Below, in pieces: positions 1 through 64,000 of a stretch of 64,000 bases of DNA. The notes beneath the pieces were generated by a model. It saw nothing but the letters and a program-made list of their open reading frames with translations, was not told where the DNA came from and ran no database searches. The stretch's first letter is position 1; each line of letters begins with the position of its first letter. The position numbers were made by a program, and so were the translations under genes. Source of the stretch: Labedella endophytica (GTDB lineage: Bacteria > Actinomycetota > Actinomycetes > Actinomycetales > Microbacteriaceae); contig NZ_RZGZ01000002.1 in assembly GCF_003990045.1 (NCBI RefSeq), forward strand, positions 868,001 through 932,000. The letters are read 5' to 3'.

Positions 1-222
1 GCCGGTCCCCCGGGCCGGGAGCACCCAGTCCGCGAGCTGAACGAGATCCGTGTCCGAGGACAGACGGAACGTCGTCGCGCCGTCCCGTCCGGCGACGACG
101 AAGAGCACGGCGGCCACGACCACGAAGATCCCGAGTGCGATCGGCGCCTTCCAGCTGCGGATCTCGGTCGATTCGAGGGTCCCGGAGACGGGCGTCGTAT
201 CGGGGGTGGTGATGGTGCTCAC
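1..222 (-). CDS. Nucleoside-type ABC transporter permease 2 (partial)
   Basis: Only the first 74 codons are present; the gene runs off the left edge. The GTG start at 222 overlaps the stop of the preceding permease by 4 nt (GTGA), which indicates translational coupling. The visible protein has a short Thr-rich N-terminus, one hydrophobic segment (about residues 27-45, IALGIFVVVAAVLFVVAG) and then the RDGATTFRLSS stretch that resembles the N-terminus of the second permease of BMP/NupABCQ-type nucleoside importers. By position it would be the partner of the permease just upstream, forming a heterodimeric membrane channel. The identity rests mainly on operon order because the conserved membrane core lies outside the window. 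Confidence 0.75.
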   Translation of the reverse strand, partial: MSTITTPDTTPVSGTLESTEIRSWKAPIALGIFVVVAAVLFVVAGRDGATTFRLSSDTDLVQLADWVLPARGTG

Positions 223-1484
223 TTGGCCTCGACCTCCTTCGTGACGATCGGGGTCGTGCGTCGCTTCCGCCTCGTGCCGTCCGGCAGGAAGAAGATGGCG
301 CGCACGAGCGGCGGGGCCGCGATGAAGAGGACGATGAGCGACTGCACGATGGTGACGACGTCCACGGGCACACCTTCGGACGCCTGCATCGAGTAGCCGC
401 CGGCCTTGAACGCGCCGAAGAGGATTCCGGCGGCGAAGATGCCCCACGGCCGCGAACGGCCGAGGAGCGCCACCGTGATGGCGTCGAATCCGATCCCCGC
501 GTCGATGCCGGAGCTGAAGCCCGTCGGGACCGTTCCGAGCACCTGCATGACGCCGGCGAGGCCCAGGAGCCCGCCGGAGACGAGCATCGCGTAGACGTAG
601 ATGTTCTTGACGTCCATGCCGGCGACACGAGCGGCGTTGGGGTTCTCCCCCACCGCGCGGAAACGGAACCCGAGGCTCGAGCGGTTGAGCAACCACCAGA
701 CGAAGATCGTCGCGAGGATCACGAGGATGAATCCGGCGTGCAGCTTGTACGCGGGCCCGAAGAGCGCGGGGAAGATCGCCGTCTCGAGCATGGGCGGGGA
801 CTTCGGGTTCACCTGGTCCGGCGCCTGCAGGAGGCCCGGCGTCCGCAGCATGTACGACACGAGGTAGAACGCGACGTAGTTGAGCATGATCGTGAGGATC
901 ACCTCGTGCGCACCGGTCCGGGCCTTCAGCAGACCGACGATCCCTCCCCAGAGCGCACCACCGGCGATGCCGGCGACGATCGCGACGATGAGGTGGATGC
1001 CCCACGGGAGGTGGAACGAGAAGCCGACCCACCCGGCGGCGGCCGCGGCGATCAGCATCTGACCGCGACCGCCGATGTTGAACATGCCCACCCGGAACGC
1101 GAGCCCCACACCGAGTCCCGCGACGATGAGCGGCGCGGCGTAGGTGAGGGTGTCGGTGAGCGGACGGATCGCCGTCGCGAAGTCGTCGCGTCGGAAGTTG
1201 TAGACCGAGCCCTGGAAGAGCGCGACGTACGCGCCCGAGACGGCGTTCCAGATGGCGAGGAAGGTGTCCTGCGGACGGCTGAAGAAGTAGCCGGCCGCCT
1301 CCTGAACGTCCTCGTTCGTGAACGCGATGAGGATACCTCCGATGAGGAGGGCGAGGAAGACCGCGAGGATCGTGATGAGCACGTTCCCGCCGATGATCTC
1401 CTTGAGGATCGCGTTGGCGCGGGGCTGCGGGGCCGACGGCTCCGGCGTCGGGGAGGACGCCGTCGTCGTTCCGGCGGCGCTCAC
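219..1484 (-). CDS. Nucleoside-type ABC transporter permease 1
   Basis: The 421-residue protein is an integral membrane permease of the BPD_transp_2 (branched-chain amino acid/ribose/nucleoside) family, closest in type to YufP/NupP. It has about 8-10 hydrophobic segments from residue 35 on, and the family-typical stretches AAPLIVAGLGVGLAFRVGMF (about 115-135) and NIGGRGQMLIAA, followed by a cytoplasmic loop with RAVGENPNAARVAG that contacts the ATPase. The first 20 residues are Ser/Pro/Thr rich, as often seen in actinobacterial versions. The GTG start overlaps the end of the ATPase gene by 4 nt. With the lipoprotein and ATPase upstream it forms an importer likely carrying nucleosides or purines; the substrate is inferred from family and not shown here. 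Confidence 0.88.
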   Translation of the reverse strand: MSAAGTTTASSPTPEPSAPQPRANAILKEIIGGNVLITILAVFLALLIGGILIAFTNEDVQEAAGYFFSRPQDTFLAIWNAVSGAYVALFQGSVYNFRRDDFATAIRPLTDTLTYAAPLIVAGLGVGLAFRVGMFNIGGRGQMLIAAAAAGWVGFSFHLPWGIHLIVAIVAGIAGGALWGGIVGLLKARTGAHEVILTIMLNYVAFYLVSYMLRTPGLLQAPDQVNPKSPPMLETAIFPALFGPAYKLHAGFILVILATIFVWWLLNRSSLGFRFRAVGENPNAARVAGMDVKNIYVYAMLVSGGLLGLAGVMQVLGTVPTGFSSGIDAGIGFDAITVALLGRSRPWGIFAAGILFGAFKAGGYSMQASEGVPVDVVTIVQSLIVLFIAAPPLVRAIFFLPDGTRRKRRTTPIVTKEVEAK

Positions 1485-2995
1485 GCGGCGACCTCGGCGG
1501 GGCGCTCGCCGGCCATCATGAGACCGAGCACGTCGCGCGGGGTGTCGCCGGGGACGATGCCGACGATCGAGCCGCGGTACATCACGGCGATGCGATCCGC
1601 GAGCGCCACGACCTCGTCGAGCTCGGTCGAGACGACGATCACGGGAATCCCGGCGTCGCGGGTCTCGATCATGCGCTTGTGCACGAACTCGATCGATCCG
1701 ACATCGATACCGCGCGTGGGCTGCGCGGCGATGAGGAGACGGAGGTCTCGGCTCATCTCCCGAGCGAGCACGACCTTCTGCTGGTTACCACCGGACAACC
1801 GGCCGGCGGCCGTCTGGATGGAGGGTGCGCGGATGTCGAACTCCTTCTTCTTCTCCTCGGCGAACTCGTCGAGGTGGTCGCGGCGCAACGAGCCGCGGGC
1901 GACGAAGGGCTCGCCGTGCGATCGGTCGAGCATGAGGTTCTCGGCGATGGTGAACTCGCCCACGAGGCCGTCGTGCGTGCGGTCCTCCGGCACGAATCCG
2001 ACACCCGCGTCGAGCACGCGTCGCACGCTCAGGCCGGTGAGGGTCTCGGAGCCGAGGCTCACGCGACCGTTGACGCGGGGCTGGAGGCCCATGATGGCCT
2101 CGGTGAGCTCGGTCTGACCGTTGCCCTGCACGCCGGCGATCGCGAGGATCTCCCCTTCGCGCACGGTGAAGCTCACGTCGTTGACGACCTTGAGGCCGTT
2201 CGCGTCGATCACGTCGAGGTGCTCGACGACGAGGGCGGGTTGCCCCGGCGACGCCGGTCCCTTCTGGACCACGAGTTCGACGGCGCGACCCACCATGAGG
2301 GCGGCGAGCTCCGAGTTGCTCGCCGTCGGCTGGGCCTCCCCGACGACCTTCCCGAGGCGGATGACCGTGATGCGGTCGGCGACCTCGCGGACCTCGCGGA
2401 GCTTGTGGGTGATGAAGACGATGGAGGTTCCCTCGTCGCGCAGCTGGCGCATGATCGTCATGAGCTCGTCGGTCTCCTGCGGGGTGAGCACGGCCGTCGG
2501 CTCGTCGAAGACGAGCACCTGGGCGTCACGCGAGAGGGCCTTGATGATCTCGACCCTCTGCTGGACGCCGACCGGTAGATCACCGACGAGCGCATCGGGG
2601 TCGACGCTGAACCCGAAGCGGTCGGAGATCTCGCGCACGCGCGCTCGCGCGGCGTCGAGGTTGAGACGACCGCCGAAGGTCGTCTCCTCGTGGCCGAGCA
2701 TGACGTTCTCCGCGACCGTGAAGACGGGGATGAGCATGAAGTGCTGGTGCACCATGCCGATGCCGGCGCGCATCGCATCACCGGGGCCCTCGAAGTGCTG
2801 GACGTCGTCGTCGAGCAGGATCTCGCCCTCGTCGGCCTGGTACAGGCCGTAGAGCACGTTCATGAGGGTGGACTTGCCGGCCCCGTTCTCCCCCAGGAGG
2901 CAGTGGATCTCACCGGGGGCGACCACGAGGTCGATGTGGTCGTTGGCCGTCAGAGCGCCGAAGCGCTTCGTGATGCCGCGGAGTTCGAGTTGCAT
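1481..2995 (-). CDS. Nucleoside-type ABC transporter, double ATPase subunit
   Basis: The 504-residue protein carries two ABC domains in tandem, as in RbsA/MglA/NupO. The first has Walker A GENGAGKST (about residues 36-44), a degenerate signature LPVGVQQRVE and Walker B VLVFDEPTAVL. The second has a weak P-loop GVQGNGQTE, the signature LSGGNQQKVVLA and LLIAAQPTRGIDVG, in which the catalytic Glu is replaced by Gln. This asymmetry is normal for the family and implies one competent and one degenerate ATP site. It powers the two permeases encoded directly downstream. The ATG start lies about 165 bp after the binding-protein gene, with a strong hairpin between them. Confidence 0.9.
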   Translation of the reverse strand: MQLELRGITKRFGALTANDHIDLVVAPGEIHCLLGENGAGKSTLMNVLYGLYQADEGEILLDDDVQHFEGPGDAMRAGIGMVHQHFMLIPVFTVAENVMLGHEETTFGGRLNLDAARARVREISDRFGFSVDPDALVGDLPVGVQQRVEIIKALSRDAQVLVFDEPTAVLTPQETDELMTIMRQLRDEGTSIVFITHKLREVREVADRITVIRLGKVVGEAQPTASNSELAALMVGRAVELVVQKGPASPGQPALVVEHLDVIDANGLKVVNDVSFTVREGEILAIAGVQGNGQTELTEAIMGLQPRVNGRVSLGSETLTGLSVRRVLDAGVGFVPEDRTHDGLVGEFTIAENLMLDRSHGEPFVARGSLRRDHLDEFAEEKKKEFDIRAPSIQTAAGRLSGGNQQKVVLAREMSRDLRLLIAAQPTRGIDVGSIEFVHKRMIETRDAGIPVIVVSTELDEVVALADRIAVMYRGSIVGIVPGDTPRDVLGLMMAGERPAEVAA

Positions 2996-3075
2996 TGGAT
3001 GATCCTAAGCTGCCGGGCGCGCGGCTCCGGCGCGGAGGTCGAGCATCGACGGATGGCTCAATCGTAAGACGGACA

Positions 3076-3113
3076 CGAGGGGGAGACCAGCCGACCGGCT
3101 GATCTCCCCCTCG
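3076..3113 (-). terminator. Intra-operon hairpin between binding protein and ATPase genes
   Basis: The stem pairs GAGGGGGAGA-c-CAGCCG with its complement across a 2-nt loop and one internal mismatch pair. It lies about 48 nt after the stop of the binding-protein gene and about 80 nt before the ATPase start. No long U-tract follows it on the minus strand. A hairpin in this position in importer operons commonly stabilises or attenuates the message so that binding protein exceeds transporter; that role is inferred here. Confidence 0.6.
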
Positions 3114-3160
3114 AGAGCGGGTCGGTGGCGCCGCACGCGGCACCACCGACGTCGCAGGGA

Positions 3161-4249
3161 CTACTCCGTGACGGGCGAGGCCGGCGAGGTGACCTCGATC
3201 GAGCCGTCGACGATACCAGCGGAGATCTCGTCGAGCTCGGCCTGGAGAGTGTCGCTCACCGTGTCCTCGAAGTCGTGGAACGGCGCGATGCCGACGCCCT
3301 CGTTCTCGAGCGTTCCGACGTACGGGCTGTTGTCGAAGTCGCCCTCGCCGGCGGCGGTGACGACGTCCTCGACGCCGGACGACATCTGCTTGAGGATCGA
3401 GGTGAGGAAGAACTCAGCACCCTCGGGGTAGGTCTCGTACAGGTCGGCGTCGACGCCGATCATCTTGACGTCCTTGCCGGAGTCGCGGATCGCCTCGATC
3501 GCGCTGATGAACACCGGTCCACCGACGGGGAGGAGGATGTCGGCGTTCTGGTTGATGAGCGTCGTGGCGAGCTGCTTGGCCGTGTCGTTGGCCTCGAAGC
3601 CACCGGTGAACGAACCGGTCTGGGCGTCGACGTCCCAGCCGACGACCTGCACGTCCGTGCCCTTCTGCTCGTTGTAGTAGGCGACGCCGTCGGCGAAGCC
3701 GTCCATGAAGATCGTGACGGTCGGGAACTGCTGTCCGCCGAAGGTGCCGACGACGCCGGTCTCCGTCGTGTCAGCCGCTGCGTAGCCGGCGAGGAACGCG
3801 GCCTGAGCCGTGTCGTAGATGATCGGCTTGACGTTGTCCGCCTCGATCGAGTTGTCGTCGAGCATGACGAACTCGACGTCGGGGTTGGCCTCGGCGGCCG
3901 CACCCGTCGCCTCGGCGAGCGCGAAGCCGACGGAGACGATGAGGTTGCAGCCCTCGTCGACGAGGCTCGTGATGTTCGGGGCGTAGTCGTCCTCGGTCTC
4001 GGACTGCACGTCGGTGACCTCGGCACCGAGCGTGTCGGCCGCGGCGACGATTCCCTCGAAGCTCGCCTGGTTGAACGACTTGTCGTCGAATCCGCCGGCG
4101 TCGGAGACGATGCAGGGGCTGAAGTCGCTCGCAGCGTCGCCGCCGCCTGAGCCGCTGTCCTCGGGCGCCTGGCCGCAGCCGGCGAGGAGCGCGATGACGC
4201 CGAGGCCGGCCATGCCGGAGACGGTGACCCGTCGGGTGGTGATAGTCAA
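3161..4249 (-). CDS. BMP-family substrate-binding lipoprotein (nucleoside-type importer)
   Basis: The 362-residue extracytoplasmic lipoprotein is the binding component of the downstream importer. The N-terminal signal peptide ends in a lipobox LLAGC (about residues 20-24), followed by an acidic/Gly-rich linker. The mature part has BMP/PnrA features: VSDAGGFDDKSFNQASFEG near the start of lobe 1, then NITSLVDEGCNLIVSVGFA, AFLAGYAAA and IGVDADLYETYPEGAEFF. I chose a TTG start at 4249 because a perfect GGAGG lies 5 nt upstream and the signal peptide then begins at once; the open frame upstream to 4408 reads like untranslated leader. BMP proteins bind purine nucleosides in several species, and the exact ligand is unknown here. 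Confidence 0.88.
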   Translation of the reverse strand: MTITTRRVTVSGMAGLGVIALLAGCGQAPEDSGSGGGDAASDFSPCIVSDAGGFDDKSFNQASFEGIVAAADTLGAEVTDVQSETEDDYAPNITSLVDEGCNLIVSVGFALAEATGAAAEANPDVEFVMLDDNSIEADNVKPIIYDTAQAAFLAGYAAADTTETGVVGTFGGQQFPTVTIFMDGFADGVAYYNEQKGTDVQVVGWDVDAQTGSFTGGFEANDTAKQLATTLINQNADILLPVGGPVFISAIEAIRDSGKDVKMIGVDADLYETYPEGAEFFLTSILKQMSSGVEDVVTAAGEGDFDNSPYVGTLENEGVGIAPFHDFEDTVSDTLQAELDEISAGIVDGSIEVTSPASPVTE

Positions 4250-4415
4250 GATGTCCTCCAAAAGAGTCCCCGGCAGGACGGCGGGGACGGATGCAGTCAG
4301 GTTACCCAATGCGACGATCCGCCCCGGACCTGGGGGCGTTCTCGCAACAGACTCGTTACATAGCGGTCCTCCCGCGGTGATTTGGTGCTCGACGGCGGTG
4401 CCCCGCACGCAGGCG

Positions 4416-6137
4416 TCAGACGGCCTGGCGGAGGGGCTCGCCCGGCGCGATGACGATCTCCTCGCCCATCCACCGCCGGCGCAGCCACCGATCGTGGCTC
4501 GCGATGACGACGGCCCCGGGGTAGGCGCCGAGCGCGTCCTCGAGATCGGTCGCGAGCGACAGGGAGAGGTGGTTCGTCGGCTCGTCGAGGAGGAACACGT
4601 GCGGCGGTCGCGCGAGGATGAGGGCGAGGGCCACCCGGCGCTGCTGCCCGATCGAGAGTCGGGCGATCGGCCGGTCGAGATCGAGCGACCCCACCAGACC
4701 GAGACTGTCGAGCGGAATACGGGCGGCGCGCTCCTCCCCCAGCACAGAGGCGTAGGCGGCCCGCGGCGAGGCCGCCGGATCGGCGAAGCGGACGTCCTGC
4801 TCGAGCAGCCCGATCCGCAGTCCCTTGCGTCTCACGAGACGGCCGCCGCGCGGTGCGACCGTGCCCGCGAGGAGCGCCAGGAGGGTCGATTTACCCGCTC
4901 CGTTGGGTCCCGTGACCAGCAGGCGCGTCTCCGGACGGACGTCGAGGCGATCGACGTGCAGCCGGCCGGGCACGCCGACGTCCCTCGCGGTCACGAGGGG
5001 CTCGCCGTCCGGGAGGGCGCCGAATCCAGCCGGGATCCCGGCGAACGTCAGGGGCGAGGGTGGAGCCTCGACGCGCTCGGTCTCGAGGTGCTCGATCCGC
5101 CGCTCGGCGTTTCCGATCCGCCGACTGACCTGTCGCTCGACGGTGCCGCCCTTGAATCCGACGTTGAACGTGTCGTTGTCCCGGCGGACTCCGTCGAACC
5201 GCAGGGCCTCCCCCGCGCCCGCGACGGTCGCGCGCAGGTCGCGCAGCCGCTGCTCCTCCTCCGCGAACCGGCGCTGCCAGCGCTCGCGCTCCGCCGCCTT
5301 GACGGAGAGATAGTCGCTGAATCCACCGCCGAAGGAGGCCACGCCCGCTCCCGTTCCGCGGGGATCCGTGGGGGTGCGCACGGGGTCGAGGTCGACGAGC
5401 CCCGTGGCGACCTCGTCGAGGAAGGCCCGGTCGTGACTCGCGAAGAGCACGGGACCGCGCCACGCGACCAGCTCGTCGCGGAGGAAGGCGACCGCCGCAT
5501 CGTCGAGGTGATTCGTCGGCTCGTCGAGGAGGAGGGCGTCGGGCCGCGCGAGCAGGAGCCCGGCGAGGGCCAGCCGTGAGCGCTGGCCGCCGCTCACCTC
5601 CGACACGAGGAGAGAACGACCGAGATCGGCGACTCCGAGGGTGCCCAACACGACGTCGAGTCGGGCGTCGAGTGACCACACCTCGGCGCGCTCCGCCGCA
5701 TCGAGCGCCGTGGCGTACCGCGCGTCCGCGCCGTCCGCACCATCGGCGAGCGCCTCGGCCGCCGCGGCGAGCTCGCGCTCGAGCGCCCGGATCTCGTCCG
5801 TGGCCGCGTCGAGGAGACAGCCGACCGTCGTCGACGCCGAGCGCGGCACCTCCTGCCAGAGGATCCCGATGCGACGCGGCACGGCGACGGTTCCGCCGTC
5901 CGGTTCGTCGATGCCCGCGATGATCCGCAGCAGGGTGGACTTGCCGGCACCGTTCTCCCCGATCAACCCCGTGCGCGCACCGGTCGGGACGACGAGCGAC
6001 ACGTCCGTGAGCACACGACGATCGCCGTACCGCCGGGAGACGCCGTCGAGCCGGATGTGGTCGAGCCGACCCACCGGACCGGCTACGGCCGGGGACGACG
6101 CCGCGGGGAGGGGTGATGCCGCGTGACGGGAGGACAC
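4416..6137 (-). CDS. ABC-F family ATPase (translation-type, no membrane domain)
   Basis: The 573-residue protein has two ABC domains and no membrane segments. ABC1 has Walker A GENGAGKST, signature VSGGQRSRLALAG and LLLDEPTNHLDD. ABC2 has GPNGAGKST, LSIGQQRRVALAL and FLLDEPTNHLS. The linker between them is charged and Arg/Glu rich (WQRRFAEEEQRLRDLRATV), like the P-site interaction motif of ABC-F factors. Such proteins bind the ribosomal E site, helping stalled ribosomes or protecting them from antibiotics. The start is uncertain: the frame is open to a GTG at 6290, but residues from that start resemble nothing conserved, so the GTG at 6137 is preferred. The gene stands alone. Whether it is a housekeeping or a resistance-type ABC-F cannot be told from the sequence. 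Confidence 0.85.
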   Translation of the reverse strand: MSSRHAASPLPAASSPAVAGPVGRLDHIRLDGVSRRYGDRRVLTDVSLVVPTGARTGLIGENGAGKSTLLRIIAGIDEPDGGTVAVPRRIGILWQEVPRSASTTVGCLLDAATDEIRALERELAAAAEALADGADGADARYATALDAAERAEVWSLDARLDVVLGTLGVADLGRSLLVSEVSGGQRSRLALAGLLLARPDALLLDEPTNHLDDAAVAFLRDELVAWRGPVLFASHDRAFLDEVATGLVDLDPVRTPTDPRGTGAGVASFGGGFSDYLSVKAAERERWQRRFAEEEQRLRDLRATVAGAGEALRFDGVRRDNDTFNVGFKGGTVERQVSRRIGNAERRIEHLETERVEAPPSPLTFAGIPAGFGALPDGEPLVTARDVGVPGRLHVDRLDVRPETRLLVTGPNGAGKSTLLALLAGTVAPRGGRLVRRKGLRIGLLEQDVRFADPAASPRAAYASVLGEERAARIPLDSLGLVGSLDLDRPIARLSIGQQRRVALALILARPPHVFLLDEPTNHLSLSLATDLEDALGAYPGAVVIASHDRWLRRRWMGEEIVIAPGEPLRQAV

Positions 6138-6363
6138 GTGGAAAGAGGTCGTGGGAAGGGAAGAGGATCGCACCAGTGCACCGCCGTTGTCAGGTCGGGC
6201 ATCGACTCCGTCCCTCGCGTTCGGCGATGGGAGGAGGGGGCTGCCCGAGAACCGATCGACCCGCCGGGCATGAGCTCTCGTGATGGACACGGAGCGCCGC
6301 GGACGCGGGGAGGGAGGGCGTTACAACTTCACGCGTCGACGCTAACACGACGACGCCGACGAT

Positions 6364-6403
6364 CGGAAGGGCGGCATCCCCTGTCGAGGATGCCGCCCTT
6401 CCG
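6364..6403 (-). terminator. Rho-independent-type terminator after the GH65 gene
   Basis: A perfect 16-bp GC-rich stem (left arm 6364-6379, right arm 6388-6403) with an 8-nt loop lies about 20 nt past the stop of the GH65 phosphorylase gene on the minus strand. No convincing U-run follows, as is usual in high-GC actinobacteria. Confidence 0.75.
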
Positions 6404-6424
6404 GAACGCCAGGTTCGACCCGGC

Positions 6425-8923
6425 TCAGTCGCCGACATCGGCATCGTCGTCGCCAGCAAAGCTGCTGACCACCGGCAGGCTCGCCGTCATGAGCGTGCCG
6501 TCGTCGCGACGGGCGCGCGAGTGGATGCGCTGGGTGGGCTTGCCCGGAATCCGCGGTCCCTGGTCGCGCAGCGGCACGACGAGTTCCGACCCGGCCTCGA
6601 CCGTGTAGTCGGTGCCCCTCACGGAGAAGTCCACCGAGTCGCCCTCGAGCACCGTGACGCTGAACTCGTTCGTCCGCACGCGCACGATGAGGCGGCTCCC
6701 GTGCCACATGAGGTTGAAGGCGAGCTTCGTCCACTCGGCGGGCAGGCGGGGATCGAAGGACAGCTTCCCGTCATAGTCCCGCATGCCGCCGAAGCCGCTG
6801 ACGAGCGAGCTCCACACCCCGCCGGCCGAGGCGACGTGCACGCCGTCCGACGAGTTGTTGTGCAGGTCCGCGAGGTCGACGAAGAGGGAGTCCCTGAAGT
6901 AGTCGAGGGCCAGATCCTGGTACCCGATCTCCGCCGCGATGATGGACTGCACCGCGCCGGACAACGTCGAGTCGCCCGTGGTCAGCGGATCGTAGTACTC
7001 GAAGTCTGCGAGTTTCTCGTCGTGCGTGAACTCCCCTCCTTGGAGGAAGAGAGCGAGGACGACGTCGGCCTGCTTGAGCACCTGGAACCGGTAGATGACG
7101 AGCGGGTGGAAGTGCAGCAGGAGCGGCATCTGCTCCTTCGGTGTGTTCGCCAGGTCCCACACCTCCCGGTCGAGGAAGTGGGAGTCCTGCGGGTGGATGC
7201 CGAGCGCCTCCGAGTAGGGGATCATCATCGACTCCGCGATGCGCTCCCACTCCTCCACCTCGTCGGCGGAGAGCGACAGCCGCGCGGTCAGGATCGCGAA
7301 GCCCGAGGGGTCCGTCTCCTTCAGCTCCCGGACGCACTGCGCCGCGTAGCGCAGGTTGAACCGCGCCATCACGTTCGTGAAGAGGTTGTCGTTGACCACG
7401 GTGGTGTACTCGTCGGGCCCGGTCACCCCGTGGATGTGGAACGTCTCCGTCTCCTCGTCCACGATGCGCCAGAACCCGAGGGTCGTCCACAGCCGCGCGG
7501 TCTCCACGGCGATGTCGATGCCGCCGCGCTTCAGGAAGTCGGTGTCGCCGGTGGCGCGGACGTAGCGCGCGAGGGCGAAGGTGACGTCGGCGTTGATGTG
7601 GTACTGCGCCGTGCCGGCCGCGTAGTACGCCGACGCCTCTTCACCGCTGATGGTGCGCCACGGGAAGAGCGCACCGTCCTCGTTGAGCTGGCCGGCGCGC
7701 TTGCGGGCGGCCGGCAGCATCTGCTCGCGCATGCGGAGTGCGTTGCGGGCGAAGAGCGGAGTCGTGTAGCTCAGGAAGGGCAGGACGTAGATCTCGGTGT
7801 CCCAGAAGTAGTGCCCGCTGTAGCCGCTTCCCGTGAGACCCTTCGCCGGGATGCCGAGACCGTCGGCGCGCGCCGCCGCCTGCGCGAGCTGGAGGAGGTT
7901 CCAGCGCACGGCCTGCTGGATCTCCGGCTGGCCGTCGACCTCCACGTCCGACGCGGCCCAGTACACGTCGAGCCACTCGCGCTGCTTCTCACACTGCGCG
8001 TCGAGGCCCTCGGTGCGCGCGCGGTCGAGCGTGCGGCGGCACCGGTTGATGAGTTCCCGCGTGGGCGCGCCTCGCGACGAGTGGTAGCTCACGAACTTCG
8101 TGACGCTGATCGGGACACCGGCCTTCGCCTGCACGCGGTAGACGTTCTTCGCGATGTCCGGCTCGACGATCGTGCGGTGTACGTAGTCGTTGTCGGTCTC
8201 GATGGTGTGGTCGGCCGCGACGGCGACGGTCATGCCGGAGTTCGCGACGCGGTAGCTGAGAACGCTCCGGCCGCCGTCCTGCCAGTACTCCCCCGGCACG
8301 AGCACGCGCTCGGAGATCTTGTCGGTCTTGCGGGGGTCGAACGACTTCCCACTGCGCCCGGGGGCGCCGCCGTACTCGTCCTCGCCGTCCTGACGGTTGA
8401 GCATCTGGCACGAGATCGTCACGGGGGCGTCGGAGTCCTCGACCGTGACCTCCATCGTCATCACCGCGAGGTGGCGCTCGACGAACGACACCATGCGGGT
8501 CGTGCGCACGCGCACGCGCTTGCCGGCCGGGGTGAACCAGAGGAGCTCGCGCGACAGGACGCCGCTGCGGAAGTCGAGGGTCCGGGTGTAGTCGATGAGC
8601 TCGGCCTCGTCGAGCGAGAGCGGCTCGTCGTCCACGTAGAGGCGCATCACCTTCGCGTCCGGCGCGTTGACGATGGTCTGGCCCACCTCCGCGAAGCCGT
8701 AGGCCTGCTCGGCGTGCCGGATCGGCCAGGTCTCGTGGAGACCGTTGAGGAAGGTGCCGTGCTCGTGGGCCTTGCGCCCCTCCGCGTTGTTCCCCCGCAT
8801 GCCGAGGTAGCCGTTACCGATGGAGAACAGGGTCTCCGCCTGGCCGGCCGAGTCGAGGTCGTACGTCTTCTCGACGAGCTTCCACGGGTCGACCGGGTAG
8901 CGTTCGCGGTCCATCATCGCCAT
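6425..8923 (-). CDS. Glycoside hydrolase family 65 disaccharide phosphorylase
   Basis: The 832-residue cytoplasmic enzyme of the maltose/trehalose/kojibiose phosphorylase family splits an alpha-glucosyl disaccharide with phosphate to beta-glucose 1-phosphate and a sugar. The N-terminal beta-sandwich begins near FSIGNGYLGMRGNNAEG (about residues 32-48). The (alpha/alpha)6 barrel contains GSGYSGHYFWDTEIYVLPF and the catalytic-acid region HIHGVTGPDEYTTVVNDN, where the Glu of GPDEY is the general acid. SAGGVWSSLVSGFGG, near the C-terminal end of the barrel, matches the family. The ATG start at 8923 has an AAGGA element upstream; the frame stays open to 9439 only as antisense-like overlap with the phosphatase gene. 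The upstream beta-phosphoglucomutase gene confirms the phosphorolytic pathway. Trehalose or maltose is the likeliest substrate, but linkage specificity cannot be read from the sequence. Confidence 0.9.
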   Translation of the reverse strand: MAMMDRERYPVDPWKLVEKTYDLDSAGQAETLFSIGNGYLGMRGNNAEGRKAHEHGTFLNGLHETWPIRHAEQAYGFAEVGQTIVNAPDAKVMRLYVDDEPLSLDEAELIDYTRTLDFRSGVLSRELLWFTPAGKRVRVRTTRMVSFVERHLAVMTMEVTVEDSDAPVTISCQMLNRQDGEDEYGGAPGRSGKSFDPRKTDKISERVLVPGEYWQDGGRSVLSYRVANSGMTVAVAADHTIETDNDYVHRTIVEPDIAKNVYRVQAKAGVPISVTKFVSYHSSRGAPTRELINRCRRTLDRARTEGLDAQCEKQREWLDVYWAASDVEVDGQPEIQQAVRWNLLQLAQAAARADGLGIPAKGLTGSGYSGHYFWDTEIYVLPFLSYTTPLFARNALRMREQMLPAARKRAGQLNEDGALFPWRTISGEEASAYYAAGTAQYHINADVTFALARYVRATGDTDFLKRGGIDIAVETARLWTTLGFWRIVDEETETFHIHGVTGPDEYTTVVNDNLFTNVMARFNLRYAAQCVRELKETDPSGFAILTARLSLSADEVEEWERIAESMMIPYSEALGIHPQDSHFLDREVWDLANTPKEQMPLLLHFHPLVIYRFQVLKQADVVLALFLQGGEFTHDEKLADFEYYDPLTTGDSTLSGAVQSIIAAEIGYQDLALDYFRDSLFVDLADLHNNSSDGVHVASAGGVWSSLVSGFGGMRDYDGKLSFDPRLPAEWTKLAFNLMWHGSRLIVRVRTNEFSVTVLEGDSVDFSVRGTDYTVEAGSELVVPLRDQGPRIPGKPTQRIHSRARRDDGTLMTASLPVVSSFAGDDDADVGD

Positions 8924-8969
8924 GGGCGTGTCGTTCCTTCTGTCGTGAGGCGGGTCGGGCGGGCGGTGA

Positions 8970-9746
8970 TCACAGGGTCGACGGCGACGTCGCGTCGAGC
9001 ATCTCGGACAGGTCGGACACCACGAGGTGCGCGCCGACGGCGAGCAGGGTCTCTGGTCCGACGCCCCGGTCGACGCCCACGACGAGACCGAAGCCCCCCG
9101 CGACGCCCGCCGCGACGCCGGACGTCGCGTCCTCGACCACGACGGTGCGGGTCGGGTCCACACCGAGACGCGCGGCCCCGAGCAGGAACATGTCGGGCGC
9201 CGGCTTGCTCGGCAGGCCCTCGACCTCGGCGACCGCCCCGTCGACGACGACCGTGAACCGGTCGCGGAGCCCGGCGGCACGGAGCACCGACTCCGCGTTC
9301 TTGGAGCTCGACACCACGGCCTTCGGCGTGCCGGCGGCCTCCAGGGCGTCGAGCATCGCGATCGACCCGGGGTAGGCCTCCACGCCGTCGCGCTCGAGGA
9401 TGTCGGCGAAGACGACGTTCTTCCGGTTCCCGACGCCACAGACCGTCTCGGCCGTCACGGCGTCGTCGGGCGAACCCCATGGGAGGTCGATCCCGCGCGA
9501 GGCGAGGAGTCGCGAGACGCCCTCGTACCGCTGCATCCCGTCGAGCGAGAGGTAGTAATCCTCGTCGGTGTACGACTTCGCGATCCCCCACGCCTCGAAG
9601 AGCTCGGTGAACATGACCTTCCATGCGTGCATGTGCACGTCGGCCGTCGGGGTGAGGACGCCGTCGAGATCGAAGAGGACGGCGTCGTACGACGTGAGGT
9701 CGGGCATCGTGCCGGCGCCGCCGGACGCGGGAGGAAGGGTTGTCAC
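8970..9746 (-). CDS. pgmB: HAD-family beta-phosphoglucomutase
   Basis: The 258-residue HAD protein begins with the nucleophile motif DAVLFDLDGVLTPTADVHMHAW (around residues 20-40). It has motif II in AVVSSSKNAESVL, motif III Lys in PSKPAPDMF and motif IV in VVVEDATSGVAAG. The cap domain between motifs I and II includes a YYLSLDGMQRYEGV-like segment, typical of the beta-PGM group. It would convert the beta-glucose 1-phosphate released by the adjacent GH65 phosphorylase to glucose 6-phosphate. The two genes are 46 nt apart and co-directional, so they are probably co-transcribed. The chosen GTG start at 9746 has GGAGA 6-7 nt upstream; ATG at 9707 (MPDLTSYDAVLF) is a shorter alternative. Confidence 0.85.
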   Translation of the reverse strand: MTTLPPASGGAGTMPDLTSYDAVLFDLDGVLTPTADVHMHAWKVMFTELFEAWGIAKSYTDEDYYLSLDGMQRYEGVSRLLASRGIDLPWGSPDDAVTAETVCGVGNRKNVVFADILERDGVEAYPGSIAMLDALEAAGTPKAVVSSSKNAESVLRAAGLRDRFTVVVDGAVAEVEGLPSKPAPDMFLLGAARLGVDPTRTVVVEDATSGVAAGVAGGFGLVVGVDRGVGPETLLAVGAHLVVSDLSEMLDATSPSTL

Positions 9747-9876
9747 GAAGGTCTCCGCTGGTCGGGGTTCAGCTGATCGGGTGAGGGTGTGCTCCGTACA
9801 GATTCGGGAGCAGCGGAGTCCACTCTCCTCAGTTGCGGGGGGATGCGCAACACGAGTCGGGCGGAGCGCTGGACCA

Positions 9877-9911
9877 TCGCCTTAGAGGACGTCGCCTTAG
9901 AGGACGTCGCC
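9877..9911. repeat. 15-bp tandem duplication spanning the manC stop codon
   Basis: The unit TCGCCTTAGAGGACG occurs twice in direct tandem (9877-9891 and 9892-9906), followed by a further TCGCC. Read on the minus strand each copy encodes the last residues GDVL and a TAA stop, so the duplication repeats the end of the manC gene just beyond its own stop without altering the protein. It looks like a recent slippage event. Confidence 0.85.
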
Positions 9912-11012
9912 GCGGCCGGAGAGCTTGAGGGCGTCCACCACGGACTTCACGCGCTGCGCGTTCTCCCGCGTGGTCACGAGGAGGGCGTCCGGGGTGTCCA
10001 CGACGACGATGTCCTTGACCCCGATGAGGCTGATGACGCGCTCGGTCTGGGTCACGACGATGCCGCTCGAGGAGTCGGCGAGGACGCGCGCGTTCTCGCC
10101 GAGGATCGCGAGGTCGGACGGACGTCCGCCCGAGTTGATCTTCGCGAGGGAGGCGAAGTCGCCCACGTCGTCCCAGTCGAAGTGTCCGGGGATGACGGCC
10201 AGACGTCCGGCCTTCGCGGCGGGCTCGGCGACGGAGTAGTCGATCGCGACCTTGGGGAGCTCCGGCCAGATCCTGTCGACCGCGGGGCCGCGGAGCGCCG
10301 GGTCGTCCCAGACCGCGGCGAGCTCGAGGAGGCCGTCCCGCAGTCCCGGTTCCGAGCGGCCGAGCTCCTCGAGGAGGACGTCGGCCCGGCTGATGAACAT
10401 GCCGGCGTTCCAGAGGTACTCGCCGGAGCGCAGGTATCGACGTGCGGTCGACAGATCGGGCTTCTCCACGAAGGAGCGCACGCGCAGCGCGTTGGGCGAG
10501 GACTCGATCCCGAGGTTCTCGCCGCTGTTGATGTACCCGAAGCCGATCGCCGGCTCGGTGGGCTGGATGCCGATCGTCGTGACGTAGCCGGCGTCGGCCG
10601 CTGCGGCCGCCTCCGCCACGGTCGAGCGGAACTGGCGCGAGCTGCGGATGACGTGGTCGGCAGCGAACGAACCGATGATGACGTCGGGCTCCCGCCGAGA
10701 CAGGATCGCGGCGGCGAGGCCGATCGCCGCGGACGACTCGCGCGGCTCGCTCTCGAGCACGATGTTGTGGTCGGCGATGCCGGGCAGCTGCGCCTCGACC
10801 GCCGAGCGGTGGGCGCGACCCGTCACGACCATGATGCGATCGGCGCCGGCGAGCGGCGCGAGCCGGTCGTAGGTCGCCCGCAGGAGCGTCGTGCCGCTCC
10901 CGGTGAGATCGTGCAGGAACTTCGGCGCGTCCGCCCGGGACAGCGGCCAGAGCCGCGAACCGATACCGCCGGCGGGGATCACGCTGTAGAACCGCTCGAG
11001 AGACGTCGTCAT
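9897..11012 (-). CDS. manC: Mannose-1-phosphate guanylyltransferase
   Basis: The 371-residue nucleotidyltransferase makes GDP-mannose from GTP and mannose 1-phosphate, for glycoconjugates and cell-envelope polymers. The N-terminal signature is VIPAGGIGSRLWPLSRADAP (residues 9-28), with the GxGxRLxPLS...PK layout. Later motifs include VTGRAHRS, SFAADHVI, FVEKPD, WNAGMFISRADVLLEEL and FDWDDVGDF. The length of about 370 matches the short form without the C-terminal phosphomannose isomerase domain. ATG at 11012 was chosen over a GTG at 11063 because the fold starts at residue 7 (FYSVIPAGG). A 15-bp tandem repeat overlaps the stop codon. The divergently transcribed neighbour is corA. Confidence 0.9.
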   Translation of the reverse strand: MTTSLERFYSVIPAGGIGSRLWPLSRADAPKFLHDLTGSGTTLLRATYDRLAPLAGADRIMVVTGRAHRSAVEAQLPGIADHNIVLESEPRESSAAIGLAAAILSRREPDVIIGSFAADHVIRSSRQFRSTVAEAAAAADAGYVTTIGIQPTEPAIGFGYINSGENLGIESSPNALRVRSFVEKPDLSTARRYLRSGEYLWNAGMFISRADVLLEELGRSEPGLRDGLLELAAVWDDPALRGPAVDRIWPELPKVAIDYSVAEPAAKAGRLAVIPGHFDWDDVGDFASLAKINSGGRPSDLAILGENARVLADSSSGIVVTQTERVISLIGVKDIVVVDTPDALLVTTRENAQRVKSVVDALKLSGRGDVL

Positions 11013-11107
11013 GTGGCCACCATACCGAGAGCAGATGACGGCGTGATTTCGCGGCGGGAGCACACTGTGGGCAGGTCTACAGTGGTGTCGTCACGGAAGG
11101 GGCAGCA

Positions 11108-12226
11108 GTGGACGAGTCGAACACCCTCGGGATCCCCCTCCCCGACCCGAAGCGGCCCGTCGGCACACGCGGCGCCCGCCGTCTGGTCCAGGCCCCCGAC
11201 GATCGCGACAGCCTCGTCGCCGCCGGTATCTACTCCGGCGGGCGAAAGGTGTCCGCGCCTGAGACCCTCGCCGAGGCGTTCTCCACCCTCAGGACGACGC
11301 CCGACGGATTCGCGTGGATCGGCCTCTATCGACCGGACGAGAACGAGGTGGGCGCGATCGCCCGCGAGTTCGGCCTGCACGCGCTCGCCGTGGAGGACGC
11401 GGTGCTCGCCCACCAGCGCCCCAAGATGGAGCGCTACGACGACGTCCTCTTCATCGTGCTGCGCGCGGCCGACTACGTGGACGAGACCGAACGGCTCGTC
11501 TTCGGCGAGCTGCACGTCTTCCTCGGGCCCAACTTCATCGTGACCCTGCGTCACGCGGAGGCGCCGCAGCTCACGGGAGTGCGCACCCGCATGGAGGGCA
11601 ACCCTCAGCTGCTCGAGCTCGGCCCCCACGCCGTGCTCTATGCGATCATCGACGCGGTCGTCGACGAGTACCAGCCGGTCGTCCGGGGGCTGTCGAACGA
11701 CATCGACGAGATCGAGGAGGAGGTCTTCGAGGGCGACTCGACGGTCTCCCGGCGCATCTACGAGCTCTCCCGCGAGGTCATCGCCTTCGAGCGGGCGGAG
11801 CAGCCGCTCCTCGACGTCGTCCGGCGCCTCGAGCTCGGGAGCGACAAGTACGGGGTCGCGCCCGAACTGCAACGCGGTCTGCGCGACGTCGCCGACCACC
11901 TCGTGCACGTCGATGAGAAGGTCATGGCGTTCCGTCAGCTCCTGCGCGACATCCTCACGGTCAACGGCACGCTCGTCGCCCAGCGGCAGAACGACGAGAT
12001 CGCGCGCATGACCGAGACGAGCCTCAAGCAGGGCGAGGTCGTCAAGCGCATCTCGGCCTGGGCGGCGATCCTCTTCGGTCCCACGATCATCACGGGCATC
12101 TACGGTATGAACTTCGACGTGATGCCGGAACTCCACTGGACGTACGGCTACCCCTTCGCCCTCGGCCTGCTCGTGGCATCGGGCGCCGTGCTCTACGGGG
12201 TCTTCAAACGCAAGACGTGGCTGTGA
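11108..12226 (+). CDS. corA: CorA-family magnesium/cobalt transporter
   Basis: The 372-residue protein has a long cytoplasmic N-terminal domain and two C-terminal transmembrane helices (about residues 310-332 and 345-365). The selectivity motif YGMNFDVMPE lies in the loop between them, and the helix before it carries ISAWAAILFGPTIITGI. The charged stalk helix (VFEGDSTVSRRIYELSREVI onward) is typical. CorA assembles as a pentameric Mg2+ channel in the plasma membrane. The GTG start at 11108 follows GGAAGGGGCAGCA. It is a single gene, divergent from manC, and a probable -10-like TACAGT lies about 30 nt upstream. Confidence 0.93.
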   Translation: MDESNTLGIPLPDPKRPVGTRGARRLVQAPDDRDSLVAAGIYSGGRKVSAPETLAEAFSTLRTTPDGFAWIGLYRPDENEVGAIAREFGLHALAVEDAVLAHQRPKMERYDDVLFIVLRAADYVDETERLVFGELHVFLGPNFIVTLRHAEAPQLTGVRTRMEGNPQLLELGPHAVLYAIIDAVVDEYQPVVRGLSNDIDEIEEEVFEGDSTVSRRIYELSREVIAFERAEQPLLDVVRRLELGSDKYGVAPELQRGLRDVADHLVHVDEKVMAFRQLLRDILTVNGTLVAQRQNDEIARMTETSLKQGEVVKRISAWAAILFGPTIITGIYGMNFDVMPELHWTYGYPFALGLLVASGAVLYGVFKRKTWL

Positions 12227-12302
12227 CCGGACGGTTCCGGCGCGCTCCGCAAGGGGCCCCGTTGTAAGGGTCGCCTAAAGGGACAATGTCGGTCCGCGCG
12301 AA

Positions 12303-12308
12303 TACACT
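12303..12308 (+). promoter_or_regulatory. Probable -10 box of the sdh operon
   Basis: TACACT lies about 75 nt before the sdhC GTG start, in the only gap between corA and sdhC. A GACAAT about 16 nt further upstream could serve as -35. This is assigned by position and motif only. Confidence 0.4.
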
Positions 12309-12383
12309 GGTGTTCACGCGCCGAAGTGACGCACGGGGCCCTTTCCGGCTCCGATAACCCCCGTCGAACTGGGAGGTCGTTTC

Positions 12384-12821
12384 GTGTCAGTGAAGACTGT
12401 CGGAACACCGGAGCAATCGAGAGAGCCCGATCTCTCCACCACTACGTCGCGCCGTCCGGCGGGCACGCTCTATCGCGGTCGCGAGGGGATGTGGTCATGG
12501 GTGCTGCACCGCATCACCGGCGTGGCCATCTTCTTCTTCCTGCTCGTGCACGTGCTCGACACGGCACTCGTCCGCGTCTCGCCCGAGGCGTACAACGCGG
12601 TCATCGGCACCTACCAGACCCCGATCATGGGGCTCGGCGAGGTCGGACTCGTCGGCGCGATCGTCTTCCACGCCTTCAACGGTCTGCGGATCATCCTCAT
12701 CGACTTCTGGTCGAAGGGCACGCGCTACCAGCGCGTCATGTTCTACGTCGTGATCGGCCTGTGGGTCGTCACGATGCTCGGTTTCGTGCCACGGCACCTC
12801 ATCAACGTGTTCAGCCACTGA
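12384..12821 (+). CDS. sdhC: Succinate dehydrogenase cytochrome b556 subunit
   Basis: This 145-residue membrane anchor of complex II has three hydrophobic helices. The first contains WSWVLHRITGVAIFFFLLVHVLDTAL, with the family Ser/Arg quinone-site region and a His for haem b; the third follows GTRYQRVMFYVVIGLWVVTMLGF. The GTG start at 12384 has GGGAGG about 10 nt upstream. The Thr/Ser-rich N-terminus of about 30 residues is typical of actinobacterial SdhC. It is the first gene of a tightly spaced sdhCDAB operon. Confidence 0.93.
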   Translation: MSVKTVGTPEQSREPDLSTTTSRRPAGTLYRGREGMWSWVLHRITGVAIFFFLLVHVLDTALVRVSPEAYNAVIGTYQTPIMGLGEVGLVGAIVFHAFNGLRIILIDFWSKGTRYQRVMFYVVIGLWVVTMLGFVPRHLINVFSH

Positions 12822-12832
12822 GGGGGACGGCC

Positions 12833-13291
12833 ATGACTTCCACCACGATCGACTCCCCCCGCACCCCGGCAGGCTCCGCGAAACGACGCGGCGTCAACTG
12901 GGAGAAGTGGGGCTGGATCTACATGCGCGTCTCCGGCGTCGTGCTCCTCGTCCTCATCTTCGGCCACCTCTTCGTCAACCTCATGGTCGGAGAGGGCGTC
13001 AAGGCCATCGACTTCGCCTTCGTCGGCGGCAAGTGGTCTGACCCGTTCTGGAAGGTCTGGGACACGCTCATGCTGTGGCTCGCGATGATCCACGGCGGCA
13101 ACGGCATGCGCACGATCGTCAACGACTACGCCCGTTCGCCGCGACTTCGGAAGGTGCTCGTCGGAGCCATCGCCGCCTCGGTCGTCGTGCTCATCCTGCT
13201 CGGCACCCTCGTGGTCTTCACGTTCGACCCGTGCCCCGTCGTGCCCGCCGACCAGGCACACCTCCTCCCCTCCTTCTGCCCCGCTCCGTGA
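12833..13291 (+). CDS. sdhD: Succinate dehydrogenase hydrophobic membrane anchor subunit
   Basis: This 152-residue protein has three transmembrane helices (starting near [39 protein letters not shown] and [20 protein letters not shown]). The His residues in FGHLFVN and AMIHGGNG are candidates for haem and quinone contacts. With SdhC it anchors the SdhAB catalytic pair in the membrane and passes electrons to menaquinone. ATG at 12833 follows GAGGGGGACGGCC, 11 nt after the sdhC stop; the frame is open further upstream but only as overlap with sdhC. Confidence 0.92.
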
Positions 13292-13302
13292 CCACAGGAC
13301 CT

Positions 13303-15120
13303 ATGACGAATTCAGCAGCTCCCTCCTCCCCGTCCGAGTCGACGATCGTCGACGGCGTCCACTACCACCAGTTCGACGTCGTCATCGTGGGTGCCGGCGG
13401 CGCCGGCATGCGGGCGGCCATCGAGGCCGGACCCGGCGCGAAGACCGCCGTGATCTCGAAGCTCTACCCCACGCGTTCGCACACCGGAGCCGCCCAGGGC
13501 GGCATGGCGGCGGCTCTCGCGAACGTCGAGGAGGACACCTGGGAGTGGCACACCTTCGACACGGTCAAGGGCGGCGACTACCTCGTCGACCAGGACGCGG
13601 CGGAGATCCTCGCGAAGGAGGCCATCGACGCGGTCATCGACCTCGAGAACATGGGCCTGCCGTTCAACCGGACTCCCGAAGGCAAGATCGACCAGCGTCG
13701 CTTCGGCGGCCACACCCGCGATCACGGCAAGGCCCCGGTCCGCCGCGCGTGCTACGCCGCCGACCGCACCGGCCACATGATCCTGCAGACGCTCTTCCAG
13801 AACTGCGTCCGCCTCGGCATCAACTTCTTCAACGAGTTCTACGTGCTCGATGTCGTGATGACAGAGGTCGACGGGGTCGAGCAGCCGTCGGGCGTCGTCG
13901 CCTACGAGCTCTCCACCGGCGATCTGCACGTCTTCCAGTCGAAGGCGATCATCTTCGCCACCGGCGGCTTCGGCAAGATCTACAAGACCACGTCGAACGC
14001 CCACACCCTCACGGGAGACGGCGTCGGCATCATCTGGCGCAAGAAGCTCCCCCTCGAGGACATGGAGTTCTTCCAGTTCCACCCCACCGGCCTGGCCGGT
14101 CTCGGCATCCTCCTCACCGAGGGCGCGCGCGGCGAGGGAGCGATCCTCCGCAACGCGTCGGGCGAGCGTTTCATGGAGCGCTACGCCCCCACCATCAAGG
14201 ACCTCGCACCGCGTGACATCGTCGCCCGTTGCATGGTCCAGGAGGTGGCCGAGGGCCGCGGAGCCGGTCCGCACAAGGACTACGTACTCCTCGACTGCAC
14301 CCACCTCGGCGCCGAGGTGCTCGAGACGAAGCTCCCCGACATCACGGAGTTCGCGCGGACCTACCTCGGCGTGGATCCCGTCGTCGAGCCCGTGCCCGTC
14401 ATGCCGACGGCGCACTACGCGATGGGCGGCATCCCCACGAACGTGGCCGCCGAGGTCCTGCGCGACAACACCACCGTCGTCCCGGGGCTCTACGCCGCGG
14501 GAGAGTGCGCGTGCGTGTCCGTGCACGGCTCGAACCGGCTCGGCACCAACTCCCTGCTCGACATCAACGTGTTCGGCAAGCGCGCCGGACGCAACGCCGT
14601 CGAGTACGTCAAGGGCGTCGACTTCACCCCGCTGCCCGAGGACCCCACCAAGGAGATCCGCGAGCTCATCGCGCAGCTGCGGTCGGCGACCGGTACCGAG
14701 CGGGTCGCCGCGCTCCGCAAGGAGCTCCAGGACAACATGGACCGCAACGCCCAGGTCTTCCGCACCGACGAGTCGCTCGCCGAGGTCACCGAGACCATCC
14801 ACGGACTGCGCGAGCGCTACCTCGGCATCTCGGTGCAGGACAAGGGCAAGCGCTACAACACCGATCTCCTCGAGGCGATCGAGCTGGGCTTCCTCCTCGA
14901 CCTGGCGGAGGTCGTCGTCTTCTCGGCGCGCAACCGTCAGGAGAGCCGAGGCGGCCACATGCGCGACGACTTCCCGAATCGCGACGACGAGAACTACATG
15001 AAGCACACGATGGCCTATCTGTCGGGTGACCCCCACTCCGCCGACCCGGCGGATCACATCCGGCTCGACTGGAAGCCCGTGGTCATCACCCGCTACCAGC
15101 CGATGGAGAGGAAGTACTGA
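13303..15120 (+). CDS. sdhA: Succinate dehydrogenase flavoprotein subunit
   Basis: This 605-residue catalytic subunit oxidises succinate to fumarate using covalently bound FAD. The Rossmann motif [14 protein letters not shown] sits at about residues 27-40. It is followed by [16 protein letters not shown] with the FAD-attachment His, the substrate region [33 protein letters not shown], and the C-terminal cap with [15 protein letters not shown]. The terminal EYR-like tail ([11 protein letters not shown]) is typical. The ATG at 13303 is 11 nt after the sdhD stop with AGGA just before it. A GTG at 13288 overlapping the sdhD stop would add five residues and cannot be excluded. Confidence 0.95.
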
Positions 15121-15121
15121 C

Positions 15122-15883
15122 ATGTCGACGGCCACCCTCGATGCAGCACCGACCGACGCCGACGCGATCGAGTCGTTCACCGTTACCCTCATCATCCGCC
15201 GGTTCGACCCGGAGGTGGACGAGGAGCCGCGTTGGCAGGACTTCGACGTCGAGATGTTCGCGACGGACCGTATCCTCGACGCGCTCCACAAGATCAAGTG
15301 GGACCAGGACGGTTCTCTCACGTTCCGCCGCTCCTGCGCCCACGGCATCTGCGGCTCCGACGCGATGCGCATCAACGGACGCAACCGCCTCGCGTGCAAG
15401 ACGCTGATCAAGGACCTCGACATCTCGAAGCCGATCTACGTCGAGGCCATCAAGGGGCTCCCCCTCGAGAAGGACCTCATCGTCGACATGGAGCCGTTCT
15501 TCGCCTCCTTCCGCGAGGTCCAGCCCTTCCTCCAGGCGCGCACCATGCCCGGTGCCGGCAAGGAGCGCGTGCAGTCGGTCGCCGACCGCGCCCGCTTCGA
15601 CGACACCACCAAGTGCATCCTGTGCGCCGCGTGCACCTCGTCGTGCCCCGTGTTCTGGACCGACGGCCAGTACTTCGGACCGGCCGCGATCGTGAACGCG
15701 CACCGCTTCATCTTCGACTCCCGTGACGACGAGGCCAAGGTCCGCCTCGACATCCTGGGAGGCAAGGACGGTGTCTGGCGCTGCCGGACCACCTTCAACT
15801 GCACCGAGGCCTGCCCCCGCGGCATCCAGGTGACGCAGGCGATCGCCGAGGTCAAGTCGGCCATCATGCGCGGCACCGCCTGA
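15122..15883 (+). CDS. sdhB: Succinate dehydrogenase iron-sulfur subunit
   Basis: This 253-residue protein carries the three Fe-S clusters that pass electrons from FAD to quinone. The N-terminal ferredoxin domain has SCAHGICGSDAMRING plus a later Cys for the [2Fe-2S] cluster. The C-terminal domain has CILCAACTSSCPVF and FNCTEACPRGIQVTQAI for the [4Fe-4S] and [3Fe-4S] clusters. The start codon is 1 nt after the sdhA stop. A terminator-like palindrome follows about 20 nt after its stop. Confidence 0.95.
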   Translation: MSTATLDAAPTDADAIESFTVTLIIRRFDPEVDEEPRWQDFDVEMFATDRILDALHKIKWDQDGSLTFRRSCAHGICGSDAMRINGRNRLACKTLIKDLDISKPIYVEAIKGLPLEKDLIVDMEPFFASFREVQPFLQARTMPGAGKERVQSVADRARFDDTTKCILCAACTSSCPVFWTDGQYFGPAAIVNAHRFIFDSRDDEAKVRLDILGGKDGVWRCRTTFNCTEACPRGIQVTQAIAEVKSAIMRGTA

Positions 15884-15892
15884 TCTCTTTCC

Positions 15893-15944
15893 ACCCCCTG
15901 AAGATCCCCTCTGTGCTCGAATTATCGGGCACAGAGGGGATTTT
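15893..15944 (+). terminator. sdh operon terminator; member of a repeated palindrome family
   Basis: The hairpin ATCCCCTCTGTGC-TCGA / TCG-GGCACAGAGGGGAT is followed by TTTT, starting about 20 nt after the sdhB stop. The leading CCCCCTGAA and the core TGTGCTCGAATTnTCG are shared with the palindrome at 35124-35185, so this is one of two related copies. It should end transcription of sdhCDAB and, being symmetrical, possibly also readthrough from the convergent FHA gene. Confidence 0.8.
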
Positions 15945-15967
15945 CGGTGCAGTGAGAGAGGAGGGGG

Positions 15968-16915
15968 CTAGTGGCCGGCGGCGATCGGCTGGCCCGGCAT
16001 GATCTCGATGACGTTGCCGTCGCCGATGTCGATGAAGGTGCCGGCCGGCACGACGAGGGACTGACCGGCGGCGAGCCGCTGCCAACTCGCCCCAGGGACG
16101 ATGAGGGACGTTCCGTTCGTCGACTTCAGGTCGGTGACGACCACGTTGTCCCCCAGCTGCTCGACCTCCACGTGCGTCGCCGAGACGGACTTCGTGGACG
16201 ACTGCACGACCACGACACGGCCGCCGGCCGGCGGCCTCTTCGGATTGCGACCGAAGTAGTGGGGCACATCGAGCGCGAAGGGTTGGCTGCCGTTCAACCG
16301 GTACCCGAAGAGCAGGCTCCGCGGGCCCTCCGCGGGGGCGAGGGGAGCCGGCTCGTCGAGATCACGAGGGCGGGGAAGGTCGGACCGCAGCACGGTGTGA
16401 CCGTCGTGGGCGACGTCGACCGCCGACATCGACCCGGTGCGCGGCTGGGTGAGTCGCTCGTCCGCGAACACCATGTCGAGCCGGGCGGCGCGCACGACAC
16501 CCTCGGCGAGCGGGAGCGCGGGGGCGTGGATCTGGGCGGGATCGCCGAGGGAGAGATGGGTCACGGCATCCAGACTCGTACGGAACCAGGGGCTCCCCTC
16601 GGCGACGATCCGACGTCGTGCGCCCGAGGCCAGCACGTCCAGTCCGGCCCCCGCGTGCACGAAGAGGGTGAGGGCCGTCGCCCCGTCGTCGGGCAGCCCG
16701 ATGACGGCGAACGGCAGGGCGGCACCGGATACCTCGGCCGGTACGTCGCGCAGCACGCGATCGACCGACGCGTCCTCCGCCGAGGCGACGGCCCACAGCT
16801 TGTGGATCAGCGCGGTGTCCGGGGCGGAGTTCAGTGCGAGGACGATCCGCCTCGTGACGAGCAGGACCCAGTCGGGGCTCTCCGTCGACGCGGAGTAGCG
16901 GATGCTGGGGTTCAC
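15968..16915 (-). CDS. FHA-domain protein
   Basis: This 315-residue protein has a C-terminal forkhead-associated domain (about residues 220-300) with the conserved elements YFGRNP, SVSATHVEVE and LKSTNGTSLI, the phosphothreonine-binding loops. The N-terminal two thirds is not recognised. It contains a DxGATALTLFVHAGAGLDVL-like stretch and several Asp/Leu-rich segments, and lacks obvious membrane helices. FHA proteins are read-out partners of Ser/Thr kinases, but no kinase gene is adjacent. The GTG start at 16915 follows GAGGTGAG. It converges on the sdh operon. Confidence 0.82.
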   Translation of the reverse strand: MNPSIRYSASTESPDWVLLVTRRIVLALNSAPDTALIHKLWAVASAEDASVDRVLRDVPAEVSGAALPFAVIGLPDDGATALTLFVHAGAGLDVLASGARRRIVAEGSPWFRTSLDAVTHLSLGDPAQIHAPALPLAEGVVRAARLDMVFADERLTQPRTGSMSAVDVAHDGHTVLRSDLPRPRDLDEPAPLAPAEGPRSLLFGYRLNGSQPFALDVPHYFGRNPKRPPAGGRVVVVQSSTKSVSATHVEVEQLGDNVVVTDLKSTNGTSLIVPGASWQRLAAGQSLVVPAGTFIDIGDGNVIEIMPGQPIAAGH

Positions 16916-17103
16916 GGACTCACCTCGGACGACGACGGACGGGGGGCCGGCGTTCGGACGGTTCGTCCGCGAACACGTTCGCCCTCGTTCATTCTGTCAG
17001 AACACCCCCCGTATGCGGGTATCCCGCTGGACGAACAGCCGCGAGACGCACGATCGCCGCATCCGTCGCTCGTCTCCTCACGCGCGTCGGTAGGCTTCTG
17101 CCC

Positions 17104-18240
17104 ATGAGTGAACGGAACGAGTCCGAGTCGACCGACGCGGCTGCTCCGACACTCGTCCAGCGCATCACGTCACTCGTCGAGCGGGTGATGAAGCTCAAGC
17201 CGGTTCGTGTCCTGACCCGCTTCACGGAACGCGACGGCGACCTGCTCTCGGCCGGCATGAGCTTCCAGTCCGTCTTCGCCGTCTTCGCCGCGATCTTCGT
17301 CGGCTTCGCCATCGCGGGACTATGGCTGCGGTCGAGCCCCGACGTGCTCGACGCCGTGGTCGACATCATCAACGGCTACGTCCCCGGGCTCATCGGGGGC
17401 TCGGACGACGACGGCATCATCTCGCGCGATGCCCTCGCGAGCGCGAGCGTCATCAACTGGGCTGGGGCCATCGCCCTCGTCGGGCTGCTCTGGACGGCGA
17501 TCGGGTGGCTCGGCTTCATGCGGCAGGCCGTCCGCGCCATCTTCGGCGCACCGCCCATCACGCGCCTGTTCGTACTGCAGAAGGCCATCGACCTCGGCCT
17601 CGCGTTCGGTTTCGGCGTCCTCCTCATCGCCGGCGGTCTCGCCTCCGTCGTGAGCACAGCGGCGCTCGACTGGGTCGTCGGGATCCTGAATCTCGACGAG
17701 AACTCCGTGCCGGTCGTCGCGGGTGTGCGCGCCGTGAGCCTCGTCATCTCGGTCCTCGTGAACATCGTGGCGCTGTCCCTCATGTTCCGCGTCCTGTCCT
17801 CCATCCCCATCCCCCCGAGGTTCCTCCTCCTGGGAGCGGGGATGGGCAGCATCGCTCTCGCGGCTCTCAGCGTCGTGAGTGGGCTGATCCTCGGCGGCGC
17901 CGGCCGCAATCCGCTGCTCGCGACCTTCGCCGTCTTCATCGGTCTGCTCCTCTGGTTCGCGATCGTCTGGCGCGTGGTGCTCCTCTGCGCGGCATGGATC
18001 GCCGTGAGCCTCGACGATCGCGGCGTCGTCGTGACGCACTACACGCCCGAACAGCAGGAGCGCCGTGAGCGGGAGGCCCGTCGGATCGTCGCCGCCGCGG
18101 CGCTCGAGGCCGCGCGCGCGGACCTCGACGGCGCGACGGGTCCCATCGGCCGGTTCCGTGCCCGACGGGCGCTGCAACGCGCCGAGGACGAGGACGCCGC
18201 CGCCCGGGTGGCGGAGAAGGAGCCGATCGCCGTCGGATGA
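17104..18240 (+). CDS. YihY/BrkB-family inner membrane protein
   Basis: This 378-residue protein has about six hydrophobic helices between residues 45 and 295. The family-typical N-terminal block is DGDLLSAGMSFQSVFAVFAAIFVGFAI, and it also has NWAGAIALVGLLWTAIGWLGFMRQAVRAIF. The last 75 residues are cytoplasmic, charged and Ala/Arg/Glu rich, probably helical. The family is widespread with no firm biochemical role; it was once called ribonuclease BN in error. The ATG at 17104 has a TAGGCT -10-like box only about 10 nt upstream, so the message may have almost no leader. Confidence 0.85.
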   Translation: MSERNESESTDAAAPTLVQRITSLVERVMKLKPVRVLTRFTERDGDLLSAGMSFQSVFAVFAAIFVGFAIAGLWLRSSPDVLDAVVDIINGYVPGLIGGSDDDGIISRDALASASVINWAGAIALVGLLWTAIGWLGFMRQAVRAIFGAPPITRLFVLQKAIDLGLAFGFGVLLIAGGLASVVSTAALDWVVGILNLDENSVPVVAGVRAVSLVISVLVNIVALSLMFRVLSSIPIPPRFLLLGAGMGSIALAALSVVSGLILGGAGRNPLLATFAVFIGLLLWFAIVWRVVLLCAAWIAVSLDDRGVVVTHYTPEQQERREREARRIVAAAALEAARADLDGATGPIGRFRARRALQRAEDEDAAARVAEKEPIAVG

Positions 18241-18271
18241 CGACCGCAGCGGCGGTGTCGGCGGCCGCCCC

Positions 18272-18277
18272 TAAACT
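18272..18277 (+). promoter_or_regulatory. -10-like box of the exonuclease III gene
   Basis: TAAACT ends 6 nt before the ATG at 18284, and GGAGG lies between them. Transcription from this box would begin at or next to the start codon, giving a leaderless or very short-leader mRNA. The region overlaps the end of the YihY-type gene. Confidence 0.45.
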
Positions 18278-18283
18278 GGAGGC

Positions 18284-19132
18284 ATGCCCGCTCGTCCCCT
18301 CCGCGTCGTCTCCGTCAACGTCAACGGCATCCGTGCCGCCTACCGCAAGGGCATGGGCGACTGGCTGGCCGGCCGGGACGTCGACATCCTGGCGATGCAG
18401 GAGGTCCGGGCGTCGACGGAGGACATCGAGGGCCTGCTCGGCCCCGAGTGGACCGTCCTCCACGATGCGGCCACGGCGAAGGGTCGCGCCGGTGTCGCTC
18501 TCGCGAGCCGCCGCGCCGCAACGGTCCACCGCGTGGACTTCGGAGCCGACGACTTCGACAGCGCCGGCCGGTGGCTCGAGGCCGACTACGACGTGGACGG
18601 CACCCCGATAACGGTCGTGTCCACCTACGTGCACTCCGGCGAGGTGGGCACCCCGAAGCAGGTCGAGAAGTACAAATTCCTCGACGCGATGACGCAGCGC
18701 CTGCCGGAGCTCCGCGCGCACAACGAGTACGCGCTCGTCGTCGGCGACCTCAACGTGGGTCACCGCGAGCTCGACATCAAGAACTGGAAGGGCAATCGCA
18801 AGAACGCCGGCTTCCTACCCGACGAGCGCGCCTACTTCGACCGCTTCTTCGGCGCCGAGGGCGAGCAGATCACGGGCGTCGACGGCAGCGTCGGCCCTGG
18901 ACACGGCTGGGTCGACGTCGGTCGCGTCCACGCCGGCGAGGTCGAGGGTCCGTACACGTGGTGGTCGCAGCGCGGCAAGGCGTTCGACACCGACACCGGC
19001 TGGCGACTCGACTACCACATGGCCTCCCCCGCCCTCGCCGCCACCGTCACGTCGTACGAGATCGACCGGGCCTCGGCCTGGGACACACGATGGTCCGACC
19101 ACGCCCCCGTGGTCGTCGACTACGCGATCTGA
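18284..19132 (+). CDS. xth: Exodeoxyribonuclease III
   Basis: This 282-residue AP endonuclease/3'-5' exonuclease acts in base excision repair. Active-site elements are visible in order: VNVNGIRAAYRKGM (Asn), MQEVRAS (metal-binding Glu), STYVHSG (catalytic Tyr), VVGDLNVGHRELDIKNWKGN (Asp/Asn pair), WRLDYHMAS and the terminal SDHAPVVVDY with the catalytic Asp-His. Length and motif order match bacterial ExoIII. It is followed 71 nt later by trpS in the same direction, a pairing common in Microbacteriaceae. Confidence 0.93.
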   Translation: MPARPLRVVSVNVNGIRAAYRKGMGDWLAGRDVDILAMQEVRASTEDIEGLLGPEWTVLHDAATAKGRAGVALASRRAATVHRVDFGADDFDSAGRWLEADYDVDGTPITVVSTYVHSGEVGTPKQVEKYKFLDAMTQRLPELRAHNEYALVVGDLNVGHRELDIKNWKGNRKNAGFLPDERAYFDRFFGAEGEQITGVDGSVGPGHGWVDVGRVHAGEVEGPYTWWSQRGKAFDTDTGWRLDYHMASPALAATVTSYEIDRASAWDTRWSDHAPVVVDYAI

Positions 19133-19203
19133 CCACCCACCTCTCCCCCTCCCACCCATCGGGTCGGCACGACACCGCCGCCGGCCCTTCGCGAAGGACC
19201 ATC

Positions 19204-20208
19204 ATGACCTCGCCCCGTCTCTACTCCGGAATGCAGCCGTCCGCCGACTCCCTCCAGATCGGCAACTACATCGGAGCCCTCCTGCAGTGGCGCGACCTGC
19301 AGAGCAGCCACGACGCGTTCTTCTCCGTCGTCGACCTCCACGCCCTCACGCAGCCCAACGACGCGGCCGAGCTGCGGGACAAGACCCGCCGGACCGCGGC
19401 CCAGTACATCGCGGCGGGCATCGAGCCGGAGAAGTCGACGCTCTACGTGCAGTCGCACGTGCGCGCGCACGCCGAACTCGCGTGGATCCTCAACACCATC
19501 ACCGGGTTCGGCGAGGCCGGGCGCATGACGCAGTTCAAGGACAAGTCGGCCCGCTACGGAGCCGACACCACCTCGGTCGGCCTCTTCGCGTACCCCGTAC
19601 TCATGGCCGCCGACATCCTGCTCTACCAGACGAACGTCGTGCCCGTCGGGGACGATCAGCGTCAGCACATCGAGCTCACGCGCGACCTGGCGGAGCGGTT
19701 CAACTCCCGCTACGGCGCGACCTTCACGATCCCCGAGGCGATGGTGCAGAAGGAGACCGCGCGCATCTACGACCTCCAGAACCCCACGTCGAAGATGTCG
19801 AAGTCGTCGGAGTCGCACGCCGGCGTGCTGTGGATGCTCGACGAGCCCGGTGTGACCCGCAAGAAGATCATGCGCGCCGTGACCGACGACGAGGGCTCCG
19901 TGCGGTTCGACCGGGAGTCGAAGCCGGGTGTGTCGAACCTCCTCACGATCCACTCGGCCCTGTCCGGGACATCGATCGCGGCACTCGAGGACGAGTTCGC
20001 GGGGTCGGGCTACGGCGATTTCAAGAAGTCCCTCGCCGAGGTCGTGCTGTCCGAGTTCGAACCCGTGAGGGCGCGCGCGCTCGAGCTGCTCGACGATCCG
20101 GCCGAGCTCGATCGGATCCTGTCGGTCAACGCGGCGAAGGCCGACGCCGTCGCCGACGCGACGCTCTCCGACGTGTACGACCGCGTCGGTCTCCTGCGGC
20201 GGCGGTGA
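19204..20208 (+). CDS. trpS: Tryptophanyl-tRNA synthetase
   Basis: This 334-residue class I synthetase charges tRNA-Trp. The HIGH-like motif appears as SLQIGNYIGAL (residues 17-27), in which Gln stands where other species have His, Thr or Ile. The signature KMSKSSES lies near residue 198. GEAGRMTQFKDKSARYG and YPVLMAADILLYQTNVVPVGDDQRQH are typical family blocks. The ATG at 19204 is preceded by GAAGGACCATC. The open frame further upstream overlaps exonuclease III and is not used. Confidence 0.95.
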   Translation: MTSPRLYSGMQPSADSLQIGNYIGALLQWRDLQSSHDAFFSVVDLHALTQPNDAAELRDKTRRTAAQYIAAGIEPEKSTLYVQSHVRAHAELAWILNTITGFGEAGRMTQFKDKSARYGADTTSVGLFAYPVLMAADILLYQTNVVPVGDDQRQHIELTRDLAERFNSRYGATFTIPEAMVQKETARIYDLQNPTSKMSKSSESHAGVLWMLDEPGVTRKKIMRAVTDDEGSVRFDRESKPGVSNLLTIHSALSGTSIAALEDEFAGSGYGDFKKSLAEVVLSEFEPVRARALELLDDPAELDRILSVNAAKADAVADATLSDVYDRVGLLRRR

Positions 20209-20215
20209 CGGCGCC

Positions 20216-20824
20216 GTGACCGAACCCGTCGTCCTCCGCACCGCACGCCTCGAGCTGTCCGCGCCCGTCGCGGACGACGTCGACGCGATCACTGCCGCGT
20301 GCCAGGATCCGGCCATCCAACGATGGACGACCGTACCCTCGCCCTACACGCGCGAGGACGCCGAGAACTTCGTGAACTCCTACGTCACCGCCGGTTGGGC
20401 CGCGGGAACGGCGCGCACGTGGGCCGTCCGCCGCCGGCGTGTCGATGTCGATGTCCATGTCGATGGACTCGAGCTCGTCGGGATGGTCGGCTTGGAAGGC
20501 ATCCACGAGGGCGCGGGCGAGATCGGCTACTGGCTCGCGCCGGCGGCACGCGGCGATGGCCTCATGCCGGAAGCCGTCGCCGCGGTGATCGATTACGGAT
20601 TCTCCCTCGACGGCCCCGCTCTCGCGCGCATCGTCTGGCGCGCCCTCGCGGGCAACGTCCCGTCGGCGTCGGTCGCACGACGAGCCGGCCTCCGATTCGA
20701 GGGCACCCGTCGGCTCGGGGCTGTCGACCGCACGCGCCGGGCGGACGAGTGGACGGCGGCCATCCTCGAGACCGACGATCGATCTCCCGCCGACGGCTGG
20801 CCCGCTGAGACGCTCGGCTCCTGA
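20216..20824 (+). CDS. GNAT-family N-acetyltransferase (RimJ/RimL type)
   Basis: This 202-residue protein opens with VLRTARLELSAPVADDVDAI, the typical RimJ/RimL entry, and has the acetyl-CoA region IGYWLAPAARGDGLMPEAVAAVIDYGF followed by RIVWRALAGNVPSASVARRAGLRFEGTRR. The GTG start lies 7 nt after the trpS stop, so the two are probably co-transcribed. The substrate is unknown: related enzymes acetylate ribosomal-protein N-termini, amino sugars or antibiotics. A bidirectional hairpin separates it from the convergent glpK. Confidence 0.82.
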   Translation: MTEPVVLRTARLELSAPVADDVDAITAACQDPAIQRWTTVPSPYTREDAENFVNSYVTAGWAAGTARTWAVRRRRVDVDVHVDGLELVGMVGLEGIHEGAGEIGYWLAPAARGDGLMPEAVAAVIDYGFSLDGPALARIVWRALAGNVPSASVARRAGLRFEGTRRLGAVDRTRRADEWTAAILETDDRSPADGWPAETLGS

Positions 20825-20879
20825 GCCCGCCGACCCGACACCGGACATCGCGACCCGCCGGCATCGGCACAGACGACGA

Positions 20880-20914
20880 ACCGCCGGGGCCCTCGAGAAG
20901 AGGACCCCGGCGGT
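20880..20914. terminator. Bidirectional terminator between the GNAT gene and glpK
   Basis: ACCGCCGGGG pairs with CCCCGGCGGT, with further inner pairing of CCTC with GAGG, around a short loop. The hairpin lies 56 nt after the acetyltransferase stop and about 28 nt after the glpK stop on the other strand. Confidence 0.75.
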
Positions 20915-20941
20915 CGATGTCCAGCCGGTGAGCTGGAGGCG

Positions 20942-22456
20942 TCAGTCGACGTCCTCGTCCACCCAGTCGAAGGTCTTCGTGACGGCCTTCTTCCAGCTGC
21001 GGTACAGCTTGTCGCGCTGCTCGGACGGCATCTGGGGCTCCCAGCGCTTGTCCTCCTGCCAGTTCTTCGCGCAGTCGGCGAGGTCGGACCAGAACCCGAC
21101 CGCGAGGCCGGCTGCGTAGGCGGCACCGAGGGCGGTGGTCTCCGCGACGACCGGGCGCACGACGGGAACGCCGAGCATGTCCGCCTGGAACTGCATGAGC
21201 GTGTCGTTGGCGGTCATGCCGCCGTCGACCTTGAGCTCGGTGAGGGGCACGCCGGAGTCGGCGTTGACCGCGTCGATGACCTCGGCGGTCTGGTAGGCCG
21301 TCGACTCGAGAGCGGCGCGGGCGATGTGGTTCTTGTTCACGTAGCGCGTGAGGCCCACGAGGGCTCCGCGGGCGTCGGGACGCCAGTACGGCGCGAACAG
21401 GCCGGAGAACGCGGGGACGAAGTACGCTCCACCGTTGTCCTCGACCTTCTTCGCGAGCGCCTCGATGTCGGGAGCCTGCGCGAACATGCCGAGGTTGTCA
21501 CGGAGCCACTGCACGAGCGAGCCCGTGACGGCGATGGATCCCTCGAGCGCGTAGTGCGGCTTCGCGTCGCCCAGCTTGTAGCCGAGCGTCGTGAGCAGGC
21601 CGTTCTCCGAGTGCACGATCTCTTCACCCGTGTTGAAGATGATGAAGTTACCCGTGCCGTAGGTGTTCTTCGCCTCGCCGGTCTCGAATGCGGCCTGTCC
21701 GAAGGTGGCGGCCTGCTGGTCGCCGAGGATGCCCGCGATCGGGACCTCACGGAGGAGGCTGTGCGTGGATGCCGTGCCGTAGACCTCGCTCGAGGACTTG
21801 ATCTCGGGGAGCATCGACTTCGGCACGCCGAAGATGTCGAGGATCTCCTCGTCCCACTGCAGGGTCTCGAGATCCATGAACAGCGTGCGGCTCGCGTTGG
21901 TCACGTCGGTGACGTGCACGCCGCCGTCCGTGCCGCCCGTGAGGTTCCAGAGGACCCACGAGTCGGTGGTGCCGAACAGCAGGTCGCCGGCCTCTGCCTT
22001 CTCGCGTGCGCCCTCGACGTTCTCGAGGATCCAGACGATCTTCGTGCCCGAGAAGTACGTGGCGAGCGGGAGCCCGACCGTCTTCTTGAAGCGCTCGACG
22101 CCGCCGTCCTTGGCGAGTCGGTCGACGATCGACTGTGTGCGGGTGTCCTGCCAGACGATGGCGTTGTAGACGGGCTCTCCGGTGGTCTTGTCCCAGACCA
22201 CGGCGGTCTCGCGCTGGTTCGTGATACCGATCGCGGCGATGTCGTGGCGGGTGATGTTCGCCTTGGACAGGGCCTGGCCGATCACCTCGCGGGTGTTGTT
22301 CCAGATCTCCTTGGGGTCGTGCTCGACCCAGCCGGCCTTGGGGAAGATCTGCTCGTGCTCGAGCTGGCCGGTGCTGACGATCGAGCCCGACTTGTCGAAG
22401 ACGATGGCACGCGACGAGGTCGTGCCCTGGTCGATGGCGATGACGTATTGCGCCAT
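20942..22456 (-). CDS. glpK: Glycerol kinase
   Basis: This 504-residue FGGY-family kinase phosphorylates glycerol to glycerol 3-phosphate. It begins [20 protein letters not shown] and has [41 protein letters not shown], the FGGY-like [17 protein letters not shown] and [19 protein letters not shown]. Length equals the family norm. It is the last gene of a glpD-glpF-glpK set, 75 nt after glpF. Glycerol enters through the facilitator and is trapped as its phosphate here. Confidence 0.96.
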
Positions 22457-22531
22457 GGGTTAACTCCTTTGTTGGGGACAGCGTGGAACGAGGTGCGGGT
22501 GCGACGACCGAGGTCGCCGCACCCGCGGGGA

Positions 22532-23281
22532 TCACATGATGGGGAGGAGGAGACCGGAAGCGGCACCGGCGAGCACACCGCCGACGAGCGGACCGACGAT
22601 CGGGACCCACGCGTAGGACCAGTCGCTCGAGCCCTTGCCCTTGATGGGCAGGAGCGCGTGCATGATGCGGGGGCCGAGGTCACGAGCGGGGTTGATCGCG
22701 TAGCCGGTCGGTCCACCGAGGGACGCACCGATACCGACCACGAGCAGGGCGACGGGAACGGCACCGAGCGCGGCGAGACCGGCAGGAGTGCCGACCTCGG
22801 CGTCGCCGACACGGCCGAAGCCGATGACCACGAACACGAGCACGAACGTCGCGATGATCTCCGTGACGAGGTTCCAGCCGTAGTTGCGGATGGCGGGGCC
22901 GGTCGCGAAGACGCCGAGCTTGGCGCCCGCGTCCTCTTCCGCGTCGAGGTGCTGCTTGAAGGCGAGCCACACGAAGAAGGCACCGATGAGGGCACCGACC
23001 ATCTGAGCGCCCCAGTAGACGAGGGCCTGCACGAAGGTGATGTCACCGGTGGTGAGGAGACCGATCGTGACCGCCGGGTTGAGGTGCGCACCCGACGAGT
23101 AGGAGACCGTCACACCGGCGAAGACCGCGAGGCCCCAACCGAAGTTGATGAGCAGCCAGCCGCCGCCGAGGCCCTTCGATTTCGCCAGGATGGCCGTGGC
23201 GACGACACCTCCACCGAGGAGGAGGAGCATCGCCGTACCGACGACTTCGCTCAGGAAGATTGTTGCCAGAGGAGTGTCCAC
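22532..23281 (-). CDS. glpF: Glycerol uptake facilitator (aquaglyceroporin)
   Basis: This 249-residue MIP-family channel has six membrane helices and the two half-helix motifs: NPAVTIG (about residues 68-74) and NPARDLGPR (about 198-206). The Asp after the second NPAR marks glycerol-conducting members. The GTG start at 23281 follows AAGAAGGTCAAT. A perfect TTGACA lies in the 123-nt gap behind glpD, so glpF and glpK may have their own promoter besides readthrough. Confidence 0.95.
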   Translation of the reverse strand: MDTPLATIFLSEVVGTAMLLLLGGGVVATAILAKSKGLGGGWLLINFGWGLAVFAGVTVSYSSGAHLNPAVTIGLLTTGDITFVQALVYWGAQMVGALIGAFFVWLAFKQHLDAEEDAGAKLGVFATGPAIRNYGWNLVTEIIATFVLVFVVIGFGRVGDAEVGTPAGLAALGAVPVALLVVGIGASLGGPTGYAINPARDLGPRIMHALLPIKGKGSSDWSYAWVPIVGPLVGGVLAGAASGLLLPIM

Positions 23282-23291
23282 ATTGACCTTC

Positions 23292-23355
23292 TTTCAGGTG
23301 CGCCGGCCGGGTCCATCCCGAGCGTCGGCAGCGTGCTTTGTCAACCCACCTGAAA
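23292..23355 (-). promoter_or_regulatory. Probable glpF-glpK promoter with flanking inverted repeat
   Basis: On the minus strand TTGACA (23339-23344) is a consensus -35 about 58 nt upstream of the glpF start. It is bracketed by a 9-bp inverted repeat, CACCTGAAA at 23347-23355 and TTTCAGGTG at 23292-23300, the latter ending about 10 nt before the start codon. The repeat could be an operator pair or an mRNA hairpin. The -10 is not clear. Confidence 0.4.
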
Positions 23356-23404
23356 CGTAGCGTCAGGCGGGGGTCCCGACAAGAGCCGTCGGTCCCGCTG
23401 TCGG

Positions 23405-25141
23405 TCAGCGGACCCGGTCGGACTCCCGTCGCGACGTCGCGTCGAGATCCACACCGTGACGCTCGATGAGGAGCGCAGCCATGCGCTCCACCTCCGCCTC
23501 CCGCGTGGACTCGTCCCATCCGAGGACACCGGCGGTGATCTCGGCGAGTTCGTCGATCGCTGCGCGGGACGCGCGACCGGTGAACGCGATGCTCGTGCGC
23601 CGCAAGAGGAGGTCGTCGAGGTGTACGACCTGCTCGGTGCGGACGATGTGCGCGATCTCCTCGCGGCTGTATGACGGCACCGTCTCGAGCGGCTGCTCGT
23701 CGGCCTCGTCGGCGAGCGCGATGAACGCGTCGGCCCGGGTCCCGTAGCGCTCGAGGAGCTCGTCGACCCGCTCGCTCGAGAGGGCATCGGCACGGGAGCT
23801 CACCCACACACGGCGCGCCGCCGGCGTCGTCGGGTAGTCACGGCCACCACCGATCGGGAGCGTCGTGGTGGACACGGTGCGCTCGCGACCGAGCTTGCCG
23901 AGGACCTCGTTGGCGAGGTGCTCGCCGAGGGCGCGGAACGTCGTCCACTTGCCTCCGACGAGGCTGAGCACCGGGGTGCCGGCGAGGTCACCCTCGACGA
24001 TGCGGTAGTCACGAGACACGAAGCCGGGGGCCGTGTCTCCGTGCCCGGGGAGGGGACGGATGCCGGAGAAGCGGTAGACGATCTGCGAGCGGTCGACGGC
24101 GACATCCGGGAAGACGTGCTTGACGAGGTCGAAGAAGTAGTCGACCTCCTCCTCGGTGCAGACGGCGGGTTGCGTCGGGTCGGCCTCGAGGTCGGTGGTG
24201 CCGACCATGACCATGCCCTTGAGCGGGTAGATGAGGACGATGCGGCCGTCCTCGTGCTCGAAGAAGATCTCGCGCCCACCTGTCGCTTCGAGAAGCTCCG
24301 GGTGGTCGAGCACGATGTGCGAGCCCTTGGTCCCACCCATGTACGACGTGGGCTTGCCGAGCCCGGCGTTCGTCAGGTCGGTCCAGGGACCGCTCGCGTT
24401 AACGACGACGTCGGCGGTGAAGGGGAAGGTCTCCCCGGTCTCCTCGTCACGGAGCACGATCGCTCCGTTCTCGGATCCGACCACCGAGAGACGGTTCGCG
24501 GCGCGAGCGTTCGAGCTGCTCTCGACACCGTCACGCAGGACGTCGAGGGCGAGGCGCTCCGGGTCGTGCATCGATGCGTCGTAGTAGGTGGAGGTGTACT
24601 TGAGCCCGGCGTTGAGGCGGGGCAGCTCCTCGAGCGACCGCTTGCGACCGAGGAAGCGGTGGCGGGGCACGGTGCCGCCGTCGCGGGAGAAGGAGTCGTA
24701 CAGCACCATTCCCACCTTGATGAGGGCGGCGCCGCGTTCGGTGGGCTTGCCTGCCTTGTGCGTGAGGAAACGCAGCGGCGCGGAGAGGATGCCGGAGAAC
24801 GTCGAGTAGATGGGGATCGTGGTGCGCAGGGGCTTCACGTAGTGGGGAGCCGTCTTGATCAGGCGGTTGCGCTCCTGAACGGATTCACGCACGAGGCGGA
24901 ACTCGCCGTTCTCGAGGTAGCGGACGCCGCCGTGGATCATGTGAGACGAGGCCGACGACGCGCCGGAGACGAAGTCGTCGCGCTCGACGAGGACGACGTC
25001 GATGCCCTGGAGAGCGAGGTCCCGGAAGGTGGCGATGCCGTTGATGCCGGCGCCGATGACGAGGACCTGAGCGTTCGGACGCTCGGCGATTGCCGACACG
25101 GTGGGGCGGCGCTCGGATGACTGGGGGGTAGGACGAACCAC
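23405..25141 (-). CDS. glpD: Aerobic glycerol-3-phosphate dehydrogenase
   Basis: This 578-residue FAD enzyme oxidises glycerol 3-phosphate to dihydroxyacetone phosphate at the membrane, feeding electrons to quinone. The FAD motif VLVIGAGINGIATFRDLAL lies near residues 26-44, followed by GASSASSHMIHGGVRYLENG. KGSHIVLDHPE, YPLKGMVMVGTTDLEADP and FSGIRPLPG match the family, and the C-terminal cap domain (ERVDELLERYG onward) is present. I chose the GTG at 25141 because AAGGAG lies 6 nt before it; the frame is open to 25201. It is the first gene of the glpDFK group and divergent from a SorC/DeoR-type regulator. Confidence 0.95.
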   Translation of the reverse strand: MVRPTPQSSERRPTVSAIAERPNAQVLVIGAGINGIATFRDLALQGIDVVLVERDDFVSGASSASSHMIHGGVRYLENGEFRLVRESVQERNRLIKTAPHYVKPLRTTIPIYSTFSGILSAPLRFLTHKAGKPTERGAALIKVGMVLYDSFSRDGGTVPRHRFLGRKRSLEELPRLNAGLKYTSTYYDASMHDPERLALDVLRDGVESSSNARAANRLSVVGSENGAIVLRDEETGETFPFTADVVVNASGPWTDLTNAGLGKPTSYMGGTKGSHIVLDHPELLEATGGREIFFEHEDGRIVLIYPLKGMVMVGTTDLEADPTQPAVCTEEEVDYFFDLVKHVFPDVAVDRSQIVYRFSGIRPLPGHGDTAPGFVSRDYRIVEGDLAGTPVLSLVGGKWTTFRALGEHLANEVLGKLGRERTVSTTTLPIGGGRDYPTTPAARRVWVSSRADALSSERVDELLERYGTRADAFIALADEADEQPLETVPSYSREEIAHIVRTEQVVHLDDLLLRRTSIAFTGRASRAAIDELAEITAGVLGWDESTREAEVERMAALLIERHGVDLDATSRRESDRVR

Positions 25142-25238
25142 GTTGTGCTCCTTGCAGCTGGGCGGACACGCGTGCGTTCGGATGCCGCTCGTGCCCTCCA
25201 ACGATCATCCGGCGTACACTCACGTATGTTCAAGTCGG

Positions 25239-25254
25239 TTGCACAAACGTGCAA
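25239..25254. promoter_or_regulatory. Palindromic operator candidate between glpD and its regulator
   Basis: TTGCAC-AAAC-GTGCAA is a perfect 6-bp inverted repeat with a 4-nt spacer. It lies in the short gap between the divergent glpD (start 25141) and regulator (start 25270) genes, ending 16 nt before the regulator start. A protein bound here could block the regulator transcript directly; control of glpD is also plausible. The link to the adjacent SorC-type protein is inferred from position. Confidence 0.5.
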
Positions 25255-25269
25255 AGGAATGGAGGGCTC

Positions 25270-26262
25270 GTGGAGGATCCGGGGACGCTGACCTCGCGGA
25301 CACGCGACGCGTTGACCGCCGCGCAGCTCTACTACCTGCAGGACCTCACGATGGAGGCGATCGCCTCCGAGCTCCACACCTCGAGGTCCTCCGTCTCCCG
25401 ATTGCTCAGTCACGCCCGGGAAACCGGGCTCGTGGACATCCGCGTGCACTCCCCCTTCGACATTCCACGCCAGCTCGAGGACGACATCGCCCGACTCTTC
25501 GGGATCGTCGCGCACGTCGTCCCCGTCCCCGATCAGACGGGCGACGCCGACAGGCTCGAGCGGGTCGCTGTCTCCGCTGCACGAATTCTCGGCACGTTCT
25601 TCGACTCCAACATGTCGATGGGGATCGCGTGGGGCTCCACGATGAGTGCGATCTCTCGGCACCTCGTGCCCAAAGCGACCCAGAACTCCACCATCGTGCA
25701 GCTCAACGGCGCGGCCAACCCCCGCACCACAGGCATCCTCTACGCGAGCGAGATCCTCGAACGGTACGGCTCGGCCTACGGCGCCCACGTGCAGCAGTTC
25801 CCCGTCCCGGCCTTCTTCGATGACCCCGAGACGAAGGCGGCCCTCTGGCGCGAGCGCAGTATCGCGCGCCTCGTCGCGATGCAGCGCGAACTCGACATCG
25901 CGGTCTTCGGCCTCGGCTCCCCGTTCGCGGGGGTGCCGAGCCACGTGTACATCGGCGGCTACCTCGACGCGGCCGACTTCGCGAGCCTGTCGGAATCCGG
26001 AGTCGTCGGTGACGTCGCGACCGTGTTCTACCGGGAGGACGGGAGCGAGGACGGCGTCGCCCTCAACGCGCGTTCGTCAGGGCCCGGCATCTCCGTGCTC
26101 CGGGGTATCGCTCGACGCGTGTGCGTCGTGGCCGGCATCTCCAAGATCCCGAGCCTCAAGGGCGCGCTCGCCGCCGGAGTCGTGACGGACCTGATCGTCG
26201 ACTCGGCCACGGCGCGTCGACTGGTCGACGAGACCCTCGCCGAACGGGCACCGGCCTCCTGA
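25270..26262 (+). CDS. SorC/DeoR-type sugar-binding transcriptional regulator
   Basis: This 330-residue protein has an N-terminal helix-turn-helix (about residues 14-55: LTMEAIASELHTSRSSVSRLLSHARETGLVDIRV) and a C-terminal sugar-isomerase-like effector domain (SorC/SugBP family). The effector domain includes GIAWGSTMSAISRHLVP, IVQLNGAANPRTTG and VAGISKIPSLKGALAAGVVTDLIVD. Such regulators respond to phosphorylated sugars or polyols. Its place opposite glpD suggests it controls glycerol use, with glycerol 3-phosphate or DHAP as possible effector (inference). GTG at 25270 has GGAGGG just upstream; an in-frame GTG at 25249 sits inside the palindrome and is less likely. Confidence 0.85.
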   Translation: MEDPGTLTSRTRDALTAAQLYYLQDLTMEAIASELHTSRSSVSRLLSHARETGLVDIRVHSPFDIPRQLEDDIARLFGIVAHVVPVPDQTGDADRLERVAVSAARILGTFFDSNMSMGIAWGSTMSAISRHLVPKATQNSTIVQLNGAANPRTTGILYASEILERYGSAYGAHVQQFPVPAFFDDPETKAALWRERSIARLVAMQRELDIAVFGLGSPFAGVPSHVYIGGYLDAADFASLSESGVVGDVATVFYREDGSEDGVALNARSSGPGISVLRGIARRVCVVAGISKIPSLKGALAAGVVTDLIVDSATARRLVDETLAERAPAS

Positions 26263-26339
26263 CCGCGGCGGTCATCTGACGCAACGTCGCGATGCCGCTG
26301 GACCCGCTGCCAGCGCGGTGACCTACGATGTCAGGAGAC

Positions 26340-26478
26340 ACGTGCTCCGGGGTCGGTGAGAGTCCGAACCGGCGGTGATAGTCCGCGACCCGCTTCGGCG
26401 GTTGAGCCGGTGGAATTCCGGCACCGACGGTTATGGGTCGATCCTCAGGGATCGGCTCGAGTCCGGATGGAAGGCAGC
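26340..26478 (+). ncRNA. FMN riboswitch (RFN element)
   Basis: Conserved RFN blocks are readable in order: GGGGTCGGTGAGAGTCC, ACCGGCGGTGATAGTCCGC, then the P4/P5 region with GAGCCGGTGGAATTCCGGC, ACCGACGGTTAT, and a closing AGTCCGGATGGAAGG. It starts about 80 nt after the upstream regulator gene and ends about 100 nt before ribD. FMN binding would lower expression of ribD-ribE-ribBA-ribH. In actinobacteria this is mostly achieved by termination or RBS masking, and which of the two is used is not evident here. Confidence 0.95.
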
Positions 26479-26579
26479 ACGACGGTCGTCGGTGATCCGG
26501 CGACCGTTGTCGGCGATGCCCGACGGCATCGCACGGCACCCCGGGGTCCGTCTCGCAGAGAGATCGGACGGAGCGGGCT

Positions 26580-27602
26580 ATGCGGGCGAACGAGCGGATC
26601 GACGCCGCGATGACGCGCGCCTTCGAGCTCGCGGACCTCGGCCCCGCGCGCGGGGTGAACCCTCGGGTCGGCTGCGTCATCCTCGGCCGCGACGGGCGCG
26701 TGATCGCCGAGGGCCACCACCGCGGATCGGGCACGGCGCACGCAGAGGTCGACGCCCTGTCGCGGCTCCCCGCCGGTGCCGCCGCGGGGGCGACCGCCGT
26801 CGTCACCCTGGAACCCTGCAACCACACGGGCCGGACGGGGCCATGCTCCGAGGCGCTCATCGCCGCCGGTATCGCCCGCGTGGTCTTCGCGGTCGACGAC
26901 CCGGGCAACTCCTCGGGAGGTGGCGGCGAACGCCTGCGGGCGGCGGGGATCGAGGTCGAGCGCGGGTTCCGCCGCGAGGAGGGCGAGATCTTCCTCGACG
27001 ACTGGCTCACCGCCGCGCGTCTCGGTCGCCCCCGCATCATCGTGAAGTGGGCGTCGACCCTCGACGGCCGGGTCGCCGCGACGGACGGATCCAGCCGGTG
27101 GATCACGGGATCGGCCGCGCGAGCCGACGTGCACCGTCGCCGCTCCCTCGTCGACGCCATCGGGGTGGGAACGGGAACGGTGCTCGCGGACGACCCGGCG
27201 CTCACCGCGCGGGACGGCGACCGGCTGGCCGAGTATCAGCCGATCCCCGTGGTTTTCGGGCGCACCGCCGTGCCCCCGGGCGCCCGCGTGCGCGCACATC
27301 CCCGCGGTCTCCTCACGTCCCCGGGCAACGCCCTCGTCGGGGAGTTCTCCGCGCTGCATACGCGAGGTATCCGCTCCCTCCTCATCGAGGGCGGACCACG
27401 CTTCGCGAGCGCGGTCATCGCGACGGGCCTCGTCGACGAGGTCCACGTCTACCTCGCTCCCCTCCTTCTCGGCGGTCCCCGCACCGCCCTCACCGACATC
27501 GGCGCGGCCACACTCGCCGACGGGCTCCGCCTCGACGTGCGTGAGACCGTCTCCCTCGGTGCCGATCTCCTCCTCATCGCCGTTCCGAAAGGACGTCACT
27601 GA
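26580..27602 (+). CDS. ribD: Bifunctional riboflavin biosynthesis deaminase/reductase
   Basis: This 340-residue cytosolic enzyme catalyses the second and third steps of riboflavin synthesis. The N-terminal zinc deaminase domain has NPRVGCVIL, TAHAEVDAL and TLEPCNHTGRTGPCSEAL (His and two Cys ligands). The C-terminal reductase domain (from about residue 150) begins PRIIVKWASTLDGRVA and has DAIGVGTGTVLADDP and LLIEGGPRFASAVI. It is preceded by the FMN riboswitch and is first in a four-gene rib operon. The ATG at 26580 lies 1 nt before the stop-spaced run into ribE at the far end. Confidence 0.95.
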   Translation: MRANERIDAAMTRAFELADLGPARGVNPRVGCVILGRDGRVIAEGHHRGSGTAHAEVDALSRLPAGAAAGATAVVTLEPCNHTGRTGPCSEALIAAGIARVVFAVDDPGNSSGGGGERLRAAGIEVERGFRREEGEIFLDDWLTAARLGRPRIIVKWASTLDGRVAATDGSSRWITGSAARADVHRRRSLVDAIGVGTGTVLADDPALTARDGDRLAEYQPIPVVFGRTAVPPGARVRAHPRGLLTSPGNALVGEFSALHTRGIRSLLIEGGPRFASAVIATGLVDEVHVYLAPLLLGGPRTALTDIGAATLADGLRLDVRETVSLGADLLLIAVPKGRH

Positions 27603-27603
27603 C

Positions 27604-28233
27604 ATGTTCACGGGAATCATCGAAGAACTCGGCGAGATCGTCGCCGTCGACCGCGTCGCCGACGCCGCGCGCCTCACCGTGCGCGGGCCCCTCGCCGTCA
27701 CGGGAGCGCGCATCGGCGACTCCATCGCCGTGAGCGGGGTGTGTCTCACCGTCGTGACCTCCGGCGACGAGAGCTTCACCGCCGATGTGATGGCGCAGAC
27801 GCTCGCGATGTCCAGTCTCGACACCGCGGCGGCCGGCCGCCGGGTCAACCTCGAGCGGGCCGCGCAGGTAGGCGACCGCCTGGGCGGCCACATCGTGCAA
27901 GGGCACGTCGACGGCACGGCGGCGCTCCTGTCCGTCACGGAGGGCTCCGCCTGGCGCGTCCTGCGCTTCTCCCTCCCCGCATCCCTCGCACCCCTCGTCG
28001 TGGACAAGGGATCCATCGCCGTCGACGGCGTCTCCCTCACCGTCAGTTCCCTCTCCGGCCCTGACGACTCCGAACACTGGTTCGAGGTCTCGCTCATTCC
28101 CGAGACCCTCGCGGTGACGAGTCTCGGATCCCTCGGGATCGGCGACGTCGTCAACATCGAGACCGACATCCTCGCGCGTCACGTGGAGCGCATGCTCGCG
28201 TTCCGGACGCAGTCCGAAAGGCACGCATCATGA
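27604..28233 (+). CDS. ribE: Riboflavin synthase, alpha subunit
   Basis: This 209-residue enzyme dismutates two molecules of 6,7-dimethyl-8-ribityllumazine into riboflavin. It contains two similar lumazine-binding barrels: the first opens with MFTGIIEELG and has GVCLTVV, and the second begins at about residue 98 after LGGHIVQGHVDGTA and has DGVSLTVSSL. The start lies 1 nt after the ribD stop, and the stop overlaps the ribBA start by 4 nt, indicating translational coupling. Confidence 0.95.
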   Translation: MFTGIIEELGEIVAVDRVADAARLTVRGPLAVTGARIGDSIAVSGVCLTVVTSGDESFTADVMAQTLAMSSLDTAAAGRRVNLERAAQVGDRLGGHIVQGHVDGTAALLSVTEGSAWRVLRFSLPASLAPLVVDKGSIAVDGVSLTVSSLSGPDDSEHWFEVSLIPETLAVTSLGSLGIGDVVNIETDILARHVERMLAFRTQSERHAS

Positions 28234-29513
28234 CCCTCGCCACGATCCCCGACGCGCTCGACGCCCTCCGTGCCGGCAAGCCCGTCCTCGTCGCCGACGA
28301 CGAAGGGCGGGAGAACGAGGGCGACGCCATCATGGCCGCGCAGTTCGCGACGCGCGAGTGGCTCGCCTGGATCGTCCGCCACTCGAGCGGCTACGTCTGC
28401 GCCCCCATGACGAGTGCCACCGCTGACCGCCTGGAGCTGCCGCCCATGGTCGAGCGCAGCGAGGACCCGCGTGGGACGGCCTACACGGTCTCGGTCGACG
28501 CGGCCGACCGCGTCACGACCGGCATCAGCGCCCACGATCGGGCGCACACCCTACGCACCCTCGCGGACCCCGCTTCCGGACCGTCGTCCGTCATCCGACC
28601 GGGTCACGTCCTGCCGCTCCGCGCGGTCGACGGCGGCGTCCGCGTCCGACCGGGTCACACCGAGGCGGCCGTGGATCTGTTGACGCTCGCCGGGCTCGAG
28701 CCTGTCGGTGTCATCGCCGAACTCGTCGAGGACGACGGCGACATGATGCGGTTGCCGGCGCTCATCGAGCTCGGGCGGAGCGCGGACCTGCCCGTCATCA
28801 CGATCGCCGACCTCGTCGAATTCCTCGACGCGAACCCCGACGCGGCCGGGGCCTGCGACCGGACCGGCGACGAGGCGCCGGCGGAATCGGCCGTGCGCTT
28901 CGAGGTGGAGACGACGATCCCCACCACCCACGGGACCTTCCGCGTGCGCGCCTACCGTGACCGCGAGACGGGTGCCGACCATGTCGCGATCATCTCGGGG
29001 CAGCCCACCGACGGCGCCATCGTCCGCGTGCACTCCGAGTGCCTCACCGGCGAGGCGTTCGGCTCCCTCAAATGCGAGTGCGGCCCGCAGCTCACGGCCG
29101 CGCTCGACGAGATCGACCGATCGGGCGGAATCGTCATCTACCTCCGCGGCCACGAGGGTCGCGGGATCGGTCTCGTCAATAAGCTGCGTGCGTACAGGCT
29201 CCAGGAGGACGGGCTCGACACGCTCGACGCCAACCTCGCCCTGGGGCTGCCGGCCGATGCGCGCAGCTACACCGCAGCGACCGCGATCCTCGAGGAGCTC
29301 GGGATCTCGTCCGTCCGCCTGCTCACGAACAACCCCGAGAAGGTACGGCAGCTCGTCTCCCGCGGGATCGCCGTCTCGGAACGCGTGCCGCTCGTCGTGG
29401 GCGTCGGCGAGATCGCTGCGGCCTACCTCGACACCAAGCGCGACCGCATGGGCCACCAGCTCGACCGGGTCATCCCCGTCTCCGAGCCGGCCGACCGCGG
29501 CGAGCGCCGCTGA
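28230..29513 (+). CDS. ribBA: Bifunctional DHBP synthase / GTP cyclohydrolase II
   Basis: This 427-residue fusion supplies both precursors of riboflavin. The N-terminal half makes 3,4-dihydroxy-2-butanone 4-phosphate from ribulose 5-phosphate ([10 protein letters not shown] near residue 28; GHVLPLRA and [11 protein letters not shown]). The C-terminal half opens GTP ([21 protein letters not shown] with the zinc Cys residues, [10 protein letters not shown] and LLTNNPEKV). The RibB catalytic acidic cluster and the RibA Cys triad are both intact, so both activities are expected. It overlaps ribE by 4 nt. Confidence 0.95.
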
Positions 29514-29556
29514 CCCCGTCCCACCCCACGAATCGTCACGAACGGAAGGCCATCCC

Positions 29557-30027
29557 ATGAGCGGTGCAGGATCCCCCGACCTCCAGGTCGACGGCAGCGG
29601 ACTCGATGTCGTCATCGTCGCAGGCCTCTGGCACGAGACCATCAGCGAGGCCCTCATCGCCGGGGCCTCGGCGGCGCTCGACGATGCCGGGGCGAGCTAC
29701 CGGCTCGTCCGGGTGCCCGGGAGCTTCGAACTCCCCGTCGTCGCCAAGGCCGCACTCGAGGCGGGGGCGGACGCCGTCGTCGCGCTCGGCGTGATCATCC
29801 GCGGCGGGACGCCCCACTTCGAATACGTCTCCGCCGCCGCGACCGACGGTCTCACGCGGGTCGCGCTCGACACGGGCAAGCCCGTGGGCTTCGGTCTGCT
29901 CACCCTCGACGACGAGCAGCAGGGTCTCGATCGGTCGGGGCTCCCCGGTTCGAAGGAGGACAAGGGACGCGAGGCGGCGGAAGCGGCCGTCGTCACCGCA
30001 GTCGCGCTCCGGGCACTGCGGAGCTGA
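29557..30027 (+). CDS. ribH: 6,7-dimethyl-8-ribityllumazine synthase
   Basis: This 156-residue protein joins the two RibBA/RibD products to lumazine and forms large hollow assemblies. Signature parts are [50 protein letters not shown] with the catalytic His, and [15 protein letters not shown]. The ATG at 29557 has GGAAGG about 10 nt upstream, 43 nt after ribBA. It is the last gene of the rib operon. Confidence 0.95.
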
Positions 30028-30258
30028 CGCGGGCGGTCCTCGGACGGTGACGCGAGGCGACACCCCGGGCGTCGGCGGAGCACGGGACCCGCCGAGGATC
30101 CCCGGTCAAGCCGAACCTGCGAACTGGCGGTGAATTCCGCTCGGGCGTATGGTTACGTGGTCCGTCACGAGCGGACCCCAGCTTCCACCGTCGGTCCCGG
30201 GCACGAACGGCGTGCCGGGCAACGGTCCACACCTCTCTCTTTGGACCCTCGCACCGCT

Positions 30259-31689
30259 ATGTCACGCACAGCCTCCGTTCCCTCGGGCACGACGCCCGCC
30301 AATCCCCGTTCCCGCGTCATCCTCGCGAGCCTCGTCGGCACGACGATCGAGTTCTACGACTTCTACGTCTACGCGACCGCAGCCGTTCTCGTCTTCCCGC
30401 GCCTGTTCTTCCCGGCCGCCGACGAGACGACCTCGCTCCTCGCCTCCTTCGCGACGTTCGGCGCCGCCATGATCGCGCGTCCCGTCGGCGCGGTGGTCTT
30501 CGGCCACTACGGCGACAAGTTCGGGCGCAAGGCGACCCTCGTCGCCTCACTGCTCACGATGGGAATCGCCACCTTCCTCATCGGCGTCCTGCCGACGTAC
30601 GAGAACATCGGGTGGTTCGCCGCTCTCCTCCTGCTCGTCCTGCGCCTCGCCCAGGGCTTCGCGCTCGGTGGGGAGTGGAGCGGCGCGGCCCTCGTCGCCA
30701 CGGAGAACGCACCGAAGGGCAAGCGCGCCTGGTACGGCACGTTCCCTCAGCTCGGTGCCCCGCTCGGTTTCATCATCGCCAACGGCATCTTCCTCACCAT
30801 CAACGCCGTCCTGCCGAACGCGGACGCGCCCGGCACACCGTCCCAGGCCTTCGACGACTGGGGCTGGCGCATCCCGTTCCTGTTCTCGGCCGTCATGGTG
30901 ATCATCGGCCTGTGGGTGCGACTGCGACTGGTCGAGTCCACGACCTTCCAGAAGACGGTCGACCGCGGTGCCGTCCGGAAGCTCCCGCTCGGCACCGTCC
31001 TGAAGTCGAACTGGCGCGAGCTGATCCTCGGCACGTTCATCATGCTCGCGACCTACGTGCTGTTCTACCTGATGACGAACTTCACGCTCACGTACGGGAC
31101 GAAGGCCTCCGACGTGGACGCCGCCACCGCGAACGCCCAGGCCGCCGCGGAGGCCGCGGGTAACCCGTTCAACGAGGAGGCGTTCCGCGCCGCCTTCTAC
31201 CCGGGACTCGGCTACACCTACACGGACTTCGTGCTCATGCTCATCTTCGGTGTGGTGTTCTTCGGCATCTTCACGCTCGTGTCCGGTCCCCTCGCCGACC
31301 GGTTCGGCCGCCGCAAGACGCTCATCGTCGTGACCGTGCTCATCATCGTGTTCGGGTTCCTCTTCGTCCCGATGCTCGGTGGCGGCACGCCGGCCGTGAT
31401 CCTCTTCCTCGTGCTCGGCTTCGCTCTCATGGGGTCGACGTTCGGGCCGATGGGCGCGCTGCTCCCGGAGCTCTTCCCCACGAACGTGCGGTACACGGGT
31501 TCGGCGATCAGCTACAACGTGAGCTCGATCCTCGGCGCCGCCCTCGCGCCGATCGTGGCGCTCTGGTTGTGGTCGTCGGCCGACGGCAGCCCGTTCTGGG
31601 TCGGCGTCTACCTGTCCGCTATGGGTGTCCTCACCCTCGTCGCCCTCATCCTCTCCAAGGAGACGAAGGACATCGATATCGACCGCTGA
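30259..31689 (+). CDS. MFS transporter, metabolite:H+ symporter type
   Basis: This 476-residue protein has 12 predicted membrane helices. The MHS-family entry is TTIEFYDFYVYATAAVLVF, with RPVGAVVFGHYGDKFGRKATLVASL and RLAQGFALGGEWSGAALVATENAPKGKRAWYG. The second half repeats the loop motif as GPLADRFGRRKTLI. The periplasmic loop between TM7 and TM8 is unusually Ala/Asn rich. Relatives carry shikimate, alpha-ketoglutarate, proline/betaine or benzoate derivatives, so the substrate is open. The ATG at 30259 has no good RBS, and longer frames to 30130 exist but look unlike this family. It is a single gene with no apparent link to riboflavin genes. Confidence 0.85.
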   Translation: MSRTASVPSGTTPANPRSRVILASLVGTTIEFYDFYVYATAAVLVFPRLFFPAADETTSLLASFATFGAAMIARPVGAVVFGHYGDKFGRKATLVASLLTMGIATFLIGVLPTYENIGWFAALLLLVLRLAQGFALGGEWSGAALVATENAPKGKRAWYGTFPQLGAPLGFIIANGIFLTINAVLPNADAPGTPSQAFDDWGWRIPFLFSAVMVIIGLWVRLRLVESTTFQKTVDRGAVRKLPLGTVLKSNWRELILGTFIMLATYVLFYLMTNFTLTYGTKASDVDAATANAQAAAEAAGNPFNEEAFRAAFYPGLGYTYTDFVLMLIFGVVFFGIFTLVSGPLADRFGRRKTLIVVTVLIIVFGFLFVPMLGGGTPAVILFLVLGFALMGSTFGPMGALLPELFPTNVRYTGSAISYNVSSILGAALAPIVALWLWSSADGSPFWVGVYLSAMGVLTLVALILSKETKDIDIDR

Positions 31690-31752
31690 CCGGTCCACAC
31701 CTCGACCCACCTCCGGCCCCGCCCGACCGCGCCCGGCCTCGCCCCGTCCTCC

Positions 31753-31845
31753 GCAAAGTGCGGACTTCGGCTCTCTCCTCACGCGAAGTGCGGACATTCG
31801 TCCCCCGTTCGTGGGCTCAGACAGCAGAAGTCCGCACTTCGCGGG
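31753..31845. repeat. Left composite inverted-repeat block flanking the DUF559 gene
   Basis: Three copies of the short palindromic motif CGAAGTGCGGACTTCG (6-bp arms, 4-nt centre) occur here: plus orientation near 31755-31770 and 31785-31800 (30 nt apart), and minus orientation at 31825-31842. The inner two can pair into a roughly 58-nt hairpin. The block reappears inverted on the other side of the gene. Confidence 0.8.
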
Positions 31846-31851
31846 AGGAGG

Positions 31852-32745
31852 TCAGCGTCGTCCTCGCCGATAGTGGGCGTGAATGCTGGTGTAGATGTGC
31901 GAGGGGTCACGCAGGCCCGACCGCGTCACGCGGATGACGCGCCACCCGGCGTCCTCCAACTCCACCGTGCGCCTCACATCCCGATGCCACTGAGCGGCGT
32001 CCGTTCGGTGGTGATCACCCTCGTACTCCAGAACGAGCCGGTGCTCCACATCGACGAGGTCACCTCGAGCGATGAAACGTCCGCCGATTCCTCGGATGTC
32101 GAAATTGGGACGGAAACGGGTGAAACCGCCTTCGACCAGGAGGACCCGGAGTCGCGACTCCATCGGAGATTCCGATCGACCATCGAGGAGTGACAGAGCT
32201 TGTCGAGCCCGAGGGCGGCCGCGCCGACGTGGATGGTGCTCGATCAGCTCCGCGACGGTGTGCCAGGCGGCCTCTCCCCATCCACGCACGAGGACATCTC
32301 CCGCGGCGACGAGCTCCGGCAGAGTCAGGAGAGCGGCGAGATCGGTCCACGTGCGTTCGACTGTCGTGACGGGTATCCCATCGACCCGTGTTCGATCCGG
32401 CGGAGTGAGGTGCATCCGATGACCCAGAACGCCCGCCGCATCGACCGGCCGACGGCCATACGGGGTCCCGACGTGGAGTCCGACCCCGAGACATCGAGCG
32501 GGGAGGGGGAGTCCGTGGACACGGGCGGCCGTGCTGTGCGAGAAGAGCGCATTGTCGGGCATCCGAGGTATGAATTCTCGGCACGCATCCTCGAGCGTGC
32601 GGGACTCCTCCGTCGCACGCACGCCCCAATGAGGCGCATGAAGATCACTCGAGCGCAGCCGTCCGCGACTCACTCCCTGGGCGAGTGCTTCGGTGACGGA
32701 GAAGGGCGCGTGTGCGAGAGGATCCGGGAGCGGTCGAGATCTCAT
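31852..32745 (-). CDS. DUF559/Vsr-fold nuclease-like protein with AbiEi-type N-terminus
   Basis: This 297-residue protein is not assigned a function. The C-terminal 100 residues resemble the DUF559 branch of the Vsr/PD-(D/E)XK superfamily: ESPMESRLRVLLVEGGFTRF, then DLVDVEHRLVLEYEGDHH, WHRDVRRTVELEDAGWRVIRVT. These hold the expected acidic residues, the H and the D-x-x-R...W-x-V-I-R ending. The N-terminal part (FSVTEALAQGVSRGRLRSSDL) resembles the winged-helix start of AbiEi-like antitoxins. The start is uncertain: ATG at 32745 is chosen, with ATG at 32775 (a GGAG 11 nt upstream) as alternative. The gene is bounded on both sides by inverted palindrome blocks, its G+C looks lower than its neighbours', and it lacks a partner gene. 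Roles in mobility, restriction or repair are all possible. Confidence 0.65.
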   Translation of the reverse strand: MRSRPLPDPLAHAPFSVTEALAQGVSRGRLRSSDLHAPHWGVRATEESRTLEDACREFIPRMPDNALFSHSTAARVHGLPLPARCLGVGLHVGTPYGRRPVDAAGVLGHRMHLTPPDRTRVDGIPVTTVERTWTDLAALLTLPELVAAGDVLVRGWGEAAWHTVAELIEHHPRRRGRPRARQALSLLDGRSESPMESRLRVLLVEGGFTRFRPNFDIRGIGGRFIARGDLVDVEHRLVLEYEGDHHRTDAAQWHRDVRRTVELEDAGWRVIRVTRSGLRDPSHIYTSIHAHYRRGRR

Positions 32746-33074
32746 ACATGGACTCTCGCGAAATCGGCGCACCATCGATGTGCATCTCCGTCGATCTGGG
32801 GACGGACGCCGGGCCCCTGGTCCGTGGACGACGGTCATTCGAACGCACCACCATCCCCGTTCCGGTGCGGACAATCGTCGCCTTTTCACTCACGAACACG
32901 ACGAAAGTCCGCACTTCGAGGAAGTAAAGGACCAAAGTCCGCACCTTGGCGAAAAGCGGGGCGGAGAGGCACGGGGAGTCGAGTGTGCGGGGCGGTTGGT
33001 CGGTGTCACAGGTGGGCGGAGTACCGTTCTCCCTGGGCACGATCCCCTTCCCTTCCCCGACAGGACTGCACCGC
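32746..33074. other. Gap between the DUF559 gene and the ABC exporter gene
   Basis: This 329-nt stretch holds the 5' end region of the DUF559 gene, the right inverted-repeat block (32863-32951) and the leader of the downstream ABC exporter. An open minus-strand frame continues from the DUF559 gene to 32889 but has no RBS and enters the repeats. I see no further gene. Confidence 0.6.
32863..32951. repeat. Right composite inverted-repeat block flanking the DUF559 gene
   Basis: It contains motif copies in plus orientation at about 32864-32877 (GGTGCGGACAATCG) and minus orientation at 32903-32918 and 32933-32948, again 30 nt apart. Its reverse complement aligns with the left block, including TTCGTG-type sequence between motif copies: 30 nt then 41 nt spacing, versus 30 nt then 42 nt on the left. 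Confidence 0.8.
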
Positions 33075-35114
33075 ATGACGAGCGCCACCTCATCGACCAC
33101 GCCAGCCGAGACGACGGGTCGTGGCGGCGGCCGGCGGGGACGACGCGGCGCCGAGATCGATGAGGGCCCCCGCGCGCGCTTCAGCGAGCTCCTCCCCTAC
33201 CTCTTCGAACACAGTCGGATCCTGTGGTTCATCATCGTCCTGAGCATCCTCGGCGCGGCGGCGTCCCTCGCCCAGCCGCTGCTCGTGAGCCAGGTCATCT
33301 CGATCGTCGAGAGCGGTGATTCACTCGGCACCCTCGTGTGGCTGCTCATCGGACTCGTGGTCGTGAGCGGACTCATCAGCGGCTACCAGCACTACCTCCT
33401 TCAGCGGACCGGAGAGGGCGTCGTGCTCAGCTCGCGCAAGCGACTCGTGTCGCGCATGCTGCACCTCCCGGTCTCGGAGTTCGACGCCCGGCGGACCGGC
33501 GACCTCGTCTCGCGCGTGGGCAGCGACACGACCCTGCTGCGCGCGGTGCTCACGCAGGGTCTCGTCGAGGCCGTCGGCGGCGGGGTCACCTTCATCGGCG
33601 CCCTCATCGCGATGTTCATCATCGACCCGGTGCTGCTCGGGCTGACAGTGCTCGTGATCGCCGTGTCCGTCGTCACCGTCACCCTCCTGGCCGCCCGGAT
33701 CCGCGTGGCGAGCGCGCGTGCGCAGAAGAAGGTGGGCGATCTGGCCGCGGCCGTCGAACGCGCGATCAGCGCTGTGCGGACCATCCGCGCGGCCGGCGCG
33801 ACCGAGCGCGAGATCCGCGCGATCGACGAGGACGCGACGGGTGCCTGGCGCATGGGAGTGAGCGTCGCGAAGATCTCGGCCCTCGTCGTGCCCGTCGCGG
33901 GCATCGCGATGCAGGCGTCGTTCCTCGTCGTGCTCGGAGTGGGCGGATTCCGCGTGGCGTCCGGTGAGCTCACCGTGGCGAACCTCGTGGCCTTCATCCT
34001 CTTCCTGTTCATGATGATCATGCCGCTCGCCCAGGCCTTCGGCGCCATCACGGCGACGAACCAGGCGCTCGGCGCCCTCGGGCGCATCCAGGAGATCATC
34101 GGTCTGCCGTCCGAGGACGCGCGCGACGCGGAGATCGCGGCCACCGCGTCCGCCCCGAAGACCCCCGCGTCCGACCAGCCGGCGATCTCCTTCGACGACG
34201 TGGTGTTCGCCTACGCGTCTCCGGCCTCGACGGGCTCGGCCGGCTCGGCCGACTCGTCGGCAGGTGCAGGTGCAGGTGCAGGTGCAGGTGCAGGTGCAGG
34301 TGCAGGTTCCGCGACGGCGACCGCCGGTGTCTCCGGTGCCCCCGACGCGGGTGCGGCCGCGTCGGCGAGTCCCACCGAGTCCGTCTCGGCCGACGGGCAG
34401 GCCGAGGACGCCGCGGACCGCCGCGGTCCGGGCGACCCCGTGCTCCGGGGCGTCAGCTTCTCGGCGGCCCGCGGACGCCGCACGGCGCTCGTCGGCCCGA
34501 GCGGGGCGGGCAAGTCCACGATTCTCGGTCTCATCGAACGCTTCTACGACCCCGCGTCCGGCGTCGTCCGGCTCGACGGCGTGGATGTGCGTTCGATGCC
34601 GCGCGACGAGCTACGCGCCCGCATCGGCTATGTGGAGCAGGACGCCCCCGTCCTCGCCGGCTCCATCCGTCAGAACCTGCTGCTCGGGAACCCCGCCGCC
34701 ACGGACGAGCTGTGCATCGACGTGCTCCACGCGGTGAACCTCGGGGATGTACTCGACCGCGACCCGGCGGGACTCGACGCCCCGGTCGGCGAGGACGGGA
34801 TCATGCTCTCGGGCGGCGAGCGCCAGCGGCTCTCGATCGCACGAGCCCTCGTGGCGGCTCCCCCGATCCTGCTGCTCGACGAGTCGACCTCGAGCCTCGA
34901 CGGGGTCAACGAGCAGAAGATGCGGCTCGCGATCGACGCGGTCGCGGCGGACCGCACGCTCATCGTCATCGCGCACCGGCTCTCGACGGTGGTCGACAGC
35001 GACCACATCGTGGTGCTCGAGGAGGGCCGCGTCGTCGGTACCGGAACCCACTCGGAGCTCGTCGCCTCCACGCCCCTCTACCGCGACCTCGCGAAGCACC
35101 AGCTCCTCGTCTGA
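33075..35114 (+). CDS. Fused TMD-NBD ABC exporter with Ala-Gly insert in the NBD
   Basis: This 679-residue half-transporter of the multidrug/lipid exporter type has six membrane helices between about residues 45 and 340. Its NBD has Walker A GPSGAGKST, signature LSGGERQRLSIARAL, Walker B ILLLDESTSSLDG and H-loop IVIAHRLS, all intact. A 74-residue low-complexity segment (about 379-452), containing (AG)8 and Ser/Ala/Gly/Asp-rich sequence, splits the NBD between the A-loop aromatic (VVFAY) and the next strand (PVLRGVSF). Normally only about 5-8 residues occur there. The ATG at 33075 is chosen because the upstream frame is repeat-bearing leader. The N-terminal tail GRGGGRRGRRG is strongly basic. 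It probably works as a homodimer; the substrate is unknown. Confidence 0.88.
   Translation: MTSATSSTTPAETTGRGGGRRGRRGAEIDEGPRARFSELLPYLFEHSRILWFIIVLSILGAAASLAQPLLVSQVISIVESGDSLGTLVWLLIGLVVVSGLISGYQHYLLQRTGEGVVLSSRKRLVSRMLHLPVSEFDARRTGDLVSRVGSDTTLLRAVLTQGLVEAVGGGVTFIGALIAMFIIDPVLLGLTVLVIAVSVVTVTLLAARIRVASARAQKKVGDLAAAVERAISAVRTIRAAGATEREIRAIDEDATGAWRMGVSVAKISALVVPVAGIAMQASFLVVLGVGGFRVASGELTVANLVAFILFLFMMIMPLAQAFGAITATNQALGALGRIQEIIGLPSEDARDAEIAATASAPKTPASDQPAISFDDVVFAYASPASTGSAGSADSSAGAGAGAGAGAGAGAGSATATAGVSGAPDAGAAASASPTESVSADGQAEDAADRRGPGDPVLRGVSFSAARGRRTALVGPSGAGKSTILGLIERFYDPASGVVRLDGVDVRSMPRDELRARIGYVEQDAPVLAGSIRQNLLLGNPAATDELCIDVLHAVNLGDVLDRDPAGLDAPVGEDGIMLSGGERQRLSIARALVAAPPILLLDESTSSLDGVNEQKMRLAIDAVAADRTLIVIAHRLSTVVDSDHIVVLEEGRVVGTGTHSELVASTPLYRDLAKHQLLV
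34260..34307 (+). repeat. In-frame hexanucleotide microsatellite (8 copies)
   Basis: GCAGGT is repeated eight times without a mismatch, encoding Ala-Gly eight times (residues 396-411 of the ABC exporter). Changes in copy number would lengthen or shorten the insert by two residues each without a frameshift. Confidence 0.97.
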
Positions 35115-35123
35115 CCCCTCCTC

Positions 35124-35185
35124 TACCCCCTGAAAACTTCCTATGTGCTCGAATTTTCGAGCACATAGGAAGTTTTCAGGGGGTA
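35124..35185. terminator. 62-nt near-perfect palindrome after the ABC exporter gene
   Basis: Two exact 30-nt arms (35124-35153 and 35156-35185) are separated by only TT. It starts 10 nt after the exporter stop. The arms include CCCCCTGAAAACTTCCTATG and the core TGTGCTCGAA. It shares the CCCCCTGAA lead and TGTGCTCGAATTnTCG core with the sdh terminator. It is likely a strong bidirectional terminator that also blocks pckG readthrough from the other side. Confidence 0.8.
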
Positions 35186-35205
35186 AGGGGGGGTGGGGGG
35201 TCGGG

Positions 35206-35248
35206 TGGTGACGCAGATCGGTCCCGCCAAGGTCGACCTGCGTCACCA
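35206..35248. repeat. Inverted repeat between the exporter and pckG
   Basis: The arms TGGTGACGCAG and CTGCGTCACCA are perfect 11-mers separated by 21 nt that contain a weaker inner pairing (GATCGGTC/GGTCGACC). Its role is unknown. It may be a second terminator for pckG, about 85 nt past the pckG stop, or a dispersed palindromic element. Confidence 0.6.
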
Positions 35249-35331
35249 TCCGGGCCACCACCCCGAGTAGGCGGCCGAGCGTCGCCGAGCGTCGCTGGGC
35301 GACGCCGGCGGGGATGGGGAGGAGGGGCGAG

Positions 35332-37209
35332 TCAGGTACGGGCGAGGCGGTAACGGAGCGCGGCGAGTTCGGTCGACAGAGCGGCGGGTAGACGCTTGCC
35401 GAACCGGGCGAAGAACTCCTCCGTGAGGTCGGCCTCCGCGCCCCACGACGCCGTGTCGACGGCGAAGAGACGCTCGAGAGCGCCGTCGGCGAGATCGAGC
35501 CCGTCGACGTTCAGATCGTCGAGCACGGGGAGTCGACCGATCGGCGACGTCTCCGCCTCGACCTCGCCGGTCAGCCGTGCGGCGATCCACGCGAGGACCC
35601 GTGCGTTCTCGCCGAATCCCGGCCAGAGGAAGTCCCCCTCCGGTCCCTTCCGGAACCAGTTCACCTGGAACATCCGCGGAGCCCGGTCGAAGCGCAGCTT
35701 CTCACCGATCGATAACCAGTGCGCCCAGTGGTCGGCCATGTTGTAGCCGCAGAACGGGAGCATCGCGAACGGGTCGCGGCGCAACTCCCCCACGGTCCCT
35801 TCCGCCGCGGCCGTCTTCTCCGACGAGATCGTCGCGCCGATGAAGACGCCGTGGCGCCAGTCGGTGGCCTCGACGACGAGGGGCACGTTCGTCGCCCTCC
35901 GTCCTCCGAAGAGGATCGCGTCGATCGGGACGCCGTCGGGCACCTCCCAGTCGTCGGACATCTGCGGGCACTGCGCGGCGGCCACCGTGAACCGCGAGTT
36001 CGGGTGCGCGGCGGGCCGACCGCTCTCCGGCGTCCAGTCCTCGCCCCGCCAATCGAGGAGGTGGGCCGGTGGGGTGTCCGTGAGCCCCTCCCACCACACG
36101 TCGCCGTCGTCGCGCAGTGCGACGTTCGTGAAGATCGTGTTGCCCCAGAGCGTCTCGACGGCGGTGACGTTCGTCGACTCACCGGTACCCGGCGCGACGC
36201 CGAAGAAACCGGCCTCGGGATTGATCGCCCAGAGCCGCCCGTCGTCTCCCGGTCGCAACCAGGCGATGTCGTCCCCGAGGGTCTCGACACGCCATCCGGG
36301 GAGCGAGGGACGGAGCATCGCGAGGTTCGTCTTCCCGCACGCCGAGGGGAACGCCGCGGCGATGTGGAACGACCGTCCCCGCGGATCGGTGAGCTTGATG
36401 AGCAGCATGTGCTCGGCGAGCCAGCCCTTTTCCCGCCCCATCACGGAGGCGATCCGCAGCGCGAAGCACTTCTTCGCGAGGATCGCGTTCCCGCCGTAAC
36501 CGGAACCGTACGACCACACCTCCCGCGTCTCGGGGAACTGCACGATGTACTTCGTCGCGTTGCACGGCCACGCGACGTCCTCCTGGCCCGGCGCGAGCGG
36601 TGCACCGACGGAGTGAACGGTCGCGACCCACGGCTCCCCCGACTCGATGAGGTCGAGCACCCGATCGCCCATCCGCGTCATGACACCCATCGAGAGCACC
36701 GCGTACTCCGAGTCGGTGAGTTGCACGCCGAGCTGCGAGAGCCGACCGCCGACCGGGCCCAACGAGAACGGCACGACGTACATCGTGCGCCCGCGCATGC
36801 TGCCGGCGAAGACGCCGTCGAGCTCGGTGCGCATCGCATCGGGAGCCACCCAGTTGTTCGTCGGCCCGGCGTCCTCCTCGTCGCTCGTGCAGATGAAGGT
36901 GCGCGACTCCACGCGAGCGACGTCGTCGGGGTCGGTGCGGGCCAGGAAGCTGTTCGGCCGCCACTCGGGGTTGAGCCGGATGAGGGTCCCGTCCGCGACG
37001 AGCTGCTTCGTGAGGCGATCGGACTCGGCCAGCGAGCCGTCGCACCACACGATCCGGTCCGGCTCGGTGAGGGCGGCCACCTCCTCGACCCAGGCGCGGA
37101 GCGCGTCGATGCCTCGGTGGATGTCGCTCCCCGGGCGGGTGGCCTGCGGCGTGATGGCGATGTCGCCGTCGGCCGTGGGACCGCGGTCGGTGATCTGCGC
37201 GATGCTCAT
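35332..37209 (-). CDS. pckG: Phosphoenolpyruvate carboxykinase (GTP)
   Basis: This 625-residue enzyme links oxaloacetate and PEP, opening gluconeogenesis. It is the GTP-type: [13 protein letters not shown] (P-loop with the reactive Cys), [21 protein letters not shown] (metal site), [30 protein letters not shown] and [21 protein letters not shown] (guanine pocket). ATG at 37209 is chosen because GGAGGG lies 8 nt upstream; an in-frame ATG at 37224 lacks an RBS. It is transcribed divergently from a RamB-like regulator, with palindromes in the gap. This fits control by acetate or gluconeogenic state. Confidence 0.96.
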
Positions 37210-37271
37210 TCGAGATCCCTCCATCGGAATCGTTCAAGAAGTAGTTTCGTTGTCAGTCTGAAGCCGATTCG

Positions 37272-37316
37272 TCGACAAATCTTGTCGAATCAGGTGGAAA
37301 GAACGTTGATTCTTTC
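37272..37316. promoter_or_regulatory. Two palindromes in the pckG/regulator gap
   Basis: TCGACAA-ATC-TTGTCGA (37272-37288) and GAAAGAA-CGTTGA-TTCTTTC (37297-37316) are perfect 7-bp inverted repeats between the divergent starts at 37209 and 37332. The second ends 16 nt before the regulator ATG. They are candidate operators for the adjacent XRE/ScfR-type protein (inference from position). Confidence 0.5.
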
Positions 37317-37331
37317 GCTATCGTCAAGCTC

Positions 37332-38771
37332 ATGACTTCGACTCATTCCGAGCTCGACACTCTGGGACACCGTCTCCGGCATTTCCGGACGGCCGCGGGC
37401 CTCACCCTCGATGCACTCGGCGAGCGCGTCGGCGTGGCCCCGAGCCAGCTGTCGCTCGTTGAGAACGGCAAACGCGAACCGAAGCTCTCGACCCTCCAGG
37501 CTCTCGCCCGCGAGCTCGGACTCGACATCGCGGAGCTGCTCTCCGGAGAGCCGCCGAGCCGGCGCGCGTCCCTCGAGATCGAACTCGAACGAGCGCAGAA
37601 GGGGGCGCTGTACGCATCTCTCGGGCTCCCCCGCGTACGGGTCACGAAAGGAACCTCCGACGAGACGCTCGAGGCGGTCGTCGGTCTGCATCGCGAGCTG
37701 CAGCGACGCGCGAGCGAGGCCATCGCGACACCGGAGGAGGCGAGACGGGCGAACACGGAACTCCGGGAGCTCATGCGCGCGCAGGACAACTACCTCCCCG
37801 AGATCGAGGCGCTCGCCGAGGAGCGCGTGCGCGCCGCCGGCCACACCTCGGGCGCCCTGACCCACCGAACGGTCGGCATCATGGCGGAGCAGCTGGGCTT
37901 CTCGCTCATCTACGTATCCGATCTCCCAAGCTCCGCCCGGAGCGTCATCGACCTCGAGAACGGCCGCATCTACCTGCCGCCGGCGTCGATCCCCGGCGGC
38001 CACGGCTTGCGCTCGATGGCGCTGCAGGCGATGGCTCATCGCGTGCTGGGGCACGAGCGGCCGGAGAGCTACGCGGAGTTCTTGCGTCAGCGGCTCGAGA
38101 TCAACTACTACGCCGCGTGCTGTCTCATGCCTCAGACCGCGGCCGTCACCTTCCTCACGCAGGCGAAGAAGGACAAGAACCTTGCGATCGAGGACTTCCG
38201 TGACGCGTTCGGCGTGACGCACGAGGCGGCCGCCCACCGGTTCACGAACCTCGCGACCTCGAAACTCGACATGCGCATGCACTTCCTGCGCGTCGGCGGC
38301 GACGGCGCGCTCCTGCGCGGCTATGAGAACGACGGACTCCCGCTACCGAGCGACGTGACGGGCGCGATCGAGGGTCAGTCGGTCTGCCGGAAATGGAGCG
38401 CACGCAGCGCCTTCGACCGCACCAACCGCACGACGGAGCTCTACCAGTACACGGACACGCCCGCCGGCACATACTGGTGCGCGACCCAGACGGGCTCCAC
38501 GTCCGACGGGGAGTTCTCCATCAGCGTCGGCGTGCCTTTCGACGACGCCCGCTGGTTCCGAGGCCGGGAGACGACCGAGCGCGCCGTCTCGACGTGCCCG
38601 GACGAGGCGTGCTGCCGCCGCCCGTCCGACGAGCTCACAGCACGGTGGAAGGACAAGGCGTGGCCGAGCGCCCGCGTGCATACGCACACGTTCGCCCCGC
38701 TCCCCCGCGGCACGTTCCCGGGTGTCGACGACACCGAGGTGTACGAGTTCCTCTCGCGCCACGAGTCGTGA
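37332..38771 (+). CDS. XRE-family ScfR/RamB-like transcriptional regulator
   Basis: This 479-residue protein has an N-terminal helix-turn-helix (about residues 11-66: RLRHFRTAAGLTLDALGERV then GVAPSQLSLVENGKREPKLS). A central IrrE/M78-like region contains LRSMALQAMAHRVLGHERPE, and a C-terminal ScfR-type domain contains Cys residues (QSVCRKWSARSAFDR, TYWCATQTG, DEACCRRP). This layout is that of RamB of corynebacteria and RamB/PrpR of mycobacteria, which sense short-chain acyl-CoA and control acetate, glyoxylate and propionate genes. Its position opposite pckG suggests it controls entry into gluconeogenesis. The metallopeptidase-like HExxH is not intact, as in other ScfRs. Confidence 0.88.
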   Translation: MTSTHSELDTLGHRLRHFRTAAGLTLDALGERVGVAPSQLSLVENGKREPKLSTLQALARELGLDIAELLSGEPPSRRASLEIELERAQKGALYASLGLPRVRVTKGTSDETLEAVVGLHRELQRRASEAIATPEEARRANTELRELMRAQDNYLPEIEALAEERVRAAGHTSGALTHRTVGIMAEQLGFSLIYVSDLPSSARSVIDLENGRIYLPPASIPGGHGLRSMALQAMAHRVLGHERPESYAEFLRQRLEINYYAACCLMPQTAAVTFLTQAKKDKNLAIEDFRDAFGVTHEAAAHRFTNLATSKLDMRMHFLRVGGDGALLRGYENDGLPLPSDVTGAIEGQSVCRKWSARSAFDRTNRTTELYQYTDTPAGTYWCATQTGSTSDGEFSISVGVPFDDARWFRGRETTERAVSTCPDEACCRRPSDELTARWKDKAWPSARVHTHTFAPLPRGTFPGVDDTEVYEFLSRHES

Positions 38772-38777
38772 CGAGAG

Positions 38778-38819
38778 ACGGTGCGCGCCGGCACGTTCGA
38801 CCGGCGCGCGCCGCACCGG
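38778..38819. terminator. Bidirectional terminator between the regulator and mannonate dehydratase
   Basis: A GC-rich inverted repeat built on GGTGCGCGCCGG and CCGGCGCGCGCCGCACC lies between two convergent stop codons only 48 nt apart. Confidence 0.7.
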
Positions 38820-40058
38820 TCACCAGTCGTGCACGGTCCCGTCGGCGAGGCGGTTGTACGGCAGGTAGGCCTGCTGGTACGGGTACTTCCCGGCCTCGTC
38901 CACGTCGAGCTCCACGCCGAGCCCGGGCTTCTCGCCCGGGTGGAGGAAGCCGTCGGTCCAGGTGAAGGACTGCTGGAAGACCTCGTCGGTCTTCTGCCCG
39001 TGCTTCATGTACTCCTGGATGCCGAAGTTGTGGATCGCGAGCCCGAGGTGCATCGCGGCCGCCATGCCGACGGGCGAGATGTCCGTGGGGCCGTGCATGC
39101 CGGACTTGATCTGGTACTGGCTCGCGTAGTCGAGCACCTTCTTGAGGTGCGTGATGCCGCCCGTGTGGGTCACCGCGCTCCGCACGTAGTCGATGAGCTG
39201 CTCGCGGATGATCTGCTGGTAGTCCCACACCGAGTTGAAGATCTCGCCGATCGCGAGCGGCGTCGTGGTGTGCTGACGGACGAGACGCAGCGCCTCCTGG
39301 TTCTCCGCGGGCGTGCAGTCCTCGAGCCAGAACAGATCGTACGGTTCGAGGCTCTTGCCGAGCCTCGCAGCCTGGATCGGCGTCATGCGGTGGTGGGCGT
39401 CGTGGAGGAGCGGCAGTTCCGGCCCGAACTCGTTGCGCACGGCCTCGAACACGGTGGGGATGTGCCGCAGGTAACTGCGGGTGTCCCAGTCCTCTTCAGC
39501 CGGGAGGGCGCCCCGCTGAGCGGGCTCGTGGTCGTAGCGCACACCTGAGTTGGCCTCGAAGGTCGCGTTCGACGCGATCCCGTAGATCGACTTCAGCCCG
39601 GGCACGCCCGTCTGCACGCGGATCGCCCGGTAGCCCTGCTCCTGGTGGGAGCGGATGCTGTCGAAGAGCTCGTCGTTCGTCTTGCCCGAGGCGTGACCGT
39701 ACGCGAGCAGACCGGTGCGGGACGCCCCTCCGAGCAGCTGGTACACGGGCATACCGGTGGCCTTGCCCTTGAGGTCCCACAGCGCCATGTCGACGGCGGC
39801 GATCGCGGCCATCGTGACGGGTCCGCGGCGCCAGTAGGCGCTGCGATACAGGAACTGCCAGGTGTCCTCGATCTTGTGCGCGTCACGACCGATCAGGAGC
39901 GGCACGACGTGCTCGGAGAGGTAGCTCACCACGGCGAGTTCGCGCCCGTTCAGGGTCGCGTCGCCGAGGCCCGTGAGCCCGTCGTCCGTCGTGAGTTTGA
40001 GCGTGACGAAGTTGCGGTCAGGGCTCGTGACGATGACCTCGGCTTTGTCGATCCTCAT
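38820..40058 (-). CDS. manD: D-mannonate dehydratase-like enolase-superfamily enzyme
   Basis: This 412-residue enzyme is of the mandelate-racemase/MLE type. The N-terminal capping domain contains the ManD-typical loop [20 protein letters not shown]. The barrel has [11 protein letters not shown] (first metal Asp and the DxH His), [13 protein letters not shown] (metal Glu), LAIGEIFNS (third metal Glu) and [11 protein letters not shown]. It should dehydrate D-mannonate to 2-keto-3-deoxygluconate. That is the step after the fructuronate reductase two genes upstream, so the set uxaC-uxuB-uidA-manD is a complete glucuronide-to-KDG route. Some ManD/RspA relatives have low activity, so function is best supported by this context. 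It overlaps the uidA stop by 4 nt. Confidence 0.9.
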
Positions 40059-41875
40059 CGATCTCCTCCTTCTGTAGCGGTTCCTGCTGCGATACCCGCG
40101 GCGGCGTCACGCATCGCGGTCCACCGGGACTTCAGTATGCGGGCGACGGACTTGGGACGTCGATCCCTCGTGAAGACACCCTTCTTGTTGCCGTCCACGC
40201 GGATGATGCCGGCCTTGGTCTGGAAGTCGGCGAAGTTCCAGATCTGCTCGCCCTGGACGGCCGGGATGCGGTCGAAGACGCGGTGGTACATCGCGAGGAA
40301 GTCGATCTGGTACTCCTCGCTCCACGGCGAGGGCACGGCCTGGTGGAGGCCTGCGACCGTGTCGACGCCGTACTCGGTCATGAGGATCGGCTTGTCGTAG
40401 GTCGCCGCCCAGCCGAGCAGCTCCTTCTCGAGCTCGACCTCGGCACGTGCGAGGTCCCCCGTCTGCTGGTACCAGCCGAAGTAGCGGTTGAGGCAGATCA
40501 CGTCGAACATGTCGACGATGAGGTCGTTGTCGAAGCGGGCGTCGCCCTGATTGGCGAAGGTCACGGGCCGCGTGGGGTCGAGCTCGCGTGTGAGGTCGAC
40601 GAGCGGTTCGAAGTATTCCCGCGCACCCTCCTCGGCGGAGGCCGGCTCGTTGGCGATGCACCACATCACGACGCTCGGGTGGTTCTTGTCGCGAGCGATG
40701 AGCTCGCGGATGCCCTGGGCAGTGGCATCGCGGGTCACGTCGCTCATGGTCTCCGGGGAGAACGTGGGCTTCCTCGCGCCCCCGAGGATGCCGCCGGCCA
40801 TGTTGATGTTCATGCCGACGGCGGCCGTCTCGTCGATCACGACGATGCCGTGCCGGTCGGCGTAGTCGAGGACCTCCTCGGCGTACGGGTAGTGGGAGGT
40901 GCGGAACGAGTTCGCGCCGATCCAGTCGAGGAGGGCGAAGTCGTGCACGAGGAGCACGTCGTCGTGACCCTTGCCGCGGAACGGGGCGTCCTCGTGCTTG
41001 CCGAAACCGGTGAAGTAGAAGGGCTCGTCGTTGATGAGGAACTGCTGCCCCCGCACCTCGACGGTGCGGATACCGACCGGGAGCGTGTAGCTGTCGCCGT
41101 CGCGTCCGTCGCCGAGCACGACCTCGAGGTCGTAGAGGTACGCGGCGCCTGGCTGCCAGAGCACCGGATCGGTCACGGTGAGGGTGCCCGTCGCGCCGTC
41201 GGCCGAGGCGACCTCGCGGCGGTCCTCGTCGCGCAGCACGACGCGCACGTCGCCCCCGTTCGACGTGTCGACCGCGAAGTGCACGCTCGCGGTTCCCGAG
41301 CCGTCGCGCGTCGTCGTGACGGTGACGTCGCGGATGTGGTCCGGCGCGGTGGCCGCGAGGTGCACGGAGCGGTGGAGCCCGGCGTAGTTGAAGAAGTCGT
41401 GGCGGTAGAGCTGGGTCGGCGTGCCGTCCTCCGCCGTCCCGACCTCTCCGGGCGGCACCGTCGCCGACGTCAGCCGGTTGTCGACCGCGACCGTCACGAG
41501 CACCTCTTCGCCGGGCGCGGCGAGCGAGGTGATGTCGACCTCGAACGGCGTGTAGCCGCCCTCGTGGTGGGCCACGCGCTCGCCGTTCACGAAGACGGTC
41601 CCCGTGTGGGTCACCGCGTCGAAGCGGAGGACGATGCGGCGCCCGGTCCACGTGCTGGGGACGACGACCTCGCGCTGGTACCAGACCACACCGATGTGGT
41701 CGCGGATCTCGGCGTCGGCGAAGACGTCGTTGTAGCTCGCGGGAACGGGGGCCTGCCGTGGGGTGACCATCCGACCGCGCCAGGGCTCGTCGCCGACCTC
41801 GTGGTCGAGGGCGAACGACCAGAGTCCGTCGAGCGATCGCAGATCGCGGGATCGGGAGGCCTGGGGCTTCAGCAT
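40055..41875 (-). CDS. uidA: Beta-glucuronidase (GH2)
   Basis: This 606-residue glycoside hydrolase family 2 enzyme has an N-terminal sugar-binding domain ([13 protein letters not shown], then [21 protein letters not shown]), an immunoglobulin-like domain and a TIM barrel from about residue 275. The acid/base Glu is in [12 protein letters not shown] and the nucleophile in [22 protein letters not shown]-type residues ([15 protein letters not shown]) and the NxK-like [12 protein letters not shown] near the C-terminus match glucuronidases rather than galactosidases. No signal peptide is present, so it acts on imported glucuronides. ATG at 41875 has GGAG 5 nt upstream. Confidence 0.93.
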
Positions 41876-41885
41876 TGAATCTCCT

Positions 41886-43208
41886 TCAGTGGGTGGGTGC
41901 GCTCGTGGCGCGTGAGGTCGTGATGAGGTCGGTGACGAGATCGACGACGGCGTCATCGACGGAAGCGTCAGCGATCCGTTCCAGGGCCGATCGGACGGCC
42001 GCGTGCTCGGGCGTTCGGCCGTCCGAGAGGCGGGCGAGATGGGCGGCCAGAGCCACCGCTGCGGCGGTGCCCGAGCGCCCTGCGGCACGTTCCGCTGCGA
42101 TCACCGGGAGAATACGCACGCGCAGCTTCGCCTCGGCACCCGTCGCGATCTGTTCCAGTGAGTGTCGGATGGCCGAGTTGCCGAAGCGACTCGCGAGGTC
42201 GGCGCGGTAGCGATCGAGGTCGAGGTCGTCCGGCAGGTGCCGCACGCACTCGTCCCAGAAGCCCTCGACGGAGGAGCGCAGGACCGGGTCGGCGAACGCC
42301 TCGTCGACGAACGCGTGCCCGCGGCCCGGTCCGGCCGCCGCGAGCAGCGTGTGGGCGCCGTTGAGCAGCCACAGCTTGCGGCGCTCGAACGGCTCGACGT
42401 CGTCGACGATGCGCGCGCCGGCCGTCTCCCAGGCCGGCCGCCCCGCGGGGAAGTCGTCCGACATGGTCCAGTCGGCGAAGGGTTCGGTCACGACGACGCA
42501 CGGGTCACGGAAGCCGGTGAGGGCCTCGGCCGTTTCCTCGTCGGCGGTCGTGGACCGCGGCGTGATGCGGTCGACGGAGCTCGAGACGAAGCCCACGCTC
42601 TCCTCGACCCACGCCGCCGTGTCGGGACCGATCGCGTCGAGGAGCGGACGGAGCGCCGCGCGGAGGACAGCGCCGTTGTCCGGCAGGTTGTCGCAGCTCA
42701 CGAGTGCGACGGGCCCAGCACCCGCCAGGCGACGCGAATCGAGCGCGAGGGCGAGGCGCCCGAGGGCGGTGGCCGGGTGATCGTCGGCGGAACGGTCGAC
42801 ACCGGCGAGGAGCAGTCGGTCGGCCTCGAGCTCATCGGACCATTCGTAGCCGGCCTCCGTGATCGTGAGTGTCACGACGGACGTGTGCGGATCGGCGACG
42901 GACCGCATGAGATGGTCGACATCGCCGCCGTCGACGGCCTCCGTGATGATGTCCATGACCGTGGCGCGATCGCCGCCCTCCCCGCGCTCGATGAGCGTGT
43001 AGAGGCCGTCCTGGGCCTGGAGGGCGTCGGCGGCGTCCGGACGGCGACCCGAGTAAGCGGTGATCGCCCACCGATCGCCATCGTGCGCTCGCGCCGTGAA
43101 CCACGCCTGGTGCGAGCGGTGGAAGGCACCGAGTCCGATGTGCACGATCAGGCGGTCCGGGGTGCGGCGCACCCCAGGATATGTGGCGCGTGAGAGAGCG
43201 TCCGTCAC
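41886..43208 (-). CDS. uxuB: Fructuronate reductase (mannitol dehydrogenase family)
   Basis: This 440-residue NAD-dependent long-chain polyol dehydrogenase reduces D-fructuronate to D-mannonate. The N-terminal part has VHIGLGAFHRSHQAWFT (nucleotide motif GxGxFxR) and LTITEAGYEW. The C-terminal helical domain opens with the family signature RRKLWLLNGAHTLLA (Lys, Asn and His of the active site). Family members include mannitol and tagaturonate enzymes; neighbours uxaC and manD make fructuronate reductase the best call. The GTG at 43208 overlaps the uxaC stop by 4 nt. Confidence 0.92.
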   Translation of the reverse strand: MTDALSRATYPGVRRTPDRLIVHIGLGAFHRSHQAWFTARAHDGDRWAITAYSGRRPDAADALQAQDGLYTLIERGEGGDRATVMDIITEAVDGGDVDHLMRSVADPHTSVVTLTITEAGYEWSDELEADRLLLAGVDRSADDHPATALGRLALALDSRRLAGAGPVALVSCDNLPDNGAVLRAALRPLLDAIGPDTAAWVEESVGFVSSSVDRITPRSTTADEETAEALTGFRDPCVVVTEPFADWTMSDDFPAGRPAWETAGARIVDDVEPFERRKLWLLNGAHTLLAAAGPGRGHAFVDEAFADPVLRSSVEGFWDECVRHLPDDLDLDRYRADLASRFGNSAIRHSLEQIATGAEAKLRVRILPVIAAERAAGRSGTAAAVALAAHLARLSDGRTPEHAAVRSALERIADASVDDAVVDLVTDLITTSRATSAPTH

Positions 43209-44632
43209 AGCTTGAACACCTCCCGCGGCATCGTGTCGGTGAGGTCGTGGATGATGCGACGTGCCGCAGCCGGCCGCACGCGTCCCTCGACGACGAGCCG
43301 CGCGAGGAACGACGCGTCGAGACGCCGGGACATGTCGTGGCGGGCCGGGATCGAGAGGAAGGCGCGCGTGTCGTCGATGAAGCCGGAGTGTCGGTAGAAG
43401 CCGGCCGTCTCGGTGACGGCCGAGCGGAAGCGCAGCCCGGCGTCCGGTGCGTCGAGGAACCACCAGGGCGCGCCGATGTAGACGGACGGGTAGAACCCCG
43501 CGAGCGGTGCGATCTCACGTGAGTAGACCGTCTCGTCGACGCTGAAGAGCACGAGGTGCACGTCGGGTAGGAGCCCGATCTCCTCGAGCAGCGGCCGGAT
43601 CTCGTCGGTGAATCGCGTGGTGATCGGGATGTCGTTACCGGTGTCCGCGCCGAAACGCTCGAATGTCGCGGAGCTGTGGTTGCGCCGCACGCCGGGGTGG
43701 ATCGTCATGACGAGGCCATCGCGCGCGCTCATGCGCCCCATCTCGAGCAGCATGTGGCCACGGAACGCGCGGGCCTCGCCGCTCGAGAGCGATCCGCCGA
43801 CGGCCCGATCGTAGAACGCAGCGGCCTGATCGCCGAGGTCCACGACGAGCAGGTCCGCGATGCCGTGGTCGGCCGAGACGGCGCCGTGATCGATGAAGTA
43901 CGCGCGCCGCGCCTCGAGGGCGGCGCGGTAGCCGGCGAAAGTCATCGGAGCACCCGTCGCCTCGTGCAGCCGCGCGACGTCGGCGGCGAAGCTCGGGCTC
44001 TCGGGGTCGAGGTAGCGATCGGGTCGGAAGGTCGGAAGGACCCGCCCGCGGAAAGACGCGTCGTCCCGCAGCGCCGCATGGTCGGCGAGGTCGTCGAGGG
44101 GGTCGTCGGTGGTCGCGAGCACGTCGATCCGGAACGCGTCGAAGAGGGCGCGCGGGCGGAACGCCGGTTCGGCGAGACGCGACTCGATCGCGGTGTACAG
44201 GCGACCGGCGCTGTCCGACCCGAGCTCCTCGGTGAGGCCGAAGACCTGCTCGAAGGTGCGCTCGAGCCAATAGCCGGACGCGGTCCCGGCGAACTCGTGC
44301 CAGTGCGCGGCCAGGAGGTCCCACGCCCGGCGACCAGCGGGTCGGCCATCCGCGGGACGCAGGTCGTCGTAGCTCACACCGTTGGCGTGCAGCAGGCGTG
44401 TGACGTAGTGATCGGAACTCAGCAGGAGTTCCGTCGGATCCTCGAAGGGGTGGTCCTTCCGGAGCAGGGCCGCTGGCACGTGGCCGTGCGGAGAGATGAT
44501 CGGGAGGTCGGCGACGCTCTCGTAGAGGTCGCGGGCGAGGCCGCGCGTGTGCGCGTCCACTGGGAAGAGGCGGTCGTCGCCGACCGTTGTCCTCTCGGCT
44601 CCGGAGGGGGATGTGGTCAGGAGGTCTGTCAT
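43205..44632 (-). CDS. uxaC: Glucuronate isomerase
   Basis: This 475-residue enzyme converts D-glucuronate to D-fructuronate. It is an amidohydrolase-like metal enzyme with PIISPHGHVPAALL (HxH metal site, about residues 46-59), HANGVSYDDL, WHEFAGTASGYWLE, MTIHPGVRRNHS, FSVDETVYSREIAPLAG and YPSVYIGAPWWFLDAPDA. The Arg/His set near GFYRHSGFIDDTRAF is also typical. The start overlaps the upstream ABC ATPase stop by 4 nt, so sugar transport and catabolism are translationally linked. Confidence 0.95.
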   Translation of the reverse strand: MTDLLTTSPSGAERTTVGDDRLFPVDAHTRGLARDLYESVADLPIISPHGHVPAALLRKDHPFEDPTELLLSSDHYVTRLLHANGVSYDDLRPADGRPAGRRAWDLLAAHWHEFAGTASGYWLERTFEQVFGLTEELGSDSAGRLYTAIESRLAEPAFRPRALFDAFRIDVLATTDDPLDDLADHAALRDDASFRGRVLPTFRPDRYLDPESPSFAADVARLHEATGAPMTFAGYRAALEARRAYFIDHGAVSADHGIADLLVVDLGDQAAAFYDRAVGGSLSSGEARAFRGHMLLEMGRMSARDGLVMTIHPGVRRNHSSATFERFGADTGNDIPITTRFTDEIRPLLEEIGLLPDVHLVLFSVDETVYSREIAPLAGFYPSVYIGAPWWFLDAPDAGLRFRSAVTETAGFYRHSGFIDDTRAFLSIPARHDMSRRLDASFLARLVVEGRVRPAAARRIIHDLTDTMPREVFKL

Positions 44633-45489
44633 CGGTCTCCCCCGGCCACGTCCGCGAGGCGCTCGTCTTCGGCCATGCGCGCCCGCAGCGCTCGCCGCTC
44701 GGACTGCTTGTCCGGATCGGGGAGCGGGGAAGCGAGGAGCAGCCGCTGCGTGTACGGATGCTGCGGGTCCGCCGTGACCGCCGTCGAACGTCCGTGCTCG
44801 ACGACATCGCCGCGATAGAGCACGGCCACCTCATGGCTGATGTGGCGGATCACGTCGAGGTCGTGGGAGATGAAGAGGTACGACACCCCGAGGTCCTGCT
44901 GGATCTCGAGGAAGAGGTCGAGCACGCGGGCCTGCGTGGTGAGGTCGAGCGCGCTCACGGGCTCGTCGCACACGATGAGCTTCGGACGCAGCGCCAGGGC
45001 ACGTGCGATCGCGATGCGCTGCCGCTGTCCGCCGGAGAACTCCCGCGGCAGCCGCGTGATGGCGTTGGCGGGGAGCCCCACCCGATCGAGGAGCTCGGCC
45101 ACGCGGGCACGGCTCTCGGTCGGTCCGACCTTCTGGATCTCGAGGGGCTCTGCGAGGATCTGTCCGATCTCCATCGCCGGGTTGAGCGAGGAGAACGGGT
45201 CCTGGAACACCACCTGCAGGTCGGCGGCGAGCGAGGCGCGTTTCGACCGCGCGGCCCGTGTGATGTCCACACCATCGAAGGTCACGGTCCCGCGTGTGAT
45301 CGGGGCGAGGCCCAGGATGGCGCGACCGATCGTGGTCTTGCCCGATCCGGATTCCCCGACGACGCCGAGGGTCTTCCCCTGGTCGATGTCGAAGGACACA
45401 CCGTGGAGGATCTCCGTCGCCCCGCGGCGGAATCCCTTCCGCGGGTAGGCGACGGCCAGGTCGTCGACCTGGAGCAGCTTCTCGGTCAT
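44629..45489 (-). CDS. Oligopeptide/dipeptide-type ABC transporter ATPase (DppF-like)
   Basis: This 286-residue ATPase has Walker A GESGSGKTTIG, signature FSGGQRQRIAIARAL, Walker B LIVCDEPVSALD and H-loop FISHDLDVI. The family-typical C-terminal part is AVLYRGDVVEHGRSTAV ... PQHPYTQRLLLASP, then a 30-residue charged tail. It pairs with the ATPase half of the fusion protein encoded upstream. ATG at 45489 overlaps the upstream stop by 4 nt; the longer open frame is antisense-like overlap. In this operon the substrate is most likely a glucuronide or oligo-uronide rather than a peptide (context inference). Confidence 0.9.
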   Translation of the reverse strand: MTEKLLQVDDLAVAYPRKGFRRGATEILHGVSFDIDQGKTLGVVGESGSGKTTIGRAILGLAPITRGTVTFDGVDITRAARSKRASLAADLQVVFQDPFSSLNPAMEIGQILAEPLEIQKVGPTESRARVAELLDRVGLPANAITRLPREFSGGQRQRIAIARALALRPKLIVCDEPVSALDLTTQARVLDLFLEIQQDLGVSYLFISHDLDVIRHISHEVAVLYRGDVVEHGRSTAVTADPQHPYTQRLLLASPLPDPDKQSERRALRARMAEDERLADVAGGDR

Positions 45490-47348
45490 CGCGTCGTCTC
45501 CTCGGTGAGCTTCGTGAGCGGTTCCCGGCCGGTGAGCATGGAACCGAGCAGGGTGCGGGTGTACGGGTGGCGCGGGTCGCGCAGGATCTCGCGCACCGGC
45601 CCCTCCTCGACGAGGCGTCCGCGCTGCATGACCGCGACGCGATCGGCGATATCCGCGACGACACCGAAGTTGTGCGTGACGAGCAGGATCGCGACCCCGA
45701 GTTCGTCGCGCATGCGGCGGAGCAGGTCGAGCACCTCCGCCTGCACCGTCACGTCGAGGGCCGTGGTGGGCTCGTCCGCGATGATGAGGTCGGGTTCGCA
45801 GCTGACCGCTCCCGCGATGAGCACGCGCTGCGCCATTCCTCCCGAGATCTCGTTCGGGTAGGAGTCGAACGTGCGCTGCGGGTCGGCGATCCCGACGCGT
45901 TCGAGGAGCTCGATCGCACGCCGCTTCGCTTCGGAGCGACTGATCCCGAGGAGCTTCACCATCGGCCGGGCCAGCTGGTGGCCGATGGTGTAGTTCGGGT
46001 CGAGGTTCGACATGGGCTCCTGCGGGATGTACGAGATCCGACGCCCACGCAGCGGCGCGACCTTCTTCTGCAGGATGCGCTCGGCGGCGGTGTCCACCGT
46101 CTGGATGTCGTCGATCACGATGCTGCCGCCCACGATGCGCGCGGAGCTCGGGAGGAGCCCGAGCACCGCGAAGGCCGTCTGGCTCTTGCCCGAGCCGGAC
46201 TCGCCGACGATGCTGAGCACCTCGCCGCGGTCGATCGAGAAGCTGACGCCCTGCACGACCTTCGTGAGGCCGCCGTCCGGAGCCGGGTACCCGATCTCGA
46301 GGTCGCGGACCTCGAGCAGATGGTCGCCCGCGGGGAGCTCGCCCACGCCCGGAAGCGGGTCCGAACTGGTGGAGATCGACACGGTCGGCGCGATCTCGGG
46401 CTCCACCGCGATGGACGCCGTGCCGCTGAGGGAACCGGCCGTCATCCCGCTCGCCGCGACCGCGGCGGTCGCCTTGCGGCTCGCACGGACCTTCGGCAGG
46501 TCCTCGAGCGCGTCCCGGAGCGCGTTTCCGATGAGCACGAACGCACCGACCGTGAGACCGATCGCGAGCGCCGGCCACAGCAGGAGGGTCGGGGAGATGT
46601 AGATGTTGCGGAAGCCCTCGCTGAGCATCGCCCCCCACGTGGGCTCCGACGGGTTGCCGAGACCGAGGAATTCGAGTCCCGACTGGATCGCGATCGCGAC
46701 TCCCGCGATGAGGGCCGTCTGGATGATGATGGGCGCGCGCACCACGGAGATGATGTGGCGGCTGATGATGCGGGCGTCGCTGAGACCGGAGACCCGCGCG
46801 GCATCCACGTAGAGCTCGTTCCGCACCGATTGCACGGCCGTGCGCGTCAGGCGGTAGTACCCGGGGCTCAGGAGGATGCCGAACACGATCATCGTGACCC
46901 ACACGCTGGGACCCACCGCCGACCGCACCGAGAGCAGCACGATGATCGCGGGCAGGCTCATGAGGGCATTGGCCGACCAGGAGGACACGCCGTCGAAGGG
47001 TCCCCCGAAGTATCCGGCGATGAGTCCGGACGGAAGCCCGATCGCGATCGCGACGACGGCGCACAGAACGGCGGACGCGAGCGTCAACTGGGACGCCCAG
47101 AGCAGGCGGCTCCAGGTATCGCGACCCGAGCTGTCCGTGCCCAGGAGGTGGTCCCCGCCCGGATCGGCGAACGGGTTCGCGATGTCGGCTGTGGTCACAC
47201 CGAACGGGGCGAGCACGGGGGCGAGGACGGCCCCCAGCACGACGAGGAGCACGATCGCGAGGCCGATGGCCCCGAGCGGGTTGCGGAGGAAGCGGAGAAG
47301 GACGTTGTCGCGTCGCGTGGACGCCGGGGCGTTGGTTGTCGCGGTCAT
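45486..47348 (-). CDS. ABC transporter permease-ATPase fusion (DppC-DppD type)
   Basis: This 620-residue protein joins a DppC-like permease (about residues 1-290; LRNPLGAIGLAIVLLVVL, DHLLGTDSSGRDTWSRLLWA and the coupling loop YVDAARVSGLSDARIISRHI) to a full DppD-like ATPase (from about 330). The ATPase has Walker A GESGSGKSQT, signature ISGGMAQRVLIAGA, Walker B LIIADEPTTALD and VTHNFGVVADIADR. The linker (about 290-330) is Ser/Thr/Ala rich. Both parts retain their key motifs, so the fusion seems functional. It guarantees a 1:1 ratio and leaves the partner DppB and DppF as separate chains. ATG at 47348 overlaps the DppB-like gene by 4 nt. Confidence 0.92.
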   Translation of the reverse strand: MTATTNAPASTRRDNVLLRFLRNPLGAIGLAIVLLVVLGAVLAPVLAPFGVTTADIANPFADPGGDHLLGTDSSGRDTWSRLLWASQLTLASAVLCAVVAIAIGLPSGLIAGYFGGPFDGVSSWSANALMSLPAIIVLLSVRSAVGPSVWVTMIVFGILLSPGYYRLTRTAVQSVRNELYVDAARVSGLSDARIISRHIISVVRAPIIIQTALIAGVAIAIQSGLEFLGLGNPSEPTWGAMLSEGFRNIYISPTLLLWPALAIGLTVGAFVLIGNALRDALEDLPKVRASRKATAAVAASGMTAGSLSGTASIAVEPEIAPTVSISTSSDPLPGVGELPAGDHLLEVRDLEIGYPAPDGGLTKVVQGVSFSIDRGEVLSIVGESGSGKSQTAFAVLGLLPSSARIVGGSIVIDDIQTVDTAAERILQKKVAPLRGRRISYIPQEPMSNLDPNYTIGHQLARPMVKLLGISRSEAKRRAIELLERVGIADPQRTFDSYPNEISGGMAQRVLIAGAVSCEPDLIIADEPTTALDVTVQAEVLDLLRRMRDELGVAILLVTHNFGVVADIADRVAVMQRGRLVEEGPVREILRDPRHPYTRTLLGSMLTGREPLTKLTEETTR

Positions 47349-48286
47349 GACACACGCACCTTCGGGTTGAGCCAGCCGTTGATGAGGTCGACGGCCAGGT
47401 TGACGATGACGACGATGACGACCGTGTAGAGGACGACACCCATGACGATGGGGATGTCCCCGCTCACGGTCGACGTGACGGCGAGCTGGCCGATACCCGG
47501 GAGCGCGAAGATGCGCTCGAGGATCACGGCGCCGCCGAGCAGGCCGACGAACTGCAGGCTGAGGACGGTGAGGCCGGCCGGTGCGGCCGCGCGCAACACG
47601 TGCTTGAGGAGGATCTCGCTCTCGCCGAGGCCACGGCTGCGGAGGGTCCGCACGAAGTCGCGGTCGCGCTGCTGGATGACCGCCGAGCGGATCTGCTGCG
47701 CGCTCGCGGTGACGTAGTTGAGCACGATCGCGATCACGGGAAGGGTGAGGGAGGCGATCCACGCGTCCGCTCCGGCTCCGGGTCCGATGCTCGAGACGGC
47801 GGGGAACCAGCCGAGCTGCACGGCGAAGACCGTCGCGAGGACCACGGCGAGGACGAAGCCCGGGATCGCGTCACCGATGACCGCGCCCACCTGCACGGCT
47901 CGGTCGATCCAGCCGCGCTTCACGGCGGCGAGCGTGCCGATCGTCGTGGCGAGGAGGGTGACGAAGAGCATCGCGACGCCGATGAGGGCAAGAGTCACCG
48001 GGAGACGCGTCGTGAGGGCGTCGGAGACGGTGAGCGTGCCGAACCAGCTGCGACCGAGATCGCCCGTGAGGGCGCTCCCGACCCAGTCGAGGAAGCGGAG
48101 AGGAAGGGGCTGGTCCAGGCCGAGCTCGATCGACTTCGCCTCGACCTGGGCCTCGGTGGCCTGATCGCCGACGATGTTCCGGGCGATGCTCGAGCCGTTG
48201 ACGAAGAGCAGCGCGTAGGCGGCGGCGCAGATGACGGCGAGCAGGACGATGCCCGACGCGATGCGCTTGAGGGAATAGGTGATCAC
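47345..48286 (-). CDS. Oligopeptide/dipeptide-type ABC transporter permease (DppB-like)
   Basis: This 313-residue permease has six membrane helices. N-terminal SLKRIASGIVLLAVICAAAY is followed by a periplasmic part with the family-typical LGLDQPLPLRFLDWVGSALTGDLGRSW. The cytoplasmic coupling loop is RDFVRTLRSRGLGESEILLKHVLRAAA, and the next motif is GGAVILERIFALPGIGQL. The GTG at 48286 has GGAG 6 nt before it. It forms the channel with the permease half of the fusion protein encoded next. Confidence 0.92.
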   Translation of the reverse strand: MITYSLKRIASGIVLLAVICAAAYALLFVNGSSIARNIVGDQATEAQVEAKSIELGLDQPLPLRFLDWVGSALTGDLGRSWFGTLTVSDALTTRLPVTLALIGVAMLFVTLLATTIGTLAAVKRGWIDRAVQVGAVIGDAIPGFVLAVVLATVFAVQLGWFPAVSSIGPGAGADAWIASLTLPVIAIVLNYVTASAQQIRSAVIQQRDRDFVRTLRSRGLGESEILLKHVLRAAAPAGLTVLSLQFVGLLGGAVILERIFALPGIGQLAVTSTVSGDIPIVMGVVLYTVVIVVIVNLAVDLINGWLNPKVRVS

Positions 48287-48349
48287 GAGTGCTCCAGTGC
48301 AGTCCGTGAGGTGGGGAGGCGGCGACGGACGCCGCCTCCCCACCGCTGG

Positions 48350-49888
48350 TTACGAGGCGGGCGCGTAGTTGTAGATGGACGGGACGGCCTGCTGGGTCTG
48401 CTTCTCCGTCGTGATCGTGTCCGCGTTGTAGGAGTAGACCTGGTCGATCCGGTAGACGGGGGCGAACCAGGCGTTCTCCGAGATGTACTCGTTGACGGCC
48501 TTGGCCTCCTCGGCGGAGTCGTCCCCGCCGTTCTGCACGGCGGTGATCAGCTCCTGGAGCTCCGGCGTGGTCGAGTCGAAGGGGTTGTAGATCGCCTCGG
48601 TGGAGATGATCTGGTTGATCGCGACCCACGGCTCACCCTGGAAGAGGTTCTGGTAGAGCACGGGGATCTTCCCGGAGGTGAGGTCGTCGAGGAAGGTCTG
48701 GGTGTTGACCGACACGACCTGGACGCGGATACCGACGTCGGCGAGCTGCTGCGTGAGCGCGGCCATCGCGGTCTCGAAACCGGGGCCCGCGGTGATCGGG
48801 AGGTCGAAGCCGTCGGCGTAGCCTGCCTCGGCGAGGAGATCCTTCGCCTGCTCAGGATCGAAGTCGTAACGACTGTCGAGTTCATCGACGGATGCGCCGC
48901 TGTCGGGCCCGAACACCTGCTGTGTCGGGTCGCCGTAGCCGCGCAGGATGGACTCGAGCATCGTGTCGCGGTCGATCGCGTAGTTGATGGCCTGGCGGAC
49001 GCGCACGTCGGCGAGCGCCGGGACCTGCGTGCCGTCGCGGTCGAGGAGGAGCAGGCCCTGCCAGTCGACCTGGTAGTCCTCGAGCGTCTCGAAACCCGCG
49101 CCCTCGGCCTGTTCGGCGGTGGAGGCGTCGAGGATCGTGGCATCGACCTGGTTCGAGAGCAGTGCGTTGAGACGAGCCGTCAGCTCTTCGTAGGGCTTCA
49201 GCACGATCGAGTCGAACTTCTGCAGATCGGGGTTCCAGTAGTCCTCACGCGCGGTGAAGACGAGCTGCGATCCGGAGACCGACTGGGCAGTGTCCATGAC
49301 GTAGGGACCTGATCCGACGGGGGTCGAGATGAGCTCATCGGTACCGAGGGTCTCGGGGCTGCCCATGAGCCCGGCGGCCTGCGAGAGGTTGTATTCGAGC
49401 GAGGGGTCGGGGGCCGAGAGGCTCAGGACGACCGTGTCGTCGTCGACGGGGTCGACGGATTCGACAGCGGCCACCTGGGCGGCCTGACGACCGTTGTTGT
49501 TCTTGAGGTTCTCGATGTTGGCCTTGACGGCCTCGGCGTCGAAGTCGGCGCCGTCGCTGAACGTGACGTCATCACGCAACTCGAGCGTGAGCTCGGTGCG
49601 GTCGTCGTTGTAGGACCACTCCGTCGCGAGCATCGGTTCGAGGGTGCCGTCGGCGGTGCGGAGGACCAGCGTGTCGTACGTGACCTGGTAGGGCTGCAGC
49701 CCATGGCCGACGTGCGCCTGCGACGGGTCCCACGACGTGGGTTCGCCGAGGATACCGAGGGTGAGGGTTCCTCCGCCCTCGGCGCTTCCGCCGCCGGTGT
49801 CGCCACCGCCGCTCGAGCAACCCGCGACAAGTGCCGCGGCGGCCATCGTCGCGGTCACGGCCGCAACTCTCTTCGAGACCAACTTCAT
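48350..49888 (-). CDS. Family-5 solute-binding lipoprotein of the uronide importer
   Basis: This 512-residue extracytoplasmic protein has a signal peptide and lipobox LVAGC (about residues 20-24), followed by a Gly/Ser linker. The SBP_bac_5 layout is visible in LTLGILGEPTSWDPSQAH, LATEWSYNDDRTELTLELRDDVTFSDGADFDAEAVK, GSGPYVMD and VRQAINYAIDRDTML. This family mostly binds peptides, nickel or oligosaccharides. Its operon, with four glucuronide-degradation genes, argues for glucuronide or uronate-oligomer binding here. ATG at 49888. Palindromic LacI-type sites lie 140-220 nt upstream. Confidence 0.88.
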   Translation of the reverse strand: MKLVSKRVAAVTATMAAAALVAGCSSGGGDTGGGSAEGGGTLTLGILGEPTSWDPSQAHVGHGLQPYQVTYDTLVLRTADGTLEPMLATEWSYNDDRTELTLELRDDVTFSDGADFDAEAVKANIENLKNNNGRQAAQVAAVESVDPVDDDTVVLSLSAPDPSLEYNLSQAAGLMGSPETLGTDELISTPVGSGPYVMDTAQSVSGSQLVFTAREDYWNPDLQKFDSIVLKPYEELTARLNALLSNQVDATILDASTAEQAEGAGFETLEDYQVDWQGLLLLDRDGTQVPALADVRVRQAINYAIDRDTMLESILRGYGDPTQQVFGPDSGASVDELDSRYDFDPEQAKDLLAEAGYADGFDLPITAGPGFETAMAALTQQLADVGIRVQVVSVNTQTFLDDLTSGKIPVLYQNLFQGEPWVAINQIISTEAIYNPFDSTTPELQELITAVQNGGDDSAEEAKAVNEYISENAWFAPVYRIDQVYSYNADTITTEKQTQQAVPSIYNYAPAS

Positions 49889-50028
49889 CGTCAGTAGTCC
49901 TTCGTTTCGTCATTGATACGGAGTGCGATGCGGCGGGGAGCCTCTGCCCTGCGGCTGTTCGGGAAACGGTGCCGGGGCCATCGATATCGGGTGCCGGGGG
50001 CCGTCGATATGTGGCGAGCGTAGCAAGC

Positions 50029-50053
50029 GCAACCGATTGCCGCAATCGATTGC
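50029..50053. promoter_or_regulatory. Tandem LacI-type operator candidates
   Basis: GCAACCGATTGC (50029-50040, one mismatch from perfect) and GCAATCGATTGC (50042-50053, perfect palindrome) sit side by side, about 140-165 nt upstream of the binding-protein gene. The central CG and flanking CAA/TTG follow the LacI/GalR operator plan. Confidence 0.65.
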
Positions 50054-50089
50054 CGTGCATTGATCGCTTTTCGAGATGCGTCTGTGACC

Positions 50090-50110
50090 TAAGATGGCAA
50101 GCGGTTGCCA
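50090..50110 (+). promoter_or_regulatory. LacI-family gene -10 box with overlapping operator
   Basis: TAAGAT (50090-50095) is a good -10 box. TGGCAA-GCGG-TTGCCA (50095-50110) is a perfect 6-bp inverted repeat around a CG-containing centre and covers the expected transcription start. This arrangement indicates autorepression of the LacI-type gene. Confidence 0.65.
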
Positions 50111-50157
50111 GTCGGGCCCGTGATCCGGGGCCTCGCATTCATCTCATGGGGGTTCCA

Positions 50158-51171
50158 ATGACGGAGCGGACACGACGCCCGAGCGCGCCGACGATCTACG
50201 ACATCGCCGAGAAGGCGGGAGTCGCAGCGTCGACGGTGTCGCGGGCACTCAACAAGCCGGGGCGCATCAGCACCGAGACGGAGGCGCGCATCCGCGCGGC
50301 CGCCGACGAACTGGGCTACCGCCTCAACCCCATGGCGCGCTCGCTCCAGTCCGGGCTCACCGGCAACCTCGCCCTCGTGATGTCCGACATGACGAACCCC
50401 GTCTACTTCGACCTCGTCCGGGGAGCCGAGCGGGTCACGGCCGACGCCGGCTGCACACTGCTCTTCGCGGATTCGCAGGAGAACGTGGACATCGAGCTCG
50501 ACGCGGCCCAGCGGCTGCTCCGCGTTGCCGACGGACTCATGCTCGTCGGTTCACGGCTGAGCGACGAGCAGATCCTGTCGCTCAGCGCTCTGAAGCCGGT
50601 GGTGACGGTGAACCGCCTCGTGGACGGCATCCCCGCGGCGACGGCCGAGGTCGAGGTGGGCGTGCACCAGGCCGTCCGCCACCTCCACGAACTCGGCCAC
50701 CGAGACATCGTCTACCTCGAGGGCCCCTCCGCGTCCTGGATGAACGGCCGCCGCCACGAGGTGATCGCCGCGGACGCCGCGGCCCTCGGGATGACGGTGA
50801 CCTTCCTCGACTCGGACGGCCCCACGATAGAGGGCGGACACGCGGCCGTGCCCCGCGTCGTCGCGACGGGTGCCACGGCGGTCATCGCCTTCAACGACCT
50901 CCTGGCGTTCGGACTGCTCCAGGGATCCCGAGAGGCCGGCGTCGACGTGCCGGTGAGCCTCAGCGTGGTCGGGTTCGACGACATCTTCGGGGCGAACCTC
51001 CTGACCCCTCCCCTCACCACCGTGCGCAGCCACATGCGGAACCTCGGCGAGGCCGCTGTGCTCGCTCTGCGCAACGCCATCGCCGGCGAGGACGAGCGGG
51101 AGACGGAGCGCCCCGCGACCGAACTCATCGTGCGCGGCACGACGGGGCCCGTGGCGCCTGCCGGACCGTGA
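50158..51171 (+). CDS. LacI-family transcriptional regulator of the glucuronide operon
   Basis: This 337-residue repressor has the N-terminal LacI helix-turn-helix (PTIYDIAEKAGVAASTVSRA, then LNKPGRISTETEARI, about residues 11-45) and hinge helix LNPMARSLQSG. The periplasmic-binding-protein-like effector domain includes ALVMSDMTNPVYFDLVRGAE, GHRDIVYLEGPSASWMNGRR and VVGFDDIFGANLLTPPLTTV. It faces the transporter-uxaC-uxuB-uidA-manD operon across three palindromes, so it most likely represses that operon, with glucuronate or fructuronate as probable inducer (inference). ATG at 50158 follows GGGGGTTCCA; an in-frame ATG at 50146 would add four residues. Confidence 0.92.
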   Translation: MTERTRRPSAPTIYDIAEKAGVAASTVSRALNKPGRISTETEARIRAAADELGYRLNPMARSLQSGLTGNLALVMSDMTNPVYFDLVRGAERVTADAGCTLLFADSQENVDIELDAAQRLLRVADGLMLVGSRLSDEQILSLSALKPVVTVNRLVDGIPAATAEVEVGVHQAVRHLHELGHRDIVYLEGPSASWMNGRRHEVIAADAAALGMTVTFLDSDGPTIEGGHAAVPRVVATGATAVIAFNDLLAFGLLQGSREAGVDVPVSLSVVGFDDIFGANLLTPPLTTVRSHMRNLGEAAVLALRNAIAGEDERETERPATELIVRGTTGPVAPAGP

Positions 51172-51200
51172 TCTGCCCGCCTGCGTCTCCGTCCCCACAC

Positions 51201-51268
51201 GGTCCCTGAGCCCGTCGAAGGGTGCTGACGACGCACGCCTGCGACACGCCTCGACAAGCTCAGCGACC
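51201..51268. repeat. Imperfect inverted repeat of the CTGAGC-GTCGA intergenic type
   Basis: The arms GGTCCCTGAGCCCGTCGA (51201-51218) and TCGACAAGCTCAGCGACC (51251-51268) pair with three mismatches around a 32-nt loop. The core resembles a short intergenic palindrome I recognise as widely repeated in high-GC bacterial genomes, of unknown role. It lies just after the LacI-type gene. Confidence 0.6.
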
Positions 51269-51290
51269 GGGACTCGAGCTGACCGCACGC

Positions 51291-51344
51291 GGACAGCACC
51301 ACGGGCCCGACGGCGGTGCGGCCGTCGGGCCCGTGGTGCTGTCC
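51291..51344. terminator. Bidirectional terminator between the LacI-type gene and the TIG giant
   Basis: A perfect 23-bp GC-rich stem (51291-51313 with 51322-51344) has an 8-nt loop. It sits 6 nt beyond the stop of the giant surface-protein gene and about 120 nt beyond the LacI-type stop. Confidence 0.85.
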
Positions 51345-51349
51345 GTCGG

Positions 51350-54300
51350 TCAGCCGATGGCGTTCCGGCGCCGGCTGAACCAGGCGCCCGCACCTCCCAC
51401 GAGGAGCAGCAGTGCTGCCAGGAGGCCCAGTCCCGCCGCGTCGGAGCCCGTCACCGCGAGTCCCGACGTGTAGGTGAAGCCACCGGAGAGCGTCGCCGAA
51501 CCGCACTCGGTGGATCCGACGACGGTCACGTCGACCGATCCGGATCCGGCTGGGCTGACCGCGCGGATCTCCGTGTCACTGATCACCGTGACGCTCCGAG
51601 CCGGCGTGTTCCCGAAGAGGACCGCGGTCGCTCCGGTGAAGCACGAGCCGGTGATCGTCACCGTCGTCCCGCCGGAGGACGGTCCGCGCGGCGGCGTCAC
51701 GACGTCCACATCGGTGCCGTCCGGGTCCTCGGGATCGATCGGGCCGGGGACGTCCTCACCGAAGTAGGTGAAGTCGACCGGCTCAGACGAGCCATCGGGA
51801 TCGATGACCACGAGGTCCACCGTGCCCACGGGGTGGGCGGGCGAGTAGACCGTGATGACCTCGTCGCTGATGATCGCGAAGGGCTGGAAGGTCCCCTCCG
51901 GCAGGGCGGTCGGGTCGTTCAGACCGGTCCCCTCGATACCGTCGAAGGTCACCGCGGTGGCGTCCCCGAGGCCCTCACCCGTGATCGTCACGAGCGTGCC
52001 GCCCGCGACCGGGCCGCGGTCGGGGGTGATCGACGTGACGACGGGAGGTGCGGTGTACAGGTAACCGTCCGGCAGGACGGCCGGTCCGTCGACCGCGCAC
52101 TCGCCGAAGCCCGTGACCGTGACGTCGACGGCACCCGCGACCGTGCCGGCCGGGACGACCGCCGTGATCTCGGTGTCGCTGACGACCACGAAGTCGGCCG
52201 GGACTCCACCGAACTCGACGCGCGTCACGCCCGTGAAGCACGAACCGGTGATGGTGACCTCCTCGCCACCGGCCAGCGGCCCCTCCGACGGGTCGACGGC
52301 ATCGACCGTCGTCACGTCGAAGAACGTGAAGTCGGCGGGGGCCGACGGGCCGTCGAACGTGATGAGCGTGACCGGAACGGTTCCCGCTGCGTGCTCCGGC
52401 GTGATCACGAGGATCTCGGTGTCGCTCACGATCTCGATGAACGGAGCGGACTCGCCGTCGATCAGCACGTCGATCACGTCGTCGAAGCCCTCACCGGTGA
52501 TGGTGATCTCCGTGCCGCCCGTGACGGGGCCGCGGTCGGGGTCGAGGGACTCGATGACGGGCGCACCCTCCGGTACGAACGTGAAGGCGTCCTCCGCCGT
52601 CGCTCCGCCGCATGCCGTGGGGTTCACGACGGTCACGTCCACGATGCCGGTTCCGGCCGGGGTGACGACCGTGAGGAGGCCGTCGTCCACGACGGTGAGA
52701 CCGGTTCCCGGCACACCCCCGAAGAGCACCTCGGAGGTCCCGGTGAAGCAGGAACCCTCGATCGTGACGAGCGTGCCACCCTCCTCGGCGCCCGCGTTCG
52801 GGGTCACGGTCTCGATGACCGTCACCGCGACGTAGGTGAACTCCGCCGGGTCGCTCGCGCCACCCGGTCCCGTGACGATCACGTCGACGGGCCCGACGGC
52901 GTGCGGCGGGGTGACCGCCGTGATCTCCGTGTCGCTCACGACCGTGTACTCGGCCGCGGGCTCTCCGTCGAAGGTGACGCCCTCGGTGCCGGTCACGTCG
53001 AGGAAGTCCTCGCCCGTGATCGTGACCGTCGTGCCGCCCGTGACGGGTCCCTCGATGGGCTCGAGGCCGGAGATGCTCGGCGCCGCGAGGTACTCGTAGC
53101 CGTCGGGGATCGTGCCCGGTCCGTCGTCGCCACCCTCGGCGCAGTCGCCGGCGCCGACGACCGTGATGTCCACGAGGCCGGGCGTGCCGGCCGGCGCGAC
53201 GGCCGTGATCTCCGTGTCGCTCACGACGGTGAAGCTCGTCGCGGGGGTGTCGCCGAAGAGCACGGCGGTCGCTCCCGTGAAGCACGAGCCCGTGATGGTC
53301 ACGGTGTTGCCTCCCGCTTCCGGTCCCGCCTCGGGGTCCACCTCCTCGATCGTCGTGACGTCGAAGTAGGTGAAGTCGGAGGGAGCCGAGGCTCCCACGT
53401 CGGTCACGACCTGCACGTTGACGGTCTCCGGCGCGTGCGCTGGAGTGACGAACACGAGCTCCGTGTCGCTCACGATCGTGACGTCGGCCTCCGGCACGGC
53501 GACACCGTCCACGAGGACCTCCTCCGCGTCGTCGAACCCGGCGCCCGTGACGGTCACCTCGGTGCCGCCGACGGACGGGCCGCGGTCGGGCTCGAGGGCG
53601 TCGATGGTGGCCGCGCCGTCCGGCACGAAGGTGAAGGCGTCCTCGATGGTCCCGTCGCCGCACTCCGTCGGGTTCACGACCGTGACATCGACCGTGCCGA
53701 CCCCGGCGGGCGTCGTCGCGGTGATCTCGGTGTCGCTCACGACGGTGATGCTCGCCGCGGAGGTGTCCCCGAAGAGAACGTCCGTGGCTCCCGTGAAGCA
53801 GGAACCCGTGATGGTCACGACCGTGCCGCCGTCCTCGTCGCCCGCGTTCGGTGCGACGTCGTCGATCTCGGCGACCGGGTAGTACTCGAAGTCGCCGGGT
53901 TCGGAAACGCCGGACGGCGCCGTCACGACCACGTCGACGACGCCGGGGACGTCGCCCGCCGGGGTCGTCACGGTGATCTCCGTGTCGCTCACGACGACCA
54001 GGTCCGTCCCGGGCACTCCGCCGAAGGTGACCTCGGTCGCGTCGGTGAAGCCGGTGCCCGTGATCGTCACCTCGGTGCCGCCCGTGACGGGTCCGCGCTC
54101 GGGGTCGAGTTCGGTGACGAGCGGAGCCGCGAGGTACTCGAAGCCGTCCGGCAGCGTGCCCGGGCCATCCTCGCCTCCGAGCCCGCACTCGCCCGCACCG
54201 ACGACCGTGACGTCCACGCTGCCGACGGCGATGCTGGCCGGCGCTGTCGCGGTGATGACGGTGTCGCTGACCACGACCACGTCGGTCGCGGGGACGTCGC

Positions 54301-57300
54301 CGAAGAGCACGGCGGTCGCATCGGTGAAGCAGGAACCGATGATCGTCACCCCGGTGCCGCCCGCGAGCGGTCCCTCATCGGGGGTGACCGTGTCCACGGT
54401 CGTGACGCCCACGTAGGTGAAGTCGAGCGGAGCCGAGGCGCCTCCCGCGTTCGTCACGACGACGTCGACCGTCTCCGGTGCATGCGGCGGGGTCACGAGG
54501 GTGATCTCGGTGTCGTCCACGATCGTGAAGCCGACCTCTTCGCCGTCGATCGTGACCGACGTGGTCGAGTCGAGACCCGTACCCGTGATCGTCACGGCGG
54601 TGCCGCCCACCTCCGGTCCCCGGTCGGGGTCGATGGCGGTGAGGACAGGAGCGCCCTCCGGCACGTAGGTAAATGCGTCCTCGAGCGTCGCGTCGCCGCA
54701 CTCGCCCGGGTTCACCACGGTCACGTCGACCGTGCCGATACCCGCGGGGGTGACGGCCGTGATGGTGCCGTCGTCCACGACCACGACGTCGGTCGCCGGC
54801 TCGTCACCGAAGAGGACGCCCGTGGCACCCGTGAAGCACGAACCCGTGATCGTCACGGTCTCGCCTCCCGGCTCCTCGCCGGACGCCGGCGTCACCGCGG
54901 TGATCTCGGCGACGGCGAAGTAGGTGAATTCACCGGGCTCCGACGCGCCACCGCCCGCGAAGACGACGACCTGCACGGGACCAGGGGCCGCCGCACTCGG
55001 GGTCGTCACGGTGATCTCGGTGTCGCTCACGACGGTGAGCTCGGTGCCCGCGAAACCACCGAAGAGGACGGTCGTCGTGCCGGTGAAGCCGGTGCCGGTG
55101 ATGGTGACCTCGGTGCCGCCCGTGACGGGTCCGCGCTCGGGGTCGAGCGCGGCGATGGCCGGGGCGTCGAGGTAGGTGTAGCCGCCCGGAAGGGTCGCGT
55201 CGCCGCATTCCCCACCGCCGATCACCGTGACGTCGACCGCACCGGCGGTGACGCCCGCGGGAACGAGCACGGTGATCTCCGTGTCGCTCACGACCGAGAA
55301 GACCGTCGCGGGAACGTCGCCGAAGAGCACGCCCGTGGCGCCCGTGAAGCAGGAGCCCGTGATCGTCACGACCGAACCGCCCGCGAGCGGACCCTCGTCG
55401 GGATCGACCTCGTCGACCTCGGCGGTCGCGAAGTAGGTGAAGTCGAGCGGAGCCGACGGACCGACCTCGTTGGTGACGATCACGTCCACCGTCTCCGGCG
55501 CGTGCGGCGGAGTGGTGAAGGTGAGCTCGGTGTCGCTCACGACGTCGAAGTCGGCCTCGATGCCGTCGACCGTGACGCTCGTGGTGCCGTCGAAGTCCGT
55601 TCCCGTGACGATGACGAGAGTGTCGCCGCCCTCCGGTCCGCGGTCCGGGTCGAGCTCGGTGAGCGTCGGGGCGACCGGTGGGAGGTACTCGAAGCCGTCC
55701 TCGAGCGCGCCGTCGCCGGCCTCACCCGGGTTGAGGACCACGACGTCGACGGTGCCGACGCCGGCGGGGGTGACGGCCGTGATGGTCTCGTCGTCCACGA
55801 CGACGAACTCGGTGGCCGGGACACCATCGAAGGTCACGCCGGTGGCGCCGGTGAAGGCGTCGCCCGTGATCGTGACGGCGGTGCCGCCGGCCTCGTCACC
55901 CGTCTCCGGGTCGATGGCCGTGACAACCGTCACGGGGAAGTACTCGAAGGGCAGCGCGGCGGAGGACCCGACGGGCGACGTCACGACGACGTCGACGGTG
56001 CCGGGGCCGCCGGCCGGGGACGTCACGGTGATCTCAGTGTCGCTCACGACGACCAGTTCCGTACCGGGCTCACCACCGAAGGTGACCTCGGTGACGCCGG
56101 TGAAGCCGGTGCCCGTGATCGTCACCTCGGTGCCGCCCGTGACCGGGCCGCGGTCGGGGTCGAGCTCGGTGGTGGCGGGCACGGCGAGGTAGCTGAAGCC
56201 GTCCGGAAGCGTTCCGGGGCCGTCGGGACCGCCGTCTGCGCAGTCGCCGGCGCCCACGACGGTCACATCGACCGCGCCGATGGCGTCGCCCGCCGGCGTG
56301 ACGGCGGTGATCTCGGTGTCGCTCACGACCGTGAAGGACGTGGCGGACTCGTCGCCGAAGAGCACGTCGGTCGCGCCGGTGAAGCACGATCCCGTGATGG
56401 TCACATCCGTGCCGCCCGCGATCGGGCCGGCCTCGGGATCGATCGCGTCGACCGCGGTCACGGCGTAGTACTCGAAGTCGGCGGGAGCGGACGCGCCCAC
56501 GTCGGTGACGACCTGGACGCCGACCGTCGCGGGCACGTGGGGCGGGGAGACCGCGAGGATCTCGGTGTCGCTGATGATGTCGAAGTCGGCGGCGGGCTCG
56601 CCGTCGAAGAGGACCTCTTCGGTGTCGTCGAAACCGGAGCCGGTGATCGTCACCTCGGTGCCGCCCACCTCCGGGCCGCGGTCGGGGTCGATCCCGTCGA
56701 TGACGGCGGCGCCGTCGGGCACGAACGTGAAGGCGTCCTCGAGCGTCCCGTCACCGCACTCGGTGGGGTTCTGCACGGTCACGTCGACGGTGCCCTCACC
56801 GGCCGGCGAGATCACCGTGATGGTGGTGTCGTCCACGACCTCGAACTCGGTGCCCGGCGTGGTTCCGAAGAGCACGCCGGTGGCACCGGTGAAGCAGCTG
56901 CCGGTGATCGTGACGAGGGTTCCGCCGTCCTCGTCGCCGAAGCCGGGGTCGATCCCGGTGACCTCGGTGAGCGGGAAGAACGTGAACTCGCCCGGGGTGG
57001 AGACGCCGTCGGGGTTCGTGATCGTCACGTCGACGGTCGCGGGGGCGTGCGGCGGCGTGACGGCGGTGATCTCGGTGTCGCTCACGACCGTGTAGCTCGC
57101 GGCGGGGTCGCCGTCGAAGAGCACGGCGTCCGCGCCGGCGACGTCCTCGAAGCCGGTGCCCGTGATGGTCACCTCTGTCCCGCCGGTCACCGGTCCCCTG
57201 TCGGGGTCGATCGTGCCGATGGTCGGCACGGCGAGCGGCACGGCCGTGACGGTCGCCGAGGCGAGGTTCAGCGTGACGACGTCGGCGAGGCCAGGAAGGA

Positions 57301-58849
57301 CCTCGACGCGCACGGCCGTCTGGGTGAACGAGGCCGCGTCGGTGCCCGCAGGGTCGCGGAAGGCGCCCGGCTGCTCCTGCACGTTGAGCGTGACGCTCAC
57401 GACATCGTTCACGAGGTCGAGGAGCGGCGAGAGCGCCGTTACGGCGGTCGTGGCGACGGCGGTGACTGCCACCTCGAGGCCGTCGAGGTCGACGGCGGTG
57501 GCGACCACGGGAGCGAGGACGTCCGGCACGAGCGTGTCGGTGACGAGCGTCGTGAGCGGGGTCAGCAGGGTCCCGACCGGGAGACCGACGAGGCTCGTGC
57601 CCGCGAGATCCACGTCGGGGGCGGGCTGGCCGTCGTTGCCGAGGAAGCCTCCGAGCGAACCGGTGATCGTCGTGTTCACCACGCCGATTCCACCGACGAT
57701 GGGGAGCGAGGCGTCGGCGTTGATCGTGATCGCGAGGGTCGTCGAGTTGAGGACGTCGGTCACCGCGTCGACGAGCGCCTCCGGCAGCTGGTCCGTGAGG
57801 ATGTCGCTGATCGCTGCGGTGATCTGAGCGTTGATGGCCGGGTCGTCCAGCAGCTGCGTGTTCGGGGCGAGGTCGTTGAGCGCGTACAGCTCGTCGAGGT
57901 CGATGAGGATCTCGCCCGTACCGAGGTCGATGGTGACCGGCCCGCTCACGAAGGCGTCGGCGGTCGCCGCATCGAGCGCGGTTCCGAGGTCGACGTTCAG
58001 CGTGGAGGTGACCTCCGCGTTCGACAGCGTGACGAGGCCGAGGAGAGTCCGCAGGAGGGCCTGGATCGGCGCGATCAGCTGCGCGCTCGTGTCTGAGATG
58101 GCACCGTCGGTGCCCGCGATGGCGTTCACGGTGGCGCTCGTGTCGGCGAGCGTGCCGTCGAGTCCCGTCGTGAGGTCCCCGAGAGCGGGGCTCTGCAGAC
58201 GGAGCACTCCGCTCGCGACCTGGTAGTCGCTCGTCGTCGTCACGTCCGAGCCGCGTGAGGATTCCGCACGCGCGGACAGCGCTCCGAGCTCGAGGCTCAG
58301 TGTGCTGATGAGGTCGTCGGCCGCGGCGGCGTCGAGCACCGGCCCGAGATCGAGGGTCGTCTGCTGCTCGAGGGAACCGTTGCCGGCGACGATCGCGCCG
58401 GTGCCCGTGATGAGCCCGGACGCCGCGACGGCGCCGTCGACACCGGTCTCCGCGTACTGCCCGGTCGCTCCGAGGTCGAGGACATCGTTGCCTCCGAAGA
58501 GCTGGAGGCCGAGCCCGATGTCGATGAGGCTCAACACGGTCACGTCGAGCGGCGCGTTCTCCGCGCCGCCCGGCGTGAACTGCGAGTACGGGCCGTCGAG
58601 TTCGGCGATGTCGTCCAGATCGACGAGACCGTCGCCGCTCAGGAACAAGGCCTCCGCTTGTGCGCGGTCGCCGGGAGCCGCCACGGCGGCCCCTGCTCCC
58701 GCAGCGGCGAAGAGAGTCGCCACCACTGTCGCGGAGAGCACCCGGAACCATGTCCTGGCCGGGTGCTTCCTGTCTCTGTCCTTCTGGGTTGACGTCCGTG
58801 CGGCATCGTCCGATTGTCCGATTTTCGCCGCGCTCGACCGATAGTCCAT
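51350..58849 (-). CDS. Giant sortase-anchored surface protein with 22 TIG/IPT repeats
   Basis: This 2499-residue protein has a signal peptide (about residues 29-58; hydrophobic VLSATVVATLFAAAGAGAAV, cleavage near AVA-AP). A domain of about 480 residues (about 60-540) with repeated Val/Thr/Asp-rich beta segments resembles choice-of-anchor-G-type proteins. Then come 22 immunoglobulin-like TIG repeats (about 541-2456, about 87 residues each; PDRGPVTGGTEVTITG type). It ends in LAVTG, a membrane helix and FSRRRNAIG, a class E-type sortase signal. Even-numbered repeats carry a Cys pair (GSCFTG...ECGD type); odd ones do not. Four-repeat superunits recur every roughly 345 residues. No enzyme motif was found; it is likely a cell-wall adhesin or stalk. 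The ATG is preceded by GAGGGGAAAACACA. Confidence 0.88.
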   Translation of the reverse strand: MDYRSSAAKIGQSDDAARTSTQKDRDRKHPARTWFRVLSATVVATLFAAAGAGAAVAAPGDRAQAEALFLSGDGLVDLDDIAELDGPYSQFTPGGAENAPLDVTVLSLIDIGLGLQLFGGNDVLDLGATGQYAETGVDGAVAASGLITGTGAIVAGNGSLEQQTTLDLGPVLDAAAADDLISTLSLELGALSARAESSRGSDVTTTSDYQVASGVLRLQSPALGDLTTGLDGTLADTSATVNAIAGTDGAISDTSAQLIAPIQALLRTLLGLVTLSNAEVTSTLNVDLGTALDAATADAFVSGPVTIDLGTGEILIDLDELYALNDLAPNTQLLDDPAINAQITAAISDILTDQLPEALVDAVTDVLNSTTLAITINADASLPIVGGIGVVNTTITGSLGGFLGNDGQPAPDVDLAGTSLVGLPVGTLLTPLTTLVTDTLVPDVLAPVVATAVDLDGLEVAVTAVATTAVTALSPLLDLVNDVVSVTLNVQEQPGAFRDPAGTDAASFTQTAVRVEVLPGLADVVTLNLASATVTAVPLAVPTIGTIDPDRGPVTGGTEVTITGTGFEDVAGADAVLFDGDPAASYTVVSDTEITAVTPPHAPATVDVTITNPDGVSTPGEFTFFPLTEVTGIDPGFGDEDGGTLVTITGSCFTGATGVLFGTTPGTEFEVVDDTTITVISPAGEGTVDVTVQNPTECGDGTLEDAFTFVPDGAAVIDGIDPDRGPEVGGTEVTITGSGFDDTEEVLFDGEPAADFDIISDTEILAVSPPHVPATVGVQVVTDVGASAPADFEYYAVTAVDAIDPEAGPIAGGTDVTITGSCFTGATDVLFGDESATSFTVVSDTEITAVTPAGDAIGAVDVTVVGAGDCADGGPDGPGTLPDGFSYLAVPATTELDPDRGPVTGGTEVTITGTGFTGVTEVTFGGEPGTELVVVSDTEITVTSPAGGPGTVDVVVTSPVGSSAALPFEYFPVTVVTAIDPETGDEAGGTAVTITGDAFTGATGVTFDGVPATEFVVVDDETITAVTPAGVGTVDVVVLNPGEAGDGALEDGFEYLPPVAPTLTELDPDRGPEGGDTLVIVTGTDFDGTTSVTVDGIEADFDVVSDTELTFTTPPHAPETVDVIVTNEVGPSAPLDFTYFATAEVDEVDPDEGPLAGGSVVTITGSCFTGATGVLFGDVPATVFSVVSDTEITVLVPAGVTAGAVDVTVIGGGECGDATLPGGYTYLDAPAIAALDPERGPVTGGTEVTITGTGFTGTTTVLFGGFAGTELTVVSDTEITVTTPSAAAPGPVQVVVFAGGGASEPGEFTYFAVAEITAVTPASGEEPGGETVTITGSCFTGATGVLFGDEPATDVVVVDDGTITAVTPAGIGTVDVTVVNPGECGDATLEDAFTYVPEGAPVLTAIDPDRGPEVGGTAVTITGTGLDSTTSVTIDGEEVGFTIVDDTEITLVTPPHAPETVDVVVTNAGGASAPLDFTYVGVTTVDTVTPDEGPLAGGTGVTIIGSCFTDATAVLFGDVPATDVVVVSDTVITATAPASIAVGSVDVTVVGAGECGLGGEDGPGTLPDGFEYLAAPLVTELDPERGPVTGGTEVTITGTGFTDATEVTFGGVPGTDLVVVSDTEITVTTPAGDVPGVVDVVVTAPSGVSEPGDFEYYPVAEIDDVAPNAGDEDGGTVVTITGSCFTGATDVLFGDTSAASITVVSDTEITATTPAGVGTVDVTVVNPTECGDGTIEDAFTFVPDGAATIDALEPDRGPSVGGTEVTVTGAGFDDAEEVLVDGVAVPEADVTIVSDTELVFVTPAHAPETVNVQVVTDVGASAPSDFTYFDVTTIEEVDPEAGPEAGGNTVTITGSCFTGATAVLFGDTPATSFTVVSDTEITAVAPAGTPGLVDITVVGAGDCAEGGDDGPGTIPDGYEYLAAPSISGLEPIEGPVTGGTTVTITGEDFLDVTGTEGVTFDGEPAAEYTVVSDTEITAVTPPHAVGPVDVIVTGPGGASDPAEFTYVAVTVIETVTPNAGAEEGGTLVTIEGSCFTGTSEVLFGGVPGTGLTVVDDGLLTVVTPAGTGIVDVTVVNPTACGGATAEDAFTFVPEGAPVIESLDPDRGPVTGGTEITITGEGFDDVIDVLIDGESAPFIEIVSDTEILVITPEHAAGTVPVTLITFDGPSAPADFTFFDVTTVDAVDPSEGPLAGGEEVTITGSCFTGVTRVEFGGVPADFVVVSDTEITAVVPAGTVAGAVDVTVTGFGECAVDGPAVLPDGYLYTAPPVVTSITPDRGPVAGGTLVTITGEGLGDATAVTFDGIEGTGLNDPTALPEGTFQPFAIISDEVITVYSPAHPVGTVDLVVIDPDGSSEPVDFTYFGEDVPGPIDPEDPDGTDVDVVTPPRGPSSGGTTVTITGSCFTGATAVLFGNTPARSVTVISDTEIRAVSPAGSGSVDVTVVGSTECGSATLSGGFTYTSGLAVTGSDAAGLGLLAALLLLVGGAGAWFSRRRNAIG
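51480..57228 (-). repeat. Coding tandem array of 22 TIG modules in 4-module superunits
   Basis: At DNA level the odd modules that open each superunit share a strongly conserved segment encoding DPDRGPVTGGTEVTITG. It is found near 57190, 56145, 55125, 54090, 53045 and 52000, giving a super-period of about 1.02-1.05 kb. Within a superunit the modules alternate between Cys-free and Cys-pair types, ending in GTVDVTVVNPTECGDG or GAVDVTVVGAGDCA forms. Confidence 0.85.
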
Positions 58850-58976
58850 TGTGTTTTCCCCTCACTGAACCATTCGGAGGCAGCTCCGGCCGCGACCCGG
58901 AGGTCGCGGCTCGTCGCTGAGCCCGTTTCAGCAAGGTAGGCAGCGCGCAGCGGCCATCTCAAGGTGACAGCAGCAT

Positions 58977-59141
58977 TCAGGGGAGAAACCAGTAGTCGCC
59001 CGTCGGGACCCCCGGACGCCCGTCCGGGGGGTTGCGGTGGACGCGCGCGCCGTCGTATCCGCGCGTGTCCGCACGCACGAGAATCGCGTCCGTGACGGTC
59101 GCCCGGGAGCCACCGTCAGGACGCGGCGGACGATCAACCAT
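58977..59141 (-). CDS. Possible small hypothetical protein
   Basis: This 54-codon frame has ATG at 59141, basic and proline-rich residues at the N-terminus and the ending GVPTGDYWFLP. Codons are of the G/C-ending type seen in neighbouring genes (for example GTC ACG GAC GCG, CGC GTC CAC CGC AAC), and the product does not look like random frame sequence. Against it, no good RBS is visible, it contains a GC-rich hairpin, and it lies right after the pncA terminator. No family was recognised. Confidence 0.3.
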   Translation of the reverse strand: MVDRPPRPDGGSRATVTDAILVRADTRGYDGARVHRNPPDGRPGVPTGDYWFLP

Positions 59142-59164
59142 CCGGACGGTCGAGGACTCCGAAC

Positions 59165-59208
59165 GATGGAGGGCCTGGGAGGAGGTGCGACCTCCCGGGC
59201 CCTCCATC
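59165..59208 (-). terminator. pncA terminator hairpin
   Basis: The stem GATGGAGGGCC-x-GGGAGG (59165-59182) pairs with 59191-59208 with one mismatch and an 8-nt loop, about 38 nt past the pncA stop on the minus strand. Confidence 0.65.
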
Positions 59209-59245
59209 CGACCGTGTGAAAAGACCTCGTCAGCGGCGGCGACGC

Positions 59246-59848
59246 TCAGTCGGCGCTGGGCCCGGCGACGACGGAGCTCGTCTCGAGTAGTCCGCCGTGG
59301 TGGGCGATCTCGGCGAGCGCCGCGGCGCTCGGCTCGGGGGCGACCCCGGCTACGAGGTCGGTGAGGATCCGCACGTGCAGGCCGTGCTCGATCGCGTCGA
59401 GCGCCGTCGCGCGAACGCAGTGGTCGGTCGCGATGCCGACGACATCGACCTCCGTGACACCCCGATCGACGAGGGCCGCGGTCGCGCTCGCCCCGTCGTC
59501 GGTCGTGCCCTCGAAGAGCGAGTAGGCCGGTACGCCCTGCCCCTTCCGCACGTGAACGTCGACGAGCGACGCATCGAGCGCCGGGTGGTAGTCGGCGCCG
59601 GGTGTGCCGGCGACGCAGTGCCGCGGCCACGTGTCCATGAAGTCGGGCTCACCGTCGGCGAAGTGTCCGCCGTTCGAGTTGCCGTCGTCGTGCCAGTCGC
59701 GCGATGCGACGACCACCGAGTAGGCGCCGCTCGTGCGTCGGACGAACGCCGTGACGCCCTCGGCGACGGCCCCTCCCCCGTCGACGCCCAGGGCGCCTCC
59801 CTCGGTGAAGTCGTTCTGCACGTCGACGATGAGAAGTGCGCGCGTCAT
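59246..59848 (-). CDS. pncA: Nicotinamidase
   Basis: This 200-residue cysteine hydrolase converts nicotinamide to nicotinate for NAD salvage and would also activate pyrazinamide. Key parts in order: LLIVDVQNDFTEGGAL (catalytic Asp), ASRDWH and GHF (metal-site residues), WPRHCVAGTPGADYHPAL, VRKGQGV (catalytic Lys) and VGIATDHCVRATALDA (catalytic Cys). Length and motifs match the family. It is a stand-alone minus-strand gene; NUDIX follows in the same direction upstream. Confidence 0.94.
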   Translation of the reverse strand: MTRALLIVDVQNDFTEGGALGVDGGGAVAEGVTAFVRRTSGAYSVVVASRDWHDDGNSNGGHFADGEPDFMDTWPRHCVAGTPGADYHPALDASLVDVHVRKGQGVPAYSLFEGTTDDGASATAALVDRGVTEVDVVGIATDHCVRATALDAIEHGLHVRILTDLVAGVAPEPSAAALAEIAHHGGLLETSSVVAGPSAD

Positions 59849-59947
59849 GGGGTCCTCCGGGCGATCGATTCCTCGTCCTCTGATTCTACGAAGGGCGAAC
59901 CGCCCGGTCGAGTGCCGGACAACTAACGGTCGAGTCGACTCGAGCGT

Positions 59948-60424
59948 TCAGCGCCCGGGTGCCTGGAAGCGCGTGTCCGGTCGGTCTTCGACGGCCGCCG
60001 CGATCCGCGAGCGCATGTCGTCGCTCATCGGCGGGAGGGCGTCGAGCGGGAACCAACGGGCCTCGGTGTTCTCACCGTCGGCCGGCGTCGGGTCTCCCCC
60101 GGTCCAGGCCAGGCGGAAGACGAGGTCGAGGTATTGCGACTCGTCGCCGTTCGGGTAGATCACGGGTTCGGTGACGCGCACCCACGCGAGTCGTTCGACG
60201 ACGGACGAGACGCCGGCCTCCTCCTCCACCTCGCGGACGGCCGCGTACGCCGGCTCCTCACCCGGATCGATGATCCCGGTGACGGGCGTCCACGCGCCGT
60301 TGTCCGTGCGCTTCACGAGGAGAACGTCGGAGCCGTCGAGCACGACGGCGGTGACGCCGGACAACCACAGCGGGTCGGTGCCGATCTTCTCTCGGAGGGC
60401 GATGATGAAATCCGGGGTGGCCAT
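59948..60424 (-). CDS. NUDIX hydrolase
   Basis: This 158-residue protein has a full NUDIX box, GIIDPGEEPAYAAVREVEEEAG (about residues 50-71), i.e. G-x5-E-x7-REVxEEAG, so metal-dependent pyrophosphohydrolase activity is expected. The N-terminal MATPDFIIALREKIGTDPLW and the LSGVTAVVLDGSDVLLVKRTD strand resemble actinobacterial ADP-ribose/NTP-cleaving members. The substrate is not predictable. It lies about 100 nt upstream of pncA and could share its transcript, which would fit NAD(H) or ADP-ribose turnover (weak inference). Confidence 0.88.
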   Translation of the reverse strand: MATPDFIIALREKIGTDPLWLSGVTAVVLDGSDVLLVKRTDNGAWTPVTGIIDPGEEPAYAAVREVEEEAGVSSVVERLAWVRVTEPVIYPNGDESQYLDLVFRLAWTGGDPTPADGENTEARWFPLDALPPMSDDMRSRIAAAVEDRPDTRFQAPGR

Positions 60425-60580
60425 CCCCGGACTCTACCGGGCCGGGGCGGCACGAATCCCTGGTCGAACCTGCCTCACGCCGCTCATCTGCGACCACTCG
60501 CGCGCGCCTGCCCCCGAGTTGACGCATATCGCGGGTGCGCGGCCTCCGCCACCCACCGGATGCGACCACGCGCGCACTCC

Positions 60581-60796
60581 TCAGACGAGAGAGGAGGATC
60601 GCCCGTTCGAGAGGCGCTTCTTGGTCGCTCGTTCCACGAGGATCGGGATGTAATCCCTGACCGGTCGTCCGGTGAGAGCGTCGAACTCGATGCGGGTCGC
60701 ACTCTCGATGTCCGTCCTCGAGATGTCAGGATGCGTGACCTCGAGACGCGCGACGATCTGCTCGAATGTCTCTTCTTCGACTGATTGTCTGGGCAT
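60581..60796 (-). CDS. Small protein resembling the three-helix-bundle dimerisation family
   Basis: This 71-residue protein (MPRQSVEEETFEQIVARLEV at the start) is mostly helical, with PDISRTDIESATRIEFDALT and VRDYIPILVERATKKRL. Length, spacing and the DYIPxLVER-like C-terminal helix recall small actinobacterial proteins annotated as three-helix-bundle dimerisation domains, with no known role. ATG at 60796 is preferred. The frame is open to a GTG at 60886, but no RBS precedes that and the extension is low in family-like features. It is divergent from the Lys-rich/ParA pair. Confidence 0.6.
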   Translation of the reverse strand: MPRQSVEEETFEQIVARLEVTHPDISRTDIESATRIEFDALTGRPVRDYIPILVERATKKRLSNGRSSSLV

Positions 60797-60936
60797 GTGA
60801 CGAGTCTGATGAGCGTATGCATCGTGGTCAACAGGAGAACGGCCCTGCCGTCCGAGTCGCGTCAACTGTTCATCTGACTCGGTCACTACGGTAGGAGGAG
60901 CGGCCCGTCGCGGTCGAACCCCAGGAGGTGCGCATC

Positions 60937-61464
60937 ATGGCGCGAACGAAGAACGATTCGAAGAACACCCCGAGCACGTCGGTCGAGAAGAAGACCGCAC
61001 AGAAGAAGGCGAAGAAGGCCCTCGCGAAGGCGGAGAAGTCGGTTCGAGTCGCTCACGAGGCGGTGAAGTCGTCGAGCAAGAAGCTGCGCAAGGAAGCGCG
61101 AGCCCTTTCCGAGAAGACGGAGAAGCTCACCGCGAAGCACGAGAAGGCCGCGAGGAAGCTCGCCATCGAATCCGCCAAGGTGGCGAAGGTGAAAGCGGCG
61201 AGCACGCCGGCTCAGAAGCTGCCGAGCACGGCGGCCACCCCGCTGCCGACCCCCGCACGCCCTCCCGTGTCCCTCGCTACGACGGGGCGCGACACATCGT
61301 CGACGAAGAAGCGGTCGCTCACCCCGCCGCTGCCGAAGCCGAGCGCGGTCGCTCCGACCCTCATCGAGTTGCGTCGGCAGGCGAAGGAGCAGCAGGTCCG
61401 TGGGTACTCCCGCCTGAGCAAGGCCGACCTCATCGCAGCTCTCGACGCGGCGAGGCGCGCGTGA
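60937..61464 (+). CDS. Lys-rich helical protein with C-terminal SAP/Rho_N-like segment
   Basis: This 175-residue protein is not assigned. Residues 1-85 are very rich in Lys, Ala and Glu and probably form a long basic helix or coiled coil (KKTAQKKAKKALAKAEKSV). A Pro/Ala/Thr linker (about 90-140) follows. The last 35 residues, PTLIELRRQAKEQQ and GYSRLSKADLIAALDAARRA, look like the SAP/Rho-N-type DNA- or RNA-binding helix pair. Histone-like DNA binding is therefore plausible. A strong AGGAGG lies 8 nt before the ATG. Its stop overlaps the GTG of the ParA-like gene by 4 nt, so the two are translationally coupled. Confidence 0.7.
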   Translation: MARTKNDSKNTPSTSVEKKTAQKKAKKALAKAEKSVRVAHEAVKSSSKKLRKEARALSEKTEKLTAKHEKAARKLAIESAKVAKVKAASTPAQKLPSTAATPLPTPARPPVSLATTGRDTSSTKKRSLTPPLPKPSAVAPTLIELRRQAKEQQVRGYSRLSKADLIAALDAARRA

Positions 61465-62222
61465 AGACCATCGCGGTCTACAGCACGAAAGGCGGCGTCG
61501 GGAAGACGACGGCGGCCGTGAACCTGGCGTGGGAAGCGGCGAAAGAACTCCGGGTGCTGCTCTGGGATCTCGACCCACAGGGCGCCGCGACGTTCCTGCT
61601 GAAGGTCAAGCCGAAGCTCAAGGGCGGTGTGGGAGCGCTCGTCGCAGGCCGGAGCACCGTGACGGGAGCCATCCGATCGACCGCGATCGCGAACCTCGAC
61701 GTGCTTCCGGCCGATGCCAGCTACCGCGACCTCGACCTCGTCTTCGATCATGCGAAGAAGTCGGAGCAGCGGGTCGCGAAGGTCCTCGAGCAGATCGACG
61801 ACGATTACGACGTGGTGATCCTGGACTGCCCGCCCGGTGCATCGCTGGTGGCCGAGAACGCCGTGTTCAGCGCGCACGTCGTCGTGGTCCCGCTCGTGCC
61901 GTCGCCATTGTCGATGCGATCACTCGAGCAGGTCACCGAGTTCGTGGCAGATGCCGGGTCCAAGGTGCGCGTGATCGGCTTCCTGTCGATGGTCGACCGG
62001 CGGAAGACCCAACACCGTGCGGCCGTCGACGAGCTTCCACAGGCCGACAGCTCGGTCACGGACATCGTCGTTCCGGCGACCGTCCAGGTCGAGCGGATGG
62101 GCACCGTTCGGGAGCCCATCGGCCGTTACGCCCCCACCTCCGAGGCCGCGCTCGCCTTCGGCGAGCTCTGGAAACGCGTCGCGTCGACCGCGAAGGTCAA
62201 AGCCCGCGGAAGCAAGCGCTGA
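61461..62222 (+). CDS. Orphan ParA/Soj-family ATPase
   Basis: This 253-residue deviant-Walker ATPase has MKTIAVYSTKGGVGKTTAAVN (Walker A with the signature Lys at KGGVGKTT, residues 10-17), LLWDLDPQGAATFLL (A'), and DYDVVILDCPPGASLVAENA (Walker B). VVVVPLVPSPLSMRSLEQV and GFLSMVDRRKTQHRAAVDEL follow. There is no ParB or parS-like array next to it. The coupled partner is the Lys-rich protein encoded just upstream, which may take the role of the DNA or cargo adaptor (inference). Possible roles are positioning of a cargo or chromosome region rather than plasmid partition. Confidence 0.88.
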   Translation: MKTIAVYSTKGGVGKTTAAVNLAWEAAKELRVLLWDLDPQGAATFLLKVKPKLKGGVGALVAGRSTVTGAIRSTAIANLDVLPADASYRDLDLVFDHAKKSEQRVAKVLEQIDDDYDVVILDCPPGASLVAENAVFSAHVVVVPLVPSPLSMRSLEQVTEFVADAGSKVRVIGFLSMVDRRKTQHRAAVDELPQADSSVTDIVVPATVQVERMGTVREPIGRYAPTSEAALAFGELWKRVASTAKVKARGSKR

Positions 62223-62250
62223 CCGGCTTCCCGAGGACGGAGAGGATCGA

Positions 62251-63735
62251 TCAGGCGTTCGAGAGGCTGTCCCCGCAGCGGAAGAACGCCGTGGTGAGCG
62301 CGTCGACGCCCTCCACCGTGGTCCACGGAAGGGTCTCACCGACCGTCCCGAGGGCGTAGATCGTGAAGACGAGGGTCGAGCCGTCGGCCGCCTCGATGAT
62401 GCCCGACAGTGTGTATGCGGAGAGGATGTACCCCGTCTTCGCGAACACGTGGCCGCGCGCCGCCTCGTTGTCCCCCGTGAAACGCCTGTCCTCGTCGAGG
62501 GTGCCCGTCTCCCCGGCGACCGGGAGGCCCGCCTCGATGGCTTCGAGCTCGCCGACGCCGTCCTCCACGAGCCCGAACAACCGAGTGAGGTACGACGGCG
62601 GCACTGCGTTGGCCGTGCTGAGACCGGAACCGTCGGCGACGACGATGCCGTCCGTCGGGATGCCGTACTCGGCGAGCGCCTCGGGGATGGCCTGCTGCAG
62701 CGACGCGAAGGTGTTGCCGGCTCCGAGCTCGATCGAGACGAGCCGTGCGAGCGCCTCGGCGATCATGTTGTCGCTCTCGAGCAGGCTGTCGTGGATGAGG
62801 GAGGCCACCGTCGGGGACGACACCGAGGCGAGTTCGTCGGCTCCGACGGATGCCGTGCCCGTCTCCACCGTCGCGCCCGGGAAGTACTTCGCGAAGGCCT
62901 CGGCCGTGCGCGCCACGGGGTCGGTGCCTCGCGGCGAGCCGGTGCGCGTCGGGTCCTCGCGATCGCCGTCGACCTGGAGGGCCGTCACCCGCGTCTGGTA
63001 CCCCTCGGCCGGCGAGTTCGGGTTCCAGTCGGGGCGCCAGTCGTCCGTGCCGAAGAGTGAGGAGTCGATGACGAGGCGGCTCACCGCGGTCGTCTCCCCC
63101 GCGGCGGTGAGGGCGACGGTGGTCTTCGCCGCGAGATCGTCGAGATGCGCGGCATCCGTGTAGACGGATTCCTCCCCGGTCGGCATCCGCGAGAGCGTGA
63201 TGTCCCCGCCGCCCACGAGCACGATCGTGCCGGGCTCGTCGCCCGCGACGACGCGCGTCTCGAAGGTGCGATCGGCCCCGAAGACGGCGAGCGCCGCCGC
63301 CGAGGTGATGACCTTGAAGGTGCTCGCGGTGCGGGCGGGGGTGTCGCCGGACCGGTCGAACAGGATCTCCCCCGTGTCGGCGTTGCGCACCTGCGCCTGG
63401 AGCGTCGCGAGTCGCGGGTCGGCGGCGGCGTCCGCGACCGAGCACATCCGCGGGGCCGTCGCCGGCACCGGATCGTCCGCGACGATGCGCGGGTCCTCGG
63501 TGGGTGTCGGGGTCGGAGTGGGGGTGACGACAGGCGCCGCCGTCGCTGTGGTCGCGACGGCTCCGAGGGACAGGACCGATGCTCCGACGAGCACCGCGGC
63601 GAGCGCTGCCGCGACGATGGACCGCGCCGCGCCACCGGGCGCGAACGGCCCCCTCCGCCGGATGTGCCGCGCGGCACCCTCCACCGTCCCGGGTCGCCCG
63701 GTCGTCTCGGGGACAGATGGGGCGGGCGAAGTCAC
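62251..63735 (-). CDS. dacB: D-alanyl-D-alanine carboxypeptidase/endopeptidase (PBP4 type)
   Basis: This 494-residue exported S13-family peptidase trims peptidoglycan cross-links. It has an N-terminal membrane or signal segment (about residues 39-66, then TPTPTPTPTEDP). The catalytic SxxK is in ASTFKVITSAAAL, the SxN in LESDNMIAEALARL and the KTG in VFAKTGYILSAYTL. The family insert domain lies between the first two motifs. The GTG start at 63735 comes only 6 nt after a TAGAAT -10 box, so the mRNA is likely leaderless; an alternative GTG is at 63684. It converges on the ParA-like gene. Confidence 0.92.
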   Translation of the reverse strand: MTSPAPSVPETTGRPGTVEGAARHIRRRGPFAPGGAARSIVAAALAAVLVGASVLSLGAVATTATAAPVVTPTPTPTPTEDPRIVADDPVPATAPRMCSVADAAADPRLATLQAQVRNADTGEILFDRSGDTPARTASTFKVITSAAALAVFGADRTFETRVVAGDEPGTIVLVGGGDITLSRMPTGEESVYTDAAHLDDLAAKTTVALTAAGETTAVSRLVIDSSLFGTDDWRPDWNPNSPAEGYQTRVTALQVDGDREDPTRTGSPRGTDPVARTAEAFAKYFPGATVETGTASVGADELASVSSPTVASLIHDSLLESDNMIAEALARLVSIELGAGNTFASLQQAIPEALAEYGIPTDGIVVADGSGLSTANAVPPSYLTRLFGLVEDGVGELEAIEAGLPVAGETGTLDEDRRFTGDNEAARGHVFAKTGYILSAYTLSGIIEAADGSTLVFTIYALGTVGETLPWTTVEGVDALTTAFFRCGDSLSNA

Positions 63736-63741
63736 TCCTCG

Positions 63742-63747
63742 ATTCTA
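63742..63747 (-). promoter_or_regulatory. -10 box for a leaderless dacB transcript
   Basis: TAGAAT (minus strand) is separated from the dacB GTG at 63735 by 6 nt. The expected transcription start coincides with the start codon, and there is no properly spaced Shine-Dalgarno sequence. Confidence 0.55.
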
Positions 63748-63794
63748 CGAGCGGTCGGCGGGGGACGTCCGCCGACGGTGGAGGAGCACGACCG

Positions 63795-64000
63795 TCACTC
63801 CGTGCACGGCTTCAGCGCGACCGCCGCTCGGCGCGCTCCGGCGTCGACGAGCACATCCACGTTGTCCGTGCGCTGCTCGACGGAACCTCGACCGCGCGGA
63901 AGACGTCGAACCTCCTCCTCGACGACTGCGTCGAGGAGTTGCGCGACGATCGCCGGGTGCGGGTGCACATACGGCCGGTCCCAGAACGGCACCGTCGCCT
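63795..64000 (-). CDS. Unrecognised protein, C-terminal part (runs off the window)
   Basis: The frame is open from the right edge to a TGA at 63795. The visible 68 residues include VPFWDRPYVHPHPAIVAQLL, DAVVEEEVRRLPRGRGSVEQ and an ending AAVALKPCTE. Codons prefer G/C in the third position as in true genes here. A GTG at 63992 could also start it. No domain was recognised. It precedes dacB by about 60 nt on the same strand. Confidence 0.4.
   Translation of the reverse strand, partial: ATVPFWDRPYVHPHPAIVAQLLDAVVEEEVRRLPRGRGSVEQRTDNVDVLVDAGARRAAVALKPCTE

Follow-up and report, generated by a model that had tools for sequence, protein, structure and literature searches.

Long surface stalks in which Ig-like domains are internally cross-linked by covalent bonds, some of them disulfides, have been described in the actinobacterial adhesins FimA and FimP of Actinomyces and in the giant adhesin of Mobiluncus (PMC10619420). 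Most of the links in these proteins are isopeptide and ester bonds, and their disulfide connects neighbouring strands within a single sheet. Bonds between loops of an Ig-like fold are known from camelid VHHs, about a quarter of which carry an extra bond between the CDR1 (B-C) and CDR3 (F-G) loops (PMC11509895). Also known are stalks made of IPT/TIG domains (PF01833, NF058597), exported disulfides in Actinobacteria, and choice-of-anchor G proteins (NF033766) provided with a sortase-type signal. The protein analyzed here belongs to a member of the Microbacteriaceae, Labedella endophytica, and is built of such elements; it is not a new system. The Cys-type TIG subtype that marks its stalk, for which no description was found in the literature searched, differs from each of them. 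Even-numbered repeats have a longer F-G loop than ordinary TIG domains and a pair of cysteines, one in the B-C and one in the F-G region. The predicted bond would join these loops in every second domain, in contrast to the strand-to-strand disulfide of the Mobiluncus and Actinomyces adhesins. Camelid VHHs feature the same B-C/F-G connection, but are unrelated by descent, and the bond there resides in a single antibody domain rather than in a tandem stalk. The protein is very probably a sortase-anchored choice-of-anchor G head carried by a stalk of 22 TIG domains, every second of which holds an intradomain disulfide between its first and second cysteine.

The window, the whole stretch of 64,000 nucleotides analyzed, contains at positions 51350-58849, on the minus strand, an open reading frame encoding a surface protein of 2,499 residues. 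It features, in order, a signal/TM segment, a choice-of-anchor G head (aa 58-541; 57227-58678, minus strand), an array of 22 TIG/IPT repeats (aa 542-2466; 51452-57226, minus strand), delimited by Pfam PF01833 and by repeat alignment, and a sorting signal (51353-51463, minus strand). The head lacks cysteines, is modeled by AlphaFold2 with a pLDDT of 93, and matches NF033766 over aa 61-333 with 203 bits. The C-terminus (LAVTG...ALLLLVGGAGAWFSRRRNAIG) features the LAVTG motif, a hydrophobic, transmembrane stretch and the basic tail RRRNAIG; it matches NF058582 with 22.1 bits, under the 27-bit cut-off of that family. Four sortases are encoded elsewhere in the genome, and the protein thus qualifies as a sortase-anchored surface protein. 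Neighbouring genes are functionally unrelated, and encode a solute-binding protein, a LacI regulator, an isochorismatase-fold enzyme, a NUDIX enzyme, a ParA-like ATPase and a D-Ala-D-Ala carboxypeptidase.

The search for a known adhesive tip domain gave neither a Pfam match nor a confident PDB fold match for the head. Its model features long helices beside beta strands, and weak Foldseek matches (57227-58678, minus strand) include several lipid-binding folds of the BPI/LBP/SPLUNC type (E 0.025-0.9, probability <0.16); they offer at most a lead towards a TULIP-like lipid-binding head. Homologous heads, 43 of which were aligned, are fused in relatives to very different C-terminal stalks, some of which lack TIG repeats, as in the homologous loci L010, L014, L017, L019, L021, L024, L160 and others.

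The open reading frame contains 22 of the 23 PF01833 matches of the genome, and the domain is scored above the curated cut-off (E 7.4e-282). All 22 repeats match also the NCBIfam family CoaZ_rpt_PGGG (NF058597). The protein has exactly 20 cysteines, all encoded by TGC and all falling at two columns of the repeat alignment, two per repeat. Pairs mark 10 of the 11 even repeats, all encoded on the minus strand: repeat 2 (56708-56968, Cys652/Cys698), repeat 4 (56180-56458, Cys822/Cys870), repeat 8 (55163-55423, Cys1167/Cys1215), repeat 10 (54650-54910, Cys1338/Cys1384), repeat 12 (54125-54403, Cys1507/Cys1555), repeat 14 (53612-53872, Cys1684/Cys1730), repeat 16 (53081-53356, Cys1856/Cys1903), repeat 18 (52562-52822, Cys2034/Cys2080), repeat 20 (52046-52312, Cys2204/Cys2251), and repeat 22 (51452-51715, Cys2403/Cys2449). 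Repeat 6 (55670-55930, minus strand) is of the Cys type in sequence, but has alanines (Ala998/Ala1044) at both sites, each encoded by GCC and two substitutions away from TGC. The distribution claimed by the sequence-only reading, with paired cysteines in ten even repeats, Ala/Ala in repeat 6 and none in odd repeats, is therefore exact.

The second cysteine sits in an insertion of the F-G loop. In odd repeats, Gly or Asp occupies the first site and the second is absent altogether, the F-G loop being at least three residues shorter; repeat 6 retains the insertion. The two cysteines are separated by 45-48 residues in all pairs, and variations in repeat length are due to insertions beyond the second one. 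At profile column 57 (TPPH / TPAG), non-Cys repeats feature a conserved His in the loop ahead of strand F; Cys repeats have Gly, usually accompanied by a one-residue deletion.

The 11 even repeats show 67% mean column identity, and consist of two alternating subtypes, which superimpose a four-repeat period on the two-repeat period. Mean identity is 0.59-0.63 at offsets 4, 8, 12 and 16, about 0.55 at offsets 2, 6 and 10, and about 0.43 at odd offsets. Because of this double periodicity, the array probably grew by block duplication. Array length varies widely among congeners, as the homologous head of a sister species, L. phragmitis (L010), is followed by nine repeats only. Length variation and the four-repeat super-period suggest that block expansion is recent.

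Repeats 9 to 11 were modeled with AlphaFold2, from an alignment of 62 sequences taken from the window and the fetched loci (mean pLDDT 97.4, pTM 0.82). In the middle repeat of the model, strand B spans residues 102-108 and is followed by Cys109; strand F spans residues 143-150, and Cys155 is located in the loop preceding a strand which starts at residue 158. The model thus places the first cysteine at the end of strand B, in the B-C loop, and the second in the F-G loop. In Ig-like folds the B-C and F-G loops neighbour each other, at the chain-entry end of the domain. Strand topology in the model therefore puts both cysteines in neighbouring loops of one domain end, where they would be expected to lie within reach of a bond. 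Foldseek matched the model to IPT domains of plexin, MET and Bacteroides SGBP-B (E 1e-8 to 1e-13), the top solved structure being a plexin A1 IPT fragment (E 2e-13), which assigns the repeats to the Ig-like E-set fold. No solved structure with the same bond was recognised by the sequence profile. The sequence-only reading had called odd modules flexible; the notion finds no support in the model, as odd repeats are modeled as confidently as the Cys repeat.

Homologous loci came from profile searches of 400 genomes of the family and from scanning GTDB contigs; about 60 regions, none longer than 20 kb, were fetched. Every TIG repeat in the open frames of relatives was aligned to the profile of the 51350-58849 repeats. 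The word used in the contig scan contained a Cys, which biases the sample towards proteins with the first cysteine, but does not create its pairing with the second; profile searches had no Cys requirement. Among 699 complete repeats in 93 Microbacteriaceae proteins, 87 have both cysteines, none the first only, one the second only, and 611 neither. The lone second-only case (L064) is an artefact, as it lies in a disturbed tail adjoining an assembly gap. Given these counts, the pairing of the two sites is not due to chance. Twenty-five additional regions from relatives yielded neither a new Cys-pair protein of this type nor a half-pair. Frequent retention of a single cysteine in homologues had been indicated beforehand as the outcome that would speak against a bond, and no genuine half-pair occurs in the 699 repeats.

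Other cysteine pairs were met in TIG domains of the collection. A different matched pair (VTICG ... TPAC, profile columns 34 and 56) is found at aa 503 in L180, aa 519 in L185, aa 517 in L207 and aa 691 in L220 (open-frame coordinates), with both residues present in each protein. A plexin-like pair, at columns 38 and 51, coincides in L107 and L115 with cysteine positions of plexin-A1. By their sequences, TIG domains of Microbacteriaceae seem to have acquired staples in at least two different positions. TIG proteins rich in cysteines (about 30-40 per frame), but lacking the GxCF motif, were found in Planctomycetota (L101, L106) and in actinobacterial bins (L081, L085, L088, L072).

Most Cys repeats share descent, and joint losses, rather than the raw counts, are therefore the real test of the pairing. 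Repeats of the Cys type which lack cysteines were searched for with two profiles, one of Cys and one of non-Cys repeats, both with masked cysteines. Three were found: repeat 6 (+25 bits), and one each in L147 and L148 (+6 bits), from two species of one other genus, where Ala/Val occupy the two sites (aa 782). The orthologous repeat of the congener L150 (aa 835) has Cys/Cys. In a tree built with masked cysteines, repeat 6 falls inside the Cys group (support 81/85), in a main clade of 79 Cys rows, and the L147 and L148 repeats group with the Cys repeat of L150 (support 100/99). Masked score, retained F-G insertion and tree placement rule out that repeat 6 is an ancestral or odd-type unit. Two independent joint losses are thus set against zero single losses. 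If the sites were lost independently, finding three joint-loss repeats among 90, and no single loss, would have a probability of about 8.5e-6, or of 2.6e-4 when counted as two events of 89.

These figures bear on the view that co-occurrence reflects common descent alone, the subtype having arisen once and been copied, and the joint losses being due to chance. Much of the co-occurrence is indeed inherited, since Cys repeats mostly form one clade and the array expanded by duplication of four-repeat blocks, and only the joint losses count as independent tests. Two such losses and no single one, among 87 Cys-pair repeats which otherwise strongly diverged, are hardly accounted for by copying, and a few Cys-pair repeats sit outside the main clade. 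We leave to descent alone a small chance of being the whole explanation.

A bond is most likely formed within the repeat, according to sequence comparisons and the model. Relatives have one to five Cys-type TIG repeats each, and a single one was found in 14 open frames, some of which are truncated by contig ends. The protein in L129 includes 22 repeats in a frame of 2,402 residues, and has only two cysteines overall, both in the last repeat. Since proteins with a single Cys repeat exist, one of which has no other cysteine, an inter-repeat bond is not general. The intra-repeat disulfide proposed by the sequence-only reading hence gains from four observations: half-pairs are lacking, two joint losses occurred, the L129 protein has two cysteines only, and the loops holding the paired residues share one end of the modeled domain.

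Alternatively, the bond partners may be cysteines in other Cys repeats nearby or in separate molecules, so that domains or stalks would be cross-linked. The many copies, regularly spaced in the 51350-58849 protein, would allow ladder-like contacts, and in proteins with a single Cys repeat the bond may be intermolecular. Yet several relatives have a lone Cys repeat in a long array, no two Cys repeats adjoin, and bonds between repeats do not predict that both cysteines are lost within the same repeat; disulfides between repeats are unlikely in the light of the proteins with a single Cys repeat, and cross-linking overall is very improbable. The cysteines could also be metal or cofactor ligands, or reduced thiols, retained for binding. 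Two cysteines in neighbouring loops, as placed by the model, could hold a metal, and joint retention would follow as well. However, neither His nor additional Cys residues are conserved alongside, the column-57 His of non-Cys repeats being replaced by Gly, and Actinobacteria generally oxidise exported Cys pairs via MdbA/VKOR (PMC9974433). Binding is in our estimate the least probable of the explanations weighed here.

The same pathway is known to fold exported proteins of Actinobacteria, pilins included, and about 60% of the exported proteins in these bacteria have even numbers of cysteines (PMC9974433). The earlier statement that disulfides are less common in exported Gram-positive proteins accordingly holds for Firmicutes, but not for Actinobacteria, where they are ordinary (PMC9974433). 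DsbA- and VKOR-type genes, which the sequence-only reading had proposed to look for, are both present in the genome. One VKOR was identified (128.8 bits), with the catalytic cysteines in GCDFSVLVQC and CPWC, along with a thioredoxin-fold DsbA-like protein, which features a CPYC motif and a hydrophobic N-terminal segment; an MdbA/DsbA-VKOR system is therefore encoded. VKOR was found in 40 of 40 Microbacteriaceae genomes tested, including those without Cys-type stalks, and was hence to be expected here. It is a precondition of the bond rather than a special feature, and the idea that it specifically accompanies Cys-type stalks was discarded.

The intradomain bond would form after export, presumably through the DsbA-like/VKOR pathway of the organism. 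It would close a loop of about 46 residues, and staple the end of the domain facing the preceding repeat. The staple should protect the domain from unfolding and proteolysis, and reduce its stretch by about half, as pulling would free only about 40 residues of a domain of about 86; intervening repeats would be unstapled, and repeat 6 would have lost its staple as a pair. Going by camelid VHHs, linking the B-C and F-G loops may contribute little to stability (PMC11509895).

Cys repeats are variously arranged along the stalks of relatives, in patterns such as -C-C--C-C or --C----C--C-C-C, or as one Cys repeat at the end. Only the 51350-58849 protein and a few others alternate strictly. Of the alternation envisaged earlier, a succession of stapled and unstapled modules thus stands for this stalk, but is not general, as spacing varies in relatives, where Cys repeats are still never adjacent. 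Adjacent Cys repeats number 0 in 35 proteins, against 14.9 expected from within-protein shuffling; zero adjacency was reached in 0 of 20,000 shuffles, a figure which block duplication makes over-confident. Of the 84 linkers leading into a Cys repeat, 74 are 10 residues long, against 202 of 356 (57%) at other junctions (P 2e-8), a bias which suggests that stapled repeats are joined in a defined way to the unstapled ones preceding them.

Both non-adjacency in the 35 proteins and the bias towards 10-residue linkers are consistent with a tentative proposal, which we regard as rather doubtful: the Cys repeat may occur solely in second place within a rigid two-domain unit, with its stapled end packed on the preceding repeat. 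The linker would then be short and fixed, the stalk would be a chain of rigid dyads, and consecutive Cys repeats would be impossible. A search for an interface residue on the repeat preceding a Cys repeat found none in the comparison of the column-57 His, and this residue was dismissed as a conserved partner, being present in 66 of 85 repeats located before Cys repeats and in 192 of 224 elsewhere (P 0.12).

The protein provides a natural series in which the role of disulfides in a stalk may be followed, as ten stapled, one naturally unstapled and eleven unstapled related domains coexist in one polypeptide. Relatives extend the series with stalks featuring one to five stapled copies. The rule that Cys repeats are not adjacent is a testable statement on the way tandem Ig-like domains are joined.

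Follow-up and report, generated by a model that had tools for sequence, protein, structure and literature searches.

Partners of ParA-type ATPases are very diverse, and it is on account of unknown partners that ParAs are labelled 'orphan' (parts of PMC10241942). Basic N-termini are the rule among these partners, which act through them, as described in passages of PMC12204374. In the McdA-McdB system of the carboxysome, a ParA-type ATPase works with a small, partly disordered adaptor that has a basic N-terminus. McdB also has an invariant C-terminal tryptophan, according to the title of a reference cited in PMC13052382. Granule tethers such as AlgP, PhaF and PhaM are Lys-rich, histone-like proteins with a helical and a disordered part. 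AlgP spaces polyphosphate (polyP) granules in Pseudomonas (excerpts of PMC9239181); its use of ATP is given as unknown in passages of a 2025 review, which present AlgP and PhaF as one Lys-rich design for polyP and PHB granules (PMC13052382). According to the same review, the spacing machinery known for these granules may be incomplete, and it is still to be seen whether their placement costs energy. CHAD domains are polyP binders, and the proteins that carry them localise to the granules (sections of PMC6537752). In Acidithiobacillus the gene order folD-ppk-parA-CHAD is conserved (PMC10892726; also PMC6416229); in print its ParA is taken to act in the partition of plasmids or chromosomes, and the passages of these two papers that concern it propose no granule role. 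No paper proposing a ParA for polyP granules was found among open PubMed Central papers, and neither of the words polyphosphate and CHAD occurs in a 2022 review of ParA functions (PMC9178275).

At the locus described here, a ParA gene is in contact with a gene for a Lys-rich protein. The wider clade to which this ParA belongs, and whose other members are mostly paired with CHAD proteins, is a more important finding than the pair itself.

The three-gene block and its ParA

The genome measures 3.67 Mb in 14 contigs, and the window, that is the whole 64-kb stretch of DNA that was analysed, corresponds to C2:868001-932000. Three genes lie at 60581-62222, one small and divergent, one for a Lys-rich protein and one for a ParA. 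The features are the following (window coordinates).

60451-62250, no strand: three-gene block, without counterpart in the three same-genus genomes searched (tblastn/blastn)
60581-60886, minus strand: divergent small three-helix-bundle protein (NF046112), starting at GTG 60886 or at an internal ATG near 60796
60923-60928, plus strand: AGGAGG, probable ribosome-binding site of the Lys-rich gene, read from the sequence
60937-61464, plus strand: Lys-rich protein of 175 aa, proposed cargo adaptor (Pfam, alignment, AlphaFold)
60973-61203, plus strand: long basic helix, residues 13-89 of the Lys-rich protein (AlphaFold model)
61360-61458, plus strand: C-terminal helix pair, residues 142-174 of the Lys-rich protein, Rho_N PF07498 (Pfam, AlphaFold)
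61461-61464, plus strand: 4-nt overlap GTGA of the Lys-rich gene stop and the ParA start (sequence)
61461-62222, plus strand: ParA-type ATPase of 253 aa, CHAD-associated clade, with a basic C-terminal tail (Pfam, trees)
61488-61508, plus strand: deviant Walker A motif KGGVGKT, residues 10-16 of ParA, invariant in the 17-row alignments A2 and A3

The start of the Lys-rich gene is better set at ATG 60937, with the AGGAGG eight bases before it. A preliminary description of this DNA had reported a ParA gene overlapping by 4 nt the stop of a gene for a basic helical protein that ends in a SAP/Rho-N-like pair, with no ParB or parS nearby and with a small helical-bundle gene diverging from the pair, and each of these points was borne out. 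The divergent gene matches NCBIfam NF046112 ('three-helix bundle dimerization domain', E=2.6e-16). It was rejected as a conserved part of the module, the other 19 ParA loci of the family having yielded a single match to it, a weak one at L038. The G+C content of the block is 66.0% vs 69.2% for the window, its repeats are ordinary, and no RNA elements reached the gathering score in 59000-64000. The window also encodes, at 51350-58849, a probably secreted protein of 2499 aa with many IPT/TIG-like repeats, recognised by eye. A NUDIX hydrolase gene adjoins the ParA module both in the window (59951-60424) and in genome G050 (L033:8927-9331). It echoes the CHAD-ParA-CYTH-NUDIX operons of Paracoccus described below and the Streptomyces ppk-pptA-nudix operon (reported in a part of PMC8003754); in the window's genus the NUDIX gene is present also at sites without the block.

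The ParA matches Pfam AAA_31 (E=3.9e-37) as well as CbiA, and its matches to solved ParA chains go down to 1.4e-32. The deviant Walker A motif together with the ParA domain places it in the ParA/MinD family. Solved McdA chains match it at 64 bits vs 93-117 bits for Soj-type chains and 8ray. Its ATPase motifs are those of the ParABS system (Soj-Spo0J), but the locus differs in having neither a ParB encoded with the ParA nor parS sites nearby, and it is not counted as ParABS: the 64-kb window contains no parS-like site at up to 3 mismatches, and the genome gave a single ParB_N match, which is on contig C8 next to another ParA, with five parS-like sites near that pair. A genuine ParB serving the window ParA was searched for genome-wide and not found, the sole ParB and the parS-like sites belonging to the C8 ParA. 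Phage or plasmid origin found no support, the best plasmid match having 45% and the best phage match 32.5% identity.

The Lys-rich protein and its pairing in the Microbacteriaceae

The Lys-rich protein (pI 10.9, 28 Lys) carries a C-terminal Rho_N domain (27.2 bits vs a cut-off of 24.9). The AlphaFold model, made with a 7-row alignment, predicts the helix 13-89 with a pLDDT around 90-97 over most of its length, a disordered linker at 90-134 (pLDDT under 50) and a confident C-terminal pair of helices, 142-151 and 162-174. The seven partner homologues are alike in their basic N-termini, Lys-rich helices and C-terminal helix pairs. The protein is alike in design to AlgP, PhaF and PhaM, being Lys-rich and histone-like with a helical and a disordered part, but it contains no KPAA repeats and is paired with an ATPase. 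With McdB, for which a shared working principle is proposed, it has in common the small size, the partial disorder, the basic N-terminus and the ParA-type ATPase at its side, whereas the tryptophan that is invariant in McdB has no equivalent, the 175 residues including none. The Lys-rich Rho_N protein could equally bind DNA or RNA.

A close ParA homologue is present in 20 of 199 Microbacteriaceae genomes (14 of 85 genera) and absent from 179. At seven of these 20 loci a Lys-rich homologue is in contact with the ParA, upstream in six and downstream in one (L039). Counted from the start of the ParA, the upstream partner has its stop at +4 in five pairs and at -33 in the sixth, and the flanking genes vary among the seven loci, as far as shown. 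At the other 13 loci no Lys-rich partner was found within the fetched stretch, up to 8 kb on each side, and no CHAD gene in contact; L046 has a CHAD gene 3 kb away. The co-occurrence of partner and ParA gave p=1e-6 in a Fisher test, which was set aside as evidence because the partner profile had been built from the seven linked copies.

Partner homologues were found in genomes without the ParA too, those with E between 1e-5 and 1e-10 possibly being matches of Lys composition. A class-wide search found the partner in three of 296 genomes, the window's own counted, and it is nearly confined to the Microbacteriaceae. In the three species of genus g45 where a Lys-rich homologue was found, the gene immediately after it encodes a PHO4 phosphate transporter (identified by Pfam in L177 and L178 and by phmmer in L237); this is a single genus, hence one event. 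In L177:7998-9685 and L178:8001-9833 the homologue that precedes the PHO4/PiT gene, as it does in L237, has no Rho_N match. In three other genomes, which belong to the clade described below, second CHAD proteins have a Rho_N-like pair at their C-terminus, with E values of 2e-5 to 5e-5. These proteins, at L256:1135-2520, L257:1390-2511 and L258:874-2556, are not linked to ParA and have ends 0.1-1.2 bits under the cut-off; each joins in one chain a polyP-binding domain and the terminal domain of the window's Lys-rich partner.

The CHAD-associated ParA clade

The CHAD-associated ParA clade is defined in this analysis, for which a scan of genome contigs supplied at least 80 ParA loci. In a first tree (54 clade rows vs 21 others), the ParAs with a CHAD, with a Lys-rich and with no such neighbour group together with an SH-aLRT of 99. 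In a second tree (44 vs 16 rows; clade rows L182, L185, L186, L190, L229 and L231-L235 of the first left out), the clade has a bootstrap/SH-aLRT of 100/100, the bootstrap not having settled, and the window ParA falls inside it. Part of the 75 other ParA loci served as the outgroup of both trees. The Microbacteriaceae ParAs branch either next to the CHAD-linked rows or among them, a placement that is moderately supported (88/83 in the second tree, 88-90 in the first).

Among 396 genomes of the phylum, 23 had this ParA at E<=1e-60, 21 of them outside the Microbacteriaceae. In 12 of these 21 clade members the gene immediately upstream, in the same orientation, encodes a CHAD protein; its stop is at +4 in eight of the 12, at -1 in two, and at -4 and -25 in one each. 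A CHAD gene in that place was found at seven of ten later loci (six at +4, one at -25), which come from relatives of one of the clade genomes and were kept out of the CHAD profile. Of five named genome contigs, three have CHAD directly upstream by Pfam (L083, L085, L086); L084 has none there, and the contig of L082 begins too close to the ParA to tell. The overlap in the CHAD-ParA pairs is mostly 4 nt, as at the window locus, which differs in having a Lys-rich Rho_N protein instead of CHAD. Both also resemble Acidithiobacillus, compared by its published gene order, where a ParA stands beside a polyP-linked gene. At the 75 other ParA loci, which come from the scan of genome contigs, no CHAD-like ORF was found. 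The CHAD profile was built from the linked set and still detected the different CHAD of L046 at 103 bits; ParA-linked CHAD proteins left out of it scored 156-536 bits.

On plasmids, CHAD was found beside the ParA in six of the 11 places examined, all in Paracoccus, in the order CHAD-ParA-CYTH; a NUDIX gene is present in four of the six and phoB-phoU-pstB lies close to one operon. The ParAs of the Halomonas and Pontibacter plasmids are at the record's start, a CHAD scan of the unannotated Novosphingobium plasmid found none, and the Sphingomonas and Marinobacter plasmid ParAs have other neighbours, phbB adjoining the latter. No CHAD neighbour was found in two deep clade branches (L229, L231, L232; L233-L235), nor at L279, L280 and L282. 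The ParAs of L233-L235 and of these last three loci are low-scoring (213-236 bits), and the neighbours of L233-L235 look by eye like dapB or M16 peptidase genes. At L218 and L219 the gene overlapping the ParA by 4 nt encodes a product of ~404 aa, class V aminotransferase-like by eye, and CHAD is elsewhere in these genomes. The CHAD proteins encoded upstream of the ParA in L215-L230 have a C-terminal tail in common (about ARxxFxxRFAxFD), immediately ahead of where the ParA starts; most unlinked CHAD proteins seem to be without it, and it may be a ParA-contact element.

The polyP link of the ParA clade is strong and rests on gene context. As to the pairing of ParA and Lys-rich protein, it recurs within the family with different flanks but proved not to be general across Actinobacteria, since the ParA's neighbour outside the family is mostly a CHAD protein and 13 of the 20 family loci are without a detectable partner.

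Proposed cargo and function of the module

The reading that we favour, tentatively, is that the window pair forms a ParA/MinD-type (McdA-like) cargo-positioning module, whose cargo would most likely be a polyP granule and whose Lys-rich protein would be the cargo adaptor. The protein occupies the place of CHAD upstream of the ParA with the same 4-nt overlap. We infer its adaptor role, its contact with the ParA, the stimulation of the ATPase and the granule cargo at this locus. ATP-bound ParA dimers would coat the nucleoid, and the Lys-rich protein would use its basic long helix, alone or together with the Rho_N pair, to sit on polyP granules. Its Lys-rich N-terminus would stimulate the ParA ATPase, as in other ParA partners, and granules would be spaced along the nucleoid and shared out at division. 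It is also possible, and we put this somewhat more cautiously, that the whole clade, widespread in Actinomycetota, Pseudomonadota and others, is an ATP-driven positioner of polyP granules with interchangeable adaptors. These would be CHAD proteins in most lineages, swapped in the Microbacteriaceae for a Lys-rich Rho_N protein unrelated to them.

Besides the clade and its CHAD neighbours, the granule reading of the window pair is supported by the CYTH genes in the Paracoccus operons, the published gene order of Acidithiobacillus, the PHO4 neighbours of Lys-rich homologues, the CHAD proteins with a Rho_N-like end, the PPK1 and CHAD occurrences given below, the basic N-termini of ParA partners and the part of AlgP in granule spacing. 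Counting against it are the 13 family loci that have neither the partner nor CHAD in contact, a window genome without CHAD, and the clade branches with no CHAD neighbour. For the Microbacteriaceae themselves, direct evidence for polyP is weak, and the case comes mostly from sister lineages. The window's genome encodes PPK1; no CHAD gene was found in it, and the place upstream of the ParA is taken by the Lys-rich gene. In the family, CHAD is present in 14 of the 20 genomes with the ParA and in 66 of the 179 without it (Fisher p=0.007, kinship ignored). Unlinked CHAD proteins from four of these 14 genomes (G065, G084, G122, G141) were compared with the ParA-linked type, and their membership of it was not supported (95-127 bits vs 156-536 for linked ones left out of the profile).

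The same machine could carry another cargo in the Microbacteriaceae, such as a PHA granule or an enzyme cluster, CHAD having been replaced because the cargo changed. This would suit a genome without CHAD and a family in which most loci have none in contact, as well as the Marinobacter plasmid relative beside phbB and the single Lys-rich design of AlgP and PhaF for two kinds of granule (passages of PMC13052382). We consider it unlikely, given that Lys-rich homologues stand beside the PHO4 transporter and that CHAD is commoner in ParA-positive family genomes.

The preliminary description had suggested a ParA with a non-ParB partner in a chromosome- or cargo-organising role. An orphan ParA, a non-ParB partner and probably a cargo module are what remains of this suggestion; nothing points to the chromosome, and the relatives point to polyP as the cargo. 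A role of the pair in chromosome or nucleoid organisation, in which the ParA would drive a histone-like, DNA-binding Lys-rich protein, is doubtful, even if the Lys-rich helix and the Rho_N/SAP-like pair suit nucleic-acid binding and ParA-family ATPases bind the nucleoid (PMC13052382, in part). Against it, the usual partner in the clade is a polyP-binding CHAD protein, and a full ParA-ParB-parS set is present elsewhere in the genome. The block is, moreover, dispensable: when window 59200-63800 was searched against the same-genus genomes L172, L173 and L174 (tblastn/blastn), the flanking NUDIX and PBP4-type genes were adjacent in all three and 60451-62250 was missing, as is the ParA in 179 of 199 family genomes.

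The patchy spread, the clean empty site in three relatives and the many plasmid-borne ParAs would also fit what is left of the partition machinery of a plasmid or mobile element; the Lys-rich protein would then be a non-ParB centromere binder. This is very unlikely, as the 1.8-kb block holds no replication or integrase gene and no parS-like element, the close plasmid relatives carry CHAD and not ParB, and no plasmid match exceeds 60% identity. That the two genes are mere neighbours without joint function, as the 13 ParAs without a partner and the partner homologues without a ParA might suggest, is hardly credible in view of a pairing at seven of 20 loci with different flanks and a 4-nt overlap repeated in five.

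With the polyP-granule module as the favoured reading, granule placement has a direct and testable candidate in a ParA clade whose genes touch those of polyP-binding proteins, and orphan ParAs in many genomes gain a likely cargo. The adaptor swap in the Microbacteriaceae, if true, would illustrate how systems of this type come to grip their cargo in a different way.
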